A DNA stretch of 64,000 nucleotides from positions 1 through 64,000 of the forward strand of contig CACCCN010000003.1 of NCBI GenBank assembly GCA_902544525.1, in the 5' to 3' direction. The notes under the pieces were generated by a model. The model was not told where the DNA came from, did no database searches, and was given only the letters and a program-made list of their open reading frames with translations. Both the position numbers and the translations under genes were made by a program. The first letter of the stretch is position 1. Every line of letters starts with the position of its first letter. Positions 1 through 64,000 of this stretch are shown in pieces. The stretch is from an uncultured Pelagibacteraceae bacterium. Its GTDB lineage: Bacteria; Pseudomonadota; Alphaproteobacteria; Pelagibacterales; AG-422-B15.

Positions 1-606
1 GATCATGATGCAGATGTAACTAGCGTACCAATCATGCCATCAGGTTTATTCAAACAATTAAGACAATCAATTCCAAAAGATGCAGCAGTTACATTAGATG
101 CTGGAACTATGTGCTTACAACTAACAGATGCACTTAATTTTTACCAAACAAAAAGCTTATTCACCCCCCTAGACTTTGGTCTTGTAGGTTTTTCTTATCC
201 TGCGGGGTTAGGTATAAAGCTCGCTGCTCCAGAGCGACCAGTAATTTCTTTTCATGGTGATGGTGGGATGTCTATGGTTATTCCCGAACTATCAACTGCA
301 ATTGAAAATAATATTAATACTGTAACATGTGTTATGAACAATGGTACTTGGGGAGCTGAAGCCGCCTATCAAAAGGATTTCTTTGACGGTCGATTTATTG
401 GTGCACATATTACGACTCCTGAATTTGATAAGGTTGCTGAGCTATATGGGTGCAAAGGAATTAAGGTTGAAAAAGCTAATGAAATTGGAGATGCTATTCA
501 AGCAGGATTAGAGGCTGAATGTCCAACAGTAATCGATGTTAAATGTTCTCCAGATGCTTTATATTCTTTCAGGCAAGACTCATTTAAACATAAAGTTAAA
601 CAGTAG
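1..606 (+). CDS. Thiamine-diphosphate-dependent enzyme, C-terminal part (5' end outside window)
   Basis: The reading frame is open from the first base, so only the C-terminal ~200 residues of a roughly 550-residue enzyme are present. The visible part is the pyrophosphate-binding domain: GDGG followed about 25 residues later by NNGTWGAE, the GDG...NN signature that binds Mg-thiamine diphosphate. The NNxxWGAE stretch followed by DRF/GRFIG-type residues recalls sulfoacetaldehyde acetyltransferase (Xsc) and acetolactate-synthase-like decarboxylases; the exact reaction cannot be fixed from this fragment. It heads a tight operon with a DUF1185 protein, an alpha/beta hydrolase and an aldehyde dehydrogenase, so a 2-oxo acid decarboxylase or acyl-transfer step giving an aldehyde or acyl product is plausible (inference). 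Confidence 0.85.
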   Translation, partial: DHDADVTSVPIMPSGLFKQLRQSIPKDAAVTLDAGTMCLQLTDALNFYQTKSLFTPLDFGLVGFSYPAGLGIKLAAPERPVISFHGDGGMSMVIPELSTAIENNINTVTCVMNNGTWGAEAAYQKDFFDGRFIGAHITTPEFDKVAELYGCKGIKVEKANEIGDAIQAGLEAECPTVIDVKCSPDALYSFRQDSFKHKVKQ

Positions 607-615
607 GACTAAATT

Positions 616-1197
616 ATGACACTTGAAATCAGGAAAATGTGTAAGTTTGTAGACACCACTTACATTGAAGATTTTAAAAAATGTGATGAGCCAGTAGAGT
701 TAATTTCAGTTGCAGCGGTCATCACAAACCCTTGGGTTGATCAAGGCTATGTTGAAGACTTGAAGCCTGCAATCTTAGATATCGCCCCTCAACTTGGTGA
801 TTTTTTAGTTGGTGAACTATTAAACGAAATAGGATCTCCTGATAAAGTTTTAGCTTATGGTAAGGCAAGTATGACAGGTATGCGTGGTAGTATTCAGCAT
901 GCAAGTGCTTTAATTCATACCCTGCATTTTGGTAATAAGTTTCGAGATGCTGTAGGAGGCACCTCTTATCTTTCTTTTACAAATGTCCGTGGGTTAGCCG
1001 CATCAAAAATGTCTATTCCAATGATGCATAAAACAGATCCTGGATTAAGACAGTTTTACTTAACTCACGAGTTTACGATTCATGATGCGCCCGGTCCCGC
1101 AGAGTTGGTTATTGCAATAGGTGCAAGTACAACTCCACAAGCTCATCATCGTATTGGAAATCGTTATGAAGATGAAAAGGAAATGGGACTAAAGTAA
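616..1197 (+). CDS. Amino acid synthesis family protein (DUF1185, PF06684)
   Basis: 193 residues, the normal length for this single-domain family. Recognised from the LISVAAVITNPW start of the domain, the glycine-rich AYGKASMTGMRGSIQHASA segment and the C-terminal GASTTPQAHHRIGNR stretch. The family's biochemical role is not established to my knowledge, and the name 'amino acid synthesis' is historical. It starts 9 bases after the thiamine-diphosphate enzyme and is followed 3 bases later by a hydrolase gene, so all are surely co-transcribed. The operon company suggests a catabolic helper or an enzyme acting on an intermediate of the same pathway (inference). Confidence 0.8.
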   Translation: MTLEIRKMCKFVDTTYIEDFKKCDEPVELISVAAVITNPWVDQGYVEDLKPAILDIAPQLGDFLVGELLNEIGSPDKVLAYGKASMTGMRGSIQHASALIHTLHFGNKFRDAVGGTSYLSFTNVRGLAASKMSIPMMHKTDPGLRQFYLTHEFTIHDAPGPAELVIAIGASTTPQAHHRIGNRYEDEKEMGLK

Positions 1198-1200
1198 TTC

Positions 1201-1992
1201 ATGTCATTTCATGAAGGTCTTGATGATCTAGGAACATATTATCAAATTCGTAAAGTAGACGGCACAACCCCTATTCTTTTTATTCATGGAGTTGGTCTTG
1301 ATCATAGTATGTGGTCACCACAGACAGATTTTTTTAAAAATCAAACCACGATTGTTTACGATCTAATTGGTCATGGATATTCAACATGCACTCAACATGA
1401 AGTTAATTTTGAAGATTTTTCCTTTCAAATTGAAAGCTTGTTACAAATTTTAAGAATTCAAAAAGTTATAATCATCGGTTTCAGTTTAGGAGGATTAATT
1501 GCGGCTCATTTTTCTTCAACTAGAAAGCACTACGCTTTAAAAACAGTTTTGTTTGGAACTATTTTTAATCGAACGGATGAGCAACAAAAAAAAGCTGTAG
1601 AACGATTTATCAATGTTAAAGAAACATATCTAAATGCTCCACAACAATTAGACCGCTGGTTCAACCAAGGTTACTTATCAAGCCATCCTGATATAGCAGA
1701 AAAAATTGCAAATATATTAAACAATAATAATCATAATGATTTTTTAAAATCATATAAATTATTTGCGCATTTTGAGGATAAGTTAATTGAATTTAAGCAA
1801 ATTGAGGCTGAAACTCTTGTGTGTACAGCTAAAGGAGATGTAGGATCAACTCCTGATATGACTAATCAATTGGGCGAGATTATTAGTAATAGCAAAGTTA
1901 TTATTTTTGATCAGGGAAAACATATGGTCGGAATTGAATGTGCTGAGGAAGTGAATAGAGTGTTTAGTAATTTTATTGAAGGAAAATTATGA
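1201..1992 (+). CDS. Alpha/beta hydrolase (enol-lactonase-like)
   Basis: 263 residues with a complete alpha/beta-hydrolase layout: HGVGLDHSMW oxyanion-hole region near residue 29, nucleophile elbow GFSLGG (Ser near residue 96), an acid in the AKGDVGSTPDM segment, and catalytic His in GKHMVGIE near the C terminus. The overall pattern resembles 3-oxoadipate enol-lactonase and other C-C or ester hydrolases, but the substrate cannot be read. Its stop codon overlaps the ATG of the following aldehyde dehydrogenase (ATGA), indicating translational coupling. In context it probably hydrolyses a lactone, ester or thioester intermediate of the operon's pathway. Confidence 0.85.
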   Translation: MSFHEGLDDLGTYYQIRKVDGTTPILFIHGVGLDHSMWSPQTDFFKNQTTIVYDLIGHGYSTCTQHEVNFEDFSFQIESLLQILRIQKVIIIGFSLGGLIAAHFSSTRKHYALKTVLFGTIFNRTDEQQKKAVERFINVKETYLNAPQQLDRWFNQGYLSSHPDIAEKIANILNNNNHNDFLKSYKLFAHFEDKLIEFKQIEAETLVCTAKGDVGSTPDMTNQLGEIISNSKVIIFDQGKHMVGIECAEEVNRVFSNFIEGKL

Positions 1993-3467
1993 GCTTAATT
2001 GATTACGAAATGTATATTGATGGAAGTTTTGTCAATTCTGAAAATAATCATCGATTTGAAAGTTTAAACCCAGAAGATAATAAACCTTGGGCAACATTTC
2101 CAGATGCCTCAGAAAATGATGTTGAGCGTTCGGTTCAATCTGCAAAAAAAGCTTTTAAAAATGGTTGGTCAAAAACGTCTGTTGCTGAAAGAGCAAAATA
2201 TTTAAGAGCGATTGGCGATAAGATGTTTGAAAATGCTGAGTTACTTGGCCGGGCTGAGTCCATTGATAGCGGCAAACTGCTGAAAGAAACAAAATTTCAA
2301 TCGGAATATATGAAGGAGTATTTTTATTATTATGCTGACTTAGTAGAAAGTATGAATAATGAAATAGCCATTTCAAATATTGATAAACCTAATATGGAAG
2401 TGGTTGAGATCAGAGAACCAATAGGTGTGATTGCATGCATTATACCTTGGAACTCGCAAATGTTTTTAATGGCAACAAAAGTAGCCCCAGCTTTAGCTGC
2501 TGGTAATACGGTAGTTATAAAATCATCAGAATTAGCTCCAGCACCATTAATCGAATTTGCAAAATTAGTCCATGATACTGGTCTGCCCAAAGGTGTAATT
2601 AATATTATAAGTGGTGGCGCTGATGTTGGTCGGCTTTTGACATCACATAAAGACATTGGAAAAATATTATTCACGGGAGGAACTGCAACAGCTTCCCATG
2701 TAATAAGAAATTCAGCAGAAAATTATGCATCACTCACATTAGAATTAGGGGGAAAGTCTCCTGTTATTGTCTTTGATGATGCAGATACTGAAAATGCATT
2801 AAACAATATTACTACAGCAATTTTTTCTGGAAACGGTTGTAGCTGTATTGCAGGATCTGTTTTAGTATTACAGGATACAATCTATGATACATTCCTTGCG
2901 CAGTTAACGGAGCGAGCAAAAAAAATAAAGTTAGGTTCACCATTAAATGATGATTCACAAATGGGTCCGTTGAATAATGACAAACAAGTTGAATTTATTG
3001 AAAAAAATATAAAGTTATCGGTTGAACAAGGCGCAAAAGTTATTTGTGGAGGTACAAAAGCTCCTGAGTTCAAGGATGGTTGTTATTTCTTGCCAACAAT
3101 TATTGAATGTTCAGATCGGTCAGTTAGTACAGCCAATACTGAGCTCTTTGGACCAATTCTCTCTGTGATTAAATTTAAAACTGAAGAAGAGGCCTTAAAA
3201 ATCGCTAATGATAATGACTACGGTTTATCATCTGGAGTATTTTCAGAAGATCCAGAAAAATGTGATCGAGTAAGCAAAGAGCTTGATGCTGGAATTTGTT
3301 TTAAAAACTGCTATCGATTTATTTCCTATGCCGCAAGCTTTGGGGGACGAAAAAATAGTGGCTATGGACGAGAAAGTGGAGCTGATGCAATTGCTGACAT
3401 GCAAATAAAAAAAACAATTTGGACATCAAACTCTAGAGTTACTGAAGACCCTTTCAAAATTAGATAA
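1989..3467 (+). CDS. NAD(P)-dependent aldehyde dehydrogenase
   Basis: 492 residues, full length for the ALDH superfamily. Seen in the sequence: IPWNSQ cofactor-loop motif, FTGGTATA glycine motif, general-base Glu in LELGGKSP (residue 252) and catalytic Cys in CSCIAGS (residue 286). It oxidises an aldehyde to the acid in the cytoplasm. It is translationally coupled to the upstream hydrolase and closes the operon with the thiamine-diphosphate enzyme and DUF1185 protein, so the likely substrate is the aldehyde made by that enzyme. It is distinct from the second ALDH in the window, which is of the ExaC/AldB type with a DUF779 partner. Confidence 0.93.
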   Translation: MSLIDYEMYIDGSFVNSENNHRFESLNPEDNKPWATFPDASENDVERSVQSAKKAFKNGWSKTSVAERAKYLRAIGDKMFENAELLGRAESIDSGKLLKETKFQSEYMKEYFYYYADLVESMNNEIAISNIDKPNMEVVEIREPIGVIACIIPWNSQMFLMATKVAPALAAGNTVVIKSSELAPAPLIEFAKLVHDTGLPKGVINIISGGADVGRLLTSHKDIGKILFTGGTATASHVIRNSAENYASLTLELGGKSPVIVFDDADTENALNNITTAIFSGNGCSCIAGSVLVLQDTIYDTFLAQLTERAKKIKLGSPLNDDSQMGPLNNDKQVEFIEKNIKLSVEQGAKVICGGTKAPEFKDGCYFLPTIIECSDRSVSTANTELFGPILSVIKFKTEEEALKIANDNDYGLSSGVFSEDPEKCDRVSKELDAGICFKNCYRFISYAASFGGRKNSGYGRESGADAIADMQIKKTIWTSNSRVTEDPFKIR

Positions 3468-3478
3468 TAATTAAATTA

Positions 3479-4207
3479 GTGATAAGGTTCATTTTATATT
3501 TATTTTTTTTTTTAATAGTTTCTCAGAGCGTATCTTCTAAACCTCTTTATTTTGGCGCACCAAACAAAATAATTGATTGGAAAATTTCTTGCAAAAGAGT
3601 CGACCCAGGATCGATAGAGAAAGAAAAAAATAATTGGACTTTTAAAACAAGTAAAAACTATTGTTTAGGGGGGGATTGGAAACAAAGAGCAGAAATAATA
3701 TCTTATTATGCGCTTAGTCCTAAAGTAAAAGCAAAATATAATTTTGAAAGTTATTTTAGTATGAAGTCAAGCCACTGGTGGCCAAATTATAACTATCATG
3801 AAAAGTTTGATATTTTTCAAATTCATGATGGAAGAAATGGTTGTGCACCACCATTAAAAGTTAATATTCAGAAAGATGGTAAAATAAAACTAAGAGGGGA
3901 TTATAAGAAGGGTCCTGGAGAGCAATGTATATACGATATAATTAAAAGTACAGGTAGAGGTAAAACAACAATAAAGAGAGATGGTACTGAGTATAAATTA
4001 AATGTTCTACTTGATTTTGACGGCAATGGTGGCTTCAAGGTAAAAGTATACATTAATGATGAACATGAAGTTTCAGGTGAATATAAATTTAAAGAAGGAC
4101 AAGGCTATATTAAGTCAAGATATTTTGCATTTAAACATGGTGTATATTCTGCGAATATATTTCCATATGTTTTGAACTCAGTAATGAAAATGGAAAGAAT
4201 TAAATAG
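3479..4207 (+). CDS. Secreted jelly-roll protein, possible polysaccharide lyase (PF14099-like)
   Basis: 242 residues starting with GTG. An N-terminal hydrophobic segment (about residues 3-18, rich in F/L/I) ending in SVSS looks like a Sec signal peptide, so the protein is exported. The mature part has beta-rich features of heparin-lyase-I/PL20-type jelly rolls: KQRAEI near the front, then KFDIFQIHDGR, a CAPPLKVNIQ segment and closing LDFDGNGGFKVKVYINDE. Paired cysteines could form disulfides. The assignment rests on motif resemblance only; another carbohydrate-binding or concanavalin-like fold is possible. It starts 11 bases after the aldehyde dehydrogenase but its function need not be linked. 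Its end overlaps the convergent neighbour by 8 bases. Confidence 0.55.
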   Translation: MIRFILYLFFFLIVSQSVSSKPLYFGAPNKIIDWKISCKRVDPGSIEKEKNNWTFKTSKNYCLGGDWKQRAEIISYYALSPKVKAKYNFESYFSMKSSHWWPNYNYHEKFDIFQIHDGRNGCAPPLKVNIQKDGKIKLRGDYKKGPGEQCIYDIIKSTGRGKTTIKRDGTEYKLNVLLDFDGNGGFKVKVYINDEHEVSGEYKFKEGQGYIKSRYFAFKHGVYSANIFPYVLNSVMKMERIK

Positions 4208-4829
4208 AAAAATTCTTTGAATTTTTTCTTAAGTCGTCTGTGACATGTTTCCATTTTAATATCATTGAGTTTAAAACTATGTCCCGGTCTTGAACTTTTA
4301 ATTCGTCTGCAATTGGTGCAAAACGATATAGTGTTTCAGAACTATTTTTAAAAGGTTCATTCGTAAAGTACTTATCAATGTCCATTGCATTGAGTCTGCC
4401 TTTAAAATGTTCAATTGCCTTTAGTTTTTTATCTTCAGGTAATTTTAAATTCTGATCAGTGGAAATAATATTGGCAAATATATCTTCCATATAACCTTTA
4501 ATAAATATCCCCCTCTCAGCAGACATGTATGAGGTGGTATATAAGGCAAAATCTTCAAGTGCCGCTAAGTATATTTCGACTTTAGCCATGTTTACTGATG
4601 CAAGAAATTGTTCGTCATTAAAGTGTGATACGTATCTGCTGCCGATTCGAGTTTTGAGGTAGCCAAACAATGTTGCTTGTGAAATATAAGCAGATTGCTG
4701 CTGCATAAATCTTGATAGATCGGCTGTGGATGAAATTGTTTTAACTTTAAATAAGGCCGTTTTAAAAGGAACTAAAAACCTTATGTAGTCTAAAAAATCT
4801 GCTAAAGCTACTTTAAGTTTTTCTCTCAT
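4200..4829 (-). CDS. Conserved hypothetical protein, 209 aa
   Basis: No family recognised. The protein looks soluble, helical and charged, without a signal peptide or membrane segment. Notable stretches are an aromatic-rich middle (ATLFGYLKTRIGSRYV and ALEDFALYTTSYM) and a polar C terminus. Codon use and AT content match its neighbours. It is transcribed away from the symporter operon that starts 100 bases further on, so the two share a divergent promoter region. The intact 209-codon frame and divergent arrangement support a real gene; no function is proposed. Confidence 0.7.
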   Translation of the reverse strand: MREKLKVALADFLDYIRFLVPFKTALFKVKTISSTADLSRFMQQQSAYISQATLFGYLKTRIGSRYVSHFNDEQFLASVNMAKVEIYLAALEDFALYTTSYMSAERGIFIKGYMEDIFANIISTDQNLKLPEDKKLKAIEHFKGRLNAMDIDKYFTNEPFKNSSETLYRFAPIADELKVQDRDIVLNSMILKWKHVTDDLRKNSKNFSI

Positions 4830-4929
4830 ACTGTTGATAAATCAATAAATTTTAGTAGTAATTTGTTATGGTATTTTAGCACTAATCAGCTACCATTTTA
4901 TATTAAATAATAATTAAGGGGAGTTAATT

Positions 4930-5184
4930 ATGGATAATAGAGCTCAGCATTGGGCCGACACCAAGAAACTAATGTTTAAAACATTAGGTATTTGGTTTGT
5001 CTTCTCAATACTAATTCATTTATTTGCTGGTGCCCTCAATGGATCAAGCTTTCTAGGCTTTCCATTAGGATATTACATGGCTGCTCAGGGATCGTTGATA
5101 GTATTTGTCATTACGATTTTTTGGTCTACCACTCAGCAAGAAAAAATAGATGAAAAGCACGGTGTTGCCGAGGAGGATCAGTAA
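4930..5184 (+). CDS. Sodium/solute symporter small subunit (DUF4212)
   Basis: 84 residues with two predicted transmembrane helices (about residues 17-36 and 48-65) separated by a short loop with FLGFPLGYYMAAQGS, the hallmark of DUF4212 small subunits. A good Shine-Dalgarno (aggggagtt) precedes the ATG. The stop codon abuts the start of the large symporter subunit. This pairing is typical of the VC_2705-type sodium:substrate symporters, where the small protein is thought to be a partner of the transporter. It sits in the inner membrane. Confidence 0.9.
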   Translation: MDNRAQHWADTKKLMFKTLGIWFVFSILIHLFAGALNGSSFLGFPLGYYMAAQGSLIVFVITIFWSTTQQEKIDEKHGVAEEDQ

Positions 5185-7002
5185 ATGTTTAAAGGAAATT
5201 TCATAGACAATTTACCGAAAATCTACGGTCTTTATACCGGTGGTTTTTTTATATTTGTTATACTTATGGCAATACTCGAGCAAGCTGGAGTATCTGCTTC
5301 AACAATAGGGATACTATTTGTTGCATTTACTATTGTAATATATGCAGCAATTGGGTTTTTATCCCGAACAATGCAGACTGATGCATACTATGTGGCTGGT
5401 CGCGAAGTACCAACTGTGTTCAACGGTATGGCTACGGCAGCAGACTGGATGTCAGGAGCTTCGTTTGTGGCAATGGCTGGAGGAATTTTCTTCGGTGGTC
5501 ACAGCTACCTCGCATTTCTAGTTGGATGGACCGGTGGCTACGTACTTGTATCTTCATTAATGGCGCCGTACTTACGTAAATTTGGTTGTTACACAGTTCC
5601 TGATTTCATAGGAACACGTTATGGTGGAAATACAGCTAGGTTTTTAGCTGTTGTTGTACTTGTGTTAGCTTCATTTACTTACGTGACTGCACAGATTAAT
5701 GCAACTGGTACGATCGCTGCGCGTGCACTTCAAATTCCATTTGAAATTGGAGTTTGGTTTGGACTACTTGGAATTTTACTTTGCTCAATGCTTGGTGGAA
5801 TGAGAGCGGTAACATGGACGCAAGTTGCTCAGTACATTGTTTTGATTATTGCATATTTACTACCAGTGTTCTGGATGAGTAATGCTTTAGACTTTGGTTT
5901 AATTCCTCAGTTCTCTTATGGAGCTGCAGTTGAAAGAATTAGTGAGCTAGAGAAAATGCATGGCTTAGGTACTGCAGCAACAGAGTCATTTGCTGGTCTG
6001 AGAATTCTGTCAACTCCACATTCTGATGTGGCTGCGGGTGGAATGGCATCTTGGAAATTTATTTCATTAGCTTTATGTATGATGTTAGGAACTTGTTCTC
6101 TACCACATATCTTAATGAGATACTTTACTACGCCTTCAGTTAAAGCAGCTCGTAAATCAGTCGCATGGTCTTTACTATTTATTTTCTTGTTGTATTTTAC
6201 AGCGCCGGCATTAGCGACGCTTTCAAAAATACAAATGTTAGATCCAAATCTAGCTACGGGAATAATTGGCAAGGCTTTCTCAGAAGTTCAATCACTTGAT
6301 TGGATTCAAAACTGGTCAAACGTTGGAATGTTAGCGATTTCTGACAGTAACGGTGATGGAATACTCCAATTGAATGAGTTCTTTATGAGAGCTGATATCG
6401 TTGTGTTGGCAACACCAGAGATTGCTGGATTACCTTATGTAATCTCAGGACTAGTTGCTGCCGGTGGTATGGCTGCCGCGATGAGTACAGCAGATGGATT
6501 GCTTCTAGCAATTTCAAACAGCTTAAGTCATGACATGTACTACAAAATTATCGATCCTTCAGCAGACACAAGAAAACGTTTAATCGTTGCGCGTGTTCTA
6601 TTGATCGCAATTGGTGCCGCAGGTGCCTTTGTTGCTTCAATGAAGTTGACGAGTATTTTGGGTGCAGTGGCATGGGCATTTGATTTTGCAATGTCAGGCT
6701 TATTCTTCCCAATTGTTCTTGGAATATGGTGGAAGCGAGCAAATCGACAAGGTGCAATAGCCGGGATGTTCTTTGGATTAGTTAGTGGAACAGCATACTT
6801 ATACTATGTTGGACCAAAGTTTATGGCAATGGAGCCATGGCTAGGTATTGACCACTTACGATTTGGAATCATCGGTGCGTCTGTCAGTCTGGTAGCTATG
6901 GTTGTCGTAACATTGATGACTGAAGAGCCAGATGAGGCAACTCAAAAAATGGTTGACGATCTTCGCGTTCCAGCGGGTGATACAATCATTGCTCAAAAAT
7001 AA
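5185..7002 (+). CDS. Sodium/solute symporter large subunit (SSS family, VC_2705-like)
   Basis: 605 residues with about 13 hydrophobic helices, characteristic of the sodium:solute symporter family related to acetate permease ActP. Seen: YYVAGREVPTVFNGMATAADWMSGASF near the N terminus, GYVLVSSLMAPYLRKFG, and AAGGMAAAMSTADGLLLAISNSLSHD, the conserved sodium-site helix region. A 12-residue loop at residues 387-398 (DSNGDGILQLNE) has the spacing of an EF-hand calcium loop; such an insertion is, as I recall, present in this subfamily. The substrate is unknown; small carboxylates are common in relatives. It directly follows its DUF4212 partner, and a strong hairpin lies just downstream. Confidence 0.92.
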   Translation: MFKGNFIDNLPKIYGLYTGGFFIFVILMAILEQAGVSASTIGILFVAFTIVIYAAIGFLSRTMQTDAYYVAGREVPTVFNGMATAADWMSGASFVAMAGGIFFGGHSYLAFLVGWTGGYVLVSSLMAPYLRKFGCYTVPDFIGTRYGGNTARFLAVVVLVLASFTYVTAQINATGTIAARALQIPFEIGVWFGLLGILLCSMLGGMRAVTWTQVAQYIVLIIAYLLPVFWMSNALDFGLIPQFSYGAAVERISELEKMHGLGTAATESFAGLRILSTPHSDVAAGGMASWKFISLALCMMLGTCSLPHILMRYFTTPSVKAARKSVAWSLLFIFLLYFTAPALATLSKIQMLDPNLATGIIGKAFSEVQSLDWIQNWSNVGMLAISDSNGDGILQLNEFFMRADIVVLATPEIAGLPYVISGLVAAGGMAAAMSTADGLLLAISNSLSHDMYYKIIDPSADTRKRLIVARVLLIAIGAAGAFVASMKLTSILGAVAWAFDFAMSGLFFPIVLGIWWKRANRQGAIAGMFFGLVSGTAYLYYVGPKFMAMEPWLGIDHLRFGIIGASVSLVAMVVVTLMTEEPDEATQKMVDDLRVPAGDTIIAQK

Positions 7003-7020
7003 TAGTTAACTCTAAATAAC

Positions 7021-7046
7021 CAAGGGTGGATTTATATCCACCCTTG
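7021..7046 (+). terminator. Stem-loop after the symporter operon
   Basis: A perfect 11-base-pair inverted repeat (CAAGGGTGGAT / ATCCACCCTTG) with a four-base TTAT loop begins 18 bases after the symporter stop codon. It has no strong T run after it, so it may act as a weak or Rho-assisted terminator, or as a 3' mRNA-stabilising hairpin that keeps the following gene at lower expression. Confidence 0.65.
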
Positions 7047-7061
7047 AGTTAACATCATTGC

Positions 7062-7394
7062 ATGCATATCAGCATACTAATCATAGACTATATACTTGGT
7101 GTTATTATGTGGACTCTGATCGGCAGATCAGCAATGAATATATTTCTTCCTGAGAATTCATCTTTCTTTTTTATGCGAGTATTTGTTAAATACACAAACC
7201 CTGTAATAAAACTATTTAAATATGTAACGCCAAGTTTTATTGTTCAGCCACTTGTACCGCTATTTATTGCCTGGTTTTTCTATATGTTTAGATTCTATTT
7301 CATGCCTTATGTATTGGGTTATTCTGTTATGGGTATGCTATCATTTCCTTTAGAAAGTGAAATTGCCGGCATGATCTATCAACTATTTAATTAG
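7062..7394 (+). CDS. Small multi-spanning membrane protein, YggT-like
   Basis: 110 residues, very hydrophobic, with about three membrane segments (residues ~5-25, ~63-82, ~85-103). The order of a first helix ending in GRSAMNIF, a polar [17 protein letters not shown] stretch and a second hydrophobic half resembles the YggT family layout (helix, TxPxxxxxxxxxP-type loop, helix). That is a resemblance, not a firm assignment. It lies just past the symporter hairpin and may be read through from it. No catalytic motif is visible. Confidence 0.65.
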
Positions 7395-7437
7395 TTCTTT
7401 ACTTAGGACTGAACAAACCTATATTCATGCTACAATT

Positions 7438-8370
7438 ATGACGGATAAATTAATTTCAATTCAAAACTTATCTAAAACCTACAATGATAGTTTTCAGGCT
7501 TTAAAAAATGTAAGTCTCGACATTAATAAAGGTGAAATATTTGCACTCTTAGGACCAAATGGTGCGGGTAAAACTACTCTAATTAATATTATATGTGGCT
7601 TAGTCAGACCATCTTCAGGATCTGTTATGGTCAATGGCGCGGATATCATAAAAGATTATAAAATAACAAGATCTCAAATTGGATTGGTTCCTCAAGAGCT
7701 AACGCTAGAGCAGTTTGAGACTGTTTTCCAGAATGTTTCATACACGCGAGGTCTTTATGGTAAATCTGGAAATCCAACCTATATTGAAAAAGTCCTTAGA
7801 GATTTAAGTTTATGGGATAAAAAGAAAACTAGACTTGGACAGCTTTCAGGAGGCATGAAACGAAGAGTCCTGATTGCTAAAGCATTGTCTCATGAACCTT
7901 CTGTATTATTTCTCGATGAGCCTACCGCTGGCGTAGATGTTGAGTTAAGACAAGATATGTGGCGTATTGTTGAAAATTTGCGACAAACTGGAGTAACTAT
8001 AATTTTAACAACACACTATATTGAAGAGGCTGAAGCTATAGCTGATCGAGTTGGGGTTATTGATAACGGTGAAATGATAGTAGTTGACGAAAAAGATGCT
8101 TTAATTAGTAAAATGGGTCAGAAAAAATTGATAATCCAGCTGCATGAAAAAGTTACAAATTTACCTGAAGAATTATCGAGTTATGAATTAGAATTAGCAG
8201 CAGATGGCTTATCATTATCATATTCTTATGATGCTAAATCTAGCCAAACTGGAATTACTAATTTGTTACAAAAAATTAAAGATTCAGGTATGAAATTAAG
8301 CGATTTAAAAACTGAGCAAGGAACGCTGGAAGACATATTTGTGAGTCTTGTTAATAAGGAAAAGAAATGA
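7438..8370 (+). CDS. ABC transporter ATP-binding protein (CcmA/multidrug export type)
   Basis: 310 residues. Walker [10 protein letters not shown] lies at residues 39-47, the signature LSGGM at 136-140, Walker [12 protein letters not shown] at about 157-167, and the switch His in [14 protein letters not shown]. The C-terminal ~80 residues form the accessory domain usual for exporters of the DrrA/CcmA/NodI class. Its stop overlaps the ATG of the permease gene (ATGA), so the two make a heteromeric exporter in the inner membrane. The exported substrate is unknown; drugs, polysaccharide or lipid-like compounds are all known for the class. Confidence 0.93.
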
Positions 8371-9128
8371 ACTACTACGCAATAAAAGCAATCTACCTAC
8401 ATGAAATGGATCGGCTCTGGCGAACTTTATTTCAAAGTATTTTATCCCCAGTTGTCTCAACTTCGTTATATTTTATTGTTTTTGGCTCTGTTATTGGTGG
8501 CATGGTGCCACAGGTTGATGGTGTAAGTTATGGCTCTTTTATTGTTCCAGGACTATTAATGTTAACTTTGCTTACTCAAAGCCTATCAAATAGTTCATTT
8601 GGAATTTACATGCCAAAATTTGCAGGCTCAATTTATGAAATCCTAGCAGCGCCCATTTCATCATTTGAAATTGTAATTGGATTTGTAGGGGCAAGTGCAA
8701 CCAAGTCATTAATAGTTGGAACTATAATTTTAATTACAGCAACTTTTTTTGCAGAGGTAAGAATAGATCATCCTTTTGTAATGGTCTTTTTGCTAGTACT
8801 TACTTGTTTTACTTTTAGTTTATTTGGTTTTTTAATAGGAGTCTTAAGTGAAAATTTTGAACAATTACAAGTCATACCATTAATTGTTGTAACGCCTCTC
8901 GTTTTTTTAGGAGGAAGTCTTTATTCAATAGAAATGTTACCAGAATTTTGGCAGCAAATATCTTACTTTAATCCTGTAGTATATTTAATTAATGGTATGC
9001 GGTGGGCTTTCTATGGTGTTTCAGATATTAATATTTGGATTAGCGTTGTCTCAATGTTAGGCTTCCTCTCAATCTGTATTGTTGCGGCAATGATAATTTT
9101 AACCAAAGGCTATCGAATTAAAAGCTGA
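8367..9128 (+). CDS. ABC-2 type transporter permease
   Basis: 253 residues with six predicted membrane helices and the ABC-2 pattern: an N-terminal amphipathic stretch, [18 protein letters not shown], an [15 protein letters not shown] coupling segment, and a late [37 protein letters not shown] block, which is the conserved ABC-2 signature region. It overlaps the ATPase gene by four bases and is translationally coupled to it. Two copies plus two ATPase subunits would form the exporter. Confidence 0.93.
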
Positions 9129-9144
9129 CGGGACATGAACTTTT

Positions 9145-9555
9145 ATGTCTAAAGAAAAAAATATCCAACTCATTAAAAAACTCCATCACATTTGGAATAC
9201 TGGTGACATAAATTTAGTTTCAGAGGTTTATTCAGAAAATATTATAGTAAATTGGGCACGAGGATGGGGCCTCCCATCAAAAGGATTGAAAGAAGTTGAA
9301 CAGACTATTTTAAAAACAAGAAGTGTATTTCATAATTGGAATGAAGAGATTTTAGATTTAGTTGTCGATGATGACAAAGTTACCTCAAGATATATCTCTA
9401 CAGGTGTGCACAAAGAGGAGTATTTAGGCGTTCCCGCCTCAGGAAAAAACATAGAATTCCAGGAAATTTCAATATATCTTATTAGGGATAATAAAGTATT
9501 GGAGCAATGGTGCTTGGGCGATGATTTGCATTTATTATCACAAATAAAACATTAA
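9145..9555 (+). CDS. SnoaL-like (NTF2-fold) ester cyclase-type protein
   Basis: 136 residues of a single NTF2-like cone domain. It starts with the family's helix (IQLIKKLHHIWNTGDINLVSEVYSENIIVN), has a GLPSKGLKEVEQTI segment typical of SnoaL-like 'ester cyclase' proteins, and a late GVPASGKNIEFQEISIYLIRDNKVLEQWCLGD strand pair. Such proteins bind small hydrophobic or polyketide-like ligands and some catalyse isomerisation or hydration. It lies 5 bases before a Rieske oxygenase, suggesting that it processes or protects that enzyme's substrate or product (inference). Confidence 0.85.
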   Translation: MSKEKNIQLIKKLHHIWNTGDINLVSEVYSENIIVNWARGWGLPSKGLKEVEQTILKTRSVFHNWNEEILDLVVDDDKVTSRYISTGVHKEEYLGVPASGKNIEFQEISIYLIRDNKVLEQWCLGDDLHLLSQIKH

Positions 9556-9560
9556 TAATA

Positions 9561-10712
9561 ATGGCAAACAGCAATAACTTAGAGCAATCTGTTCAATCTT
9601 TACCACTGCAAAGTTATTATAATTCTGAAAACTTTAATGATGAATTAAAAGCTATATGGCAGAAAGAATGGATTTACACCTGTCATGAGAAGTCGATTAA
9701 AGATCCACTAGATTTTATTACTTTAAAAATTTCAAACTATAATATTGTCATTCTAAGAGATAAAAATAATCAAATTGTTGCCTACCTCAATACTTGTCGT
9801 CATAGAGGTTCAATTTTATGTGAGGAAGAATCAGGTAAACTTAAAAATAATTTACTTGTCTGCAAATACCATCAATGGTCATACAACGCTTCAAACGGAA
9901 ACCTGGTAAGAACATCCTCTTTTGAAGTTCCAAGCAATTTTAACCCAGAGGAACATGCCTTGGAAAAGGTGCAATTGAAACTATGGAATGGTTTAGTATT
10001 TGTAAATTTAGACAATGAGGCAAAATGGAATACAGAGTCCATGTTTCAAGATTATGATGAAATAATTAATGAAGTTGGATTAGAAGACTTTGAAGTAGGG
10101 CATTCATGGGAAAAAACAATTAATTGTAATTGGAAAATTTTTTGGGAAAATTATTCTGAGTGCTTACATTGTCCTAATATACATCCCGAGTTATCAGAGC
10201 TTGTGCCAGTATATGGTAGAAGAATAATGGATATTAAAGATTCCCCAGATTGGGAGAAGTTTATAGAAACCCCTGATCCCAAATATCAAGGAGGCTTAAA
10301 GAAAGGTGCTGAAACATGGTCATTAGATGGAAGCGCCCAAGGCAATATAATTAAAGCATTGCAGGGTACTAATGATTTTCCGGGACACATCTACCTAACA
10401 AACTGGCCATCAATGTTTATGGCGATATTTATTGATCACGTAAGAATTGTACGTGTAACCCCAATAAACGAAAAAACTATGTCACTCAGTGTTGATTGGT
10501 TTTTTGAATCTGAAACATTAAATGATCCAAATTATGATAAAAAAAATGTAGTAGATTTTGCCACATTAGTTATGGGTCAAGATGGTGATGCTTGTGAGTT
10601 AAATCAAAAAGGTGTTTATAATCCTACCTCTAAACCTGGCACCTTAATGCCTGAAGAATATGAATTAAAAAGATTCCATGATTGGCTAAGACAAAAAGTT
10701 AATTATGTATAA
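9561..10712 (+). CDS. Rieske non-heme iron oxygenase, alpha subunit
   Basis: 383 residues. The Rieske [2Fe-2S] ligands are clear: C79-x-H81 in CRHRG and C101-x2-H104 in CKYHQW. The catalytic domain shows the mononuclear iron motif NYSECLHCPNIH (His203, His208), with a later acidic segment GQDGDACELNQ supplying the third ligand. Length and motif spacing match ring-hydroxylating oxygenase alpha subunits and, especially, the family that demethylates quaternary amines (GbcA, stachydrine, carnitine and choline oxygenases). No reductase gene is adjacent. Given the osmolyte-degrading genes just downstream, an N-methylated osmolyte is a reasonable guess for the substrate but is not shown. Confidence 0.9.
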   Translation: MANSNNLEQSVQSLPLQSYYNSENFNDELKAIWQKEWIYTCHEKSIKDPLDFITLKISNYNIVILRDKNNQIVAYLNTCRHRGSILCEEESGKLKNNLLVCKYHQWSYNASNGNLVRTSSFEVPSNFNPEEHALEKVQLKLWNGLVFVNLDNEAKWNTESMFQDYDEIINEVGLEDFEVGHSWEKTINCNWKIFWENYSECLHCPNIHPELSELVPVYGRRIMDIKDSPDWEKFIETPDPKYQGGLKKGAETWSLDGSAQGNIIKALQGTNDFPGHIYLTNWPSMFMAIFIDHVRIVRVTPINEKTMSLSVDWFFESETLNDPNYDKKNVVDFATLVMGQDGDACELNQKGVYNPTSKPGTLMPEEYELKRFHDWLRQKVNYV

Positions 10713-10718
10713 ATTCTT

Positions 10719-11594
10719 TTGACTAAATCTTTTCCAATAATTTTTATACTACTCTGGTCTAGTGCATTTATTACTATTAAACCCATAAGTGCAGATGCCT
10801 CTCCATTTGCTGCTTTAGCATTTAGATTTTTTTTTGTCGCAATAGGGTTTGCAATATATAGTCTTGCAACTAACGAACAACTCTACGCTGAAATAGATAA
10901 AATTTTTAAAGCTATGATAAGTGGTATTTTATTTCATGGTATTTATTTAGGTGGTGTATTTTATGCAATATCAATAGGTTTCCCAGTTGGCGTAACTGCT
11001 TTGATTGTTTGCCTTCAACCCATACTAACATCGGTATTAGCTGGACCAATATTAAATGAATATATTTCACGTCGACAGTGGATTGGGATATTTTTAGGTT
11101 TTTTTGGTACGGTTCTTGTGCTTGGTTATGATGTTGGAACCGATTTATCAATTATTGGAACATTGGCTTCATTTATAGCTTTAGCTGCATTTTCTTTTGC
11201 AACGCTTTGGCAAAAAAAAGTTAGTGAAGATTTGCCATTGTCAGTGAGTAATGCATATCAAGCACTTAGCGCAAGTTGTTTTCATATTATTCTAGCAATT
11301 CTAATAGAAGATTGGTTCATAAATTATTCTAGTAGCTTTCTAATGGCAATGAGTTGGCAAATTTTTGCTGTATCTTTTGGAGCATTTACTATTTTGATGT
11401 ACTTGATTAAAACTGGTTCAGCTAGTAAGACGGCTTCATTATTTTTCTTAATAACACCAGTATCAGTCTTTATGGCTTGGATTTTTCTAAATGAAGTCAT
11501 TACTTTGCAAGACTTTATTGGACTTAGCGTTGCAACAATTGGAGTATATATTGTTACTCAGATTGATGATAATAATAGAAATGTGGGAGTATAA
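10719..11594 (+). CDS. EamA/DMT-family transporter
   Basis: 291 residues, ten predicted membrane helices in two repeated EamA halves. The first begins with FILLWSSAFITIKPIS and the second with the AFSFATLWQKK region; PVSVFMAWIFLNEVITLQDFIGLSVATIGVYI is the typical C-terminal EamA signature. The start is TTG, 6 bases after the Rieske stop. It most likely exports or imports a small metabolite. It stands between the Rieske gene and the ectoine-type cluster and ends 3 bases before the lyase gene, so it is probably part of that operon. Confidence 0.9.
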   Translation: MTKSFPIIFILLWSSAFITIKPISADASPFAALAFRFFFVAIGFAIYSLATNEQLYAEIDKIFKAMISGILFHGIYLGGVFYAISIGFPVGVTALIVCLQPILTSVLAGPILNEYISRRQWIGIFLGFFGTVLVLGYDVGTDLSIIGTLASFIALAAFSFATLWQKKVSEDLPLSVSNAYQALSASCFHIILAILIEDWFINYSSSFLMAMSWQIFAVSFGAFTILMYLIKTGSASKTASLFFLITPVSVFMAWIFLNEVITLQDFIGLSVATIGVYIVTQIDDNNRNVGV

Positions 11595-11597
11595 ATA

Positions 11598-12680
11598 ATG
11601 ACAACTGTTTTAAAAAACAAATATGCAGAAACAGGATTTCCAAATGATCCAATTCTTTTAGATCCAAAAATGATCGTTAGAACTGACGTCGAAGCTGTAA
11701 AAGTAGTTGTTGATGCATGTCTTAGGCCAGAAAAGTCGCCACTAATAAAATCAAACCTAGCTGAAAATATTGGTATCCACTCTTTGTGGTTTAAGGATGA
11801 GAGAAATAGAATGAATATGGGAAGCTTTAAAGCAATAGGAGCCACCTACGTGTTAGCAAGAGAGGCATCTGAAAAAGTTGGACTTAATGCCTCGGAAGAT
11901 GATCTTAAAAAATCACTTGAAGGGCGAACTTATGTTACAGCGAGTGCGGGCAATCATGGCTTATCCTTAGCAAATGGCGCGAGACTATTTGGAGCTAAGG
12001 CTATTATCTATCTCTCAAAAACTGTACCCACTGAATTTGCTGAATTTATAAAAACTTATGGTGCCGATGTAGTTGTAGCTGGAGAAAATTATGAAGCAAG
12101 TATGGCAGCAGCAGCAGAAGCTGCCACCCAAAATAACTGGACACTTTTATCTGATTCAACTTGGGAAAATTATTCAGCAGGAGTTGATGTTATGGCGGGT
12201 TATTTGATCATGGCATCAGAAGCTTTCGAAGAATGCCCAGTAACACCAACTCATATTTTTCTACAAGCTGGCATCGGCGGATTCCCCGCATCTGTTGCAG
12301 CTTTTGCCAGAAGATATTATGGAAATGAGCCTAAAATTATAATTGTAGAACCTACCGAAGCTCCTGTAATTCAAGCATCAATTGCTGCAGGTAAGGCCGT
12401 GGAGGTAAAAGGGGAAGTATCCATAATGGGTCGATTAGATTGTAAGGTGCCCTCATTAGCTGCATTGTCATCATTAGCAAGCACAGCTAATTATTGCATG
12501 ACCATTACAGATCAAGAATCTACAGATTGTTTAACTGAACTATCAAATAATGGCCTAGCTACATCTGAATCAGGTGGGGCTGGATATGCCGCATTAAAAA
12601 AAGCAATGAAAAATCATGATTGTGAACTTTCCTCTGATAGTAAAGTCATGTTAATATTAACTGAAAAAGAAACTGATTAG
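11598..12680 (+). CDS. PLP-dependent lyase, diaminopropionate ammonia-lyase/EutB-like
   Basis: 360 residues, fold-type II pyridoxal phosphate enzyme. The Schiff-base Lys is in GSFKAIGA (Lys78), followed by the SAGNHG phosphate/substrate loop, PTHIFLQAGIGG glycine-rich segment, IIVEPTEAP and a late TSESGGAGYAA. The arrangement is closest to 2,3-diaminopropionate ammonia-lyase (DpaL), including the DSTWENY stretch (DTAWEGY in E. coli YgeX). Neighbouring genes (M20 deacylase, EutA-like, DoeA) make it the positional counterpart of EutB, the threonine-dehydratase-like protein of hydroxyectoine use. Substrates to consider are 2,4-diaminobutyrate derivatives or a hydroxyectoine intermediate (inference). 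Confidence 0.8.
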   Translation: MTTVLKNKYAETGFPNDPILLDPKMIVRTDVEAVKVVVDACLRPEKSPLIKSNLAENIGIHSLWFKDERNRMNMGSFKAIGATYVLAREASEKVGLNASEDDLKKSLEGRTYVTASAGNHGLSLANGARLFGAKAIIYLSKTVPTEFAEFIKTYGADVVVAGENYEASMAAAAEAATQNNWTLLSDSTWENYSAGVDVMAGYLIMASEAFEECPVTPTHIFLQAGIGGFPASVAAFARRYYGNEPKIIIVEPTEAPVIQASIAAGKAVEVKGEVSIMGRLDCKVPSLAALSSLASTANYCMTITDQESTDCLTELSNNGLATSESGGAGYAALKKAMKNHDCELSSDSKVMLILTEKETD

Positions 12681-12686
12681 TTTTAT

Positions 12687-13841
12687 ATGCTTACAAAAAA
12701 ATATGAAAATGAACTAAAACAGTGGCGTCATGATTTTCATGCGAATCCAGAATTAAATTTTGATGTTAATGAAACAGCAGCAAAGGTTGCAACATTATTA
12801 AATGAATTTGGATTAGAGGTACATACAGGCATTGGTGGAACTGGAGTAGTTGGTATCTTAAAGAAAGGCAGTAGCGATAAAAGTATTGGAATAAGAGCAG
12901 ATATGGATGCTTTGCCAATTACTGAGCTAAATGATTTTACATATAAATCAAAAAATGAAGGTAAAATGCATGCTTGTGGACATGATGGTCATACTACAAT
13001 GGCTTTAGGTGCCGCCAAATATTTAGCAGAAAATGGATCATTCGATGGAACTGCTTATTTTATATTTCAACCTGATGAAGAGGCAACAGAAGGAGCGCAA
13101 GCCATGATAGACGACGGCTTGTTTGATAAATTCAAAATTGATGAGGTTTATGCATTTCATAATTTGCCTGGCCTACCAACGGGAAATTTTGCAAGTCGAG
13201 CTGGAGCTATAACGGGCAGTGAAAGCTTATTTGAAATAAAATTATTTGGAAGAGGCGGACACTCAGCTTTGCCACATATGGGAGTAGATACAATAACAGT
13301 AGGTACACAAATAATTACTGCTTTACAGTCAATCGTTTCAAGAAAAATTAATCCTGCATTAAATGGAGTAGTTTCAGTTACAGAATTTAAATCTAATGGT
13401 ATGAAGAATGTTTTACCTGGTGAGTCTATTATTTTAGGAGATACAAGAGCCTTATCTCCAGAAGCAAATAAAACTATTGAGGAAAGTATGAAACAAATTG
13501 TAGAGGGTATTGCAAAAGCTCATAACATTGAATTTTCTTTTTCTTATAATGTACAAACTCAAATGACTATCAATACATCAACTCAGGTTCAAACTGCAAT
13601 TGATGTTGCAAAAAACCTTGTCGGTAATGAGTTAGTTGATGGAGATTGTGAGCCAAAATTATTTTCTGAAGATTTTGCACAAATGTTATTAGTCAAACCT
13701 GGCTGTTATATGCTAATTGGAAATGGTACTGAGGGCAGCAATGGCAAATCATTGCATAGCGCTGACTATGATTTTAATGATGAGCTTTTAGTTATTGGAT
13801 CTTCTTTTTGGTCTGAGCTAGTAACTAAACAGCTATCTTAA
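12687..13841 (+). CDS. M20-family amidohydrolase, candidate N-acetyl-diaminobutyrate deacetylase (DoeB2-like)
   Basis: 384 residues of an M20D peptidase/aminoacylase. Metal-binding and catalytic motifs: HDFHANPEL near the N terminus, RADMDALP, HACGHDGHT (Cys97, His99) and FQPDEEATEGA; a dimerisation (lid) domain starts with FEIKLFGRGGHSALP. Family members hydrolyse N-acyl amino acids. Because an ectoine hydrolase (DoeA) and EutA-like gene follow directly, the likely role is removal of the acetyl group from N-acetyl-L-2,4-diaminobutyrate, the step performed by DoeB or the M20-type DoeB2. Its stop overlaps the next start (TAATG). Confidence 0.8.
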   Translation: MLTKKYENELKQWRHDFHANPELNFDVNETAAKVATLLNEFGLEVHTGIGGTGVVGILKKGSSDKSIGIRADMDALPITELNDFTYKSKNEGKMHACGHDGHTTMALGAAKYLAENGSFDGTAYFIFQPDEEATEGAQAMIDDGLFDKFKIDEVYAFHNLPGLPTGNFASRAGAITGSESLFEIKLFGRGGHSALPHMGVDTITVGTQIITALQSIVSRKINPALNGVVSVTEFKSNGMKNVLPGESIILGDTRALSPEANKTIEESMKQIVEGIAKAHNIEFSFSYNVQTQMTINTSTQVQTAIDVAKNLVGNELVDGDCEPKLFSEDFAQMLLVKPGCYMLIGNGTEGSNGKSLHSADYDFNDELLVIGSSFWSELVTKQLS

Positions 13842-14590
13842 TGTCCGGGTTCAACATTAATGATGTTCAGTTTGATAGTGGTCGCAATAATAGGGCTAAT
13901 CTAGGCTTTATTTTACTTTCCACAGACTTAGCTTGTGAAATAGACACCTTTAGAATGGCACCTAAGGGAGTAGGCGTGAGCTTTACGAGATTACATACTG
14001 ATGATTACACAACCAATGAAACTCTTGCAAAACATATTGATCAAATGGCTGATGCGGCATCAAGAATTCAACCTGAAATTAAACCAGATGTAATTAGTTA
14101 CTGTTGCACTTCAGGTTCAATTGTTATTGGGGAAGATAAAGTTTGTGCAGAAATTAGGCGTGGCGCACCATATGCTACTGCTATGACTTTAGTATCAGGT
14201 GTTGTTGCAGCTATAAATCAGCTAGAAGCAAAAAAGATTGTAATTGGTACACCTTATTTAGATGAAATTAACATAGTTGAAAAAAATTTTTTTGAGAATA
14301 AAGGCTTTGACGTTTTAGACATTCAAGGGCTCAATCTTGGTAATGGAATTGAGTTTGGCAAAATTACTTCAGACTATATAAAAGACTTTGCTTTAAGTAT
14401 TGACCAAAAAGAAGCAGAGGTAATTTTTCTAAGTTGTAGTGGTATTAGATCACTTGATATAATTGAGGAGGTAGAGGCTACAACAGGAAAACCAGTAATT
14501 ACCAGTAATCAAGCACAGATGTGGTATGCTTTGAGGACAGCTGGAGTAAATGATAAGTTAAGTGGTTTTGGAAGAATTTTTAATTCTTAA
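13841..14590 (+). CDS. eutA: EutA-like protein (maleate isomerase/Asp-Glu racemase superfamily)
   Basis: 249 residues. Two catalytic-type cysteines are visible: CCTSGS (Cys88/Cys89) and LSCSGIRS (Cys199), matching the two half-sites of maleate isomerase/arylmalonate decarboxylase relatives. VISYCCTSGS and TGKPVITSNQAQMWYALRTAG are typical of the EutA/maleate isomerase subgroup. EutA belongs to ectoine/5-hydroxyectoine utilisation clusters; with EutB and EutC it has been linked to turning 5-hydroxyectoine into ectoine. The gene overlaps the deacylase by one base. The gene symbol rests mainly on context with DoeA. Confidence 0.7.
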   Translation: MSGFNINDVQFDSGRNNRANLGFILLSTDLACEIDTFRMAPKGVGVSFTRLHTDDYTTNETLAKHIDQMADAASRIQPEIKPDVISYCCTSGSIVIGEDKVCAEIRRGAPYATAMTLVSGVVAAINQLEAKKIVIGTPYLDEINIVEKNFFENKGFDVLDIQGLNLGNGIEFGKITSDYIKDFALSIDQKEAEVIFLSCSGIRSLDIIEEVEATTGKPVITSNQAQMWYALRTAGVNDKLSGFGRIFNS

Positions 14591-14697
14591 CGTCGATTGG
14601 AAAAGAAAGCAAAATATACAGCAACTAAAACTACAACAGGAACGATCATTAAAAGTATCAGTGGATCTTCAGTAACAATTTGATGAATATTTGGCAT
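14587..14697 (-). CDS. Putative 36-residue single-span membrane protein
   Basis: A short frame on the strand opposite the ectoine cluster, starting MPNIHQIVTEDPLILL and ending in FFSNRR. It has one hydrophobic helix of ~20 residues (LILLMIVPVVVLVAVYFAFF) with a positively charged C terminus, the expected pattern for a small inner-membrane protein. A perfect TATAAT lies at 14703-14708 on the same strand, only 5 bases before the ATG, which would give a leaderless message. It overlaps the end of the EutA-like gene by 4 bases. It may be a chance frame, but it fills an otherwise empty 160-base gap. Confidence 0.4.
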   Translation of the reverse strand: MPNIHQIVTEDPLILLMIVPVVVLVAVYFAFFSNRR

Positions 14698-14750
14698 AAG
14701 AAATTATAACAGACTTTAATAAAAAAAAATTTAAAATTAAGCATTAGTAT

Positions 14751-15923
14751 ATGAAAAACTTTTCACATGAAGAATACAGCCTAAGGGTTAAAAAAACACT
14801 TGATTCTATGGCAAGTAAAAATATTGATACTTTACTAGTCGCAGATCCAGCTAATATTTATTATTTATGTGGTTTTGATGCTTGGTCATTTTATATGCCA
14901 CAAACTATGATTATAAGCTCAAAACTGGATGAGCCAATTTGCTTTGTACGCCAAATGGACGTAGGTGGGGCATATATTCAAACTTATTTGAAAGATGAAA
15001 ATATTATCGCTTACCCAGAAAAGCTAGTTCATATGCCACCGCGCCATCCCTATGAGTATTTAGTTGAAGTTATAAAAGATAAAAAACTTGATACCGGTGT
15101 AATTGCTGTTGAAATGGATGCACATTATTTCACAGCAACCTGTTATTCAAAATTAGTTGATGGCTTGAGTAATTGTAAATTGATTGATAGTGGTTTTTTA
15201 GTTAATTGGGTACGATTTATAAAATCCGATAAAGAGATTGAGTATATGCATCAAGCAGCAAGAAATGTTGAAGTCGGCATGCAGGCGGCAATTGATCATA
15301 TCAATGTTGGCACACGACAGTGTGATGCAGCTGCGGCTATATATGGAGGATTAATCAAAGGCATGGAGGGTTTCGGTGGTGATTATCCAAGTATCGCCCC
15401 TATGCTTCCCACCGGACAAGGGACTTCAGCAGCGCATTTGACTTGGAGCAATGAATTATTTAAAGAAAATGAAGCTACTGTAATTGAAATTTCCGGGGCA
15501 TATAAAAGATATCACTGTCCCATGGCAAGAACAGTATTTTTAGGTAAAGAAGATCAAGAAAAATTAGATGTGATGAATAAAACTATAGAGGCACTTGAAG
15601 AAGGCAAGGCAGCCATTAAGGCTGGTGTAACTGCCGACAGCGTCGCCCAAAGATTTTGGAAGGTACTTGACAAATACAACATTAAAAAAGACTCGAGAAC
15701 TGGTTATTCAATTGGTGCTGGCTTTCCACCTGACTGGGGTGAGAGAACTCTAAATATTTCAAAAGATGATCCCACTATTTTAGAAACTAACTGTACCTTT
15801 CATATGATTGCAGTGATGCAAATGGGTGACTGGGGTGTAGAAGCTAGTGATGCAATTAGAGTTACTGATAAGGGCTTTGAAGTCTTGTCTAATTTTTCAA
15901 AGGAACTGGTATTTAAAAATTGA
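14751..15923 (+). CDS. doeA: Ectoine hydrolase DoeA (EutD), M24-family
   Basis: 390 residues of the M24 (pita-bread/creatinase) family. Segments I recognise from Halomonas DoeA: LLVADPANIYYLCGFDAWSFY near residues 27-47, LVNWVRFIKSDKEIEYM, GGDYPSIAPMLPTGQGTSAAHLTW, YRYHCPMARTVFLG-type, and KDSRTGYSIGAGFPPDWGERT. DoeA opens the ectoine ring hydrolytically to N-acetyl-L-2,4-diaminobutyrate in the cytoplasm. The M20 deacylase upstream would take the next step. The classical partners DoeC, DoeD and EutC and a TeaABC/UehABC uptake system are not in the window. The gene has its own 160-base upstream gap. Confidence 0.85.
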   Translation: MKNFSHEEYSLRVKKTLDSMASKNIDTLLVADPANIYYLCGFDAWSFYMPQTMIISSKLDEPICFVRQMDVGGAYIQTYLKDENIIAYPEKLVHMPPRHPYEYLVEVIKDKKLDTGVIAVEMDAHYFTATCYSKLVDGLSNCKLIDSGFLVNWVRFIKSDKEIEYMHQAARNVEVGMQAAIDHINVGTRQCDAAAAIYGGLIKGMEGFGGDYPSIAPMLPTGQGTSAAHLTWSNELFKENEATVIEISGAYKRYHCPMARTVFLGKEDQEKLDVMNKTIEALEEGKAAIKAGVTADSVAQRFWKVLDKYNIKKDSRTGYSIGAGFPPDWGERTLNISKDDPTILETNCTFHMIAVMQMGDWGVEASDAIRVTDKGFEVLSNFSKELVFKN

Positions 15924-15928
15924 TTTGG

Positions 15929-16870
15929 TTAAACAAGGTTTCTGGGCTTGCCTAAATAAAATTCATTAATATTAAGTATCAATTGATCCATAGATGCTTT
16001 AAGTGCCTCTTCAGAAGCCCATGCAGTATGTGGCGTCCAAACAAAATTACTATAGTTAATTATTTGATAGTAGGGGTGACTTTTTTTTGGTGGTTCGGCC
16101 GTAGTTACATCTATACCTGCACCAGCAATTATTTTTTTCTTAAGGGCAGTGACTAAATCTATTTCATTGATAATACCACCACGAGCAGTATTTATAATTA
16201 CTGAACTGGTTTTCATTATATCAAGTTCTTTTGCAGCAATAAGGTCTTTAGTATTTTTATTAAGAGGGCAGTGTAATGAAATTATATCCTGTCGCTTTAA
16301 AAATTTATGTAGCTGAGTTTTTTTTAAATTTTGTGCTGAAATAAATTCAACTTTCATATTAAAAGCTCGAGCAAGTTTGGCGACTTCTTTACCTATTGAA
16401 CCTTTACCAATAATACCAATTTTTTTACCATGCAGATTAAAAACTCGACGATTAACCATGGTAAAAATCTTTTGTTTTTGCCACAGACCTGATGCAATGT
16501 CTTCCTCTAAACCTTTGATTTGCCTTAATATTATGAGCAATAGCGCAAACGTATGTTCAGCTACAGTGGTAGAGGCATAGTTTCTTAGGTTACAAACCTT
16601 AATGTTATTTTTGTGACAATATTCAAGGTCAATAATATTTGTTCCAGTTGCTGTTAAAGCGATTAACTCTAATTTTTTTGCATATATTAATTCTTTTGGA
16701 CCTAGATCAACTTTATTATTAACAATGATACGCGCATTTTTAATTCTATTAATAACTTCCGATGGTGAAGTTGTTTTATAATTTTTCCAAGTGTGTGGAA
16801 ATTTTATCTTATTGAACTTTAAGTGATCAGGAAAAGTTGAGCTATCAAGAAAAACAATATTTTTTTTCAC
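15929..16870 (-). CDS. D-2-hydroxyacid dehydrogenase (NAD-dependent)
   Basis: 313 residues. The NAD-binding motif GKGSIG lies at residues 155-160 within IGIIGKGSIGKEVA; the catalytic triad positions are Arg in NTARGG, Glu in DVTTAEPP and His in WTPHTAWAS. N-terminal TATGTNIIDLEYC is the usual substrate-binding strand. Reactions in this family include glycerate/hydroxypyruvate, glyoxylate or lactate interconversion. The stop faces the DoeA stop (convergent, 5 bases apart), and its start lies 4 bases after the propionyl-CoA synthetase stop, so it is the second gene of that operon. Confidence 0.9.
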   Translation of the reverse strand: MKKNIVFLDSSTFPDHLKFNKIKFPHTWKNYKTTSPSEVINRIKNARIIVNNKVDLGPKELIYAKKLELIALTATGTNIIDLEYCHKNNIKVCNLRNYASTTVAEHTFALLLIILRQIKGLEEDIASGLWQKQKIFTMVNRRVFNLHGKKIGIIGKGSIGKEVAKLARAFNMKVEFISAQNLKKTQLHKFLKRQDIISLHCPLNKNTKDLIAAKELDIMKTSSVIINTARGGIINEIDLVTALKKKIIAGAGIDVTTAEPPKKSHPYYQIINYSNFVWTPHTAWASEEALKASMDQLILNINEFYLGKPRNLV

Positions 16871-16874
16871 TCAA

Positions 16875-18764
16875 TTAACCTAATACACCAGCAGTCAGCA
16901 AAGACTCTTTAATTTCATCTAAGATCAATGGATCATCAATTGTAGGCGGTAAATTAAATTCCTCCTTATCAGCAATTTTGCGCATAGTGCCTCTTAAGAC
17001 TTTTCCTGATCGTGTTTTGGGTAGTCTTTTAAGTACAATAGTTTTTTTATAAGCCGCAACAGGACCAAGTTGTTCCCTTATCATTTTAACACATTCATGT
17101 GTGATATCAGTTTCAGCTTTTGTAGTTCCATTTTTTAAAATTATAAAACCTAATGGTAATTGACCTTTAAGTTTATCAGCAACACCAACCACTGCACATT
17201 CAGCAACATCTGGATGTTCAGATAAAACTTCCTCCATTGCGCCAGTTGAAAGTCTGTGTCCAGCAACATTAATAATGTCATCCGTGCGTGACATAATCCA
17301 TACATCACCCTCTTCATCGATATAGCCAGCATCGTAGGTTTGATAATAGCCAGGATAGTTGCTCATATAATTTTCTTTATATCGTTCATCGGCATTCCAT
17401 AATGTTGGAAAAGTGCCTGGGGGCAATGGTAATTCAACAACTACATCACCCATTTCACCTGCTTTACATTCAGAGCCATCATCTTGTAACACTTTCACAT
17501 TATAGCCAGGTACGGGTTTACCAGCAGAACCATATTTTGTTGGAAATAGACCTAACCCAGCACAATTGGCAGTAATCGCCCAACTAGTTTCTGTCTGCCA
17601 CCAATGGTCAATGACAGGTTTATGCAATAGGTTTTCTGCCCATTTAATTGTATCTGGGTCTGCTCTTTCTCCAGCTAAGAAAAGTGATTCAAAAGCTGAT
17701 AAATCATATTTTTTGAAAAATTCACCATCTGGATCCTCCTTCTTAATTGCTCTAAAGGCAGTAGGTGCAGTAAAGAGAGATTTAACTTTGTACTCTGAAA
17801 TAATTCGCCAAAATTCACCTGCATCAGGGGTACCTACAGGCTTACCTTCAAACAAAACTGTCGTGCAACCATGAAATAATGGGGCATAAACTATATAAGA
17901 ATGACCAACAATCCATCCGATATCACTGGCTGACCACCACACATCCCCTGGATTAATATTATAAACATTTTTCATAGTCCATTTTAAAGCAACTACATGA
18001 CCACCTATGTCTCTAACAATGCCTTTCGGTGTACCAGTTGTACCTGATGTGTAGAGAATATAAGCTGGATCATTCGCATCCATAATTTCACAATCCGCAG
18101 GCACAACATCTTTAATAAACTCATTCCAGTCAATTTGATTTTCAGCTAACTCAACTTCTTTTTGTTCACGTCGAAAAAATATTGAAGCCAGTGGCTTATG
18201 TTTTGCAATATTAATTGCTTCATTAATAAGGGGTTGGTATTCGATAATTCGTCCAGGCTCTATTCCACATGATGCGGTAAGTATTAATTTTGCTTTTGAG
18301 TCATCAATACGATTTGCAAGTTCATTTGCAGCAAAGCCACCAAAGACTACCGAGTGTACTGCACCAATTCTAGCACAAGCAAGAATAGCCATGACTGCTT
18401 CAGGTATCATCGGCATATAAATGATTACTCGGTCACCTTTTTCAACGCCTTGTTTTTTCAAGCCACCTGCAATTTCAGCTACCCGATCTCTCAAAACCGA
18501 GTACGTATAGAAATTTTTATTTCCAGTTATGGGGCTATCGTAAATTAATGCAAGTCGTTCGCCGTTGCCTTCGTCAATGTGTCTATCTAAAGCATTATAA
18601 CATGTATTAATTTTGCCATTTTTGTACCACTTGTAAAATGGTGGACCATCTGTATGTAGTACTTTTTCATACGGCTCATACCAAATGACATCTTTGGCAA
18701 CTTCATCCCAAAACTCTTCTTTGCTCTTAATAGACTGGTTAAATGTATCTAAATATTTATTCAT
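16875..18764 (-). CDS. prpE: Propionyl-CoA synthetase (AMP-forming)
   Basis: 629 residues from the ATG giving MNKYLDTFNQSIK; an upstream in-frame start adding seven hydrophobic residues is less likely. Adenylate-forming motifs: YTSGTTGTPKGIV, DHWWQTETSWAI, YQTYDAGYIDEEGD and the catalytic Lys in KTRSGKVLRG. The N-terminal FWDEVAKDVIWYEPYEKVLH...PPFYKWYKNGKINTCYNALDRH pattern is that of PrpE rather than acetyl-CoA synthetase. It activates propionate (and probably acetate) to the CoA ester. It is followed by a hydroxyacid dehydrogenase and is divergent from an aldehyde dehydrogenase that could supply the acid. Confidence 0.9.
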   Translation of the reverse strand: MNKYLDTFNQSIKSKEEFWDEVAKDVIWYEPYEKVLHTDGPPFYKWYKNGKINTCYNALDRHIDEGNGERLALIYDSPITGNKNFYTYSVLRDRVAEIAGGLKKQGVEKGDRVIIYMPMIPEAVMAILACARIGAVHSVVFGGFAANELANRIDDSKAKLILTASCGIEPGRIIEYQPLINEAINIAKHKPLASIFFRREQKEVELAENQIDWNEFIKDVVPADCEIMDANDPAYILYTSGTTGTPKGIVRDIGGHVVALKWTMKNVYNINPGDVWWSASDIGWIVGHSYIVYAPLFHGCTTVLFEGKPVGTPDAGEFWRIISEYKVKSLFTAPTAFRAIKKEDPDGEFFKKYDLSAFESLFLAGERADPDTIKWAENLLHKPVIDHWWQTETSWAITANCAGLGLFPTKYGSAGKPVPGYNVKVLQDDGSECKAGEMGDVVVELPLPPGTFPTLWNADERYKENYMSNYPGYYQTYDAGYIDEEGDVWIMSRTDDIINVAGHRLSTGAMEEVLSEHPDVAECAVVGVADKLKGQLPLGFIILKNGTTKAETDITHECVKMIREQLGPVAAYKKTIVLKRLPKTRSGKVLRGTMRKIADKEEFNLPPTIDDPLILDEIKESLLTAGVLG

Positions 18765-18941
18765 AATTTTTATCAATAAAACCATAGGCTTAATCGATAA
18801 GCAAATAAAATATAATTCTTATATAAATTTAATAATTCATATTAAAAAATATTATTAAATGTCAGTTCTTTTTACTTGAATAGGAAAATTTTTAGGTTCA
18901 AAATATTTCTTTAAATTAATTAATTTACTGGGGAGTAAAAA

Positions 18942-20480
18942 ATGACACAAATAAACATAAGCCCCTCGTTGGAAACCAAGCATCTTGAAGTTGCTTATCC
19001 ATTCAAGGCAAAGTATGGAAACTATATTAACGGAGAATTCGTTGAACCTAAATCAGGACAGTATTTTGAAAATTGTTCACCAATTACTGGTGAAGTAATT
19101 TGCGAAATAGCTAGATCTAATGGCGATGATGTAAACGCAGCACTTGATGCAGCACATGCAGCCTTTCCTGCTTGGGGTAAAACATCTTTAGCTGAACGGG
19201 CAAACATTCTAAATAAAATTGCTGACGTTATGGAAAGTAACTTAATGTTGCTTGCAGCTGCTGAAACAATTGATAATGGAAAACCAATTAGAGAAACAGT
19301 TAACGCTGATATGGCTCTTGCAATTGATCACTTTAGATATTTTGCAGGTTGTATTAGAGCTGAAGAAGGTTCCATTGCTGAAATTGATGCCAACACATAT
19401 GCTTATCACTTTAAAGAGCCATTAGGTGTTGTTGGTCAAATTATTCCATGGAACTTTCCATTACTTATGGCTACTTGGAAAATTGCGCCAGCATTAGCTG
19501 CGGGTAACTGTATTGTTTTGAAACCAGCTGAACAAACACCAGCTTCTATTAATGTTTTAATGGAGTTAATTGGTGACTTACTTCCTGCTGGAGTGTTAAA
19601 CATTGTCAGTGGCTATGGACTTGAAGCTGGTAAACCTCTTGCCTCATCTGATAGAGTAGCAAAGGTTGCATTTACTGGTGAAACAACTACTGGTCGACTA
19701 ATTATGCAATATGCTTCGCAAAATCTAATTCCAGTCACTTTAGAATTAGGTGGTAAATCTCCAAACATTTTCTTTGAAGATATAATGCAAGCTGATGATG
19801 CTTATTTTGATAAGTGTCTTGAAGGATTTACTATGTTTGCCTTAAACCAAGGTGAAGTATGTACTTGTCCTAGTAGAGCATTAATTCAAGAGTCTATCTA
19901 CGATGCATTCATGGAAAAAGCTTTGAAGAGAGTTGCAGCAATTACGCAAGGCAATTCATTGCAAATGGAAACAATGATAGGTGCCCAAGCATCTACTGAG
20001 CAGATGGAGAAAATTTCTTCATACTTGAAACTGGGTAAAGATGAGGGTGCTGAAGTTCTTGCCGGTGGTAATGTTGCTAAATTAAACAGTGGACTAGAAA
20101 ATGGCTACTATATTGAACCAACGGTCTTTAAAGGAAATAACAAAATGCGTATTTTCCAAGAAGAAATCTTTGGTCCAGTAGTATCTGTTACTACTTTTAA
20201 AGATGAAGCAGAAGCACTTGAAATAGCTAATGATACTCTTTACGGTCTTGGTGCTGGAGTTTGGTCAAGAGATGCCAATCTAGCATTTAGAATGGGAAGA
20301 GGAATTCAAGCTGGTCGTGTGTGGACTAACTGTTACCATGCCTATCCTGCGCATGCTGCCTTTGGCGGATATAAGCAGTCAGGTATTGGTAGAGAAAATC
20401 ACAAAATGATGCTTGATCACTATAGGCAAACTAAAAATTTATTAGTATCCTATGATCCAAATAAATTAGGATTCTTTTAG
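18942..20480 (+). CDS. Aldehyde dehydrogenase, ExaC/AldB type
   Basis: 512 residues. It begins with the ~30-residue N-terminal arm typical of acetaldehyde dehydrogenases AldB/ExaC ([18 protein letters not shown]). Catalytic residues: Glu in LELGGKSPN and Cys307 in GEVCTCPSR, the CTCPSR form being characteristic of this subgroup. [13 protein letters not shown] and [14 protein letters not shown] are also present. It oxidises short aliphatic aldehydes such as acetaldehyde. A ggggag Shine-Dalgarno precedes the start. A strong hairpin and then its usual partner DUF779 follow. Divergent prpE could activate the acid product. Confidence 0.93.
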
Positions 20481-20493
20481 AAACTAATAATAA

Positions 20494-20519
20494 TGGCCTC
20501 CTATTAATTTAGGAGGCCA
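20494..20519 (+). terminator. Stem-loop between aldehyde dehydrogenase and DUF779
   Basis: A perfect 10-base-pair, GC-rich inverted repeat (TGGCCTCCTA / TAGGAGGCCA) with a six-base loop starts 13 bases after the stop codon. No T run follows, so termination is probably partial. It may set a lower level of the following DUF779 gene or stabilise the upstream message. Confidence 0.6.
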
Positions 20520-20542
20520 CTTATAATATTTAAAGGTAAATC

Positions 20543-20890
20543 ATGACTGAACAACATGTGATGGAAGTCTCAGCTACTGAAGCTGCTCTTGACTTGATAC
20601 AAGAACTCAAAGGTAAATATGGAGATGATCTTATCTTTCATCAATCAGGAGGATGTTGCGATGGAAGTGCACCAATGTGCTATGAGGCCAAAGATTTTTT
20701 CTTAGGAGATCAAGATGTCAAGCTTGGTGAAATTGGGGGAGTTCCGTTTTATATGAACAAAGATCAGTATGAAAGATGGAGAAATACCGATCTTATAATT
20801 GATTCTGTTACAGGTATCGGTGGGATGTTTTCATTGGATAATGGTACTGGCAGAAGATTTCTAACACGATCAACTGTTTGTGCAGTCTAA
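20543..20890 (+). CDS. DUF779 protein, acetaldehyde dehydrogenase partner
   Basis: 115 residues, the usual length of DUF779. The conserved cysteine cluster SGGCCDGSAPMC (Cys38, Cys39, Cys46) and the DSVTGIGGMFSLDNGTGRRF segment identify the family. Genes of this family very often follow ExaC/AldB-type aldehyde dehydrogenases, as here; the cysteines suggest metal binding or a redox/thiol role, but the function is not established as far as I know. It lies 22 bases beyond the hairpin. Confidence 0.88.
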   Translation: MTEQHVMEVSATEAALDLIQELKGKYGDDLIFHQSGGCCDGSAPMCYEAKDFFLGDQDVKLGEIGGVPFYMNKDQYERWRNTDLIIDSVTGIGGMFSLDNGTGRRFLTRSTVCAV

Positions 20891-20983
20891 ACACGTCTAA
20901 ATTTCAAAAAAAATTTACATTATTTCTAGAGAATCTAATAACTTCTGTATATTATAGGCAAATTTTCAAAAGCAGAGGTTTCT

Positions 20984-21172
20984 ATGGGTATTCATCATGA
21001 TTATAAGTCAAAAAGAGGCGAAAGAGCGATGGCTAAACAACAGAAACGTGAGGCCAAATTTTCTGATAATTCCGATAAAAAAGAAGAAGAGAAGTTAGTA
21101 AAGGAATTAAAAAAAGCTGGACTAAGTCCTGATGACATCAAGCAATTTTTGGCTGGCCGTGCAAAAGGTTAA
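20984..21172 (+). CDS. Small charged hypothetical protein, 62 aa
   Basis: 62 residues, highly charged (Lys/Glu rich), predicted to be mostly helical with possible coiled coil between residues 18 and 45; it ends in a GLSPDDIKQFLAG segment. A gcagagg Shine-Dalgarno is placed upstream of the ATG and a TATTAT-like -10 lies about 30 bases earlier. I do not recognise a named family. Its last 14 bases overlap a second tiny frame ahead of dcd. Confidence 0.6.
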   Translation: MGIHHDYKSKRGERAMAKQQKREAKFSDNSDKKEEEKLVKELKKAGLSPDDIKQFLAGRAKG

Positions 21173-21275
21173 TAAAAAACTTGAAGAAGATAAGAAAGAG
21201 AAATTATCAGCGGCCTTAAGAGCAAACTTACAAAAGAGAAAACTTTTTCAAAAAAAAATAAATAATAAGGAATAA
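21159..21275 (+). CDS. Very small basic protein (LRANLQKRK type), 38 aa
   Basis: A 38-codon frame with GTG start, overlapping the preceding gene. The product is very basic and helical: KEKLSAALRANLQKRK is the readable core. I recall short alphaproteobacterial proteins with an (A)LRANLxxRKxQ core encoded next to murA, which supports a real gene here, seven bases before dcd. A start inside the frame cannot be excluded. Its function is unknown. Confidence 0.5.
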   Translation: MQKVNKKLEEDKKEKLSAALRANLQKRKLFQKKINNKE

Positions 21276-21281
21276 GAATAT

Positions 21282-21836
21282 ATGACAATAATGTCGGATA
21301 ATTGGATTAAAAAAATGGCCTTAGAGCACGATATGATTGATCCATTCATTGATGGCCAAAAAAAAGATGGAACAATATCTTATGGGGTATCTTCTTATGG
21401 CTATGATGCGAGAGTTTCAAACGAATTTAAAGTTTTTACCAATGTAGACTCTGTAATTGTTGATCCTAAAAACTTTAATGAAAAAGGTTTTGTGGATAGA
21501 ACTGGCGACGAATGCATTATTCCACCAAACTCTTTTGCATTAGCACGAACAGTTGAGTATTTCAAGATACCCAAGGATGTTTTAGTAATATGTCTTGGCA
21601 AATCAACATATGCAAGATGTGGGATTATTGTTAATGTTACTCCTCTGGAACCAGAGTGGGAAGGACACGTGACTTTAGAGTTTTCAAATACAACACCATT
21701 GCCTGCAAAAATTTATGCTAATGAAGGTGCATGTCAATTTTTATTCTATAAAGGTGAAGCTCCACCAGCTGTGACCTATAAAGACAGAAAAGGCAAGTAT
21801 ATGAAACAAGAAGGCGTCACGCTTCCTAAGCTTTAA
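21282..21836 (+). CDS. dcd: dCTP deaminase
   Basis: 184 residues from the first ATG (an ATG three codons later is equally possible). Dcd motifs: [19 protein letters not shown] near residues 28-46, [11 protein letters not shown] and [34 protein letters not shown], which holds the catalytic Glu. The enzyme deaminates dCTP to dUTP as a source of dTTP. It lies 8 bases before murA in the same operon. Confidence 0.96.
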
Positions 21837-21844
21837 AATTCATC

Positions 21845-23110
21845 ATGGAAAAAATAGTTATAATTGGAGAAGAACCTCTTCAAGGAACTATTGAAATTAG
21901 TGGCTCAAAAAATGCTTCATTACCACTAATGGCTGCAAGCATCTTAACAGATGAAACCATTGTATTAAAAAATATTCCTAACCTTGCTGATATTCATACT
22001 ATGGCAAGTGTTCTTGAATCTTTGGGGGTAAATTGTAATAAGTCCGATCTAATAAATAAAAATATTATCCAATTGAACTATCATGGAAGCGATAAGGCTC
22101 TTGCAGAATACGATTTAGTTCGAAAAATGCGAGCAAGTATATTGGTCTTAGGACCTCTGCTTGCAAGAAAACGAAAAGCAACTGTATCTATGCCAGGAGG
22201 CTGCGCGATAGGAGCAAGACCGGTCAATATTCACGTAGATGCATTGGCAAAGCTGGGTGGTGAGTTTAATTTAGAAAAAGGATATATCAAATGTGAGGCT
22301 AAATCAGGATTAAAGGGAGCTAAAATTGAACTTCCGATGATATCTGTTGGCGCTACTGAAAATATTATTATGGCAGCTTCTTTAGCCAAAGGAGAAACTG
22401 AGATCAGTAACATTGCTACCGAACCTGAAATTATAGATTTAATTGATTGCTTAAAGTCAATGGGCGCACAAATTGAAGTTCAATCAGATAGAAGAGTTTT
22501 GATTCAAGGTGTGGAAAGTTTAAACGGAACTACGCACTCAGTTATTCCAGACCGTATAGAAGCTGGAACATATATAATTGCCGGTGTAATTACTAAAGGG
22601 GAACTTCAAATAAAGAATGTTAATTTTGATCATATCGCCAATTTACTCTCTGTTTTTGAAAATCTTGAATTAAATATTACTAGAGAAAACAATAATCTAA
22701 TTGTCAAAGAATCTTCTGTAAGTAAAAATATTTCGTTAGATACAAAAGAATATCCTGGATTTCCAACTGACTTACAAGCACAGATAATGGTTTTACTTTC
22801 ATTATCTAAAAATGCTTCAACAATTAGGGAAAATATATTTGAGAATCGATTTATGCACGTGCCTGAATTAAATCGAATGGGTGCAGATATAAATATTAAT
22901 GGCTCTCAAGCAACGATTAATCCCTGTAATGGATTTTCAGGTGCGCAAGTAATGGCAACTGATTTGCGAGCTTCTGTAAGTTTAGTTCTAGCAAGCTTAA
23001 TTGCTAAAGGCGAAACTACCATAAACAGAGTCTATCATCTAGATAGAGGGTATGAAAACTTAGAAAATAAATTAGCTGGATGTGGTGCCAATATAAAAAG
23101 AATACAGTAA
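21845..23110 (+). CDS. murA: UDP-N-acetylglucosamine 1-carboxyvinyltransferase
   Basis: 421 residues. GSKNASLPLMAA at residues 20-31 and the active-site Cys120 in PGGCAIGARPVN, which forms the phosphoenolpyruvate adduct and is the fosfomycin target, are both present. YPGFPTDLQAQIM and DLRASVSLVLASLIAKGETTINRVYHLDRGYE complete the family pattern. It performs the first committed step of peptidoglycan synthesis in the cytoplasm. DUF2948 and hisD follow, a gene order conserved in alphaproteobacteria. Confidence 0.97.
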   Translation: MEKIVIIGEEPLQGTIEISGSKNASLPLMAASILTDETIVLKNIPNLADIHTMASVLESLGVNCNKSDLINKNIIQLNYHGSDKALAEYDLVRKMRASILVLGPLLARKRKATVSMPGGCAIGARPVNIHVDALAKLGGEFNLEKGYIKCEAKSGLKGAKIELPMISVGATENIIMAASLAKGETEISNIATEPEIIDLIDCLKSMGAQIEVQSDRRVLIQGVESLNGTTHSVIPDRIEAGTYIIAGVITKGELQIKNVNFDHIANLLSVFENLELNITRENNNLIVKESSVSKNISLDTKEYPGFPTDLQAQIMVLLSLSKNASTIRENIFENRFMHVPELNRMGADININGSQATINPCNGFSGAQVMATDLRASVSLVLASLIAKGETTINRVYHLDRGYENLENKLAGCGANIKRIQ

Positions 23111-23119
23111 TATAACGCA

Positions 23120-23542
23120 ATGCGTTTAAATGCGATTGATACAGACGAATTAAAAATAATTTCTACAGTTCTTAAAGATGGGCTCATTGAAGTTAGTGAT
23201 GTTAAATACCTACCTTCTATTCGGTCTTTTGTAGCAATGATCACCCGATTTATGTGGGAAGAACAGGCTATTAATAAAGTTAATTTGCGAACAAAAGCAG
23301 TTTTATTTTTTGAAGAAGTGATGTCAGTAACATCAAAAAACATAGATCAAACCGATCAAAAAAATGTGTTAGAGCTGCTAGATTTTAACTATTTTACAAA
23401 TAATGACAAAAATCTAGAAATTGAATTGCTTTTTAAAAATGATGCCACTATAAAAATCGAAACTGAGCTTGTTAAATGCAAGTTAGAAGATCGTGGTGAA
23501 CCATGGTCTGTAAAAAAAGAACAGCCAAAAGAAAAATATTAA
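23120..23542 (+). CDS. DUF2948 family protein
   Basis: 140 residues, normal for DUF2948. The start LNAIDTDELKIISTVLKDGLIEVSDVKYLP, the FVAMITRFMWE segment, and the C-terminal IETELVKCKLEDRGEPW are typical. The family is alphaproteobacterial and found between murA and hisD, exactly as here. No function is known to me. The stop codon shares bases with the hisD start (TAATG). Confidence 0.9.
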   Translation: MRLNAIDTDELKIISTVLKDGLIEVSDVKYLPSIRSFVAMITRFMWEEQAINKVNLRTKAVLFFEEVMSVTSKNIDQTDQKNVLELLDFNYFTNNDKNLEIELLFKNDATIKIETELVKCKLEDRGEPWSVKKEQPKEKY

Positions 23543-24834
23543 TGAAAAAAATAATCAGTAAAGATCTTGATTTTGAAAAACAGTTAAAAGATATTCTATC
23601 TTTTGATAGAGGAGTACCTGCAAACATTGAGGAAACTGTAAAAAAAATAATTACAGATATCAAATCCAATGGAGATGAAGCGGTTATAAAATTAACCAAT
23701 GAACTCGATAACAATAATTTAAATATTGTAGACCTTTTGGTAACTGATGACGAAATTAACGAGGCATCAGATCAAATATCAAAAGAGCTTAAATCTGTAA
23801 TTCAATTGTCACATGATCGGGTTGCTGCATACCACAAAAAACAAATGCCAAAAGATTTAATGTACCAAGATGATTTGGGAATAGAATTGGGATTTATTTG
23901 GAATTCTATAGAGTCAGCTGGTGTATATGTACCTGGTGGTACAGCAAGTTATCCTAGTTCAGTTATTATGAATACCGTCCCAGCTAAAATAGCAGGAGTA
24001 GAAAAAATAATTATGGTTACACCAGCTAATGAAGGTTTTATAAATCCGTTAGTTTTATACGCAGCTAAAATTTCTGGGGTAGACAAAATTTTTAAAGTAG
24101 GTGGCGCTCAAGCCATAGCTGCACTTGCCTATGGCACAAATACAATTGATGCAGTCGATGTAATTGTTGGTCCTGGTAACGCCTATGTTGCAGAGGCAAA
24201 AAAAATGGTTTTTGGGTCAGTTGGTATTGATATGGTTGCAGGACCGTCAGAAATACTTGTAATTGCAGATAAAGATCAAGATGCAAGGAATGTCGCTGCC
24301 GATTTAATTTCTCAAGCAGAACATGATGTAAGCGCTCAAAGTATCTTAATAACTAATGATATTGCTTTAGCCAACTCTGTTGAGCAGGAAATAAATGATC
24401 AGTTATCAGATTTACCTCGAAAAGAAATTGCATCAAAAAGCTGGAATGACAACGGGGCAATTATTGTTGTAGATAACATTGCTGAAGCAATTCAGTTATC
24501 CAATAAGTTTGCACCTGAACATTTACAGTTAATGGTTAATAATCCAAAATCTTATCTTAAAAATATTAAGAATGCGGGAGCAGTATTCTTAGGTCCCAAC
24601 ACACCGGAGGCTATTGGTGACTATATTGCTGGACCAAGTCATGTTTTACCTACATCTAAATCAGCAAAATATTCTTCTGGACTTTCTGTTTTTGATTTTC
24701 TAAAAAGAACTTCAGTTGCTGAGTGCACAAAAGAAAATTTTGAAAAAATTGGATCAGCAGCAAAAGAGTTAGCAATAAATGAAGGGCTTGACGGACACGC
24801 TAGATCAATAGATTATAGGCTTTCAAAAAAATAA
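23542..24834 (+). CDS. hisD: Histidinol dehydrogenase
   Basis: 430 residues from the ATG that overlaps the DUF2948 stop; a longer in-frame extension upstream overlaps DUF2948 and is not expected. Motifs: VYVPGGTASYPSSVIM, VGPGNAYVAEAK, AGPSEILVIAD, ADLISQAEHD (zinc and catalytic region), FAPEHLQL and a C-terminal EGLDGHARSI. It oxidises histidinol to histidine in two NAD-dependent steps. It is separate from hisS-hisZ-hisG further on in this window. Confidence 0.96.
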   Translation: MKKIISKDLDFEKQLKDILSFDRGVPANIEETVKKIITDIKSNGDEAVIKLTNELDNNNLNIVDLLVTDDEINEASDQISKELKSVIQLSHDRVAAYHKKQMPKDLMYQDDLGIELGFIWNSIESAGVYVPGGTASYPSSVIMNTVPAKIAGVEKIIMVTPANEGFINPLVLYAAKISGVDKIFKVGGAQAIAALAYGTNTIDAVDVIVGPGNAYVAEAKKMVFGSVGIDMVAGPSEILVIADKDQDARNVAADLISQAEHDVSAQSILITNDIALANSVEQEINDQLSDLPRKEIASKSWNDNGAIIVVDNIAEAIQLSNKFAPEHLQLMVNNPKSYLKNIKNAGAVFLGPNTPEAIGDYIAGPSHVLPTSKSAKYSSGLSVFDFLKRTSVAECTKENFEKIGSAAKELAINEGLDGHARSIDYRLSKK

Positions 24835-24837
24835 AAT

Positions 24838-25056
24838 ATGTCAAAAGAAGAAATTTTAGAATTTAAAGGCAAAGTATCGGAAATCTTACCAAATGCCATG
24901 TTCAAGGTTGAATTAGAAAATGGTCACTCTGTATTGGCACATACCGCAGGTAGAATGAGAAAAAATAGAATTCGTGTATTGGTAGGTGATGAGGTTTTAG
25001 TTCAGGTAACTCCATATGATCTTACTAAAGGCCGAATTACATTCAGATACAAATAA
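24838..25056 (+). CDS. infA: Translation initiation factor IF-1
   Basis: 72 residues, a single S1-like OB fold with the canonical sequence features: [34 protein letters not shown] and [12 protein letters not shown]. It binds the ribosomal A site during initiation. It starts 3 bases after hisD and precedes maf, an order kept in many alphaproteobacteria. Confidence 0.98.
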
Positions 25057-25073
25057 TCAATAGAGATTTATAG

Positions 25074-25643
25074 TTGCAATTTATACTTGGTAGTTCATCC
25101 CCTAGACGAAAAGAGCTTTTAGAAAGTATTGGGATAATCCCAGATTTAATCATAAGCCCTGATATTGATGAGAGTAATTTAAAAGATGAGCTGCCTACAG
25201 CTTGTGCGAAGAGGTTAGCAAAGAATAAGGCTGTGAAAATCAAAAATGATTATCCTGATTCTTTAATTCTTACTGCTGACAGTATTGCATTTTGTGGTCG
25301 ACGAATAATTGATAAGACTGACAATGTCGAGGTTGCACGTGATTATTTAAAGCTTTTATCTGGCAGGAGGCATAAAGTTGTGACTTCCGTATATGTGGCA
25401 CATAATAATAAAAGTATTTCTAGAACTGTTAAGACAACAATAAATTTTAAAAATCTAAATAAGCATGAAATTGAGTGGTACTTAGAAAGTGAAGAATGGA
25501 TAAATGTAGCAGGGGCATACAAGATTCAAGGTAAAGCAGCAGGTTTTATAAAATCTATAAATGGTTCTTATAGTAACGTTGTCGGTTTGCCTCTATATGA
25601 GGTAAAAAATATGCTTTTTTCTGTTGGTTATTTATTTAAATGA
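25074..25643 (+). CDS. maf: Maf-family nucleoside triphosphate pyrophosphatase
   Basis: 189 residues, with a TTG start that places LGSSSPRRKELL at the N terminus as expected. Other family motifs are LTADSIAFCGRRIIDK, LSGRRHKVVTSV, and the C-terminal AGAYKIQGKAAGFIKSINGSYSNVVGLPLYEV. Maf proteins hydrolyse non-canonical or standard NTPs (dTTP/UTP type) and have been linked to septum control. It lies 17 bases after infA. Confidence 0.93.
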   Translation: MQFILGSSSPRRKELLESIGIIPDLIISPDIDESNLKDELPTACAKRLAKNKAVKIKNDYPDSLILTADSIAFCGRRIIDKTDNVEVARDYLKLLSGRRHKVVTSVYVAHNNKSISRTVKTTINFKNLNKHEIEWYLESEEWINVAGAYKIQGKAAGFIKSINGSYSNVVGLPLYEVKNMLFSVGYLFK

Positions 25644-25675
25644 AATAGTTATTAATTAAATAATTAAAAAAAATA

Positions 25676-26362
25676 ATGTTCAAAGTCATTTTTTTACTAT
25701 TGCCATTTATATTGATTTATACCCCTCAGCTTTGGGTAAGATATATTTTTAATAAATATGATAAAGAAATAGATGATATGCCATTTAATGGATATCAATT
25801 TGGTAATAAAATTTTATCAGAAAAAAATTTAAATAAAGTTGAAATTGAAACTACCAAAATTGGTGATCACTATGATGCTGAAAAGAAAAGAGTGCGTGTC
25901 TTAGAACAAAGGATGGGTAAGAAAAGTCTAACTAGTATATCTATTGTTTGTCATGAAATTGGACACGCATTACAAGATGAATATGACTATAAACTATTGG
26001 GTTTAAGACAAACCCTTGTAAAAAAAACTCTTTGGATACAATACTTAGGCTCTGGAATTTTTTATGTTGGTCTTCCAGTTATACTCGCTACTGGAATGCC
26101 ATCTTTGATATTTGTTTGCCTAGGAATTGCGTTAGTAGCATCAATCGTTAATATTTTAATTCATCTCGTTACTCTTCCAGTTGAATTTGATGCAAGCTTT
26201 AATAGGGCTATGCCAATTTTATCTGAGAATGTTCCAGAACATTACCTTGGTCATTGTAAATCAATATTAAAAGCTGCAGCGTATACATACTTAGCCGGCT
26301 CACTTATAAGCATCTTTAATGTAAGAAATCTTTTGATATTATTTAGATCAATACGAAGGTAG
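25676..26362 (+). CDS. Membrane zinc metallopeptidase (YugP/PF04298 type)
   Basis: 228 residues. Zinc-binding HEIGH is at residues 93-97 in SIVCHEIGHALQ, and the distal EFDAS segment provides the third ligand, as in PF04298. Hydrophobic segments occur at the N terminus (residues 3-22), at about 120-165, and near the C terminus (205-225), so it is an inner-membrane protein with a cytoplasmic or periplasmic protease domain. YugP-like proteins are poorly characterised. It stands where rng and yacG usually follow maf in relatives. Confidence 0.88.
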   Translation: MFKVIFLLLPFILIYTPQLWVRYIFNKYDKEIDDMPFNGYQFGNKILSEKNLNKVEIETTKIGDHYDAEKKRVRVLEQRMGKKSLTSISIVCHEIGHALQDEYDYKLLGLRQTLVKKTLWIQYLGSGIFYVGLPVILATGMPSLIFVCLGIALVASIVNILIHLVTLPVEFDASFNRAMPILSENVPEHYLGHCKSILKAAAYTYLAGSLISIFNVRNLLILFRSIRR

Positions 26363-26491
26363 ATAAACCATAATTCTTTATAAGAAATCATACTTGCCTA
26401 GTCATGAGCAAATCTTTATAACATTATTATTGAACTGGATTAATTATCTATAGATAAATAGGATTACAATTATTCATTTCATCTATGTAAT

Positions 26492-26567
26492 GGCTCGATA
26501 GCTCAGTTGGTAGAGCAAAGGACTGAAAATCCTTGTGTCGGTGGTTCAAGTCCACCTCGAGCCACCA
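26492..26567 (+). tRNA. tRNA-Phe (anticodon GAA)
   Basis: A complete cloverleaf: acceptor GGCTCGA pairs perfectly with TCGAGCC, the D-arm is GCTC...GAGC, the anticodon stem is AAGGA/TCCTT with loop CTGAAAA (GAA at 26525-26527), and the T-arm is GGTGG TTCAAGT CCACC. The discriminator is A and CCA is encoded. It follows the murA-hisD-infA-maf neighbourhood, as in other alphaproteobacteria. A 14-base palindrome (TTATCTATAGATAA) lies at 26444-26457 upstream. Confidence 0.98.
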
Positions 26568-26662
26568 CATTTTTCAACATTTTCCAATTGTTTGTAAGCA
26601 AAAATTATACAAAGGACTTATAATTTCTTGCCAACATACCCTTTAGCTAATAAATTTTTTTT

Positions 26663-27127
26663 ATGGGAATAATACTCTTGATATTTTTAATAATTTATGG
26701 AATTCCTCCCATTTTAACTCATTACTTAATTACAAAAAATCTTTACGCTGAGAGTTATTCAAAAAAATATGCAGGATTTTGGATGCGATTTGCAGCCGGT
26801 TTAATAGATGGCCTTATATTAGCAGCGGCAGGAATAATATTGTCTATGATCGGATTAGTATTTTTAACTTTGTTTATTGGGTGGTTATATTATTCAATTT
26901 TTCATTCCTCTAAATATCAAGCAACACTTGGAATGATGGTACTTAGAGTCAGAATCTATAATGAACTAGAAGGAAGAATAAGTTTTGGACGTGCGACTGG
27001 TAGATATTTTACATCAGGGCTATCTGCTATAATTTTATTTATAGGTTTTTTTATGATTGGTTGGACTATAAGAAAACAAGGATTGCATGATAAAATTGCT
27101 AGAACAATTCATTTAGTAGATGGTTGA
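26663..27127 (+). CDS. RDD family membrane protein
   Basis: 154 residues with three to four membrane segments. The RDD signature is clear: AGFWMRFAAGLIDGLILAAAG (Arg and Asp in the first core helix), SKYQATLGMMVLRVRI between helices, and a final RKQGLHDKIARTIHLV. An extra N-terminal helix (residues 2-20) precedes it. The role is undefined; some RDD proteins are Na+/H+ transporters. It stands alone between two tRNA genes and small membrane proteins. Confidence 0.88.
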   Translation: MGIILLIFLIIYGIPPILTHYLITKNLYAESYSKKYAGFWMRFAAGLIDGLILAAAGIILSMIGLVFLTLFIGWLYYSIFHSSKYQATLGMMVLRVRIYNELEGRISFGRATGRYFTSGLSAIILFIGFFMIGWTIRKQGLHDKIARTIHLVDG

Positions 27128-27151
27128 TTTAATATCAAAGGAATAACCATC

Positions 27152-27376
27152 CTACTCTTCTTCGAGGTCTTTCAATTCTTTTTGTAACTTCTTAATTTTG
27201 ATTTCTCGTTCTAGTCTTCTTGCATTATAATATGCCAGTACTAAATATAGCCCACCATATAAAATAATAGCTATTAAAATATTAAAATCCTTCCCAAACA
27301 TATGAATTCCAAACAAAGTTGAAGTAAAGAAAAATACAACTAAAAATATAATTGATGTATCTTTAATATATTTCAT
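27152..27376 (-). CDS. Small membrane protein with C-terminal coiled coil, 74 aa
   Basis: 74 residues: two hydrophobic helices (about residues 8-25 and 31-49) followed by a charged KKLQKELKDLEEE tail that would form a short coiled coil in the cytoplasm. No family recognised. It is convergent to the RDD gene and about 140 bases downstream of the DUF2061 gene on the same strand. Confidence 0.6.
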   Translation of the reverse strand: MKYIKDTSIIFLVVFFFTSTLFGIHMFGKDFNILIAIILYGGLYLVLAYYNARRLEREIKIKKLQKELKDLEEE

Positions 27377-27485
27377 ATTAAAAACTTATTCCAAAAAATG
27401 TAAAAAGCAATTCTATTAAATATATTATCTTTGAGCAGAATGTTATTGACCATTAGAAATTATGACAGAAATTATTAAAATTTAA

Positions 27486-27512
27486 CCATCAAAATCATCT
27501 AATTTTTGATGG
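27486..27512 (-). terminator. Hairpin downstream of the DUF2061 gene
   Basis: A 9-base-pair inverted repeat (CCATCAAAA / TTTTGATGG) with a 9-base loop begins 5 bases past the stop codon of the minus-strand gene and is followed on that strand by TTAAATTTT. It is the best terminator candidate for this gene, though the stem is AT rich. Confidence 0.5.
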
Positions 27513-27516
27513 AATA

Positions 27517-27747
27517 CTATTCTTGTGCACGACCCCATGAAATAGAAGACCATACCCGTTCGTGCATATAATATAGTGTTATTTTCGTAATAATTTCAAA
27601 TCCAGCAATAAGGCCGGCTGTTTCAAAAGCGGTAAAATCTGATTGCCATATAACTAAGTAACTAATAATGAACGTATCAATGGTTGCAGTAAATCTCCAA
27701 GTGAATGCTTTTACCAAAGACCTTGATTTGTTACTTTTTGATGACAT
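27517..27747 (-). CDS. DUF2061 family small membrane protein
   Basis: 76 residues. The pattern SLVKAFTWRFTATIDTFIISYLV, then AGLIAGFEIITKITLYYMHERVWSSISWG, is that of DUF2061: two membrane helices, each with a conserved polar residue, and the YYxHERxW motif. The function is not known. It is transcribed on its own and ends at a hairpin. Confidence 0.9.
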   Translation of the reverse strand: MSSKSNKSRSLVKAFTWRFTATIDTFIISYLVIWQSDFTAFETAGLIAGFEIITKITLYYMHERVWSSISWGRAQE

Positions 27748-27893
27748 AGGATTTGTATAAATTCTCTTTTAATCATTATACAAAATATGCTTAAGTTTAT
27801 CACTTGTTTAAAACTTAAATAATGTAGCAAATTCAATAACATATATGATACTGTACTATTGATACTATATAGTTTATTAGTGTTTTTTTATTT

Positions 27894-27970
27894 GCAGCTG
27901 TAGCTCAGTTGGTTAGAGCGCCTGGTTGTGGACCAGGAGGTCGTCTGTTCAAGTCAGACCAGCTGTACCA
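27894..27970 (+). tRNA. tRNA-His (anticodon GTG), without G-1, A73
   Basis: The anticodon stem CCTGG/CCAGG encloses loop TTGTGGA with anticodon GTG at 27928-27930; the T-arm TCTG TTCAAGT CAGA and D-arm are normal and CCA is encoded. The acceptor is GCAGCTG opposite CAGCTGT, with a G-U first pair. The base before the acceptor is T, not G, and the discriminator is A, so the usual genome-encoded G-1:C73 pair of tRNA-His is missing. This A73 form is known from one group of alphaproteobacteria with a matching histidyl-tRNA synthetase. Confidence 0.96.
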
Positions 27971-27973
27971 CTC

Positions 27974-28504
27974 TTAAAGCATTTTTTTTAAAATTGGATC
28001 TTTCATAAAAAGGTGATGATAAATAACTGCTAAAATATGAATACTTACAAGCATTAAAAGAAAAATAGAGGCATTACTATGAATTTTTTCAGATAATTCT
28101 ACTAATTCAAAGTCAAAGTAATCTAATGATATAGATGTAACAATAAAATTGACACTTTCTCCTGAAAGTAATTTTTTTAATATTCCCGAAATAGTGATTG
28201 CAAATAGTGTTATATAAAGCATCCAATGATTTATCTTCGAAATTATTAATTGCCAATTTCTTATCTTGCCGTTTTCAACAGGGGAGATATTAATAGATTT
28301 CCAAATTAATCTTAATAATGTTGTGTAAAATAATGCTATACCTAATATTGCGTGAAAGTTTTCAACCGATATCTTAAAATCAGAAAATTCTAAATCGACC
28401 AAATAAAAACCAAGAGGAATTTGCAAAAGTAGAACTAAAAAAGTTAGCCAATGAAAAAATATTGAAATTAATCCATATTTACTTTCGCTATTTTTAAAAA
28501 TCAT
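27974..28504 (-). CDS. Cytochrome b561-type membrane protein
   Basis: 176 residues with four hydrophobic helices and the di-heme cytochrome b561 pattern: GLISIFFHWLTFLVLL (His), NFHAILGIALFYTTLLRLIWK (His), ISKINHWMLYITLFAITISG (His) and SIHILAVIYHHLF (His). It probably carries electrons from quinol to a soluble cytochrome. Its start codon is only 17 bases from that of a divergent cytochrome c gene, suggesting a shared function. Confidence 0.88.
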   Translation of the reverse strand: MIFKNSESKYGLISIFFHWLTFLVLLLQIPLGFYLVDLEFSDFKISVENFHAILGIALFYTTLLRLIWKSINISPVENGKIRNWQLIISKINHWMLYITLFAITISGILKKLLSGESVNFIVTSISLDYFDFELVELSEKIHSNASIFLLMLVSIHILAVIYHHLFMKDPILKKML

Positions 28505-28521
28505 TATAATTAATGTAACTT

Positions 28522-28974
28522 ATGAACAAGTTTTTTCAATTACTAGTAGTAATAATTTTCTTAGTATCTTCGTTAAGTATTTTTGCTATAGAAATGTCAA
28601 CTGAAGAGATAATAAAAGGCCGAAAAGCTATGTTTAAACAGAATTATAGTTATGCCAAGAAAATGTCTGCAGCAATTAAAAAAGATGATAAAGAAATGAT
28701 CACTGGTTTAGCTATAAAAATGTCTGAAAATTATAAAAAATTAATAGAATATTTTCCTGAAGATTCCAAAAGTGGATTTAAAACAGAAGCTCGACCAACG
28801 ATTTGGGAAAAAAAAGAAGAATTTAATACATTAATGAAGAAGGCAGCAAATGAAGCCAATGATTTTTCAATGATGGTTAATAATTTAATGGGTGATGAAC
28901 TAAAAGATATCCAAAAGAAAATGATATGGTCACAGTGTAAAAACTGTCACGAAAAATTTAGAATGCCTCATTAA
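28522..28974 (+). CDS. Periplasmic cytochrome c' / c556-type protein
   Basis: 150 residues with an N-terminal signal peptide (hydrophobic residues ~6-22, FQLLVVIIFLVSSLSIFA). The single heme motif CKNCH is at residues 139-143 very near the C terminus, the layout of class II cytochromes (c', c556) with a four-helix bundle. It is divergent from a cytochrome b561 gene, 17 bases away, and a TATAAT sits at 28505-28510 in the gap and could drive it with a very short leader. Its 3' end overlaps the convergent MFS gene by 17 bases. Confidence 0.9.
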   Translation: MNKFFQLLVVIIFLVSSLSIFAIEMSTEEIIKGRKAMFKQNYSYAKKMSAAIKKDDKEMITGLAIKMSENYKKLIEYFPEDSKSGFKTEARPTIWEKKEEFNTLMKKAANEANDFSMMVNNLMGDELKDIQKKMIWSQCKNCHEKFRMPH

Positions 28975-30157
28975 CTGGTAATTTTTTGTTTGTGTAAGGT
29001 AAAGATAAAGCCATCAAGAATACAACTATCATCAAAATTCCAACCCCTAAATACAAATAAATAAAGTCATTAGTTAGTTCATAACTTTTAGCAATCAATA
29101 GGACTGCAATAGGCGCTATTGCAAATGATACTATAAATTTTATTCCATAAACAAGGCCTTGATATTTTTCTGGAGAAAATTTAGCAAGCAGAACATTTTC
29201 TGCAGGAAGTATGCTTGAATTAAAGGCAACAGTCATCAGTGCAAAAACAATAAGAAAATAATTAGAAGTTAAGGCAACAACAATCAGTAAAATTGCCTGG
29301 CCGAAAATCCCACAAACGTAAATAAACTTTTCAGAATATATGTCAGCGAGGATACCACCAATGTAATTCATAAGGCCACTAATTATATATATAGAAGAAA
29401 CTGCTATACCAATTTTTGTTGTATTTAAATCGAGACTTTCACTTAAGCGTATATCAATAACTTTTGGGATTGATGTTTGTAAAATTTGAAAAACAAAACC
29501 CATACAAGTTATACTTATCATCATAATTAAAATTATTTTTAAATAATCACCACTTGGAGGATTTTCTCTAAACTTTTCTGATAATATATTTTGAATTGGT
29601 ATTACTTTTGAAACAATATGCCATGTTAGCATTATTCCAATTAATATAGATATTATGCCAGGTATGATGAATGCTGTTTGCCAATTAAAATAATCGATAA
29701 AAAATCCAGAACTTAATGCCCCAATCCCTATTCCAACTCCACCAAATATATTGTTAAATCCAAGAGCTCTGCCTGTGGACTTGGAAGAATTGACTACCCA
29801 TGAAATACCTGCTGGATGATATATTGAGCAAAATAGGCCAAGAATAGATAAATTAATAAATAGCGCTAATTTTGTTGAGCTCATACCGCAGCTTATAGAG
29901 GCAACTCCTAGCCCCAAAAACATTATAGCCATCATGCCAGTTCTACTCCAACGGTCACTCATCCAACCCGCAGGTATTGCACCTAGCCCAACAAGTAATG
30001 AGCCAAGAAACCATAAATTTAAAAGCTCGTCGTAACTTAAACGCCAATCATCTTCGATTGCTAATACAATGACAAAATAAAAAGCTGCAAACATGTGCAT
30101 TATAAGGTGGCCTATGGCAGCGTAAAAAGTTGTTAATTTTGCAGTGTATTGACTCAT
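28958..30157 (-). CDS. MFS transporter
   Basis: 399 residues and twelve predicted membrane helices. The MFS loop 2-3 motif is seen as AGWMSDRWSRTGMM (residues ~63-76), and the C-terminal half repeats it weakly in GGILADIYSEK. GFNNIFGGVGIGIGALSSGFFIDYF is a typical helix 4-5 region. The substrate is unknown. It is divergent from the hisS-hisZ-hisG operon across a 254-base region that has two perfect inverted repeats, so co-regulation is possible. Confidence 0.9.
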   Translation of the reverse strand: MSQYTAKLTTFYAAIGHLIMHMFAAFYFVIVLAIEDDWRLSYDELLNLWFLGSLLVGLGAIPAGWMSDRWSRTGMMAIMFLGLGVASISCGMSSTKLALFINLSILGLFCSIYHPAGISWVVNSSKSTGRALGFNNIFGGVGIGIGALSSGFFIDYFNWQTAFIIPGIISILIGIMLTWHIVSKVIPIQNILSEKFRENPPSGDYLKIILIMMISITCMGFVFQILQTSIPKVIDIRLSESLDLNTTKIGIAVSSIYIISGLMNYIGGILADIYSEKFIYVCGIFGQAILLIVVALTSNYFLIVFALMTVAFNSSILPAENVLLAKFSPEKYQGLVYGIKFIVSFAIAPIAVLLIAKSYELTNDFIYLYLGVGILMIVVFLMALSLPYTNKKLPVNEAF

Positions 30158-30315
30158 TTTTATTTAATAAATATAGCTTTTTTTTCAATAAATGAGCTAA
30201 TTTTTATCAATTTTCTTGATTTTAACAAATCATTAAATATTGACTTTTTCTTCAAATTCAGGCATTTCACTCTTAATGATTAATAAATTAATACATCATT
30301 ATCATATCTAAGTTT

Positions 30316-30354
30316 GTTAAAAACGTTTTAACAGACAACGACCCCCTATATAAA
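30316..30354 (+). promoter_or_regulatory. Inverted repeat over a candidate promoter
   Basis: GTTAAAAACGTTTTAAC (30316-30332) is a perfect 7-base inverted repeat around ACG. Its right arm holds TTTAAC (30327-30332), which with 16 bases of spacing precedes TATAAA (30349-30354), a reasonable sigma-70 type promoter pointing to hisS. A dimeric repressor bound at the repeat would block the -35 region. Nothing else was seen in this 254-base gap apart from a second repeat nearer hisS. Confidence 0.4.
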
Positions 30355-30374
30355 ATATTAAATAAATTTTTTAA

Positions 30375-30392
30375 GTATCAAATAATTGATAC
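30375..30392 (+). repeat. Inverted repeat just upstream of hisS
   Basis: GTATCAAATAATTGATAC is a perfect inverted repeat with 7-base arms and a 4-base centre, placed 19 bases before the hisS ATG. TATTAT at 30395-30400 directly follows it and could be a -10 box, in which case the repeat would lie in the promoter spacer, a classical operator position. Confidence 0.45.
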
Positions 30393-30411
30393 CGTATTAT
30401 GAATATAAATT

Positions 30412-31797
30412 ATGGAAAAAAATAAAAAGCTAAAAGCTCAGTTGCCCAAAGGGTTTAGAGATAACTCAGAAGATAGTATTGATATCAGGAATCAAGTGAT
30501 CAATATAATTAGAAATGAATGTGAGCAATTTGGTTTTAAAAATATAGAAACGCCTGCGCTTGAGTATACAGAAGCATTAGGAAAATTTTTGCCTGATGTT
30601 GATAGACCTAGTGGAGGAGTATTTTCATTTCAGGATGATGATGGTCAATGGTTATCTATGCGGTATGATTTAACCGCACCTTTAGCCCGGTATGTTGCAG
30701 AAAATTATCAATTTATTCCCAAGCCTTTCAAAAGATATCAATTTGGTTCAGTGTGGAGAAATGAAAAGCCAGGACCTGGAAGGTATCGAGAATTTATTCA
30801 ATTTGATGCTGATGCTATAGGTATTAGTAATAACTATATAGATGCTGAATTGTGTGTAATCGTTGCAAGAATATTCAAAAAAATTGGTTTTAGTGAAAAT
30901 GAATACAAAATAAAATATTCAAGCAGAATAATTTGGGAAAATCTTTTTAAACAGATTGAAATTGAAGATATGCAAATACCTGCTGTTTTAAGAGCAGTAG
31001 ATAAATTAGATCGTGTAGGCATTAATGGTGTAAAAGATTTGTTACTAAAAGGACGTGAAGATCAGTCTGGTGATTTTATGGAAGGTGTAAATCTAAAGAA
31101 CGATCAGGTAAATAAAATTTTAGATTTTATTTCAAATAAAAATTCCAAAGATGATCAGCTAAGTAGTTTTGAGGAATATTTACAGAATTATAAAGATCTA
31201 CCATTTGAGTTTGATCCAACAGTTGTCAGGGGTTTAGAATATTATACTGGACTTGTTTTTGAAGTTGAGCTTACTACTAAGGTAGTAAATGATAAAGGCA
31301 AAGAAGTAATTTTTGGCTCTGTAGCTGGCGGTGGTAGGTATGATAAGTTAATTGCAAGATTTGGCAAAGAAGATGTACCAGCAACAGGGATCTCAATAGG
31401 TATAGATCGGCTTATTTATGCGATAGAACAATTTGATAAAATTCAATCAAACAAAAAACCTCTAATTATTATTGCAAATTTAATTCCTGAGCAAATCTCA
31501 AATTACTTATCTATTGCAGAAGTTGTTCGTGATGAAGGCTATGCATGTGAAATATTTTATGGATCTAATAACTTAAGTAAACAGCTAAAATATTCTGATA
31601 AAAGAAAAGCATCATTAGTAATTATTATTGGAGAAGATGAAATAAAAAATAAAACTATTTCAATAAAAAATTTAACAGTAGGAAAAGAATTATCAAAAAA
31701 TATTGATAGTCGTGAAGAGTGGAAAGAATTAAAAGCAGGTCAATTTATTATTAATAAAGATGATTTGATAGCTGAATTAAAAAAAATTTTAGGATAA
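30412..31797 (+). CDS. hisS: Histidyl-tRNA synthetase
   Basis: 461 residues, class II synthetase. Motif 1 is around LPKGFRD and ETPALEYTEALGKFLPD; motif 2 is KRYQFGSVWRNEKPGPGRYREFIQFDAD; the histidine-binding loop is VRGLEYYTGLVFEV; motif 3 is TGISIGIDRL. The FSFQDDDGQWLSMRYDLTAPLARYVAEN stretch is the form I associate with the alphaproteobacterial lineage whose tRNA-His lacks G-1, and the tRNA-His in this window indeed lacks it. It is the first gene of hisS-hisZ-hisG-DUF2805. Confidence 0.96.
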   Translation: MEKNKKLKAQLPKGFRDNSEDSIDIRNQVINIIRNECEQFGFKNIETPALEYTEALGKFLPDVDRPSGGVFSFQDDDGQWLSMRYDLTAPLARYVAENYQFIPKPFKRYQFGSVWRNEKPGPGRYREFIQFDADAIGISNNYIDAELCVIVARIFKKIGFSENEYKIKYSSRIIWENLFKQIEIEDMQIPAVLRAVDKLDRVGINGVKDLLLKGREDQSGDFMEGVNLKNDQVNKILDFISNKNSKDDQLSSFEEYLQNYKDLPFEFDPTVVRGLEYYTGLVFEVELTTKVVNDKGKEVIFGSVAGGGRYDKLIARFGKEDVPATGISIGIDRLIYAIEQFDKIQSNKKPLIIIANLIPEQISNYLSIAEVVRDEGYACEIFYGSNNLSKQLKYSDKRKASLVIIIGEDEIKNKTISIKNLTVGKELSKNIDSREEWKELKAGQFIINKDDLIAELKKILG

Positions 31798-31803
31798 TTA
31801 ATA

Positions 31804-32931
31804 ATGTCTAATACTCAATCTATTCAGGATTTAAACAATATACTAAAAGATTTTTTTCTTTCTGAGGGGTTTAAATATATTGAGCCATCTCTTGTAATTA
31901 AGTCAGACATCTATTTCGAAACATCTGGTGAGCAAATTAGAAAAGATATGTTTTCAGTTGTTAGCTCAAAAGAAGAAGAAATGTGCTTGAGGCCTGATTT
32001 GACGATTCCAACTTGTCAAAAGTTTTTAGAGGAAAATAAAAAATTTGATCAAGCAAAACTTTGCTATAGTGGTCCCATTTTTAGATCAAGTAGTACAAGC
32101 AATTCTATAGAGCTCAATCAGTCTGGAATTGAGATTTTAAATATGAATAGCGATAATGATGGTAATTATAGAGAAGAAATTGAAACAATTAATCTAGCAA
32201 TTAAAGCATTAAGACATATTAATAAAGAAGATATCGAAATAAATATAGGTAATATTTCACTTTTTATAGAGTTCCTAAGTTGTCTTGACTTACCACAGCG
32301 ATGGAAAGATAGATTGAGAAGGCACTTTTTTAGAAGAGACTATTTTGAATCTTTACTAAAGCGAATTGAGTCGGGAATTGGTTTTAATGAAATTAGAAAA
32401 GAAGATTTATTAAAAACTCATCTTGGAATTGATGCCGATATATCCGATAAAGATTTAAATAATCTACTAGCAAATATCAACCCTATTGAATTTGGAGAGA
32501 GGTCAATTGAAGATATCATACGTCGACTAAATATAAAAAGTGAAACAATTATCTCAACAGAAAAGGGAATAGAGATAGCTAAAACTATACGAGAATTTCT
32601 TAAAATTGAATGTGATTTAGGTAAATTATCGGAGGCTATTTTAAATGTTACTAATCAAAAAAATATAAATCAATTTGCATCACTAATAAAAATGGCTTTG
32701 ACTTTTAGTGAAAAAATCAATCAAGGATTAAGTAATAAAAACATTAATTTTAAAACTGATTTTGGACATTCAATTGAATATTACGATGGAATTATGTTTG
32801 AAGTAAAAGACAGAAAAAATAAAAATAATAAAATGATTACAGGGGGAAGATATGACTCTCTTCTGTTAAGCTTGGGCTTAAACAACAAAGCTTCAGCAAT
32901 AGGGTTTGCTGTAAATAATAATAATATTTAA
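31804..32931 (+). CDS. hisZ: ATP phosphoribosyltransferase regulatory subunit
   Basis: 375 residues, homologous to histidyl-tRNA synthetase but without a full set of catalytic and anticodon-binding features. The core shows ETSGEQIRKDMFS, LRPDLTIPTCQKFLE, YSGPIFRSSSTSNSIELNQSGIEIL and the FGHSIEYYDGIMFEV loop. HisZ joins the short form of HisG to make the active, histidine-regulated enzyme. It is 6 bases after hisS and 3 bases before hisG, which is indeed of the short form. Confidence 0.93.
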   Translation: MSNTQSIQDLNNILKDFFLSEGFKYIEPSLVIKSDIYFETSGEQIRKDMFSVVSSKEEEMCLRPDLTIPTCQKFLEENKKFDQAKLCYSGPIFRSSSTSNSIELNQSGIEILNMNSDNDGNYREEIETINLAIKALRHINKEDIEINIGNISLFIEFLSCLDLPQRWKDRLRRHFFRRDYFESLLKRIESGIGFNEIRKEDLLKTHLGIDADISDKDLNNLLANINPIEFGERSIEDIIRRLNIKSETIISTEKGIEIAKTIREFLKIECDLGKLSEAILNVTNQKNINQFASLIKMALTFSEKINQGLSNKNINFKTDFGHSIEYYDGIMFEVKDRKNKNNKMITGGRYDSLLLSLGLNNKASAIGFAVNNNNI

Positions 32932-32934
32932 TAT

Positions 32935-33636
32935 ATGGTTAGCGAAACAAAATTAAAAATTGCTTTTCCAAGTAAGGGTAGACTCAGAAAAGATCTAGAA
33001 AAACTACTTAGATTTAAAAAAATTGAATTTGTCGAGGAGGGTAATGAAAGAAATTATATTGCTAAATTAGCTAATCAAAATGACATTTTGATATACTTCA
33101 TGGGTGCAAAAGAAATAGTGACTCAACTTGATGAAGGGAATATTCATTTGGGCATTACTGGAGATGATCTTGTACAAGAAAAAATTTTAGATTCTGAAGA
33201 AAAGGTCACCTCAGAATTAACCTTAGATTTTGGTAAGGCAGATTTAGTAGTAGCAGTTCCTAAGATCTGGCTTGATGTTACCACAATGGCAGATTTGGAT
33301 GAAATTAGTCATGTCAAAAGAATGAACACTTCGAAACGTCTAAAGGTTGCGACTAAATATATAAATTTGACTAATCGTTTTTTTTCTAAGTGTGGTGTTA
33401 CTGATTATCGTACAGTTGGTAGTTCGGGATCAACAGAAAATGCTCCATTTAACGGTATCGCAGACATTATCGTTGATATTACTTCTACTGGAGAAACTCT
33501 AAAAGCCAACAATTTGAGAATTTTAGACGATGGATTGATACTGAAATCTTCAGCTAATATTTTTAAATCAAAAACTATTAAGTGGACTAATGATCTGGAG
33601 ATTGTTAGTAATCAATTTTTAAAATCTATTTCATAA
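32935..33636 (+). CDS. hisG: ATP phosphoribosyltransferase catalytic subunit, short form
   Basis: 233 residues, the HisZ-dependent short form with no C-terminal regulatory domain. Motifs: LKIAFPSKGRLRKD, GNIHLGITGDDLVQE, VATKYINLTNRFF and the phosphoribosyl-binding GSSGSTENAPFNGIADIIVDITSTGETLKANNL. It catalyses the first step of histidine synthesis. Its neighbours hisS and hisZ give a compact histidine-charging and synthesis operon. Confidence 0.96.
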   Translation: MVSETKLKIAFPSKGRLRKDLEKLLRFKKIEFVEEGNERNYIAKLANQNDILIYFMGAKEIVTQLDEGNIHLGITGDDLVQEKILDSEEKVTSELTLDFGKADLVVAVPKIWLDVTTMADLDEISHVKRMNTSKRLKVATKYINLTNRFFSKCGVTDYRTVGSSGSTENAPFNGIADIIVDITSTGETLKANNLRILDDGLILKSSANIFKSKTIKWTNDLEIVSNQFLKSIS

Positions 33637-33641
33637 ACACC

Positions 33642-33896
33642 ATGAAAAAAATAAATAAGCTTGAGACACTATCTCAAGCAGAAATTGATAGAATTATTGA
33701 GATGGGATGGGAAGATCGAACAACTTTTGAAGATATTAGAGTTCAATTTGATCTATTAGAAAAAGAAGTTATTGCTTTAATGAAAGCAAATCTGAAACGA
33801 ACATCTTTTTTAAATTGGCGCAAGCGAGTTCGTGGCAGAAAAACTAAGATAGAGAACTTGTCTGATAGATTTAAGTCAAAAAAACAAAAAAACTAA
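33642..33896 (+). CDS. DUF2805 (TIGR03643) family protein
   Basis: 84 residues. The family is recognised by LSQAEIDRIIEMGWEDRTTFEDIRVQFDLLEKEVIALMK, a helix-turn-helix-like segment, followed by a basic tail (NLKRTSFLNWRKRVRGRKTK). The tail and fold suggest nucleic-acid binding; the role is not established. It starts 5 bases after hisG and is the last gene of that operon. Confidence 0.88.
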   Translation: MKKINKLETLSQAEIDRIIEMGWEDRTTFEDIRVQFDLLEKEVIALMKANLKRTSFLNWRKRVRGRKTKIENLSDRFKSKKQKN

Positions 33897-33998
33897 TATA
33901 CTAATAATTTTTACTAATAAAAATTTGTTCATGACTCTGTAACAATTTTATTGCATAATTTAATTAATAAATATAGCCAATTAAATTTAGGAGGAAAA

Positions 33999-34325
33999 AT
34001 GAGCAAGTTTTATGCACTAGGTTCATATACAGACCAGGCTTTAGGAGGGTTTTTAAAGAATCCAAATGAAGATAGAAGTGAAGTTATAAAAACGTTATTT
34101 GGTTCAGTTGGAGGCACTGTTATTCTATTTGATATATTAAGAGGGTCTTCTGATTTTATCATGTGTGTTGAAGGTGTCGATTTTGAAACTTTAGCAAGTG
34201 TTAAAGTAGCGGTGCAGTCTACTGGAATGATAAAAGATTTTATGGTTTTTGAAACAACAGATATGAATAAAATTGCAACTGGTGCGAGTAATGCTTTATC
34301 AAGTTACAGAAAGCCAGGAGAATAA
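33999..34325 (+). CDS. GYD domain protein (dimeric ferredoxin-like fold)
   Basis: 108 residues from the ATG with a near-perfect Shine-Dalgarno (AGGAGG, 5 bases away); an upstream in-frame ATG lacks such a site. FYALGSYTDQALGGFLKNPNEDRSEVIKTLFGSVGGTVILFDILRG, followed by DFIMCVEGVDFETLASVKVAVQSTG, is the GYD family pattern (the usual GDYD is replaced by RGSSDF). The function of GYD proteins is unknown. It is the first of five tandem genes for single-domain proteins of about 95-126 residues. Confidence 0.82.
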   Translation: MSKFYALGSYTDQALGGFLKNPNEDRSEVIKTLFGSVGGTVILFDILRGSSDFIMCVEGVDFETLASVKVAVQSTGMIKDFMVFETTDMNKIATGASNALSSYRKPGE

Positions 34326-34327
34326 CT

Positions 34328-34633
34328 ATGGCAATAACTTGTATAGCTAGATTTCAAGCAAAAGAAGAGTGCTACGATGAACTATATAAATGGATGACAG
34401 ATCACCTAATTGATATGAAAGAGCATGCAGGTAACTTGAATTGTTATGCCAGTGGAAATAGTGAGTCAGGTTTAATAACTATATATGAAAAATGGAATTC
34501 TCAAGAAGATCATGAAGCATATCTAGCGTGGAGAACAGAAGTAGGTCATCTTGAACATGTTGTTTCGCTTCTTGCTACTGATGGACCGGAAATAACTTAT
34601 GAAGACGTTCTACATGAACACTCAAATGAATAA
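34328..34633 (+). CDS. Antibiotic biosynthesis monooxygenase (ABM)-like protein
   Basis: 101 residues. The ABM/quinol-monooxygenase fold is indicated by AITCIARFQAKEECYDELYKWMTDHLIDMKEHAGNLNCYASGN and a late IYEKWNSQEDHEAYLAWR strand-helix with the conserved E-x-W. Relatives (YgiN, ActVA-Orf6, heme-degrading IsdG) act as cofactor-free oxygenases on quinones or as binding proteins. An AGGAGA site precedes the start, 2 bases after the GYD stop, so the two are co-translated. Confidence 0.85.
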   Translation: MAITCIARFQAKEECYDELYKWMTDHLIDMKEHAGNLNCYASGNSESGLITIYEKWNSQEDHEAYLAWRTEVGHLEHVVSLLATDGPEITYEDVLHEHSNE

Positions 34634-34662
34634 TTATAATTTACTATAATGGAGAGAAAATA

Positions 34663-35043
34663 ATGGAAGCAAAAGATGTGGTACAAAAAGCTTATGACTT
34701 GTTTGGATCAGGTGATATGGAAAGTTTTATGAATGAAATTGTTCATGATGACATGACATGGACTTTTCCTGGCGATACAACTAAACACCCATTAGCAGGT
34801 GTTCATCAAGGTAAAGAAAGTTGTATGGCTAATTTTGCAAAAATACCCGAAAATTGGAATAATTTTACTGTTAAGCCTATTTCAATGATTAGTGAGGGCA
34901 ATAAAGTCTTTGCTATAGTAAAAGGTTCGGCTGATGGAATGGACACATTGTTTGGGCATTATTTTGAAATAGAAGATAATAAAACAAAAACTATGATGAC
35001 TTTTGATGATACCCTATCAATGGTCAATTCAATAAGTAAATAA
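34663..35043 (+). CDS. SnoaL-like/NTF2-fold protein
   Basis: 126 residues. It begins with VVQKAYDLFGSGDMESFMNEIVHDDMTWTFPGD, a textbook SnoaL-like start with an acidic pocket, then HPLAGVHQGKESCMANFAKIPENW and the KVFAIVKGSADGM strand. The missing long C-terminal extension and size fit ketosteroid-isomerase-like proteins. It has its own GGAGAG Shine-Dalgarno and lies 29 bases after the ABM gene. It could catalyse isomerisation or hydration of a small ligand; no ligand is known. Confidence 0.85.
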   Translation: MEAKDVVQKAYDLFGSGDMESFMNEIVHDDMTWTFPGDTTKHPLAGVHQGKESCMANFAKIPENWNNFTVKPISMISEGNKVFAIVKGSADGMDTLFGHYFEIEDNKTKTMMTFDDTLSMVNSISK

Positions 35044-35061
35044 TAACAAAAGGATAAATAA

Positions 35062-35412
35062 ATGAGTTCAATCGAAGTTAAAAGTTTTAGTAATGCTGAT
35101 GAAGTTAATGAGAACTTTGATAATGCAAAAATTGAGTCTGTAAATGTTGGAGGTCAAAGAGTTAACCGATTGCACTTACAGCCTGGGTGGAAATGGTCTG
35201 TTGATGTAAAGCCTTCAGTAGGTACCCATAGTTGTCAAGCAACTCATCTTGGAATAGTTAATTCAGGAACCATTTGTTGCAAGCATGATGATGGAACTGA
35301 AATGACGTATACTAAAGGTGATGCATATTCTATTAAACCTGGTCACGATGCATGGGTTGTTGGTGAAGAAGCGGTTGAGGCAATTGAATTTGCAGGAATA
35401 TGGGGAGAGTAA
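35062..35412 (+). CDS. Small cupin-domain protein
   Basis: 116 residues. The single cupin barrel shows GVQ-like core HLQPGWKWSVDVKPSVGTHSCQATHLGIVNSGTICCKHDDGTEMTYTKGDAYSIKPGHDAWVVGEE. The usual metal-binding G(X)5HXH motif is not intact (THSCQATH), although the GDAYSIKPGHDAW second motif keeps its His, so metal binding is uncertain. An AAGGAT site precedes the start. It belongs to the five-gene small-protein cluster. Confidence 0.82.
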   Translation: MSSIEVKSFSNADEVNENFDNAKIESVNVGGQRVNRLHLQPGWKWSVDVKPSVGTHSCQATHLGIVNSGTICCKHDDGTEMTYTKGDAYSIKPGHDAWVVGEEAVEAIEFAGIWGE

Positions 35413-35459
35413 ATATCTCACCTGTTTAATAATTTTAATAAATAGAAAGGACACTGATT

Positions 35460-35744
35460 ATGAATAATTATATTGTAACTCACAAATTTAGATCATTAGA
35501 AATGAAAGAGGCTTTTGCTAAAGCTGGTGAAGGTATGTCTGATGAAGATCAAATTAAAGGTATGACCGGCGATAACGCAGCATGTCAAATGAGCTGGACA
35601 ACCCCAGGTGATTCATTGGCAATGTTTTGTTTCTGGAAAGCGAATAGTCCTGATGATGTTAATCAAATGTTAGCGGATTATGACGAGTTTTTTGAACCGC
35701 ACCAGTTTGAATTAACAGACGAGCCATTCAACTTTGTTAGATAA
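35460..35744 (+). CDS. Small ferredoxin-like hypothetical protein, 94 aa
   Basis: 94 residues, no named family recognised. The alternation of strand (NNYIVTHKFRS), helix (EMKEAFAKAGEGMSDE), strand (AACQMSWTTPGDSLAMFCFWKA) and helix (PDDVNQMLADYDEFF) suggests a ferredoxin-like alpha/beta sandwich, the same fold class as the GYD and ABM proteins just upstream. An AAAGGA site is close to the start. It is the last of the cluster and is followed by a strong terminator. Confidence 0.75.
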   Translation: MNNYIVTHKFRSLEMKEAFAKAGEGMSDEDQIKGMTGDNAACQMSWTTPGDSLAMFCFWKANSPDDVNQMLADYDEFFEPHQFELTDEPFNFVR

Positions 35745-35762
35745 ATATATTATACTAGATAT

Positions 35763-35791
35763 AAAAAAACCCGGCTAAGCCGGGTTTTTTT
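35763..35791. terminator. Strong bidirectional rho-independent terminator
   Basis: CCCGGC / GCCGGG with a three-base loop, flanked by seven A on the left and seven T on the right, so it works for both strands. It separates the plus-strand small-protein cluster from the minus-strand groESL operon, and it is the clearest terminator in the window. Confidence 0.95.
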
Positions 35792-35812
35792 CATTAAGCA
35801 ATAAAACTTGGG

Positions 35813-37474
<1,662 letters not shown>

Positions 37475-37498
37475 TTATTCTCCTTATATTATAAAAAA

Positions 37499-37819
37499 TT
37501 ATTTTTTCTTTTTCTTACTTTTTGGTTTTGAGTCTGAGATTATTCCCATAATATCTGACTCCTTCATGATACAAAGCTCTTCACCATCAACCTTTACTTC
37601 TGTACCAGACCACTTACCAAACAAAACTTTGTCTCCAATCTTGACATCTAATGGAGTTACTTTTCCGTCTTCAGATTTTGCACCAGATCCAACGGCCACG
37701 ATGAGACCTTCCTGAGGTTTTTCTTGTGCTGTGTCAGGAATTATAATACCTCCAGCTGTCTTTTCTTCACTTTCCAATCTTTTTACCAACACTCTGTCGT
37801 GTAGAGGACTAAAATTCAT
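37499..37819 (-). CDS. groES: Co-chaperonin GroES with lysine-rich tail
   Basis: 106 residues. [33 protein letters not shown] includes the mobile loop that contacts Gro[32 protein letters not shown] is the C-terminal core. GroES is normally about 95-97 residues; here the protein continues with [12 protein letters not shown], an unusual basic extension. It is upstream of groEL with its own Shine-Dalgarno and a heat-shock-like promoter about 60 bases before the start. Confidence 0.97.
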
Positions 37820-37877
37820 TATGCATTCTCCTAAATAAAATTAATATTTACTGATGATTTCACTCAGTTCATGTAGG

Positions 37878-37907
37878 CATATAGTGATCCACATTAGTCA
37901 TGTCAAG
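37878..37907 (-). promoter_or_regulatory. Heat-shock-like promoter of groESL
   Basis: On the minus strand CTTGACA (-35, 37901-37907) is followed after 17 bases by TATATG (37878-37883), with CTATAT one base earlier. CTTG plus CTATAT matches the alphaproteobacterial RpoH (sigma-32) consensus as I remember it, and TTGACA-N17-TATATG would also suit the housekeeping sigma factor. I find no CIRCE inverted repeat (TTAGCACTC-N9-GAGTGCTAA), so HrcA control is not indicated. Confidence 0.6.
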
Positions 37908-37959
37908 GCCTCAGATTTTAGTATCTAAGTATATGAATTATAATGATTTTATTTTTGAT

Positions 37960-38733
37960 TTAAGCGGTTTCACCTTCACCACCGTCAATAACAATATTTT
38001 GCCCTGTGGTAAAAGAACCTGCTTCTGAGGCAAGAAAAACGGCTGCCCCAGCTATTTCGTCTGGCATACCAATTCTTTTAAGGGCAGACTTGTTTGTTTG
38101 GGTTTTTAGTATTGCTTCATTTTCCCACAATGCTCTTGCGAAATCAGTTTTAATTAATCCAGGTGATATACAATTTGCTCTAATTCCTTTTGGTCCATAT
38201 TCAACAGAAATATTTCTTGCTAACTGAGAGTCAGCGGCTTTAGAAATTGCATAAGCTCCTAATAAAGAATTACCATGTAAGCCAGCAATTGAAGAAATTA
38301 TTATAATTGATCCATTTTTGTTTTTAACCATGTCAGGAATTACCATATTGCATAACCAAAAATTACTTTGAACATTTGATCGCATAATTTTTTCAAATGC
38401 GGAATCAGGAGTATTTATAGAGGGACCAAAATAAGGGTTGATAGCGGCATTGCAGACAAGTATGTCAATATCCCCACACCATGCCATTGACTCTTTATGC
38501 ATCTTTTCTAATTGATCCTTATCAGATATATTGCAAGCCAGAGCAATTGCGGTGTCAGAACCATAAGTATCGTTTATTTCTTTTGCCGCTTCCTCACAGG
38601 CATCAATTTTTCTACTAGTTATAACAACTTTAGCACCATGTTCTGCCAAACGGATAGCAGTAGCTTTTCCAATACCTCTTGAGGAGCCAGTAATTATTGC
38701 TTTTTTTCCAGATAAATTGAACAAAGTAGACAT
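37960..38733 (-). CDS. SDR-family oxidoreductase
   Basis: 257 residues of a classical short-chain dehydrogenase: cofactor motif TGSSRGIG (residues ~16-23), CNAA in place of NNAG, catalytic Ser in IISSIAG, YAISK (Tyr, Lys) and C-terminal GQNIVIDGGEG. It oxidises or reduces a hydroxyl/keto group with NAD(P). The sequence resembles SDRs that accompany acyl-CoA dehydrogenase/APH-kinase pathways, and both of those partners occur further along this window, but it is not in their operon. It is transcribed away from the HAD-ribF operon. Confidence 0.92.
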   Translation of the reverse strand: MSTLFNLSGKKAIITGSSRGIGKATAIRLAEHGAKVVITSRKIDACEEAAKEINDTYGSDTAIALACNISDKDQLEKMHKESMAWCGDIDILVCNAAINPYFGPSINTPDSAFEKIMRSNVQSNFWLCNMVIPDMVKNKNGSIIIISSIAGLHGNSLLGAYAISKAADSQLARNISVEYGPKGIRANCISPGLIKTDFARALWENEAILKTQTNKSALKRIGMPDEIAGAAVFLASEAGSFTTGQNIVIDGGEGETA

Positions 38734-38801
38734 AACAAGTATAATTAAGTTTTAAAAATTAATTATAGTTTAACAGAAGCAAATTATACAAGTAAATTTT
38801 G

Positions 38802-39677
38802 ATGGAAATCCAAAATATATCAGACACCTATGAATATAGTGCTCGTTACTCGGTTATACTTTGTGATCTATGGGGTGTGATTCATAATGGTGAAAAAATT
38901 CACAAACACAGTCAAGATTTTTTAGAAAAAGTTAAAAACGATGGTAAAAAAATTATTCTTATATCCAATGCACCCAGACCTAACTTTACAGTTGAGGAAC
39001 AATTAAGAAATAAATTAGGTTTAAGTAGCGATCTATATGATTATGTCGTTACTTCAGGAGATATTACTGCCATGCAACTTAATAAAAAGAATACAGAAAA
39101 AAATTATTATCATATTGGGCCTGATAAAGATAAAGATTTGCTGTCAATCATTGAACTGAGTCAAAAAAAAGAAATTTATTCCTCAGATTTTATTCTTTGT
39201 ACTGGCATAAATGATGACTTATCAGATCCTAATAATGGTCCAGTAGAGTCAGCTAATGATTATTTAAAAATTTTAGAAGAAATCCACAAACTAAAACTTG
39301 AAATGGTTTGTGCAAACCCAGATAAAATAGTCTATCGAGGTGATACAAAAATAGATTGTGCTGGAGCAGTTGCATTAAAATATGAAAAAATGGGTGGAAA
39401 AGTAAAATATTTTGGCAAACCTCATATTGAAATATACGAACATATATTAACTGAATTAAATAAAGATGAACCTGAAATTGAAAAAAAAGATCTTCTTGCA
39501 ATAGGAGATAGTTTTTCTACTGATATTTTAGGTGCCAATAATTTTAATATTGATGCATTATTTATAAAATCAGGGATCCATCATAAAGAAATTAATGAAA
39601 CCAATGATATTAATGTTATAGCAAAGAGATATTTATCGACACTACCTGCAAAGTTAATTACATCAAATAATTTATGA
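38802..39677 (+). CDS. HAD-superfamily class IIA hydrolase (TIGR01459)
   Basis: 291 residues from ATG; the codon before it is an in-frame TTG. HAD motif I is seen as ILCDLWGVIHNG, motif II in ILISNAPR, and motif III/IV in GKPHIEIYEHIL...LAIGDSFSTDILGANNF. The DLWG form is typical of the TIGR01459 group, which in alphaproteobacteria lies next to ribF. A sugar or nucleotide phosphate substrate is likely but not known. The stop overlaps the ribF start (ATGA). Confidence 0.9.
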   Translation: MEIQNISDTYEYSARYSVILCDLWGVIHNGEKIHKHSQDFLEKVKNDGKKIILISNAPRPNFTVEEQLRNKLGLSSDLYDYVVTSGDITAMQLNKKNTEKNYYHIGPDKDKDLLSIIELSQKKEIYSSDFILCTGINDDLSDPNNGPVESANDYLKILEEIHKLKLEMVCANPDKIVYRGDTKIDCAGAVALKYEKMGGKVKYFGKPHIEIYEHILTELNKDEPEIEKKDLLAIGDSFSTDILGANNFNIDALFIKSGIHHKEINETNDINVIAKRYLSTLPAKLITSNNL

Positions 39678-40621
39678 ATAAATTAAAAATATTTACTAAT
39701 CATAAAAAAATTTCAAAAAAATTTCATAAATCTTCATTGGTTATTGGAAATTTTGATGGTGTTCATTGTGGACATAAAAAAGTAATTCAATTAGCAAAAA
39801 ACATTTCTAAAAAAAACAAAAACTATCTAGGGGTAATGATGTTTGATCCACATCCACGCGAATATTTCTCAAAGGAAAAGCGTTTTTTACTTTCATCTAA
39901 TGACAATAAATTTGAAATACTAGATAGCCTTGGAGTTAACTTTGTAATTGTTCTAAAATTTAATAAGCAATTAGCTTCAATGTCTGCATTAGATTTTTGT
40001 AAAAAAATCTTGTTAAAAAATTGTAATATGCAACATATTTTTACTGGAAAAAATTTCAGATTTGGAAAAAATAGGATTGGAGATTTAAATTATTTAAAAG
40101 ATTTCGGATTAAAAAATGGTTTTGAAGTAACTGGGTCTGAACTTCATAGAATTAAGGGTAGTAAAAAAATTTTTTCATCAACAAACATAAGAGAGTTTAT
40201 TAAAAAAGGAAAAATTAAAGAGGCTAATAAATTTTTAGGCCATCCATGGGCTGTATCAGGAAGAGTAATAGCTGGAGATAAAAGGGGTAGACTGATTGGA
40301 TTTCCAACAGCCAATATATCTACAGAAAAATATATTTATCCTAAGTTTGGGGTCTATGCAGTTGAAGTATTGTTCCTTTCAGGAAGGTATAAAGGGAAGC
40401 AAAAAAAGGGAGTCGCAAACTTTGGTCTTAGACCAACTTTCGGAAAAAAATCCGCAGTTTTAGAGGTGCATTTGTTTAGTTTTAAATTGAATATTTATAA
40501 AACTGCATTAAAAGTAAGTTTTATTGATTATGTGAGACCTGAGAAAAAGTTTTCAGGAATTACTTCACTTAAAAATCAAATTAAAAAAGATATTAGCAAA
40601 GCAAAGAAAATTTTAAATTAA
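39674..40621 (+). CDS. ribF: Bifunctional riboflavin kinase/FAD synthetase
   Basis: 315 residues. The N-terminal nucleotidyltransferase domain has GNFDGVHCGHKKVI, MMFDPHP and SSTNIREFIKKGKI; the C-terminal riboflavin kinase domain has GRLIGFPTANIS, KFGVYAVEV, GVANFGLRPTF and LEVHLFSF. It makes FMN and FAD. It is translationally coupled to the HAD gene and lies 12 bases before ileS, an order common in bacteria. Confidence 0.96.
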   Translation: MNKLKIFTNHKKISKKFHKSSLVIGNFDGVHCGHKKVIQLAKNISKKNKNYLGVMMFDPHPREYFSKEKRFLLSSNDNKFEILDSLGVNFVIVLKFNKQLASMSALDFCKKILLKNCNMQHIFTGKNFRFGKNRIGDLNYLKDFGLKNGFEVTGSELHRIKGSKKIFSSTNIREFIKKGKIKEANKFLGHPWAVSGRVIAGDKRGRLIGFPTANISTEKYIYPKFGVYAVEVLFLSGRYKGKQKKGVANFGLRPTFGKKSAVLEVHLFSFKLNIYKTALKVSFIDYVRPEKKFSGITSLKNQIKKDISKAKKILN

Positions 40622-40633
40622 GATCAATTAATT

Positions 40634-43450
40634 ATGACGGCTAAAGATGAAAATATAGATTTTAGCGAAAGTTTATTTCTACCCAAAACAGATTTTGCAA
40701 TGCGAGCAGGTTTGCCTGAGCAAGAACCAAAAATACTGCAACAGTGGTCTGAAAAAGAAATCTATAAAAACTTAAGATCTAATTCAAAATCTAAAGAAAA
40801 ATTTATCCTTCATGATGGGCCACCTTATGCTAATGGACATTTACATATTGGTCATGCTCTAAACAAGATTTTAAAAGATTTCGTAGTAAGATCTCAACAA
40901 ATGTTAGGAAAAGATTCTTCTTATATTCCTGGATGGGATTGTCATGGCCTCCCAATTGAATGGAAAATTGAGGAGGAATATAGAAAAAAAGGATTAAATA
41001 AAGATGAAGTTGATATTGTTCAGTTTAGAAAAGAGTGCAGGGACTTTGCTAATAAGTGGATTGATATTCAAAGAGAAGAATTTATTAGACTTGGAATTAC
41101 AGGTGATTGGTATGCTCCTTATACCACAATGGCTCATAAGTCTGAGGCAATAATTGTTAAAGAATTTTTTAAGTTTTTAGAAAATAAAGGACTTTATAGG
41201 GGTTCAAAACCTGTTATGTGGTCAACAGTTGAAAAAACAGCTTTAGCTGAAGCCGAACTTGAGTACCGAGAGCATAAATCTATTACAATTTATACAAAAT
41301 TTCCAATTAAGAAGGCAAATGATCCAGATCTCATAGATGCATCAGTAGTAATTTGGACTACAACCCCATGGACAATTCCCGGCAACCGAGCTTTGGCATT
41401 TAGTAAAGATATCTCCTATAGTCTATATAAAGTTATTAAGGTAATCGAGGGTTCTCACAGTGTAGAAGGTGATCAAGTTGTTATTGCTGATCAACTGTCA
41501 GATCAATTTAAAGAAAATTGTAAAATTGAAACGTTTGAAAAAATTAAATCGATTAAAGATGTTTCGAAGATCATTTGCAGGCATCCATTTAATGGATTTG
41601 GCTATGATTTTGATGTAAATTTATATCATGCTGAATTTGTCACCTTAGAGCAAGGTACCGGATTTGTTCATATTGCTCCTGGTCACGGTCCAGATGATTA
41701 CGAATTAGGTAAAGCTAATGGTGTAGAAATTCCTGAAACAGTTGATAGGGATGGTATCTATTTTGATCATGTTCCAATGTTTGCGGGAAAAAAAATATTT
41801 AATGATGATGGTACAGATGGAGAAGCTAATGTTGCCATTATTATAGAACTCAGAAAAAATAATGCATTGAGTGGCAAAGGTTCTGTAAGGCATAGTTACC
41901 CACATTCATGGCGATCTAAAGCACCAGTTATTTTTAGAAACACTCCTCAATGGTTTATTAGTATGGAGACTAATGATTTAAGAAAAAAAGCTCTCGATGC
42001 TATTGAAAAAGTAAACTGGTATCCATCTCAAGGAAAAAACCGCATTTTGTCGATGATTGAGAATAGACCAGATTGGGTTGTATCGAGGCAAAGAGCTTGG
42101 GGTGTTCCACTGTCAATATTTTACAATAAAGCAACTGGACAACCATTGGTTGATTCAAAGCTTAATGAAAGAATTGTAAAAATGTATGAAGAAAATGGAT
42201 GTGATATTTGGTTTGAAAAATCAATAGAGGAACTTCTTGGAAATGAATATAATGCAGATGATTATGAGAAAGTTGATGACATTTTAGATGTATGGTTCGA
42301 CTCAGGTTGCACTCATGCCTTCGTACTTGAAGGGAAAGAAGATCAAATTTGGCCAGCATCAATATATTTAGAGGGTACAGATCAGCACAGAGGCTGGTTC
42401 CATTCTTCATTATTAGAGTCATGTGGAACTAGAGGCGTGGCGCCATATGAGTCAGTTTTAACTCATGGGTTTGTTCTGCATGAAGATGGCAATAAAATGA
42501 GTAAGTCTTCTTCAAACATTGTACCTCCAGCTGAAATTGTTGAAAAATCAGGCGCTGATATTTTGCGATTGTGGGTTGCTAGTAGTGATTACTCTGAAGA
42601 TCTTAAAATTGGTCCAGAAATAATTAAAAGTAACGTGGATAGCTATCGAAGACTAAGGAATACGCTAAGATTTATTCTAGGTAATTTAAATGACTTCAGT
42701 GAAGATGAAAAAGTCAAATTTTTAGACCTGCCGGAATTAGACCAATATATTCTTCACAAACTGGCTCATTTAGAAGATGAAGTATTAAAAAGCTATCAAT
42801 CATTTGAATATCAGAGAGTGTTTTCAGCAATTTTTAATTTCTGTACAAATGAACTTTCGTCATTCTATTTTGATGTACGTAAAGACAGCTTGTATTGTGA
42901 TCACCGAAATAGTCTTGCAAGAAAAGCAACAAGAACTGTACTTGATATTTTATTTAATCATTTACTGAAACTTTTAGCTCCAATTTTATGCTTTACCACT
43001 GAAGAAGCATGGCAAAGTCGTTTAGGAACAAATAGTTCAATTCATAACCAAGATTTTCCTAGTAGTAATCAAAGTTGGATAAATAAAGATTTATCTTCAA
43101 AATGGGATTATCTTAAATCAATTAGAAAAAATGTTAATGGTGCTATTGAAATTGAGCGAAAAAATAAATTAATAGGATCTAGCCTAGAAGCAGATGTTGA
43201 AATCAACTTAGTGAATGCAGATGAAATGCTTAAAATTGATGTTAGGGGTTTAGAAGATATCTGTATTGTATCTAAGTTAAAGGTTGTGCATTCAAAGAAT
43301 TTAGATAACTGCTTTGAATCTTCAGATTTAAAGGGCATTGGAGTAAAAATTTCAAAAGTTGCTGGTAGTAAATGTAATCGCTGCTGGAAATATTTTGAAG
43401 TCCTTAATGATGAGGGTATTTGTCAAAGATGTACTGAGGCAATAAAATGA
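40634..43450 (+). CDS. ileS: Isoleucyl-tRNA synthetase
   Basis: 938 residues, class Ia. HIGH motif in PPYANGHLHIGHALNK; an editing (CP1) domain with WTTTPWTIPGNRALAF and GTGFVHIAPGHGPDDY; WFDSGCTHAFVL; GTDQHRGWFHSSL; KMSKS at residues 621-625. The C-terminal zinc site CNRCW...CQRC is intact, as in bacterial type 1 IleRS, the pseudomonic-acid-sensitive class. It is followed 3 bases later by lspA, as in many proteobacteria. Confidence 0.98.
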   Translation: MTAKDENIDFSESLFLPKTDFAMRAGLPEQEPKILQQWSEKEIYKNLRSNSKSKEKFILHDGPPYANGHLHIGHALNKILKDFVVRSQQMLGKDSSYIPGWDCHGLPIEWKIEEEYRKKGLNKDEVDIVQFRKECRDFANKWIDIQREEFIRLGITGDWYAPYTTMAHKSEAIIVKEFFKFLENKGLYRGSKPVMWSTVEKTALAEAELEYREHKSITIYTKFPIKKANDPDLIDASVVIWTTTPWTIPGNRALAFSKDISYSLYKVIKVIEGSHSVEGDQVVIADQLSDQFKENCKIETFEKIKSIKDVSKIICRHPFNGFGYDFDVNLYHAEFVTLEQGTGFVHIAPGHGPDDYELGKANGVEIPETVDRDGIYFDHVPMFAGKKIFNDDGTDGEANVAIIIELRKNNALSGKGSVRHSYPHSWRSKAPVIFRNTPQWFISMETNDLRKKALDAIEKVNWYPSQGKNRILSMIENRPDWVVSRQRAWGVPLSIFYNKATGQPLVDSKLNERIVKMYEENGCDIWFEKSIEELLGNEYNADDYEKVDDILDVWFDSGCTHAFVLEGKEDQIWPASIYLEGTDQHRGWFHSSLLESCGTRGVAPYESVLTHGFVLHEDGNKMSKSSSNIVPPAEIVEKSGADILRLWVASSDYSEDLKIGPEIIKSNVDSYRRLRNTLRFILGNLNDFSEDEKVKFLDLPELDQYILHKLAHLEDEVLKSYQSFEYQRVFSAIFNFCTNELSSFYFDVRKDSLYCDHRNSLARKATRTVLDILFNHLLKLLAPILCFTTEEAWQSRLGTNSSIHNQDFPSSNQSWINKDLSSKWDYLKSIRKNVNGAIEIERKNKLIGSSLEADVEINLVNADEMLKIDVRGLEDICIVSKLKVVHSKNLDNCFESSDLKGIGVKISKVAGSKCNRCWKYFEVLNDEGICQRCTEAIK

Positions 43451-43453
43451 TAT

Positions 43454-43951
43454 ATGAATATTAAATATAAATATTTTTATTTATTCATAATATTCTTTGT
43501 ACTTGTTGATCAGGGAACCAAACTGTTTATTATAAATTTTTTTAATATAGATACTGATCTTTTAATTAATGAGTTTTTACTTAAGGCAAACGATTACTTA
43601 AATATAGTCATTGTCTGGAATAAAGGGTTTGCATTTGGAATGTTACAAAATAGTATTTTCAATAGTAATATTTTGAATATTTTTTTAATACTATCAGTAA
43701 TAATTTTCTTATTTTTTTATGTGCGTATACTTAATGAAAAATACTATTTTTATTTATTCAGCATGATAATTGGTGGAGCAATTGGCAATTTGATTGATAG
43801 AGTTTTATATGGGGCAGTTGTAGATTTCATTGATTTACATTATCAGAATTTACATTGGTATGTGTTTAATATTGCTGATATATATATTTCAATAGGGTGC
43901 ATCTTATTAATATTATTTGAAATTAAAAAAAAACTAACAAATCATGACTAA
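43454..43951 (+). CDS. lspA: Lipoprotein signal peptidase (signal peptidase II)
   Basis: 165 residues with four membrane helices. Catalytic aspartates are in GGAIGNLIDRVLYGAVVDFIDLH and FNIADIYISIG; DQGTKLF and NKGFAFGML mark the N-terminal half. It removes signal peptides from prolipoproteins in the inner membrane. Fittingly, the next gene, which it overlaps by 8 bases, encodes a lipoprotein. Confidence 0.96.
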   Translation: MNIKYKYFYLFIIFFVLVDQGTKLFIINFFNIDTDLLINEFLLKANDYLNIVIVWNKGFAFGMLQNSIFNSNILNIFLILSVIIFLFFYVRILNEKYYFYLFSMIIGGAIGNLIDRVLYGAVVDFIDLHYQNLHWYVFNIADIYISIGCILLILFEIKKKLTNHD

Positions 43952-44246
43952 ATTAAAAAAACTAACAATAATTCTATTATTTTTATTAATTTCAGGTTGT
44001 GGGGGTGGCAATACGATTAACGACATTAAGACTCTAGAACAAAAGGCTTTAGAGATACCTCCTAATTTTGATCTGAAACCTCCATCTGATAATGATGAGA
44101 ATAAAAATCAGAGTGATACATCAAGTGAGAGTCAAACTAGTGATTTAAATGACATTTTAAAGACCAATACTGAAATTCAGGAAGAAAAATCAAGTGAAAC
44201 TGATGGTGAGCTTCTAGATATTCTTATAGGTGATTCAACCAATTAA
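43944..44246 (+). CDS. Lipoprotein, DUF3035/BamF-like
   Basis: 100 residues. An N-terminal signal with lipobox LISGC (Cys19) shows that it is a lipoprotein cleaved by LspA. EQKALEIPPNFDLKPPSDN matches the APLxxPPxFxLRPP signature of DUF3035, whose Caulobacter member was described as BamF, a subunit of the outer-membrane beta-barrel assembly machine. The rest is a polar, low-complexity Asp/Glu/Ser-rich tail. The lspA-DUF3035 adjacency is conserved in alphaproteobacteria. Confidence 0.75.
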   Translation: MTKLKKLTIILLFLLISGCGGGNTINDIKTLEQKALEIPPNFDLKPPSDNDENKNQSDTSSESQTSDLNDILKTNTEIQEEKSSETDGELLDILIGDSTN

Positions 44247-44271
44247 ATTTTACTAAATATTAAATATTAAT

Positions 44272-45261
44272 ATGTTTAAATTTTTTCAAAATAGTTACTG
44301 GGCAATTTGGGCTTACGTTGGTTCTGTCACAATTCTTGTGTCTATTTGGCTGCAGGTACAGATTGATGTAAAAATTAACTATTGGTTTGGTGAATTTTAC
44401 GATTTAATTCAAAAAGCACTAGGGGCTCCTAATGCTGTTAGCCTGAATGAATATTTTGCTTCATTGCTAACCTTTGGTCAGTTCGCAGCTATGTGGATTG
44501 GATTATCGCTTTTTTCTTCTTTTTTCACCTCACATTTTTTATTTAGATGGCGAGCCAGCATGGTGGAGTATTATCACAGCGTATATGACAAAGCTCGACA
44601 AATAGAGGGAGCGTCTCAGCGTGTTCAAGAAGATACAATAAAATTTAGCAGAATTATGGAAACTTTAGGAACTAGTTTTTTTGAGGCAATATTGGTTCTT
44701 TTTGAGTTTTTTCCAATTCTCATGACAATTTCAATTGGATTACCAATATTGTGGTTTGGTGATTGGGAATATGGATTAGTTGTAGGGGCATTTGCGTGGT
44801 CAGTTGGTGGAACACTTTTTATGATACTTTTAGCTTGGATCTTAAGACTTGTAGGCATTGAGTATGATTTGCAAAAAAAGGAAGCGGCATACAGAAAAAT
44901 ATTAGTAATTGCTGAAGACGATGGCAGTGTGAGACCAAAATCGTTAAATGAATTGTTTGAGGGAGTTAGGTCAATTCATTACAAGAGTTATTTAAACTAT
45001 TTTTATTTCAATATTGGTAGGTTAGCATACCTACAAGCTAATGTACTTTCGGCTTATATTCTAATTGCCCCTGCAATAGTTGCCGGGGTAATGACATTAG
45101 GTGTAATGCAACAACTTGTTAGGGCTTTTGGAAGAGTTGAAGCTTCAATGCAATATTTATTCAATTCCTGGCCAACACTAATTGAACTAGCTAGTGTGTA
45201 TAAAAGGCTAAGAGAATTTGAGCAAAAATTAGAAAATTTAGAAGAAGAAATAAGAGTTTAA
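44272..45261 (+). CDS. SbmA/BacA-like peptide transporter, short form
   Basis: 329 residues. Family signatures are strong: VDVKINYWFGEFYDLIQKAL near the N terminus, SHFLFRWRASMVEYYHSVYDKARQIEGASQRVQEDTIKFSRIMETLG, and YFNIGRLAYLQANVLSAYILIAPAIVAGVMTLGVMQQLVRAFGRVEASMQYL. SbmA and BacA (about 400-420 residues) are proton-driven importers of peptides. This protein begins around residue 80 of that length, so the first two membrane segments are missing. No frame for the missing part is visible upstream, so this is probably a natural short form. Confidence 0.88.
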   Translation: MFKFFQNSYWAIWAYVGSVTILVSIWLQVQIDVKINYWFGEFYDLIQKALGAPNAVSLNEYFASLLTFGQFAAMWIGLSLFSSFFTSHFLFRWRASMVEYYHSVYDKARQIEGASQRVQEDTIKFSRIMETLGTSFFEAILVLFEFFPILMTISIGLPILWFGDWEYGLVVGAFAWSVGGTLFMILLAWILRLVGIEYDLQKKEAAYRKILVIAEDDGSVRPKSLNELFEGVRSIHYKSYLNYFYFNIGRLAYLQANVLSAYILIAPAIVAGVMTLGVMQQLVRAFGRVEASMQYLFNSWPTLIELASVYKRLREFEQKLENLEEEIRV

Positions 45262-45263
45262 AT

Positions 45264-46370
45264 TTGAGCGACGCTTATCAAATAATAAAACAAAATATTG
45301 TTGAAAAAAAATATCCTTTTTTGGATGTAGAAAATTTAAAAAAACAGCATCTTAAAGAAAAAAATAACTTAGATTTTACATTTAAAAACTACATCATTAT
45401 TGGTATAGGTGGCTCGTCCCAAGGATCTAAAGCAGTATCAAGTATTTTACGTAACGACAACATCTTTTATTTTGATCATCTAAGTTCTAAGCAAATTGAA
45501 AAAACTTTACTAGCAGTTGATTTACTATCAACAGGATTTATATTTATTTCAAAATCCGGAAATACATCTGAAGTTTTAACTTTATTTGACCATTTGGTCG
45601 ATGAATTAAAAAGTAAATTAGACTTAACAAAGCATTTTCTTGTAATTACAGAAAAAAATACTGCACCATTATATAGCCTTGCTGTACATATGGGAATTTC
45701 AATTATTGAGCATGATAAAAATATTGGAGGTAGATTTTCAATTTTTTCTCATACAGGATTAATTCCTATTTCATTAATTTCAAACAATGTAGAGCAACTT
45801 TTTCTAGGATTAGAAAAGTCTTTAGATAATTTTATTAATAATGATTATGAAATTATTGATATAAGCCCCTTATCCATGGCCAATAAGAAATACGAACTTA
45901 TAAGCAATGGAAAAAAAATTAGTGTAATGCTTTTTTATGGAGATGAACTAGTAGAACTAGGAAATTGGTTAAAGCAACTTTTTGCTGAAAGCTTAGGAAA
46001 GCAAAATTTTGGTTATTTGCCGATTGTTTCAAAAATGACACAAGATCAGCATAGTCTTTTGCAGCTTTATCTAGATGGACCAAGAGATAAGTTTTTTGAA
46101 ATATATTCATCTGATTATATTGATAGCAATGACTTTATAAATATTACCCTTTCTAACCACAAAGAAGCAATGATTAAGACTTTAGAAAGTGAAAATTTGC
46201 CAATAATAAGAGTTGATAGCTATGAGGTTGAAAATAGTAAAAAAATATTACCTCAACTTGGATACATATTTTCAAACTCAATATTGGAAGTCCTCTTACT
46301 TTCTGAACTTGGTAGAGTTGATCCATTTGGACAAGATGCTGTAGAAAAACAGAAAAATTTTTTAAAATAA
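45264..46370 (+). CDS. pgi: Glucose-6-phosphate isomerase (short form)
   Basis: 368 residues with a TTG start, 2 bases after the SbmA stop. SIS/phosphosugar motifs: IIGIGGSSQGSKAV, FISKSGNTSEVL, NIGGRFSIFSHTGLIP, WLKQLFAESLGK (catalytic Glu) and a C-terminal VDPFGQDAVEKQK with the active-site Lys. It is much shorter than E. coli Pgi (549 aa), and compact forms exist in alphaproteobacteria. It interconverts glucose-6-phosphate and fructose-6-phosphate. It is convergent to rsmD with no gap. Confidence 0.9.
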   Translation: MSDAYQIIKQNIVEKKYPFLDVENLKKQHLKEKNNLDFTFKNYIIIGIGGSSQGSKAVSSILRNDNIFYFDHLSSKQIEKTLLAVDLLSTGFIFISKSGNTSEVLTLFDHLVDELKSKLDLTKHFLVITEKNTAPLYSLAVHMGISIIEHDKNIGGRFSIFSHTGLIPISLISNNVEQLFLGLEKSLDNFINNDYEIIDISPLSMANKKYELISNGKKISVMLFYGDELVELGNWLKQLFAESLGKQNFGYLPIVSKMTQDQHSLLQLYLDGPRDKFFEIYSSDYIDSNDFINITLSNHKEAMIKTLESENLPIIRVDSYEVENSKKILPQLGYIFSNSILEVLLLSELGRVDPFGQDAVEKQKNFLK

Positions 46371-46940
46371 TTACTTTACTTTATAGAAACTAAATCTAGT
46401 TATTCCCAATTCTTTTGTTCTTAATAGATCAAGTTCATCATAAGTAAAACTAGACTCATTTATATGCTGCTCCACTAATATTATCTTATTTTTTGAAAGA
46501 ATTTTTTTCCTAAGTATATTTTTGATAGACTTAAATTCTAGTTTTTTTTGGTAGGGTGGATCTAAAAAAACTAAATCAATTTCATTTTCTATATCCGTTT
46601 CAGATAGGGCAGTAGCATCTTTTGAAATAACATCTACCTCAGAATTAAACTTTAGTTTCTCAATATTCTTGTATATTAAATCCGTCATATATTGATCATT
46701 TTCAACTAAGAGAGCTTTTTTTGCCCCTCTGGAAATTGCTTCAAATGCAAATGCACCTGTTCCAGCAAATAAATCTAATATTATTGAATCTTTTAATTTA
46801 AAGCCAAATTCTGACAGCTCTTTACTATGTAATAGAATATTAAAAATCGTTTCCCTATTTTTATCGGTCATAGGTCTTGCAATATTCTTACGTGGAGCTA
46901 ATAGCTTGTGACCTCTTTTGCTTCCAGAAATTATTCTCAT
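46371..46940 (-). CDS. rsmD: 16S rRNA (guanine-966-N2) methyltransferase
   Basis: 189 residues. SAM-binding LDLFAGTGAFAFEAISRGAKKALLVEND and the catalytic DPPY motif in LVFLDPPYQKK identify RsmD; the N-terminal MRIISGSKRGHKL and RPMTDKNRETIFNIL are also typical. It overlaps the upstream pseudouridine synthase gene by four bases, so both rRNA modification genes are translated together. Confidence 0.95.
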   Translation of the reverse strand: MRIISGSKRGHKLLAPRKNIARPMTDKNRETIFNILLHSKELSEFGFKLKDSIILDLFAGTGAFAFEAISRGAKKALLVENDQYMTDLIYKNIEKLKFNSEVDVISKDATALSETDIENEIDLVFLDPPYQKKLEFKSIKNILRKKILSKNKIILVEQHINESSFTYDELDLLRTKELGITRFSFYKVK

Positions 46941-47638
46941 ATCAATTTTATTTTTGCTACTTCACCTTTTATAAGATTATTCAATTTGTATGGTCCATAT
47001 GCGACTCTAATTAAGCGCGTTACACTCATACCAAAATATTCAAAAATATTTCTTATTTCTCTATTTTTACCCTCTGTTAGGGACATAGTAAGCCACGTAT
47101 AGGAATTAGACTCATTGTCTATTTTTGCATCAATTGGCCTATATTGTATTGTTTTTATTTTAAGTCCTTTTCTTAGCTTTAAAACTATATCCTTATTTAC
47201 TTTACCATATACTCTAACTCTATAAATTCGCTTCCAGTTATTATTAGGGAGCTCCATTTTTCTTTTAATATCTCCACTATTTGTCATCAGTAAAAGACCT
47301 TCTGAGTCATAATCTAATCTGCCTACAGTAATCATATTTTCAAATTTTTTTGGTAAATTATCAAAAATAGTGTTTCTATTTTTGGGATCACTATGCGTTA
47401 CTAAAAAACCTCTAGGCTTGTAATATTTGTATAGCTGTATTTGTTGTTTAAAATTAATTTTCTTATTATCTAAAAGGATTGTATTAGCAGATGTAACATT
47501 TACGTTAGGTTTATATATTATTGTCTCATCAATTTTAACTCTTCCATCTAGAATTAATTTTTCCACTTCTCTTCTAGAATATTTTGTATCTCTTGCGATA
47601 ACTTTTGCAATACGTTCAGAATTTGTATTATTTTTCAT
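46937..47638 (-). CDS. rRNA pseudouridine synthase (RsuA/RluB family)
   Basis: 233 residues: an N-terminal S4 RNA-binding domain (SERIAKVIARDTKYSRREVEKLILDGRVKI) and a catalytic domain with Asp in VGRLDYDSEGLLLMTN and TEGKNREIRNIFEYFG. It isomerises a uridine in rRNA (position typical of RluB or RsuA; not resolvable here). It is coupled to rsmD and divergent from tadA. Confidence 0.95.
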   Translation of the reverse strand: MKNNTNSERIAKVIARDTKYSRREVEKLILDGRVKIDETIIYKPNVNVTSANTILLDNKKINFKQQIQLYKYYKPRGFLVTHSDPKNRNTIFDNLPKKFENMITVGRLDYDSEGLLLMTNSGDIKRKMELPNNNWKRIYRVRVYGKVNKDIVLKLRKGLKIKTIQYRPIDAKIDNESNSYTWLTMSLTEGKNREIRNIFEYFGMSVTRLIRVAYGPYKLNNLIKGEVAKIKLI

Positions 47639-47683
47639 ATTTCATAGTTATTATTTCAAATTTATATCATATAGTATTTCTTA

Positions 47684-48139
47684 ATGACATACTCAGAGAA
47701 CATAATGCTTGAGGCTATCAAATGTGCTAAACAAGCAAAGTTACGTGGTGAGGTACCAGTTGGAGCTATAGTTTATAACCCTAAAACACGTGAAGTAGTT
47801 GCAAAATCTTCTAATCAAACATACAAGGGCTTTGATCCTACCGCGCATGCTGAAATCAATGTTATTAGGGAGGCTTGTGAAAAACTAAAAAGAGTTAGAT
47901 TAAGCGAGTTTGACTTATATGTAACTTTAGAGCCATGTATCATGTGTGCAGCAGCAATATCTCAAGCTAGAATAAGAAGATTGTACTTTGGGTCAGATGA
48001 TCTAAAATATGGATCTATTAATGGTAATATTAACTATTTTCAAAGAGAAAATACAAATCATTTACCAGAAATTTATGATAATATTTGCAGCGAAAGCTGT
48101 AATAAGCTATTAACAGATTTTTTTAAGGAACGAAGATAA
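47684..48139 (+). CDS. tadA: tRNA-specific adenosine deaminase
   Basis: 151 residues. The zinc site is His55-Ala-Glu57 (THAE-type AHAE) and PCIMC (Cys85, Cys88) in [23 protein letters not shown]. It converts A34 to inosine in tRNA-Arg(ACG). Divergence from an RsuA/RluB-type gene across a 45-base gap is common in alphaproteobacteria. The acyl-CoA dehydrogenase starts 2 bases after the stop. Confidence 0.96.
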
Positions 48140-48141
48140 AT

Positions 48142-49347
48142 ATGACAATTTCAGAAAAAGCCCAGAAAACAACTGAGCGTCTAGAAAAATTTATGGATAA
48201 GCATGTTTATCCAAATAATAATACATACCACAAGCAAATTGAAGATTTTGGAGACAATAGGTGGCAAGTAGTTCCTATAATTGAAGACCTTAAAAAAGAG
48301 GCAAAGAAAGAAGATCTATGGAATCTTTTTTTGCCGGATAGTGATCTCGGTCATGGCTTAACAAATGCAGAATATGCTCCAATGTGTGAAATTATGGGAA
48401 GAGCTATATGGTCTGCAGAAGTATTTAATTGCTCGGCGCCTGATACTGGCAACATGGAGGTATTAGTCCGATATGGTACTGATGAGCAAAAAAACAAATA
48501 CTTAAATCCGCTATTAGAAGGTAAAACTAGGTCAGCTTTTGCAATGACTGAGCCTGATGTTGCATCGTCTGATGCTACAAATATTACTAGTGAAATAAAA
48601 AAAGACGGAAATCAATATGTTATAAATGGAACTAAGTGGTGGACCTCAGGTGCCATGGACCCAAGATGTGATTTTTATATTTTTATGGGTAAAACTGATC
48701 CAAATAATGCAGACATTCATAAACAACAATCAATGATATTAGTTGATAAAGATACTCCAGGTATAACAATTAAACGTCATCTTCCCGTCTTTGGATTTGA
48801 TGATGCACCTCATGGACACGCTGAAATTGAATTTAAGGATGTTAAAGTTCCTCCAGAAAATATGTTACTTGGTGAAGGAAGAGGATTTGAAATAGCACAA
48901 GGACGACTTGGCCCAGGAAGAATTCACCATTGTATGAGAACTATTGGGTTAGCTGAAGCAGCTCTAGAGTCTATGTGTAAAAGACTAATGACAAGAAAAG
49001 CTTTTGGTAAAGAGTTAGTGCGGCATTCTGTTTGGCAAGAAAGAATTGCAGATGCAAGGATTAATATTGAGATGACCCGACTTTTGACTTTAAAAGCAGC
49101 AAAGATGATGGATGAAGTAGGTAACAAAGTTGCAAAGAATGAAATTGCAATGATAAAAGTGGCAGCTCCAATTATGGCTTTGAAAATTATTGATGATGCA
49201 ATTCAAGCTTACGGTGGTGCGGGAGTGACAACTGATCCTAGACTTGCTCAAGCTTATGCAGGCATGAGAACACTAAGACTTGCTGATGGACCAGATGAGG
49301 TACACAGACTAACCATTGCAAGGAATGAGCTAAAAAAATATTTGTAG
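48142..49347 (+). CDS. Acyl-CoA dehydrogenase, ACAD10/11-like
   Basis: 401 residues with the three-part ACAD fold. [16 protein letters not shown] and the [10 protein letters not shown] flavin-side motifs; [37 protein letters not shown]; and [33 protein letters not shown], the form typical of the ACAD10/11 and bacterial LvaC-like subfamily. Members of that group act on phosphorylated 4-hydroxyacyl-CoA rather than simple acyl-CoA, with a partner kinase. Such a kinase gene lies about 6 kb away. Here the gene is sandwiched between tadA and xseB. Confidence 0.9.
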
Positions 49348-49350
49348 TTT

Positions 49351-49590
49351 ATGAGCGAGGTTCCGAGCGATATACAAAAATTATCTTTTGAAAAAGCTTT
49401 AGCTGAATTAGAAGAAATTGTGGACAATCTAGAGAGTGGGTCAACCGACTTGGAAAAATCTATTGAATTTTATACTAGAGGTTCCTATCTCAAGGCGCAT
49501 TGCCAACAAAAATTAGATGATGCAGTGCTTAAACTTGAAGAAATTAAATTATCTTCAGACGGCAAAGTTTCAAAAAAAGAAATTGATTAA
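49351..49590 (+). CDS. xseB: Exodeoxyribonuclease VII small subunit
   Basis: 79 residues, a coiled-coil protein with the family pattern LSFEKALAELEEIVDNLESGSTDLEKSIEFYTRGSYLKAHCQQKLDDAVLKLEEI. It associates with XseA, encoded 8 kb further on in this window, to degrade single-stranded DNA. It is 3 bases after the acyl-CoA dehydrogenase and overlaps the ispA start by one base (TAATG). Confidence 0.94.
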   Translation: MSEVPSDIQKLSFEKALAELEEIVDNLESGSTDLEKSIEFYTRGSYLKAHCQQKLDDAVLKLEEIKLSSDGKVSKKEID

Positions 49591-50405
49591 TGCAAGCCTT
49601 TGAAATTGAGGCAGTTCACAATAAGTTTACAAAAAAATTTAATGTAGAACTTTATAAATATTTCACAAAAAAAAACAGCTTACTTAATGAGTCAATTAAC
49701 TACTCAATTATGGCTGGCGGTAAAAGATTTAGACCATTTCTAATTTATATCTTTTCTAAAGCTTTTAATATTAGTACATCAACTTCTATCAAGATTGGAA
49801 TTTCAGTGGAAATGTTACATAATTATTCACTGGTACACGATGATTTGCCCGCAATGGATAATGATAATTATAGACGAGGAAAAAAAACTACTCACTTCAA
49901 ATATAATGAATATATAGCCATTCTTGCTGGGTGCGGGCTGTTGACAATGTCTTATCAAGTCTTATCAAGCTCTATTAAAGTTGGAAGCAAAAAAAAAATA
50001 GCTCTAATCAAAAGATTAACTGAAATTTCAGGAGATGATGGTCTACTTCAAGGGCAGTTTGAAGATTTATCTAGTAACTCAATTAAATACCAAAATCGAA
50101 TTAGAATAAATAAGTTAAAGACTGGTTTATTGATGTCTTATTGCACAGAGGCAGTTGGTATTATCGCAGGGCGCAACAAACTTGAATTAAAGTTACTAAG
50201 GCAGGTTGGACTTAATATTGGGGAAATTTTTCAAATAAGCGATGATTTTAATGATGAGCCAAAAATGTCAACTAAAGAAAAAAAGTACCTTATTCAATAT
50301 AGATTACAAATCTTTTCGCAAACACTTAGGTCATTGAAAAAATTGGGAATTAAGAATAATCAAGTTTATGATCTTCTTGATTATTTAATGGAATTAAAAG
50401 TTTAA
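49590..50405 (+). CDS. ispA: Farnesyl diphosphate synthase-type polyprenyl synthetase
   Basis: 271 residues. [14 protein letters not shown], the first aspartate-rich motif in [12 protein letters not shown], the [10 protein letters not shown] region and the second motif DDFND (in QISDDFNDE) are intact. It condenses dimethylallyl/geranyl with isopentenyl diphosphate. It is a little shorter than E. coli IspA (299). The xseB-ispA pair is conserved, but the usual dxs is absent next to it; the gene is convergent with aroC, overlapping by 4 bases. Confidence 0.93.
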
Positions 50406-51484
50406 CCACATTGCGCTCTATTGCGCATAATTTGATCAGCAAGGACTAAAGCCATCATAGCTTCGGCGATGGGAACAGCACGGAGTCCAACACAAGGGTC
50501 ATGACGGCCTCTGGTAGATATTGTTGTATTTTTAAGTTTTTCATTAATTGTTTTTTGCGACTTGAGTATTGATGAAGTTGGTTTTACTGATACAGAAATA
50601 TCAATTTCTTGACTCGTAGAAATGCCTCCTAATATTCCACCGGCATTGTTTGAACTAAAAATGATATTTTTTCCCTTAGTTCTAATTTCATCGGAATTTT
50701 TATCACCAGTAATAGTAGCCGCTTCCATTCCTAAACCTATTTCAACTCCCTTTACGGCATTTATACTCATCATAGCTGCTGCCAATTCAGTATCAAGCTT
50801 CCCGTAAATTGGCTCACCAATACCTGAAGGCAATCCTTGCGCATTTACTCTAATTATTGCTCCGACTGAAAGACCTTTTTTTCTAATTAAATCTAAATAT
50901 TCCTCCCAAACCTGAACAATTTTTTTATCTGGGCAAAAAAAGGGATTTGAATTAACAGAATTCCAGTTGAAATTTCTTGGGTTAATACTTAGAGCACCAA
51001 CTTGTGTGACTGCACCTCTAATTTTTATATCCTTTTTGAGTATATGTTTAATTACTTTTCGAGCAATTGCTCCAGCCGCAACTCGAGTTGCTGTTTCTCG
51101 AGCAGATGATCTACCGCCACCTCGATAATCGCGGATTCCATACTTAAGAAAATAACTTAAATCAGCGTGCCCTGGTCTAAATTTATTTTTGATATCGCCA
51201 TAGTCTTTAGACTTTTGATCCTTATTATAAATTATAAGAGAAATAGGCGTACCAGTTGTTTTTCCTTTGAATACTCCAGATAATATTTCAACCTTATCAT
51301 CCTCCTTGCGCTGAGTAACAAATTTTGATGTGCCAGGTTTTCTTAAATCTAAATATTTTTGAATATCTTTTTCATTCAAACTAATAAGCGGTGGGCAGCC
51401 ATCAATTATACATCCAATAGCTTTTCCATGGCTTTCGCCCCAAGTAGTAACTTTGAACAATTTTCCAAAAGAGTTATGTGACAT
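50402..51484 (-). CDS. aroC: Chorismate synthase
   Basis: 360 residues. [19 protein letters not shown] at the N terminus, [39 protein letters not shown] and a late [19 protein letters not shown] are the three signature regions, including FMN and phosphate contacts. It makes chorismate from EPSP for aromatic synthesis. It lies directly after, and shares a base with, the polyprenyl synthase gene on the same strand. Confidence 0.97.
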
Positions 51485-52494
51485 TAATGGTCCCTAATTA
51501 ATAAATAGTTTATTAGGTTATCAAGATACACCTTATCTGAATCTCCCTCAAATCTTTTAATGTTTTTCTGGGCTTTTTTTAGATATTTAGTCATAAATTT
51601 TAAGGATTCCGATTTAGTATTAGATACTTTCATTATTTTTAAAACTTTAACGAAGTCGTTCTTGTTTCTAGATTTTTTACTTAAGATTTTATTTAGATAA
51701 TTTTGATTTATTTTTGAAGAACTTTTAAAACAATGAATTAGTGGGTAAGTAATTTTGCCTTCATAAAAATCTTTTCCAATATTTTTACCCATTTTTTTTG
51801 AATCACCAAAATAGTCTAAATAATCATCAGACAGTTGGAAAGCCATTCCAAAATTTTTACCAAAGTTTTTTAGTTGAATTTGAATTTTATTATTTTTTTT
51901 TGCGAGAATTGCAGGTAAATAACATGAAACACTAAATAATTCAGCAGTTTTAGCAAAAATTAATTTTAAGTATTCTTTTTCACTTAATGATGCATTTGAT
52001 ATGTTATTTGCATCTTGAATTTGTCCTCTTGCCAAAATCAATGAGGTCTCAGACAAAATTTCTAATACTTTTATAGATTTATCTTTTACCATCAGTTTAA
52101 ATGATTTACTGAGTAAATAATCTCCTATGAGAATACTAAGTTTGTTACCCCATATAATATTGGCCGCTTCTTTTCCTCTTCGAACAATTGCATCGTCAAT
52201 AACGTCATCATGCAGAAGAGTTGCATTGTGAATAAATTCTATGCAGACAGCCAAGTTATAATGTGCTGTTCCATTATATTTTAACATTTTTGCAATAAGT
52301 AGTGTGAGTAGAGGACGGATTTTTTTACTTTTCCCCGTTAAAAGGTGTGAAGCAATTTCAGTTACTATAACCTCATTATCTTGAATATTTTTTTTAATCT
52401 CATTATTAAGTCTTTTTACTGAAGTACCCAAATGATTAGCCAAGCTATCCATTGGATTTGTGGAAGTTTTTGACTTTTTATGTGTTTCATTCAT
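51484..52494 (-). CDS. ispB: Long-chain polyprenyl diphosphate synthase (octaprenyl type)
   Basis: 336 residues. Aspartate-rich motifs [15 protein letters not shown] and [12 protein letters not shown], with [15 protein letters not shown] ahead and [10 protein letters not shown] behind, indicate the IspB/polyprenyl class that makes the ubiquinone side chain. An N-terminal basic tail of ~15 residues is extra. It is divergent from the S49 peptidase gene across a 65-base AT-rich gap. Confidence 0.93.
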
Positions 52495-52559
52495 AAAGCA
52501 AATTAGTTATAGTATAGTTTCGAAAAAAAATATTAATTTTTTAGATATAGCCTGAAAAT

Positions 52560-53381
52560 ATGAGTTTAAGTAGATTTAATCCATTTAAGAAAAAAACCAA
52601 TATTAACGTTGTTAGTTTGCGAGGAGTTATTGGTGATATGGGGCGTTTTAGTAAAGGTTTAACAATTGAAAATACTGCGCCAATTCTTGAAAAAGCATTT
52701 AGTTCTAAAAAGCCAAAATTAGTAGTTATTCAAATTAATTCTCCTGGTGGTTCACCAGTTCAATCAGAGTTAATTTACAATAAGATCAGAGCCCTTGCAG
52801 AAAAAAATAACGTTAAAGTTCTTACAGTTGCTGAAGATGTTGCTGCTAGCGGTGGCTATATGTTAATGTGCTCTGGCGACGAATTACTAGCCAATAAAAG
52901 CTCAATAGTTGGAAGTATTGGAGTTATTAGTGCGTCTTTTGGATTTAAAGACTTAATTGAGAAAATTGGGGTACAAAGAAGAGTATTTACAGCAGGTGAA
53001 AATAAATCATTTCTTGATCCATTCCAGGAAGTAAAAGAAAAAGATGTTGAAAAACTTATAAAGGTTCAAAAAAGTATTTTTGAAAATTTTAAAGCTCTAG
53101 TTGAGAAGAATCGAAAAGGTAAGATTGATCCCAATCAAGTTTGTAATGGTGAATTTTGGACAGGAGATCAAGCACTTGAACTAGGTTTAATAGACTCTAA
53201 TGAAACGTTAACTTCGTATCTAAATAAAAATTTCGGCAAAAAGTATACGCTAAGACCAATTGAGTCTAAAAAATCTTTCTTAAAGGGTCTTTTTTCAGCT
53301 AAGGGTTCTGCTTATGATGGTGTAACAGGATTGCTTGAGACATTGTATGAAGAAGCTTTCTGGAGCCGCTATGGGCGTTGA
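52560..53381 (+). CDS. S49-family serine peptidase (SohB/SppA-like)
   Basis: 273 residues, short S49 peptidase. The catalytic Ser is in [17 protein letters not shown] (Ser97) and the general-base Lys in [10 protein letters not shown] (Lys149), with [17 protein letters not shown] forming the oxyanion region. No clear signal peptide is seen at the N terminus, so it may act at the cytoplasmic face of the membrane. It overlaps the glycyl-tRNA synthetase gene by 11 bases. S49 peptidases next to glycyl-tRNA synthetase genes are, as I recall, common in alphaproteobacteria. Confidence 0.93.
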
Positions 53382-54732
53382 TAAAAGTGACGATTTAGTT
53401 GCTTTGTGTAAACGTAGAGGTTTTATTTTTCAATCTGATGAAATTTATGGTGGTCAAAAAGGATTATATACTTTTGGTCCAATGGGAGTGGAACTCAAAA
53501 ATAACTTAAAACAAGCGTGGTGGAAATCAGTTGTATGGCAACGAGATGATGTTGAGGGCTTAGACGCGTCATTACTTACTTCTCCAAAAGTTTTAAAATA
53601 TTCTGGTCACGAAGATACATTCACAGACCCCTTAATTGATTGCAAAGATTGTAAAACTAGATCACGTGCAGATCAACTAATTGATGGTGCTTGCCCAAAG
53701 TGTGGCTCTAAAAACCTTACTGAGCCAAGACCTTTTAATTTAATGTTTAAAACTAACATTGGTCCAGTTGCCGATGGCTCTTCTTTTGCATATTTAAGAC
53801 CTGAAACTGCTCAGCAAATTTTTACTAATTTTAAAAATGTTATAGACTCAACTGGTAGAGCAGTACCATTTGGAATTGGGCAAATGGGAAAGAGTTTCCG
53901 AAATGAAATTACTCCAGGAAAATTCATTTTTAGGGTTAGAGAATTCGAACAAATGGAACTTGAGTTTTTTGTAAAACCCGGAACAGATGAAGATTGGTTT
54001 AATTATTGGGTGAAAGCACGAATTGATTGGTGGATTGAACAAGGAATAAATAGAGATAATTTAGAAGTTTTTGAAGCGCCTAAAAATGATCTTTCGCATT
54101 ATTCAAAAGCTACTACTGATTTACTATACAAGTTTCCTCATGGTTTTGAAGAACTTGAAGGTATAGCAAATCGACAAGATTTTGATTTAGGGTCTCATAC
54201 AAAAAACCAGTCAGATTATAAAATTTCTGCAAAAGTAATGAAAAATAAAGATTCAACGACAAAATTAGGTGTTCAAGATTTAGAAACTAAACAGTTTTAT
54301 GTTCCATACTGTATTGAGCCGAGCGCTGGGGTTGAGCGTGGCGTTTTTGCAGTACTAAATGAGGCTTATCATGAAGAGGATGTTGATGGCAAGACTAGGA
54401 TAGTGTTAGGACTTAAACCCCATCTTGCACCAATCAAAGCTGCAGTGATTCCTTTAAAAAGAAATAACGACAATTTAGTTAATGAAGCAAAAAATATTAA
54501 AAATATTTTACAAAAGCTTGGTAAGGGTCGGGTTATGTTAGAAAATTCAGGAAACATTGGCAAAAGCTATCGGCGTCATGATGAAATTGGTACACCTATA
54601 TGTATAACTATTGATTTTGACTCACTTGATGATCATGCGGTAACGGTTAGAGATAGAGATACAATGGAACAAAAAAGAATCAATACCGATGAATTGGTTA
54701 ACTATTATCAAGAATATTATGGCAAAGAATAA
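53371..54732 (+). CDS. glyS: Glycyl-tRNA synthetase, single-chain (alpha2) type
   Basis: 453 residues from the ATG giving [18 protein letters not shown]; an upstream in-frame ATG reads far into the peptidase gene. Class II motifs: [54 protein letters not shown] (motif 2), [17 protein letters not shown] (motif 3). A zinc-ribbon insertion [22 protein letters not shown] follows motif 1. This is the homodimeric form found in eukaryotes, archaea and Gram-positive bacteria, not the alpha2-beta2 GlyQ/GlyS form expected in proteobacteria. It overlaps both neighbouring genes. Confidence 0.95.
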
Positions 54733-55384
54733 AGATTCTAATTCCGAAAATAATTTACCTAAAGAATTAATTGATCGCTATAAAAATTGGAAGTCAAATA
54801 CTTTCGATAAAAATAAAACTTTATATGAAGATCTTTCATTAAATGGACAAAAGCCATCTAGCATGATTATTTCATGTTGTGATTCTAGAGTTAATCCTAC
54901 CTCAATTTTTGGGGCGAAAGCAGGAGATTTTTTTATTCATAGAAATATTGCTAATTTAATTCCACCCTATAGCCCGGATAGTGATAATCATGGAACTTCG
55001 GCTGCAGTCGAATTCGCCGTTTGTGTATTAAAAGTCTCTCATATAATAATTTTAGGACATTCAAGCTGTGGAGGCATTAAAAGTGGTTATTATAATTGTA
55101 AAGGTGATGAATTGAATCATAAGTTACCATCCATAAATAAATGGCTTAAAGTTTTAGAGCCCGCATACAATGAATTAGAACAACAGTCGGACGATCAATT
55201 AATGATTAAAAGTCTAGAAAAACTTAGTATTATTAAATCGGTAAATAATTTAATGCAATTTCCTTGTGTTGAAAAATCTTTAGAGTCAAACGATATTTTG
55301 ATTCATGGTTTATGGAATGACATTGGCAAAGGTGAGTTGGAAATATTAAATCTAAATACGTTAACTTTTGAAAAACTTACATAA
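54719..55384 (+). CDS. Beta-class carbonic anhydrase
   Basis: 221 residues from the ATG giving [11 protein letters not shown]; a longer frame starts ten codons earlier inside glyS. Zinc ligands lie in [10 protein letters not shown] (Cys, with the catalytic Asp-Arg dyad) and LGHSSCGGI (His, Cys). [10 protein letters not shown] and [11 protein letters not shown] are typical beta-CA segments. It interconverts CO2 and bicarbonate in the cytoplasm. It overlaps the end of glyS by 14 bases and is followed by a tiny charged protein. Confidence 0.94.
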
Positions 55385-55392
55385 AATAAAAT

Positions 55393-55557
55393 ATGGGTGA
55401 TAAAAAAAATACTATAAAAGACTCATACGGAAGATACGTCGAAAAAAAATCTTTTGATGAATACTGGGATGAATTTCATAAGATTGAAAATCTATCAATG
55501 AAAGAATCAATACGTCAAAAGAAAGAAAGAGAAACTAAGTCAAAAAATAAAAAATAA
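55393..55557 (+). CDS. Small charged protein, 54 aa
   Basis: A 54-codon frame starting 8 bases after the carbonic anhydrase stop. The product is rich in Lys, Glu and aromatics in its first half (SYGRYVEKKSFDEYWDEFHKIE), then very basic (RQKKERETKSKNKK). No family recognised. Co-directional placement, fitting codon use and exact filling of the gap before the convergent gene support a real gene. Confidence 0.5.
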   Translation: MGDKKNTIKDSYGRYVEKKSFDEYWDEFHKIENLSMKESIRQKKERETKSKNKK

Positions 55558-55561
55558 TCTG

Positions 55562-56623
55562 TTACTTTATATTTTCGACAATTTTCCAAGCCATCTGTGA
55601 TAGGATCGGTACAAAAGCACCATATTGTTTAGCTTGATCACTTGAAGCAGTGCCATCCCTAACTCTACCAGCAATACCTTGCGTTATACCAGCTAAGCGA
55701 AACATATTATAAGCTAAAAAAAAGTCCCAGTTGTGAATTTCATTACGATTTGTTTTTTGATAATAAGCTTCGGCGTATTCATTTTCGTTAGGAATATTTA
55801 ACTCATCTAAGTTAGCACCAAAAATTCCAATTCCTTGAACCCCTAAAGGCATGCGCCATGTCATCATGTGGTAAGTAAAATCAGCAATTGGATGACCTAA
55901 TGTTGATAGTTCCCAGTCTAATATAGCAATGACCTCATTTGAATTTTTGTCAAAGACCATGTTATCTAATCTAAAATCACCATGAACAATAGATGTTTCT
56001 TCGCCAGGTGGAATATTTTGTGGCAACCACTCGATTAAGTTATCCATCTCAGGAATTAAAGTTGTCTCCGAGTCTTTATACTGTTTTGACCAACGAGCGA
56101 TTTGTCTAGCCATATAGTTTTCATATTTACCGTAATCACTTAGACCTATACTTTTGAAATCAGCATTATGTAATTTTGCTATCGTATCATTCATTGACCA
56201 ATAGATTTTATTTCTATTTTCACGACTACTCTTTGTTAATAATAAATCCCAAAAAATATTACCATCGACGTGGTCCATCAGAAAAAAAGGGGTACCTGCG
56301 ATACTGTCATCTTCACACAGACCATATGTTTGAGGTACAGGTACATCAGTTTTATTTAATGCAGTTATAACCTTATATTCACGGTCGACTGCATGAGCAG
56401 ATGCAAGAAGTTTTCCAGGTGGCTTTCTTCTTAGGACAAGGCTTTTTTTATCAGTAGTCAATAAGTAAGTAGGGTTTGATTGCCCACCTTTAAATTGTTT
56501 AATATCTAACAAGCTTGTGTTGCTACCAAAGAGGTTTTTAAGATACGACTCAATCGGACCATATTCTAGTTGAAGCTTTGGGTCGACATTTTTTGTTCCA
56601 CTAAACTGAGCACTTCTATCCAT
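55562..56623 (-). CDS. APH-family kinase resembling the N-terminal domain of ACAD10/11 (LvaA-like)
   Basis: 353 residues from the ATG giving MDRSAQF; a longer frame lies in purD and is rejected. KGGQSNPTYLLTTDKKSLVLRRKPPGKLLASAHAVDREYKV is the nucleotide-binding lobe; IVHGDFRLDNMVFD is the catalytic loop and AILDWELSTLGHPIADF the metal-binding Asp. These segments closely follow the kinase domain of mammalian ACAD11 and bacterial LvaA, which phosphorylate 4-hydroxyacyl-CoA. The ACAD partner may be the gene at 48142. It overlaps purD by 8 bases. Confidence 0.88.
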   Translation of the reverse strand: MDRSAQFSGTKNVDPKLQLEYGPIESYLKNLFGSNTSLLDIKQFKGGQSNPTYLLTTDKKSLVLRRKPPGKLLASAHAVDREYKVITALNKTDVPVPQTYGLCEDDSIAGTPFFLMDHVDGNIFWDLLLTKSSRENRNKIYWSMNDTIAKLHNADFKSIGLSDYGKYENYMARQIARWSKQYKDSETTLIPEMDNLIEWLPQNIPPGEETSIVHGDFRLDNMVFDKNSNEVIAILDWELSTLGHPIADFTYHMMTWRMPLGVQGIGIFGANLDELNIPNENEYAEAYYQKTNRNEIHNWDFFLAYNMFRLAGITQGIAGRVRDGTASSDQAKQYGAFVPILSQMAWKIVENIK

Positions 56624-57884
56624 TTTCAATTGCTCTCCATCCAATATCTTTTCTGTATGTACTTTCAGTCCAATCAATAGTGTCTATGGCCGAGTAAATA
56701 TTTTCTAAGGCCGATTTTAAATCACGATCACTACTAGTAACCGACAATACTCTCCCACCTACTGCTAAAACTTCATTATTTTTAAATTCTGTTCCCGCAT
56801 GAAATATTTCAATATTTTCATGGTCCTCAGCCGTATCTAAGCTTCTAATAATAGTACCTTTTTTATATTCTCCAGGATATCCATTGCTAGCTATAACTAC
56901 TGTTGCTACATGATTATTATTCCAGTCCGTATGAATTTTATGAATATTGCCTTCAATCGTTCCCAAAATTAATTCAACAATATCTGAGCGCAGTCTCAGC
57001 ATTAGAACTTGGCATTCAGGGTCACCAAAGCGAACATTATACTCAACTAACTTTGCGTAATTGTTTTTTATCATTACACCGGCATATAAAATGCCTTGAT
57101 AGGGCGTACCAAGATCACGCATTGCTTTTAAAGTCGGCTCTATCATTTCTTTATTTACTTGATCTTGTATTGCTTGAGTAAATACAGGAGCAGGTGAGTA
57201 GGCACCCATTCCACCAGTATTTGGTCCAGTATCACCATCACCAATTCTTTTATGATCTTGAGCACTAGATAATGGAATATAATTTTTGCCGTCCGTGAAT
57301 ACAAAATAACTTGCTTCTTCGCCATCCATAAACTCTTCAATGACTAGTTCACAGCCGGAACCAAATTTATCATTAAAAATGTCATTAATTGCATTAAGAC
57401 CTTCGTCCAATGTCGTAGCTATGGTAACACCTTTGCCCGCAGCTAATCCACTCGCCTTGATGACAACCGGCAACGTTTGTTTGTGAAGATAAGCTTCTGC
57501 TGCAGTTTTCTCTATAAAGTTTTTATATTTTGCTGTCGGTATATTGTATTGCGCACAAATATCTTTCATAAAAATTTTTGATCCCTCTAACTTCGCTGGA
57601 ACTTTTTTTGGCCCGAAAGCTTTGATATCTTTTGCTTCAAGAAAATCAACTACACCGTTCACGAGAGGAACTTCAGGACCGACCACCACCAAATCAATAG
57701 CTTTTTCAGTGCAAAAGTCATAAAGCATGTCAAAATTATTAATATCAAAATTATGTACTTCAGCAACATTGGATATGCCATAATTTCCTGGAGCACAAAA
57801 TAACTTAGTTAACTTTTGACTTTTTGTGATGGCATAACACAGAGCATGTTCTCTAGCACCATTTCCTAAAACTAAGATATTCAT
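56616..57884 (-). CDS. purD: Phosphoribosylamine-glycine ligase
   Basis: 422 residues, ATP-grasp enzyme. N-terminal NILVLGNGAREHAL, the ATP-grasp core LPVVIKASGLAAGKGVTIA, VIEEFMDGEEASYFVF, the substrate loop GDGDTGPNTGGMGAYSPAP, and NVRFGDPECQVLMLRL. It joins glycine to phosphoribosylamine in purine synthesis. It is divergent from xseA across a 53-base gap, as in other alphaproteobacteria. Confidence 0.97.
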   Translation of the reverse strand: MNILVLGNGAREHALCYAITKSQKLTKLFCAPGNYGISNVAEVHNFDINNFDMLYDFCTEKAIDLVVVGPEVPLVNGVVDFLEAKDIKAFGPKKVPAKLEGSKIFMKDICAQYNIPTAKYKNFIEKTAAEAYLHKQTLPVVIKASGLAAGKGVTIATTLDEGLNAINDIFNDKFGSGCELVIEEFMDGEEASYFVFTDGKNYIPLSSAQDHKRIGDGDTGPNTGGMGAYSPAPVFTQAIQDQVNKEMIEPTLKAMRDLGTPYQGILYAGVMIKNNYAKLVEYNVRFGDPECQVLMLRLRSDIVELILGTIEGNIHKIHTDWNNNHVATVVIASNGYPGEYKKGTIIRSLDTAEDHENIEIFHAGTEFKNNEVLAVGGRVLSVTSSDRDLKSALENIYSAIDTIDWTESTYRKDIGWRAIENG

Positions 57885-57937
57885 AATATTCTTTTTAGAC
57901 TATTTAATCTGATACTATATATTAGTTTATATCAAAA

Positions 57938-59296
57938 ATGATTAAAGAAAATATACCAGAGTATTCAGTAACTGAGCTTTCATCGGCTTTAAAGTCAACT
58001 ATTGAAGATAATTTTGGCTATGTAAGGATCAAAGGTGAATTATCAGGTATTAACAAACATTCCTCTGGTCACATATATCTTACATTAAAAGATGAGAATG
58101 CAATCATTAATGGGATTATTTGGCGGAGTAGCGTTGCAAAGATTAAAATTCAGCCAGAAGAGGGTTTAGAAGTAATATGTTCAGGTAAAATCAGTACAGG
58201 CTATAATCCTGGAAGATATCCAGGTAGATCTAATTACCAAATAACTATTGATAGTATGAAGCCAGCAGGGGTTGGAGCCTTAATGGCAATTCTAGAAGAA
58301 AGAAAACAAAAGTTAAAAATAGAGGGTTTATTTGAAGAAATTCATAAGAAAACACTTCCTAAGTATCCGACATCAATTGGAGTAATTACTTCACCAACAG
58401 GCGCTGTTCTTCAGGATATTAAACATCGTATCTCTGATCGGTTTCCATGCGATATTATTTTATGGCCTGTACCAGTTCAGGGTAATGATGCCGCAGAGCT
58501 TATTGAAAATGCTATTTCAGGTTTTAATACCCTTGATGAATCCAAAATACAAAAGCCAGATGTTATTATTCTTGCTAGAGGGGGCGGGAGTATTGAAGAT
58601 TTATGGTGCTTTAATGAAGAAGAAGTTGTGCGTGCAGTTTTTCAAAGTCGAATTCCAGTGATTTCTGCTATTGGCCATGAAACTGATACAACGTTAGTAG
58701 ATTACGCTGCTGATATGAGAGCTCCTACACCCACTGCAGCAGCTGAACTGGCAACGCCAGCAAAAGATATATTGATTACTGAATTATCAGAAAATAGCAA
58801 TAGGTTAAACTCAAGTATTAAAAATATTGTCTCTATGTCTAGAGAGAGAGTAGTAAGTGTTCAAAAACTTCTTCCAAGTTATCAAAATTTATTTAATCTT
58901 AAGTTGAATGACATAAATATTTTAGCACAAAGACTTCCAACAGCTATAAAGATATATTTACAAAATGAAATTACAAATCTACAAACTTCTTCATCAAAAC
59001 TAAATTTAAAAATATTAAAAGAAAAAATTAAAAATAGCCAAAATTCCTTATCAAGTTTAAAAAATCAATTAACTAATAATAGTAAAACTAATCTTAGTAC
59101 TCAGTCTAATAGAGTTCTATCTGCGAGTAAATTACTCGAAAGTTTGAGTTACAAGTCTGTAATTAAAAGAGGATTTTCAGTTGTTAGAAATAGTTCTAAC
59201 ATAATATTAACAAAAAAAACTGACGTACTAAATGATAAAAAGTTAAATGTAGAAACAAAATTTGGTACAATTAATGTAACGGTAGATAATGAATAA
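57938..59296 (+). CDS. xseA: Exodeoxyribonuclease VII large subunit
   Basis: 452 residues. An N-terminal OB-fold (YVRIKGELSGINKHSSGHIYLTLKDENAIINGIIW) binds single-stranded DNA; the catalytic domain has SPTGAVLQDIKHRISDRFP, ILARGGGSIEDLWCFNEE and SAIGHETDTTLVDYAADMRAPTPTAAAE; a long coiled-coil follows. It pairs with XseB, encoded at 49351. It overlaps the DUF2093 gene by 8 bases. Confidence 0.97.
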   Translation: MIKENIPEYSVTELSSALKSTIEDNFGYVRIKGELSGINKHSSGHIYLTLKDENAIINGIIWRSSVAKIKIQPEEGLEVICSGKISTGYNPGRYPGRSNYQITIDSMKPAGVGALMAILEERKQKLKIEGLFEEIHKKTLPKYPTSIGVITSPTGAVLQDIKHRISDRFPCDIILWPVPVQGNDAAELIENAISGFNTLDESKIQKPDVIILARGGGSIEDLWCFNEEEVVRAVFQSRIPVISAIGHETDTTLVDYAADMRAPTPTAAAELATPAKDILITELSENSNRLNSSIKNIVSMSRERVVSVQKLLPSYQNLFNLKLNDINILAQRLPTAIKIYLQNEITNLQTSSSKLNLKILKEKIKNSQNSLSSLKNQLTNNSKTNLSTQSNRVLSASKLLESLSYKSVIKRGFSVVRNSSNIILTKKTDVLNDKKLNVETKFGTINVTVDNE

Positions 59297-59492
59297 TATT
59301 AAAATTTTAGCAGAAATTATACTTGAACATGGTAGCTTTCATTTTGTAAAAAATGGTGATCATGTTTTATGTTCTATTACCAGTGAAGTTATACCAATAG
59401 AAGAATTAAAATATTGGAATGTTGAAAAGCAAGAGGTTTATGCATCACCAAAAATTGCGTTACAAAGATATAAAGAATTAAATGAAATTTAA
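59289..59492 (+). CDS. DUF2093 family protein
   Basis: 67 residues, a small family found almost only in alphaproteobacteria. Recognised by EHGSFHFVKNGDHVLCSITSEVIPIEELKYWNVEKQEVYASPKIAL (the GSF...VxCxVTGxxIPLxELRYWxVxRQE pattern). It often lies next to lpxK/xseA, and does so here. Function unknown. It overlaps both neighbouring genes. Confidence 0.9.
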   Translation: MNNIKILAEIILEHGSFHFVKNGDHVLCSITSEVIPIEELKYWNVEKQEVYASPKIALQRYKELNEI

Positions 59493-60279
59493 AATCTTAA
59501 TAATATTTATTTTTTTTTATATTCCCAATATTTGCTTTTCACAAACACTACCAGCGTCAATTTTACAAGGAGGACTAATTGTTGGCCAGCTTGATCAAGG
59601 CGATTCCTTAAAATTAAATGGCACAGATTTAAAAATTAGCCGGGATAAGCAGTTTGTTTTTGCTGTTGGCAGAGATGAATTAGGGCCAATGAATATCACT
59701 GTTTTAAAAAATAATGAGGTGATATCAATCAATCAAATAAAAGTAATTGAAAGAGAATATGAAATACAAAGAATTAACGGTTTGCCTAAAAAAATGGTAT
59801 CGCCAGACGAGGAAGTTCTTAAGCGTATAATTGCTGACAACAAAATTATTGTTAATGCAAAAAAACTCGATTTAGATAATACTTATTTTTCAAATTCTTT
59901 TATGATTCCTACTGAAGGAATCATTTCTGGTGTTTTTGGCAGTCAACGAATACTAAATGATGTCCCAAAGAGTCCACATAAAGGTTTAGATATTGCTGCT
60001 CCTGAGGGGCAAACTGTAGTATCAACCAACAATGGCGTAATAACACTTGCTGAAGATGATCTATACTATACTGGAGGAACAATCATTATTGATCATGGAC
60101 ATGGAGTTAAGTCCATTTACGCACATTTACTTACAGTCGATGTAAAAGTTGGTCAAAAAATTACTAAAGGTGAACCAATTGGAAAAGTTGGATCAACTGG
60201 AAGATCAACGGGACCGCACTTGCATTGGGGAGTAATGTGGTTTGATGAATACGTTGATCCTCAGCTTTTAATTAATTAA
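59482..60279 (+). CDS. M23-family metallopeptidase (LytM-type), secreted
   Basis: 265 residues with a signal peptide (residues ~3-20, ILIIFIFFYIPNICFS). The C-terminal ~110 residues hold the M23 zinc motifs: SPHKGLDIAAPEG (His, Asp) and GPHLHWGVMW (HxH). The N-terminal part is a beta domain found in periplasmic LytM proteins. It cuts peptidoglycan cross-bridges or, if partnered, regulates amidases. It overlaps DUF2093 by 11 bases. Confidence 0.93.
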   Translation: MKFKILIIFIFFYIPNICFSQTLPASILQGGLIVGQLDQGDSLKLNGTDLKISRDKQFVFAVGRDELGPMNITVLKNNEVISINQIKVIEREYEIQRINGLPKKMVSPDEEVLKRIIADNKIIVNAKKLDLDNTYFSNSFMIPTEGIISGVFGSQRILNDVPKSPHKGLDIAAPEGQTVVSTNNGVITLAEDDLYYTGGTIIIDHGHGVKSIYAHLLTVDVKVGQKITKGEPIGKVGSTGRSTGPHLHWGVMWFDEYVDPQLLIN

Positions 60280-60305
60280 TAAATACAATAAACAAAAATA
60301 AGAAC

Positions 60306-61190
60306 TTATGTTTTCCATCTATCGTGTAACCAAAAATATTGACCAGGATTTTCAGAAATTTTTTTTTCAAAAAATTGATTAATTTCATTGGTAACCAGTT
60401 GAATGCTTTCATCATTATTTTCGAAGTCATTCATATTTAGCGGAGAATAAAATTCAACATTAAATGTAGATTTTTCTTCTCTACTTACCCACGCAAGATA
60501 GATTTTACACTTATATTTTAGTCCTAGCTGAGCCGGCAAGCTTGTAGTCTTTGAATTAAGATTAAAAAAGTTACTATCGACCCCTGTGGTAAGTCTTAAG
60601 TCTGATAGTAAAGCAAGAGAATTACCAGATTTAAAGTCTCGGATTATTTTTTTAGTACCAATCATATTCTTTTCATAGCATTTAACGCTGTATTTATTTC
60701 TAAGGTTATTAATAATTTTTTTTGTAAACGGATTATTAGGCTGCCTTACAATACCTGATACTCTGTCTGAATTTTTTCGACATGTGATACCCATTACTTC
60801 CCAATTTGCATTATGCGATGAAACAAGAATATGTCTCTCACCTGAGTTAAAAAAATCCCTAGAGAAATTATTATCAATTAAATTAATACGCCGATTATTT
60901 TTTTTTGATAATTTAGCAAAATGAGAGTATTCCGCAGTGACTCTGCCAAAATTATCCCAAGTATTATTAGCTACTTCATTATACCAATCATCTTCTTTAT
61001 ATGGGAATGCTAATTTTAAATTTTTTTTAATAATATTATTCACCGAGAGTCTTGGGCCAATAAATCTCGCTAAAGATGAGCCAATATCGCTAGCAAAGTT
61101 TAATGGCAATATTCTAAAAAATGCAAATATAAAAAGTGTAATTAGTCCTTCAATTGGATACTTTACTAGATAATTAAAAAGCTTTTTCAT
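60306..61190 (-). CDS. Lipid A biosynthesis acyltransferase (LpxL/HtrB-like)
   Basis: 294 residues. An N-terminal membrane anchor (residues ~12-32) is followed by the acyltransferase HX4D/E motif, here SSHNANWEVMGI (His then Glu five residues later), and a conserved GNSLALLSDLRL segment. It adds a secondary acyl chain to lipid A precursor on the inner membrane. It is the last gene of the minus-strand lipid A/Kdo operon and follows lpxK by 4 bases. Confidence 0.9.
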   Translation of the reverse strand: MKKLFNYLVKYPIEGLITLFIFAFFRILPLNFASDIGSSLARFIGPRLSVNNIIKKNLKLAFPYKEDDWYNEVANNTWDNFGRVTAEYSHFAKLSKKNNRRINLIDNNFSRDFFNSGERHILVSSHNANWEVMGITCRKNSDRVSGIVRQPNNPFTKKIINNLRNKYSVKCYEKNMIGTKKIIRDFKSGNSLALLSDLRLTTGVDSNFFNLNSKTTSLPAQLGLKYKCKIYLAWVSREEKSTFNVEFYSPLNMNDFENNDESIQLVTNEINQFFEKKISENPGQYFWLHDRWKT

Positions 61191-61194
61191 TCAA

Positions 61195-62169
61195 CTATTT
61201 TAAAATTTTTTCAATAAAAACTTCTTTATTTTTTATATCCAAATCAATTGGGAATTGTTTAATAAATTTTTTTTGACTATCGCTAAGCCTTACCCAATCT
61301 TTAGAGGTTGTATAAATTTCATTATTATTTTTATTTGCTTCATTAATAATATTTTTTATTTCTGAGCTACTATAATTATAGTGATCAGGATAACTAAATT
61401 TTTTAGTTAGTTTGAATCTATAGTTTTCTAAAGTTTTAAAAAAATTATCATTATCCGCTATACCGCTGAAGGCAATAATTGATCTATTATTGCCATCAAT
61501 TTCACTTAAGATTTCAGCTTTAAAAAAACTATTTTTTAAATTTGAAGAGATTTTCGTTTTATCATGACCAATAATCAAGAATATATAGTCCTTTAGTAGG
61601 ACTGGCAGAATTCTCTCTCTCAAAGGTCCAGCTGGTAGTAAAAATTTATTTCCAAATCCACGTCTGCCATTAATAGTAACAACACATTTAGTCTTATATA
61701 TCGAGTTATCTTGTAGGCCATCATCTAGTATAATTAAATCTGGATTTTCATTCTCAATAATCTCATCTATGGCATCTTTTCTATTAGAACATATAAAGGT
61801 TGTTACTTTATTAGAGTAAAGTAATGCTTCATCACCAACATCAATAGATAAGTGCTTATCTTGATCAACTTTAATTGTTCCTTTTAGTTTCCCTTTATAG
61901 CCTTTTAAAAGCACAACGATTTTTTTATCAGGCAACATTTTAATAATACTTAGTGCTACTGACGTTTTACCTGAGCCTCCAACAACAAGATTGCCTATAC
62001 AAATAATTGGTATGTTAAAATGATACTGCTTTTGAAAAAAATTTTTAATATTAAAGACAATATAATAAATAATTGAAAATGGTAAAAATATAAAAGAAAT
62101 AAAAGTATAGATTAAACTTTTACTATACCAAATATTTAAAAAAAAATTATTTAAAATTTTATAAATCAT
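61195..62169 (-). CDS. lpxK: Tetraacyldisaccharide 4'-kinase
   Basis: 324 residues. An N-terminal membrane segment, then a P-loop-like VVGGSGKTSVALSII, LKGYKGKLKGTIKV, DVGDEALLY and ILDDGLQDNSIYKTKCVVTI, the DDG(L/F)Q motif characteristic of LpxK. It phosphorylates the 4' position of lipid IVA. It overlaps the waaA gene by 11 bases. Confidence 0.95.
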   Translation of the reverse strand: MIYKILNNFFLNIWYSKSLIYTFISFIFLPFSIIYYIVFNIKNFFQKQYHFNIPIICIGNLVVGGSGKTSVALSIIKMLPDKKIVVLLKGYKGKLKGTIKVDQDKHLSIDVGDEALLYSNKVTTFICSNRKDAIDEIIENENPDLIILDDGLQDNSIYKTKCVVTINGRRGFGNKFLLPAGPLRERILPVLLKDYIFLIIGHDKTKISSNLKNSFFKAEILSEIDGNNRSIIAFSGIADNDNFFKTLENYRFKLTKKFSYPDHYNYSSSEIKNIINEANKNNNEIYTTSKDWVRLSDSQKKFIKQFPIDLDIKNKEVFIEKILK

Positions 62170-63415
62170 TTACTAAAATACTAGTGTTGAGATGTTGCAT
62201 TATATCTCTAATTATATCAGCTGACTCAATATCAATTTTTCTTTTTAGCTCTTCTTCATTTGCAGGCAAATCATTGTAGCATTTCATTATTTTTACCTGA
62301 AGCTGTCTTGGATTATCAACTAATTCAGTGATGTGTAAATGATTTAGGGTTTCATAAACTTCTAAAAAGTTTTCAATATGTTTACCATGAAATATATTAT
62401 TACAAAAATAAGCAGCTTCAATAGGGTTTTGTCCACCATGAGGAACAAGGCTTCCACCTATAAAAGTAATATCAGCTAACTTATAAAATAGACCTAACTC
62501 GCCAAAAGTATCTGCTAAATAAATATCAGTATCATCATTAATCGTCTCATTTTTAGATCTTGTAGCAAATTTACAATTTAGTATCTCTTTTGTTAGGTTG
62601 GATCTATTCGGGTGTCGTGGTACTAAAATACATAAAAATTCTCTATTCGTATGTCTTATTTTCTGAGTTAGGTTTGAAATGATCATCTCTTCACCAGGAT
62701 GAGTACTTGCTGCAAGGAAAACTTTGCGACCTATTATGGTATTTTTTAAACTATTATAATTTTCTTCATTAACTTCTAACTTATTACTACTGAATTTTAT
62801 ATTACCTGTATAAAAAGTTTGATTGATACCTAGTCGCTTATAAAATAGTGCACTTTCCTTATTTTGTGTTAAGCATAAATCGTAATTATTAAAAATTAAT
62901 TTTGAAGTTTTCTTAAATCTAAGCCATTTATTATAAGATTTAAGAGTCATCCTTCCATTAATGACTGCCAACATTATTCCCATTTTTTTTATTTGATTAA
63001 TTAAATTTGGCCAGATTTCAGATTCTATAAAAATTGCAGATTTAGGTTTCCAATATTTTAAAAATCGACTGTTAAATAATGGAACATCTAATGGTAAATA
63101 TTGGTGTATAGTTTTTGAGCTAAGTTTACCTTTTAAGATAAGAGCTGAGCTTGTTGTTCCAGATGTCAATAAGATCTGTTTCACTGAAGTGATTTTCTCG
63201 ATTTCATTAATCACTGGCAATGCAGAAAGACATTCACCTACACTAGCCGCATGAATCCAAATGAGGTCGCCACTTTTACGTTCAACACTCGGCTTACCGA
63301 ATCTTTCGTTGTACCTTCCTTGATCTTCTTTTTTTAACTTAATTCTTCTTTTTATATAAATGCTATAAAAAGGTATTAATAATGTAGATATTAAATAATA
63401 AATTTTTAAAAGCAT
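62159..63415 (-). CDS. waaA: 3-deoxy-D-manno-octulosonic acid (Kdo) transferase
   Basis: 418 residues. N-terminal membrane anchor (residues ~4-20), then WIHAASVGECLSALPVINEI, the catalytic base region FIESEIWPNLI, LAASTHPGEEMIISN, CILVPRHPNR and the C-terminal GGSLVPHGGQNPIEAAYF. It transfers Kdo from CMP-Kdo to lipid IVA. It is followed by lpxK and preceded, 2 bases away, by the DUF374 acyltransferase gene. Confidence 0.96.
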   Translation of the reverse strand: MLLKIYYLISTLLIPFYSIYIKRRIKLKKEDQGRYNERFGKPSVERKSGDLIWIHAASVGECLSALPVINEIEKITSVKQILLTSGTTSSALILKGKLSSKTIHQYLPLDVPLFNSRFLKYWKPKSAIFIESEIWPNLINQIKKMGIMLAVINGRMTLKSYNKWLRFKKTSKLIFNNYDLCLTQNKESALFYKRLGINQTFYTGNIKFSSNKLEVNEENYNSLKNTIIGRKVFLAASTHPGEEMIISNLTQKIRHTNREFLCILVPRHPNRSNLTKEILNCKFATRSKNETINDDTDIYLADTFGELGLFYKLADITFIGGSLVPHGGQNPIEAAYFCNNIFHGKHIENFLEVYETLNHLHITELVDNPRQLQVKIMKCYNDLPANEEELKRKIDIESADIIRDIMQHLNTSILVNDL

Positions 63416-63417
63416 AA

Positions 63418-64000
63418 TTATGAACCTATATGATTTGAGGCTAGTTCTGTAATGCTCATTAGGCTTTTTTCCAAGTTATGTTGCTGTGTAGAAATGTCTA
63501 TTTTATCAAATTGAGGGTCGAGTGGTTCGCCCCAAACAATACATATTTCATTAAAAGGTTTAGGAACAATAAATTTATCCCATGTGTTTAAGACCCATTT
63601 TTTCTTACACGCAAGAGACATTGGTAAGATTTTTTTATTACTTATTCTTGAAATATTTATTGTTCCCTCACCAACTTTATGTCTTGGTCCCCTTGGGCCA
63701 TCAGGAGTGATACCTATTGATATATTGTTTTTTAATGATTTGAGAATTTTTCTTAAACTAATTAGGCTATTTTTTTCCTTTTCTTTATTTGGATTATTGG
63801 TTGAACCACGAATAGAATTAAAGCCGTGAAGTTTTATTAAATCAGCAATCATGTCACCATCTCTGTGCTTTGAAATTAATATATCAATCCTTTTCTTAGA
63901 TTGCCATGTTAAAGGAGAAAGTAATAATTGATCATGCCAAAGAGCATAGATAAAAGAAATATCATCATTCAATAATTTATCTAAATTAATTTTATTAATA
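63418..64000 (-). CDS. Lysophospholipid acyltransferase-like protein (DUF374), 5' end outside window
   Basis: The frame stays open to the window edge, so the N terminus lies beyond; the in-frame TTG near 63972 is then an internal Leu. About 194 residues are visible of the usual ~220. DUF374 motifs: ALWHDQLLLSP (catalytic His-Asp), ILISKHRDGDMIADLIKLHGFNSIRGSTN and IGITPDGPRGPRHKVGEG. It is thought to act in the outer-membrane lipid pathway. The order DUF374-waaA-lpxK-acyltransferase is a known alphaproteobacterial operon. Confidence 0.93.
   Translation of the reverse strand, partial: INKINLDKLLNDDISFIYALWHDQLLLSPLTWQSKKRIDILISKHRDGDMIADLIKLHGFNSIRGSTNNPNKEKEKNSLISLRKILKSLKNNISIGITPDGPRGPRHKVGEGTINISRISNKKILPMSLACKKKWVLNTWDKFIVPKPFNEICIVWGEPLDPQFDKIDISTQQHNLEKSLMSITELASNHIGS

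Follow-up and report, generated by a model that had tools for sequence, protein, structure and literature searches.

Integron cassette arrays are strings of small single-domain proteins with a high turnover, and the hypervariable regions of SAR11 genomes vary in gene content between close relatives. The locus described here resembles both. Most members of its array belong to, or fold like, the Pfam families GYD, ABM, SnoaL_2, DUF1330, DUF3764 and DUF3303, and their folds also occur in cofactor-free enzymes and binders, such as the DABB (dimeric ferredoxin-like), NTF2 and cupin proteins YgiN, ClcF, TftG, OAC and DddK. Few cells in the sea are as abundant as those of SAR11, and their genomes are very small; despite this economy, as many as 14 consecutive genes are given over to tiny proteins of this kind. 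We give an even chance to the reading that the locus is one instance of a modular accessory operon, shared by SAR11 and some other alphaproteobacteria, which would serve as a toolbox, perhaps for clearing reactive electrophilic metabolites.

Five small genes between hisG and groEL

The source genome (1.26 Mb) belongs to SAR11 (Pelagibacterales), and the window, by which we mean the whole stretch of 64,000 nucleotides that was analysed, carries five ORFs in one orientation (+ strand) at positions 33999-35744, encoding proteins of 108, 101, 126, 116 and 94 aa. A preliminary description of this DNA had reported five tandem tiny genes of 94-126 codons there, and the ORFs and their common direction were confirmed. 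Directly upstream lies a DUF2805/TIGR03643 gene (33642-33896, + strand; Pfam 2.2e-25, NCBIfam above cut-off), which is a gene of the host site and stands outside the array, as it is also present at the array-less hisG-groEL site of a sister genome (G002). Among the genomes examined, this gene occurs at the hisG-groEL junction in the window's genus only.

The gaps within the array measure 2, 29, 18 and 47 bp, and this spacing, together with the conservation of the genes, suggests that the five are read as a single transcript. For the first gene, the automatic ORF list gave an upstream TTG as the start (124 aa); the ATG at 33999 has an AGGAGG and agrees with the start of its relatives. Each gene had been credited with a good Shine-Dalgarno sequence. 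A purine-rich one does precede all five, being good for the GYD, ABM and SnoaL genes but moderate for the cupin and the 94-aa gene.

Families and folds of the five proteins

The first three proteins are recognized by Pfam. The GYD-domain protein (33999-34325; PF08734, 1.7e-10) scores 41.2 bits against a gathering cut-off of 31.4 and has relatives in 38 of 60 genomes. The ABM-type DABB protein (34328-34633; PF03992, 5.8e-5) passes its cut-off marginally (23.6 against 23.1 bits) and is about 27% identical to the ABM protein at the equivalent array position in other genera. The NTF2-fold SnoaL_2 protein (34663-35043; PF12680, 1.6e-10) reaches 41.9 bits against 27, shares 69-75% identity with array copies from other genera of its family, and finds its best PDB match in 1tuh (EGC068), which we take to be an environmental gene-cassette protein.

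The remaining two were placed by their models, built from window and SAR11 sequences, whose PDB fold matches share 7-17% sequence identity with them. The divergent cupin (35062-35412) stays below the gathering cut-off of Cupin_2 (PF07883; 20.5 against 27.2 bits), has full-length relatives across the order at 65-74% identity, and gives a model (pLDDT 90) that matches PDB cupins, TM1459 among them (E 2.6e-5, TM 0.65), as well as DddK; the predicted fold assigns it to the cupin superfamily. The 94-aa protein (35460-35744) has no significant Pfam match. Its model, a ferredoxin-like beta-alpha-beta-beta-alpha-beta fold (pLDDT 78, TM about 0.5), is closest to NIPSNAP (5k9f, E 2.4e-4), followed by ABM-type proteins, ClcF and OAC, and on this predicted fold the protein belongs to the DABB superfamily. 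The earlier assignment of three DABB proteins, one NTF2 protein and one cupin holds, with Pfam carrying the GYD, ABM and SnoaL_2 members and the models carrying the other two. By sequence, no solved homologues were found for GYD, the cupin, or the array families c3, c21, c27 and c43. Array members are mostly under purifying selection; the 94-aa protein is 96% identical to the copy in sister genome G003 at a corrected synonymous distance of about 1 (dN/dS about 0.02).

The first metal motif of the cupin had been called degraded. The classic pattern, HxH..E in motif 1 together with the histidine of motif 2, is indeed not present, but the residues conserved instead (C58, H62 and H95) are fixed across the cupin family and are not peculiar to the window copy. 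DddK and other cupins use metals. The conserved trio could favour an operon for metal or oxidative stress, in which the cupin and the DABB proteins would buffer metals, as the nickel protein SCO4226 does, or process peroxides. Methionine sulfoxide reductase and peroxiredoxin genes do occur near arrays, although such adjacent genes may be mere anchors, and the 94-aa protein shows a weak likeness to the SCO4226-like family (PF14026; E 0.14), although at 12.7 bits this falls far under the cut-off of 28.5. Nor was a metal transporter or a metalloregulator seen in any array. We consider this explanation improbable.

Empty, partial and dead versions of the site

In other genera of the window's family, hisG and groEL converge about 40-50 bp apart and the array is absent. 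Within the window's genus, the site holds the DUF2805 gene alone in G002; the end of an ABM gene followed by the 94-aa gene in G003; and, in the 98%-complete genome G004, the remnant of a DUF3764-like gene (c3) that a stop and a deletion have disrupted, in a genome with none of the five array families of the window. Because these sister genomes show empty, partial and dead sites, the array arrived or was assembled here within the genus, where gain and loss are ongoing. Between them, the sister genomes offer the site in full, partial, dead and empty form, which makes them a natural experiment.

The hairpin that closes the array (35763-35791, no strand assigned) is strong, as the preliminary description had it (-17.9 kcal/mol, z -5). 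However, close counterparts occur between hisG and groEL in array-less relatives, so it is the junction's own terminator, which the array uses and does not include. A promoter common to the window array and to those of other genera was also considered and rejected, alignment scores lying mostly inside the shuffle range. The MTase marker of the SDR/MTase locus was absent from all five window-genus genomes checked, most of them incomplete.

Several other origins were considered and discarded. The locus does not look like an integron cassette array, as its gaps are too short, attC-like repeats are missing and no integrase is found among the nearby ORFs. None of the five proteins matches a PADLOC model of anti-phage defence, and phage cargo was set aside in the light of PHROG, which gave no significant match, and of IMG/VR, in which no cupin relative was confirmed. 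Recent tandem duplication also fails to explain the array: member profiles compared with hhalign are mostly unrelated, which argues that members were recruited and not duplicated. The profile links found were c3-DUF1330 and, more weakly, SnoaL-c21, c27-DUF1330 and cupin-c55; those among c22, c37, c44 and c55 may be effects of signal peptides or composition.

It could still be that these sites are insertion hot spots that collect short, cheap genes with separate roles under a shared promoter. Such a process would leave variable content, remnants and empty sites, all of which are seen, and GYD and cupin genes also stand alone at other fixed loci. Yet the window site shows no integrase, and no tRNA, Rfam element, repeat or insertion scar was found there. 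The cargo is, furthermore, confined to DABB, NTF2 and cupin folds with a few membrane or secreted partners, and the same few protein families come together again both in distant lineages and at unrelated loci, their order being conserved in SAR11. We regard the absence of any shared function as unlikely.

Related arrays across SAR11

The preliminary description treated the five genes as a group and named the absence of their neighbourhood from all relatives as a refutation. The exact order of the five was found in this genome alone; the neighbourhood itself is not private to it, and related arrays are widespread, which excludes its absence from every relative. Across the order we counted 78 co-oriented runs of 2-14 genes in 64 compositions, numbers that describe diversity and not independent events, since some loci were sampled twice via two collections. 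The relatives are draft genomes in which members may be hidden, and genes at related loci were called mechanically. The runs occupy at least three unrelated loci and draw on a pool of about a dozen single-domain families laid head to tail in one direction: the DABB families GYD, ABM, DUF1330, DUF3764-like and the 94-aa family of the window, the NTF2 families SnoaL_2 and a DUF4440-like family, two cupins, and some family-less proteins.

Within the window's family, partners that are both present are almost always no more than 3 kb apart (GYD-ABM in 9 of 9 genomes, GYD-SnoaL in 19 of 19, cupin-SnoaL in 17 of 18 and SnoaL-94aa in 8 of 8, uncorrected for shared ancestry or habitat), and this proximity, along with the recurrence of arrays in distant families and at further loci, bears out the grouping. 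Order within runs is equally regular: GYD precedes ABM (9:0), ABM precedes SnoaL (10:0) and SnoaL precedes the cupin (25:0), SMR genes come after every array family except DUF2798, and many pairs never change order. What does not survive is the notion of one fixed five-protein system, against which the varying subsets argue.

In other genera of this family, the array adjoins a divergent gene for a 287-aa SDR and reads, for instance, GYD-ABM-SnoaL-94aa-c3, GYD-SnoaL-cupin-c37-c3 or GYD-ABM-SnoaL-c37-c3-cupin. A second SAR11 family of the same order carries its arrays, of up to 14 genes, between cysK and a TauD-type dioxygenase/inositol-phosphatase-like pair, and adds DUF1330, a DUF4440-like NTF2 protein, c27, c43, and secreted and membrane proteins. 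These arrays usually end in a DsbA/HCCA-isomerase-like gene and SMR-family proteins, so the earlier remark that no regulator or transporter is included is accurate for the window array but does not extend to its relatives, one distant array even having an HxlR regulator.

SMR-family genes stand in tandem pairs near the array end (for example, L204 10047-10721). Because the member tested has a glycine at the position aligned to Glu14 of EmrE, a reading as drug pumps is weakened, and these proteins are probably not multidrug antiporters of the ordinary kind; possibly, each pair forms a heterodimer that transports an uncharged or anionic substrate. In this second family, GYD and the cupin are frequently found at second, separate loci. 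There, a closely conserved aldehyde dehydrogenase gene stands in divergent orientation beside GYD in 8 of the 13 genomes examined (L071, L140, L145, L150 and others), and the second cupin locus (L216-L252), which is conserved, has a GFA-family gene and one for an S24-peptidase (LexA/repressor-like) as neighbours.

Relatives beyond the order

Among 289 genomes of the class, the thresholds used retrieved the cupin family in nine, the 94-aa family in five and SnoaL in four. Outside the order, the 94-aa gene lies near the cupin in both genomes that carry its family, and all three genomes with SnoaL are among the eight with the cupin, a coincidence with a chance of about 1e-5 if they were independent, uncorrected for ancestry or habitat. 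One such genome (G343) has the array DUF3303-GYD-ABM-like-DUF3764-cupin-94aa followed by DUF1330, divergent from an HxlR regulator. The cupin of this otherwise intact array (L264, G343:C22, 6329-6658) contains a TAG in frame, perhaps through decay or an error in assembly. Another (G300) carries a co-oriented SnoaL-YdhR-DUF3764-like-ABM-SnoaL run and, on a different contig, c27-cupin-NTF2, and in a third (G172) GYD adjoins SnoaL. In large Rhizobiales-like genomes, whose lineage is guessed, the cupin relative is solitary; array membership is therefore not required there.

A cupin 73% identical to that of the window was also seen in a SAR86 MAG (L173, JADHNV010000037.1), where genes for a FAD_binding_2 dehydrogenase, an SDR and two SnoaL-like proteins lie nearby; this locus may reflect transfer or misbinning. 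In a Rhodobiaceae MAG, a cupin relative lies near SDR and P450 genes. Both neighbourhoods are of the kind expected if the array were a pathway breaking down one particular compound (terpenoid, steroid, aromatic or polyketide-like), in which SnoaL, ABM and the cupin would supply the isomerase, oxygenase and cyclase steps, and so are the divergent SDR and the DsbA/HCCA-isomerase-like gene beside SAR11 arrays. Against this, the window array includes no large catabolic enzyme, the flanking enzymes differ and are unrelated between unrelated loci, and neither the 64 subsets nor a nearly complete sister genome lacking all five families fits an obligate pathway. We judge such a pathway distinctly unlikely.

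A possible toolbox against reactive metabolites

Since subsets vary, genes are lost singly and families are mostly unrelated, we favour parallel, individually useful proteins, the modular operon introduced above. The pocket of each member, small and shaped like a barrel or a cone, would bind, isomerise, hydrolyse or oxidise a small molecule with no organic cofactor, and the members would make up a toolbox working side by side instead of the successive steps of an obligate pathway. Because they would act in parallel, the loss of a single gene would be tolerable, and members could be gained and lost one at a time.

In cells that have few regulators, the likeliest role would be to clear aldehydes, quinones, enones, oxidised lipids or allelochemicals. 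Detoxification or binding of a reactive small molecule is plausible and agrees with the neighbours. The neighbours (aldehyde dehydrogenase, SDR, GFA, glyoxalase-family and DsbA/HCCA-isomerase-like genes and, once, HxlR, a type of regulator that can sense electrophiles) point weakly to reactive carbonyls or quinones, though they may be unrelated anchors. If the array is one functional kit, a whole group of families now hypothetical would acquire a common role open to testing, and the kit would reveal a chemical stress that a minimal ocean cell cannot ignore.

Comparison with known systems

The portions of the open-access papers that were searched, which include the SAR11 physiology papers PMC2864753, PMC3090418 and PMC5069961, contain no description of an ordered, exchangeable array or of its regulation. 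It is tempting to speculate, tentatively and with the balance against it, that these loci represent an undescribed, class-wide kind of operon: an ordered, exchangeable DABB/NTF2/cupin array, its single-domain members unrelated to one another, that would act as a modular chemical-tolerance kit of streamlined ocean bacteria and swap its members like cassettes with no recombinase. Its proteins share folds with YgiN, ClcF, TftG, OAC and DddK, but identities are 7-17% and no catalytic residues are transferred. In contrast to integron cassette arrays, the genes here are separated by 2-47 bp, with neither attC-like repeats nor an integrase, and they keep their order. Unlike the hypervariable regions of SAR11, whose variability between close relatives they share, these arrays draw their content from a small pool and hold it in a conserved order.
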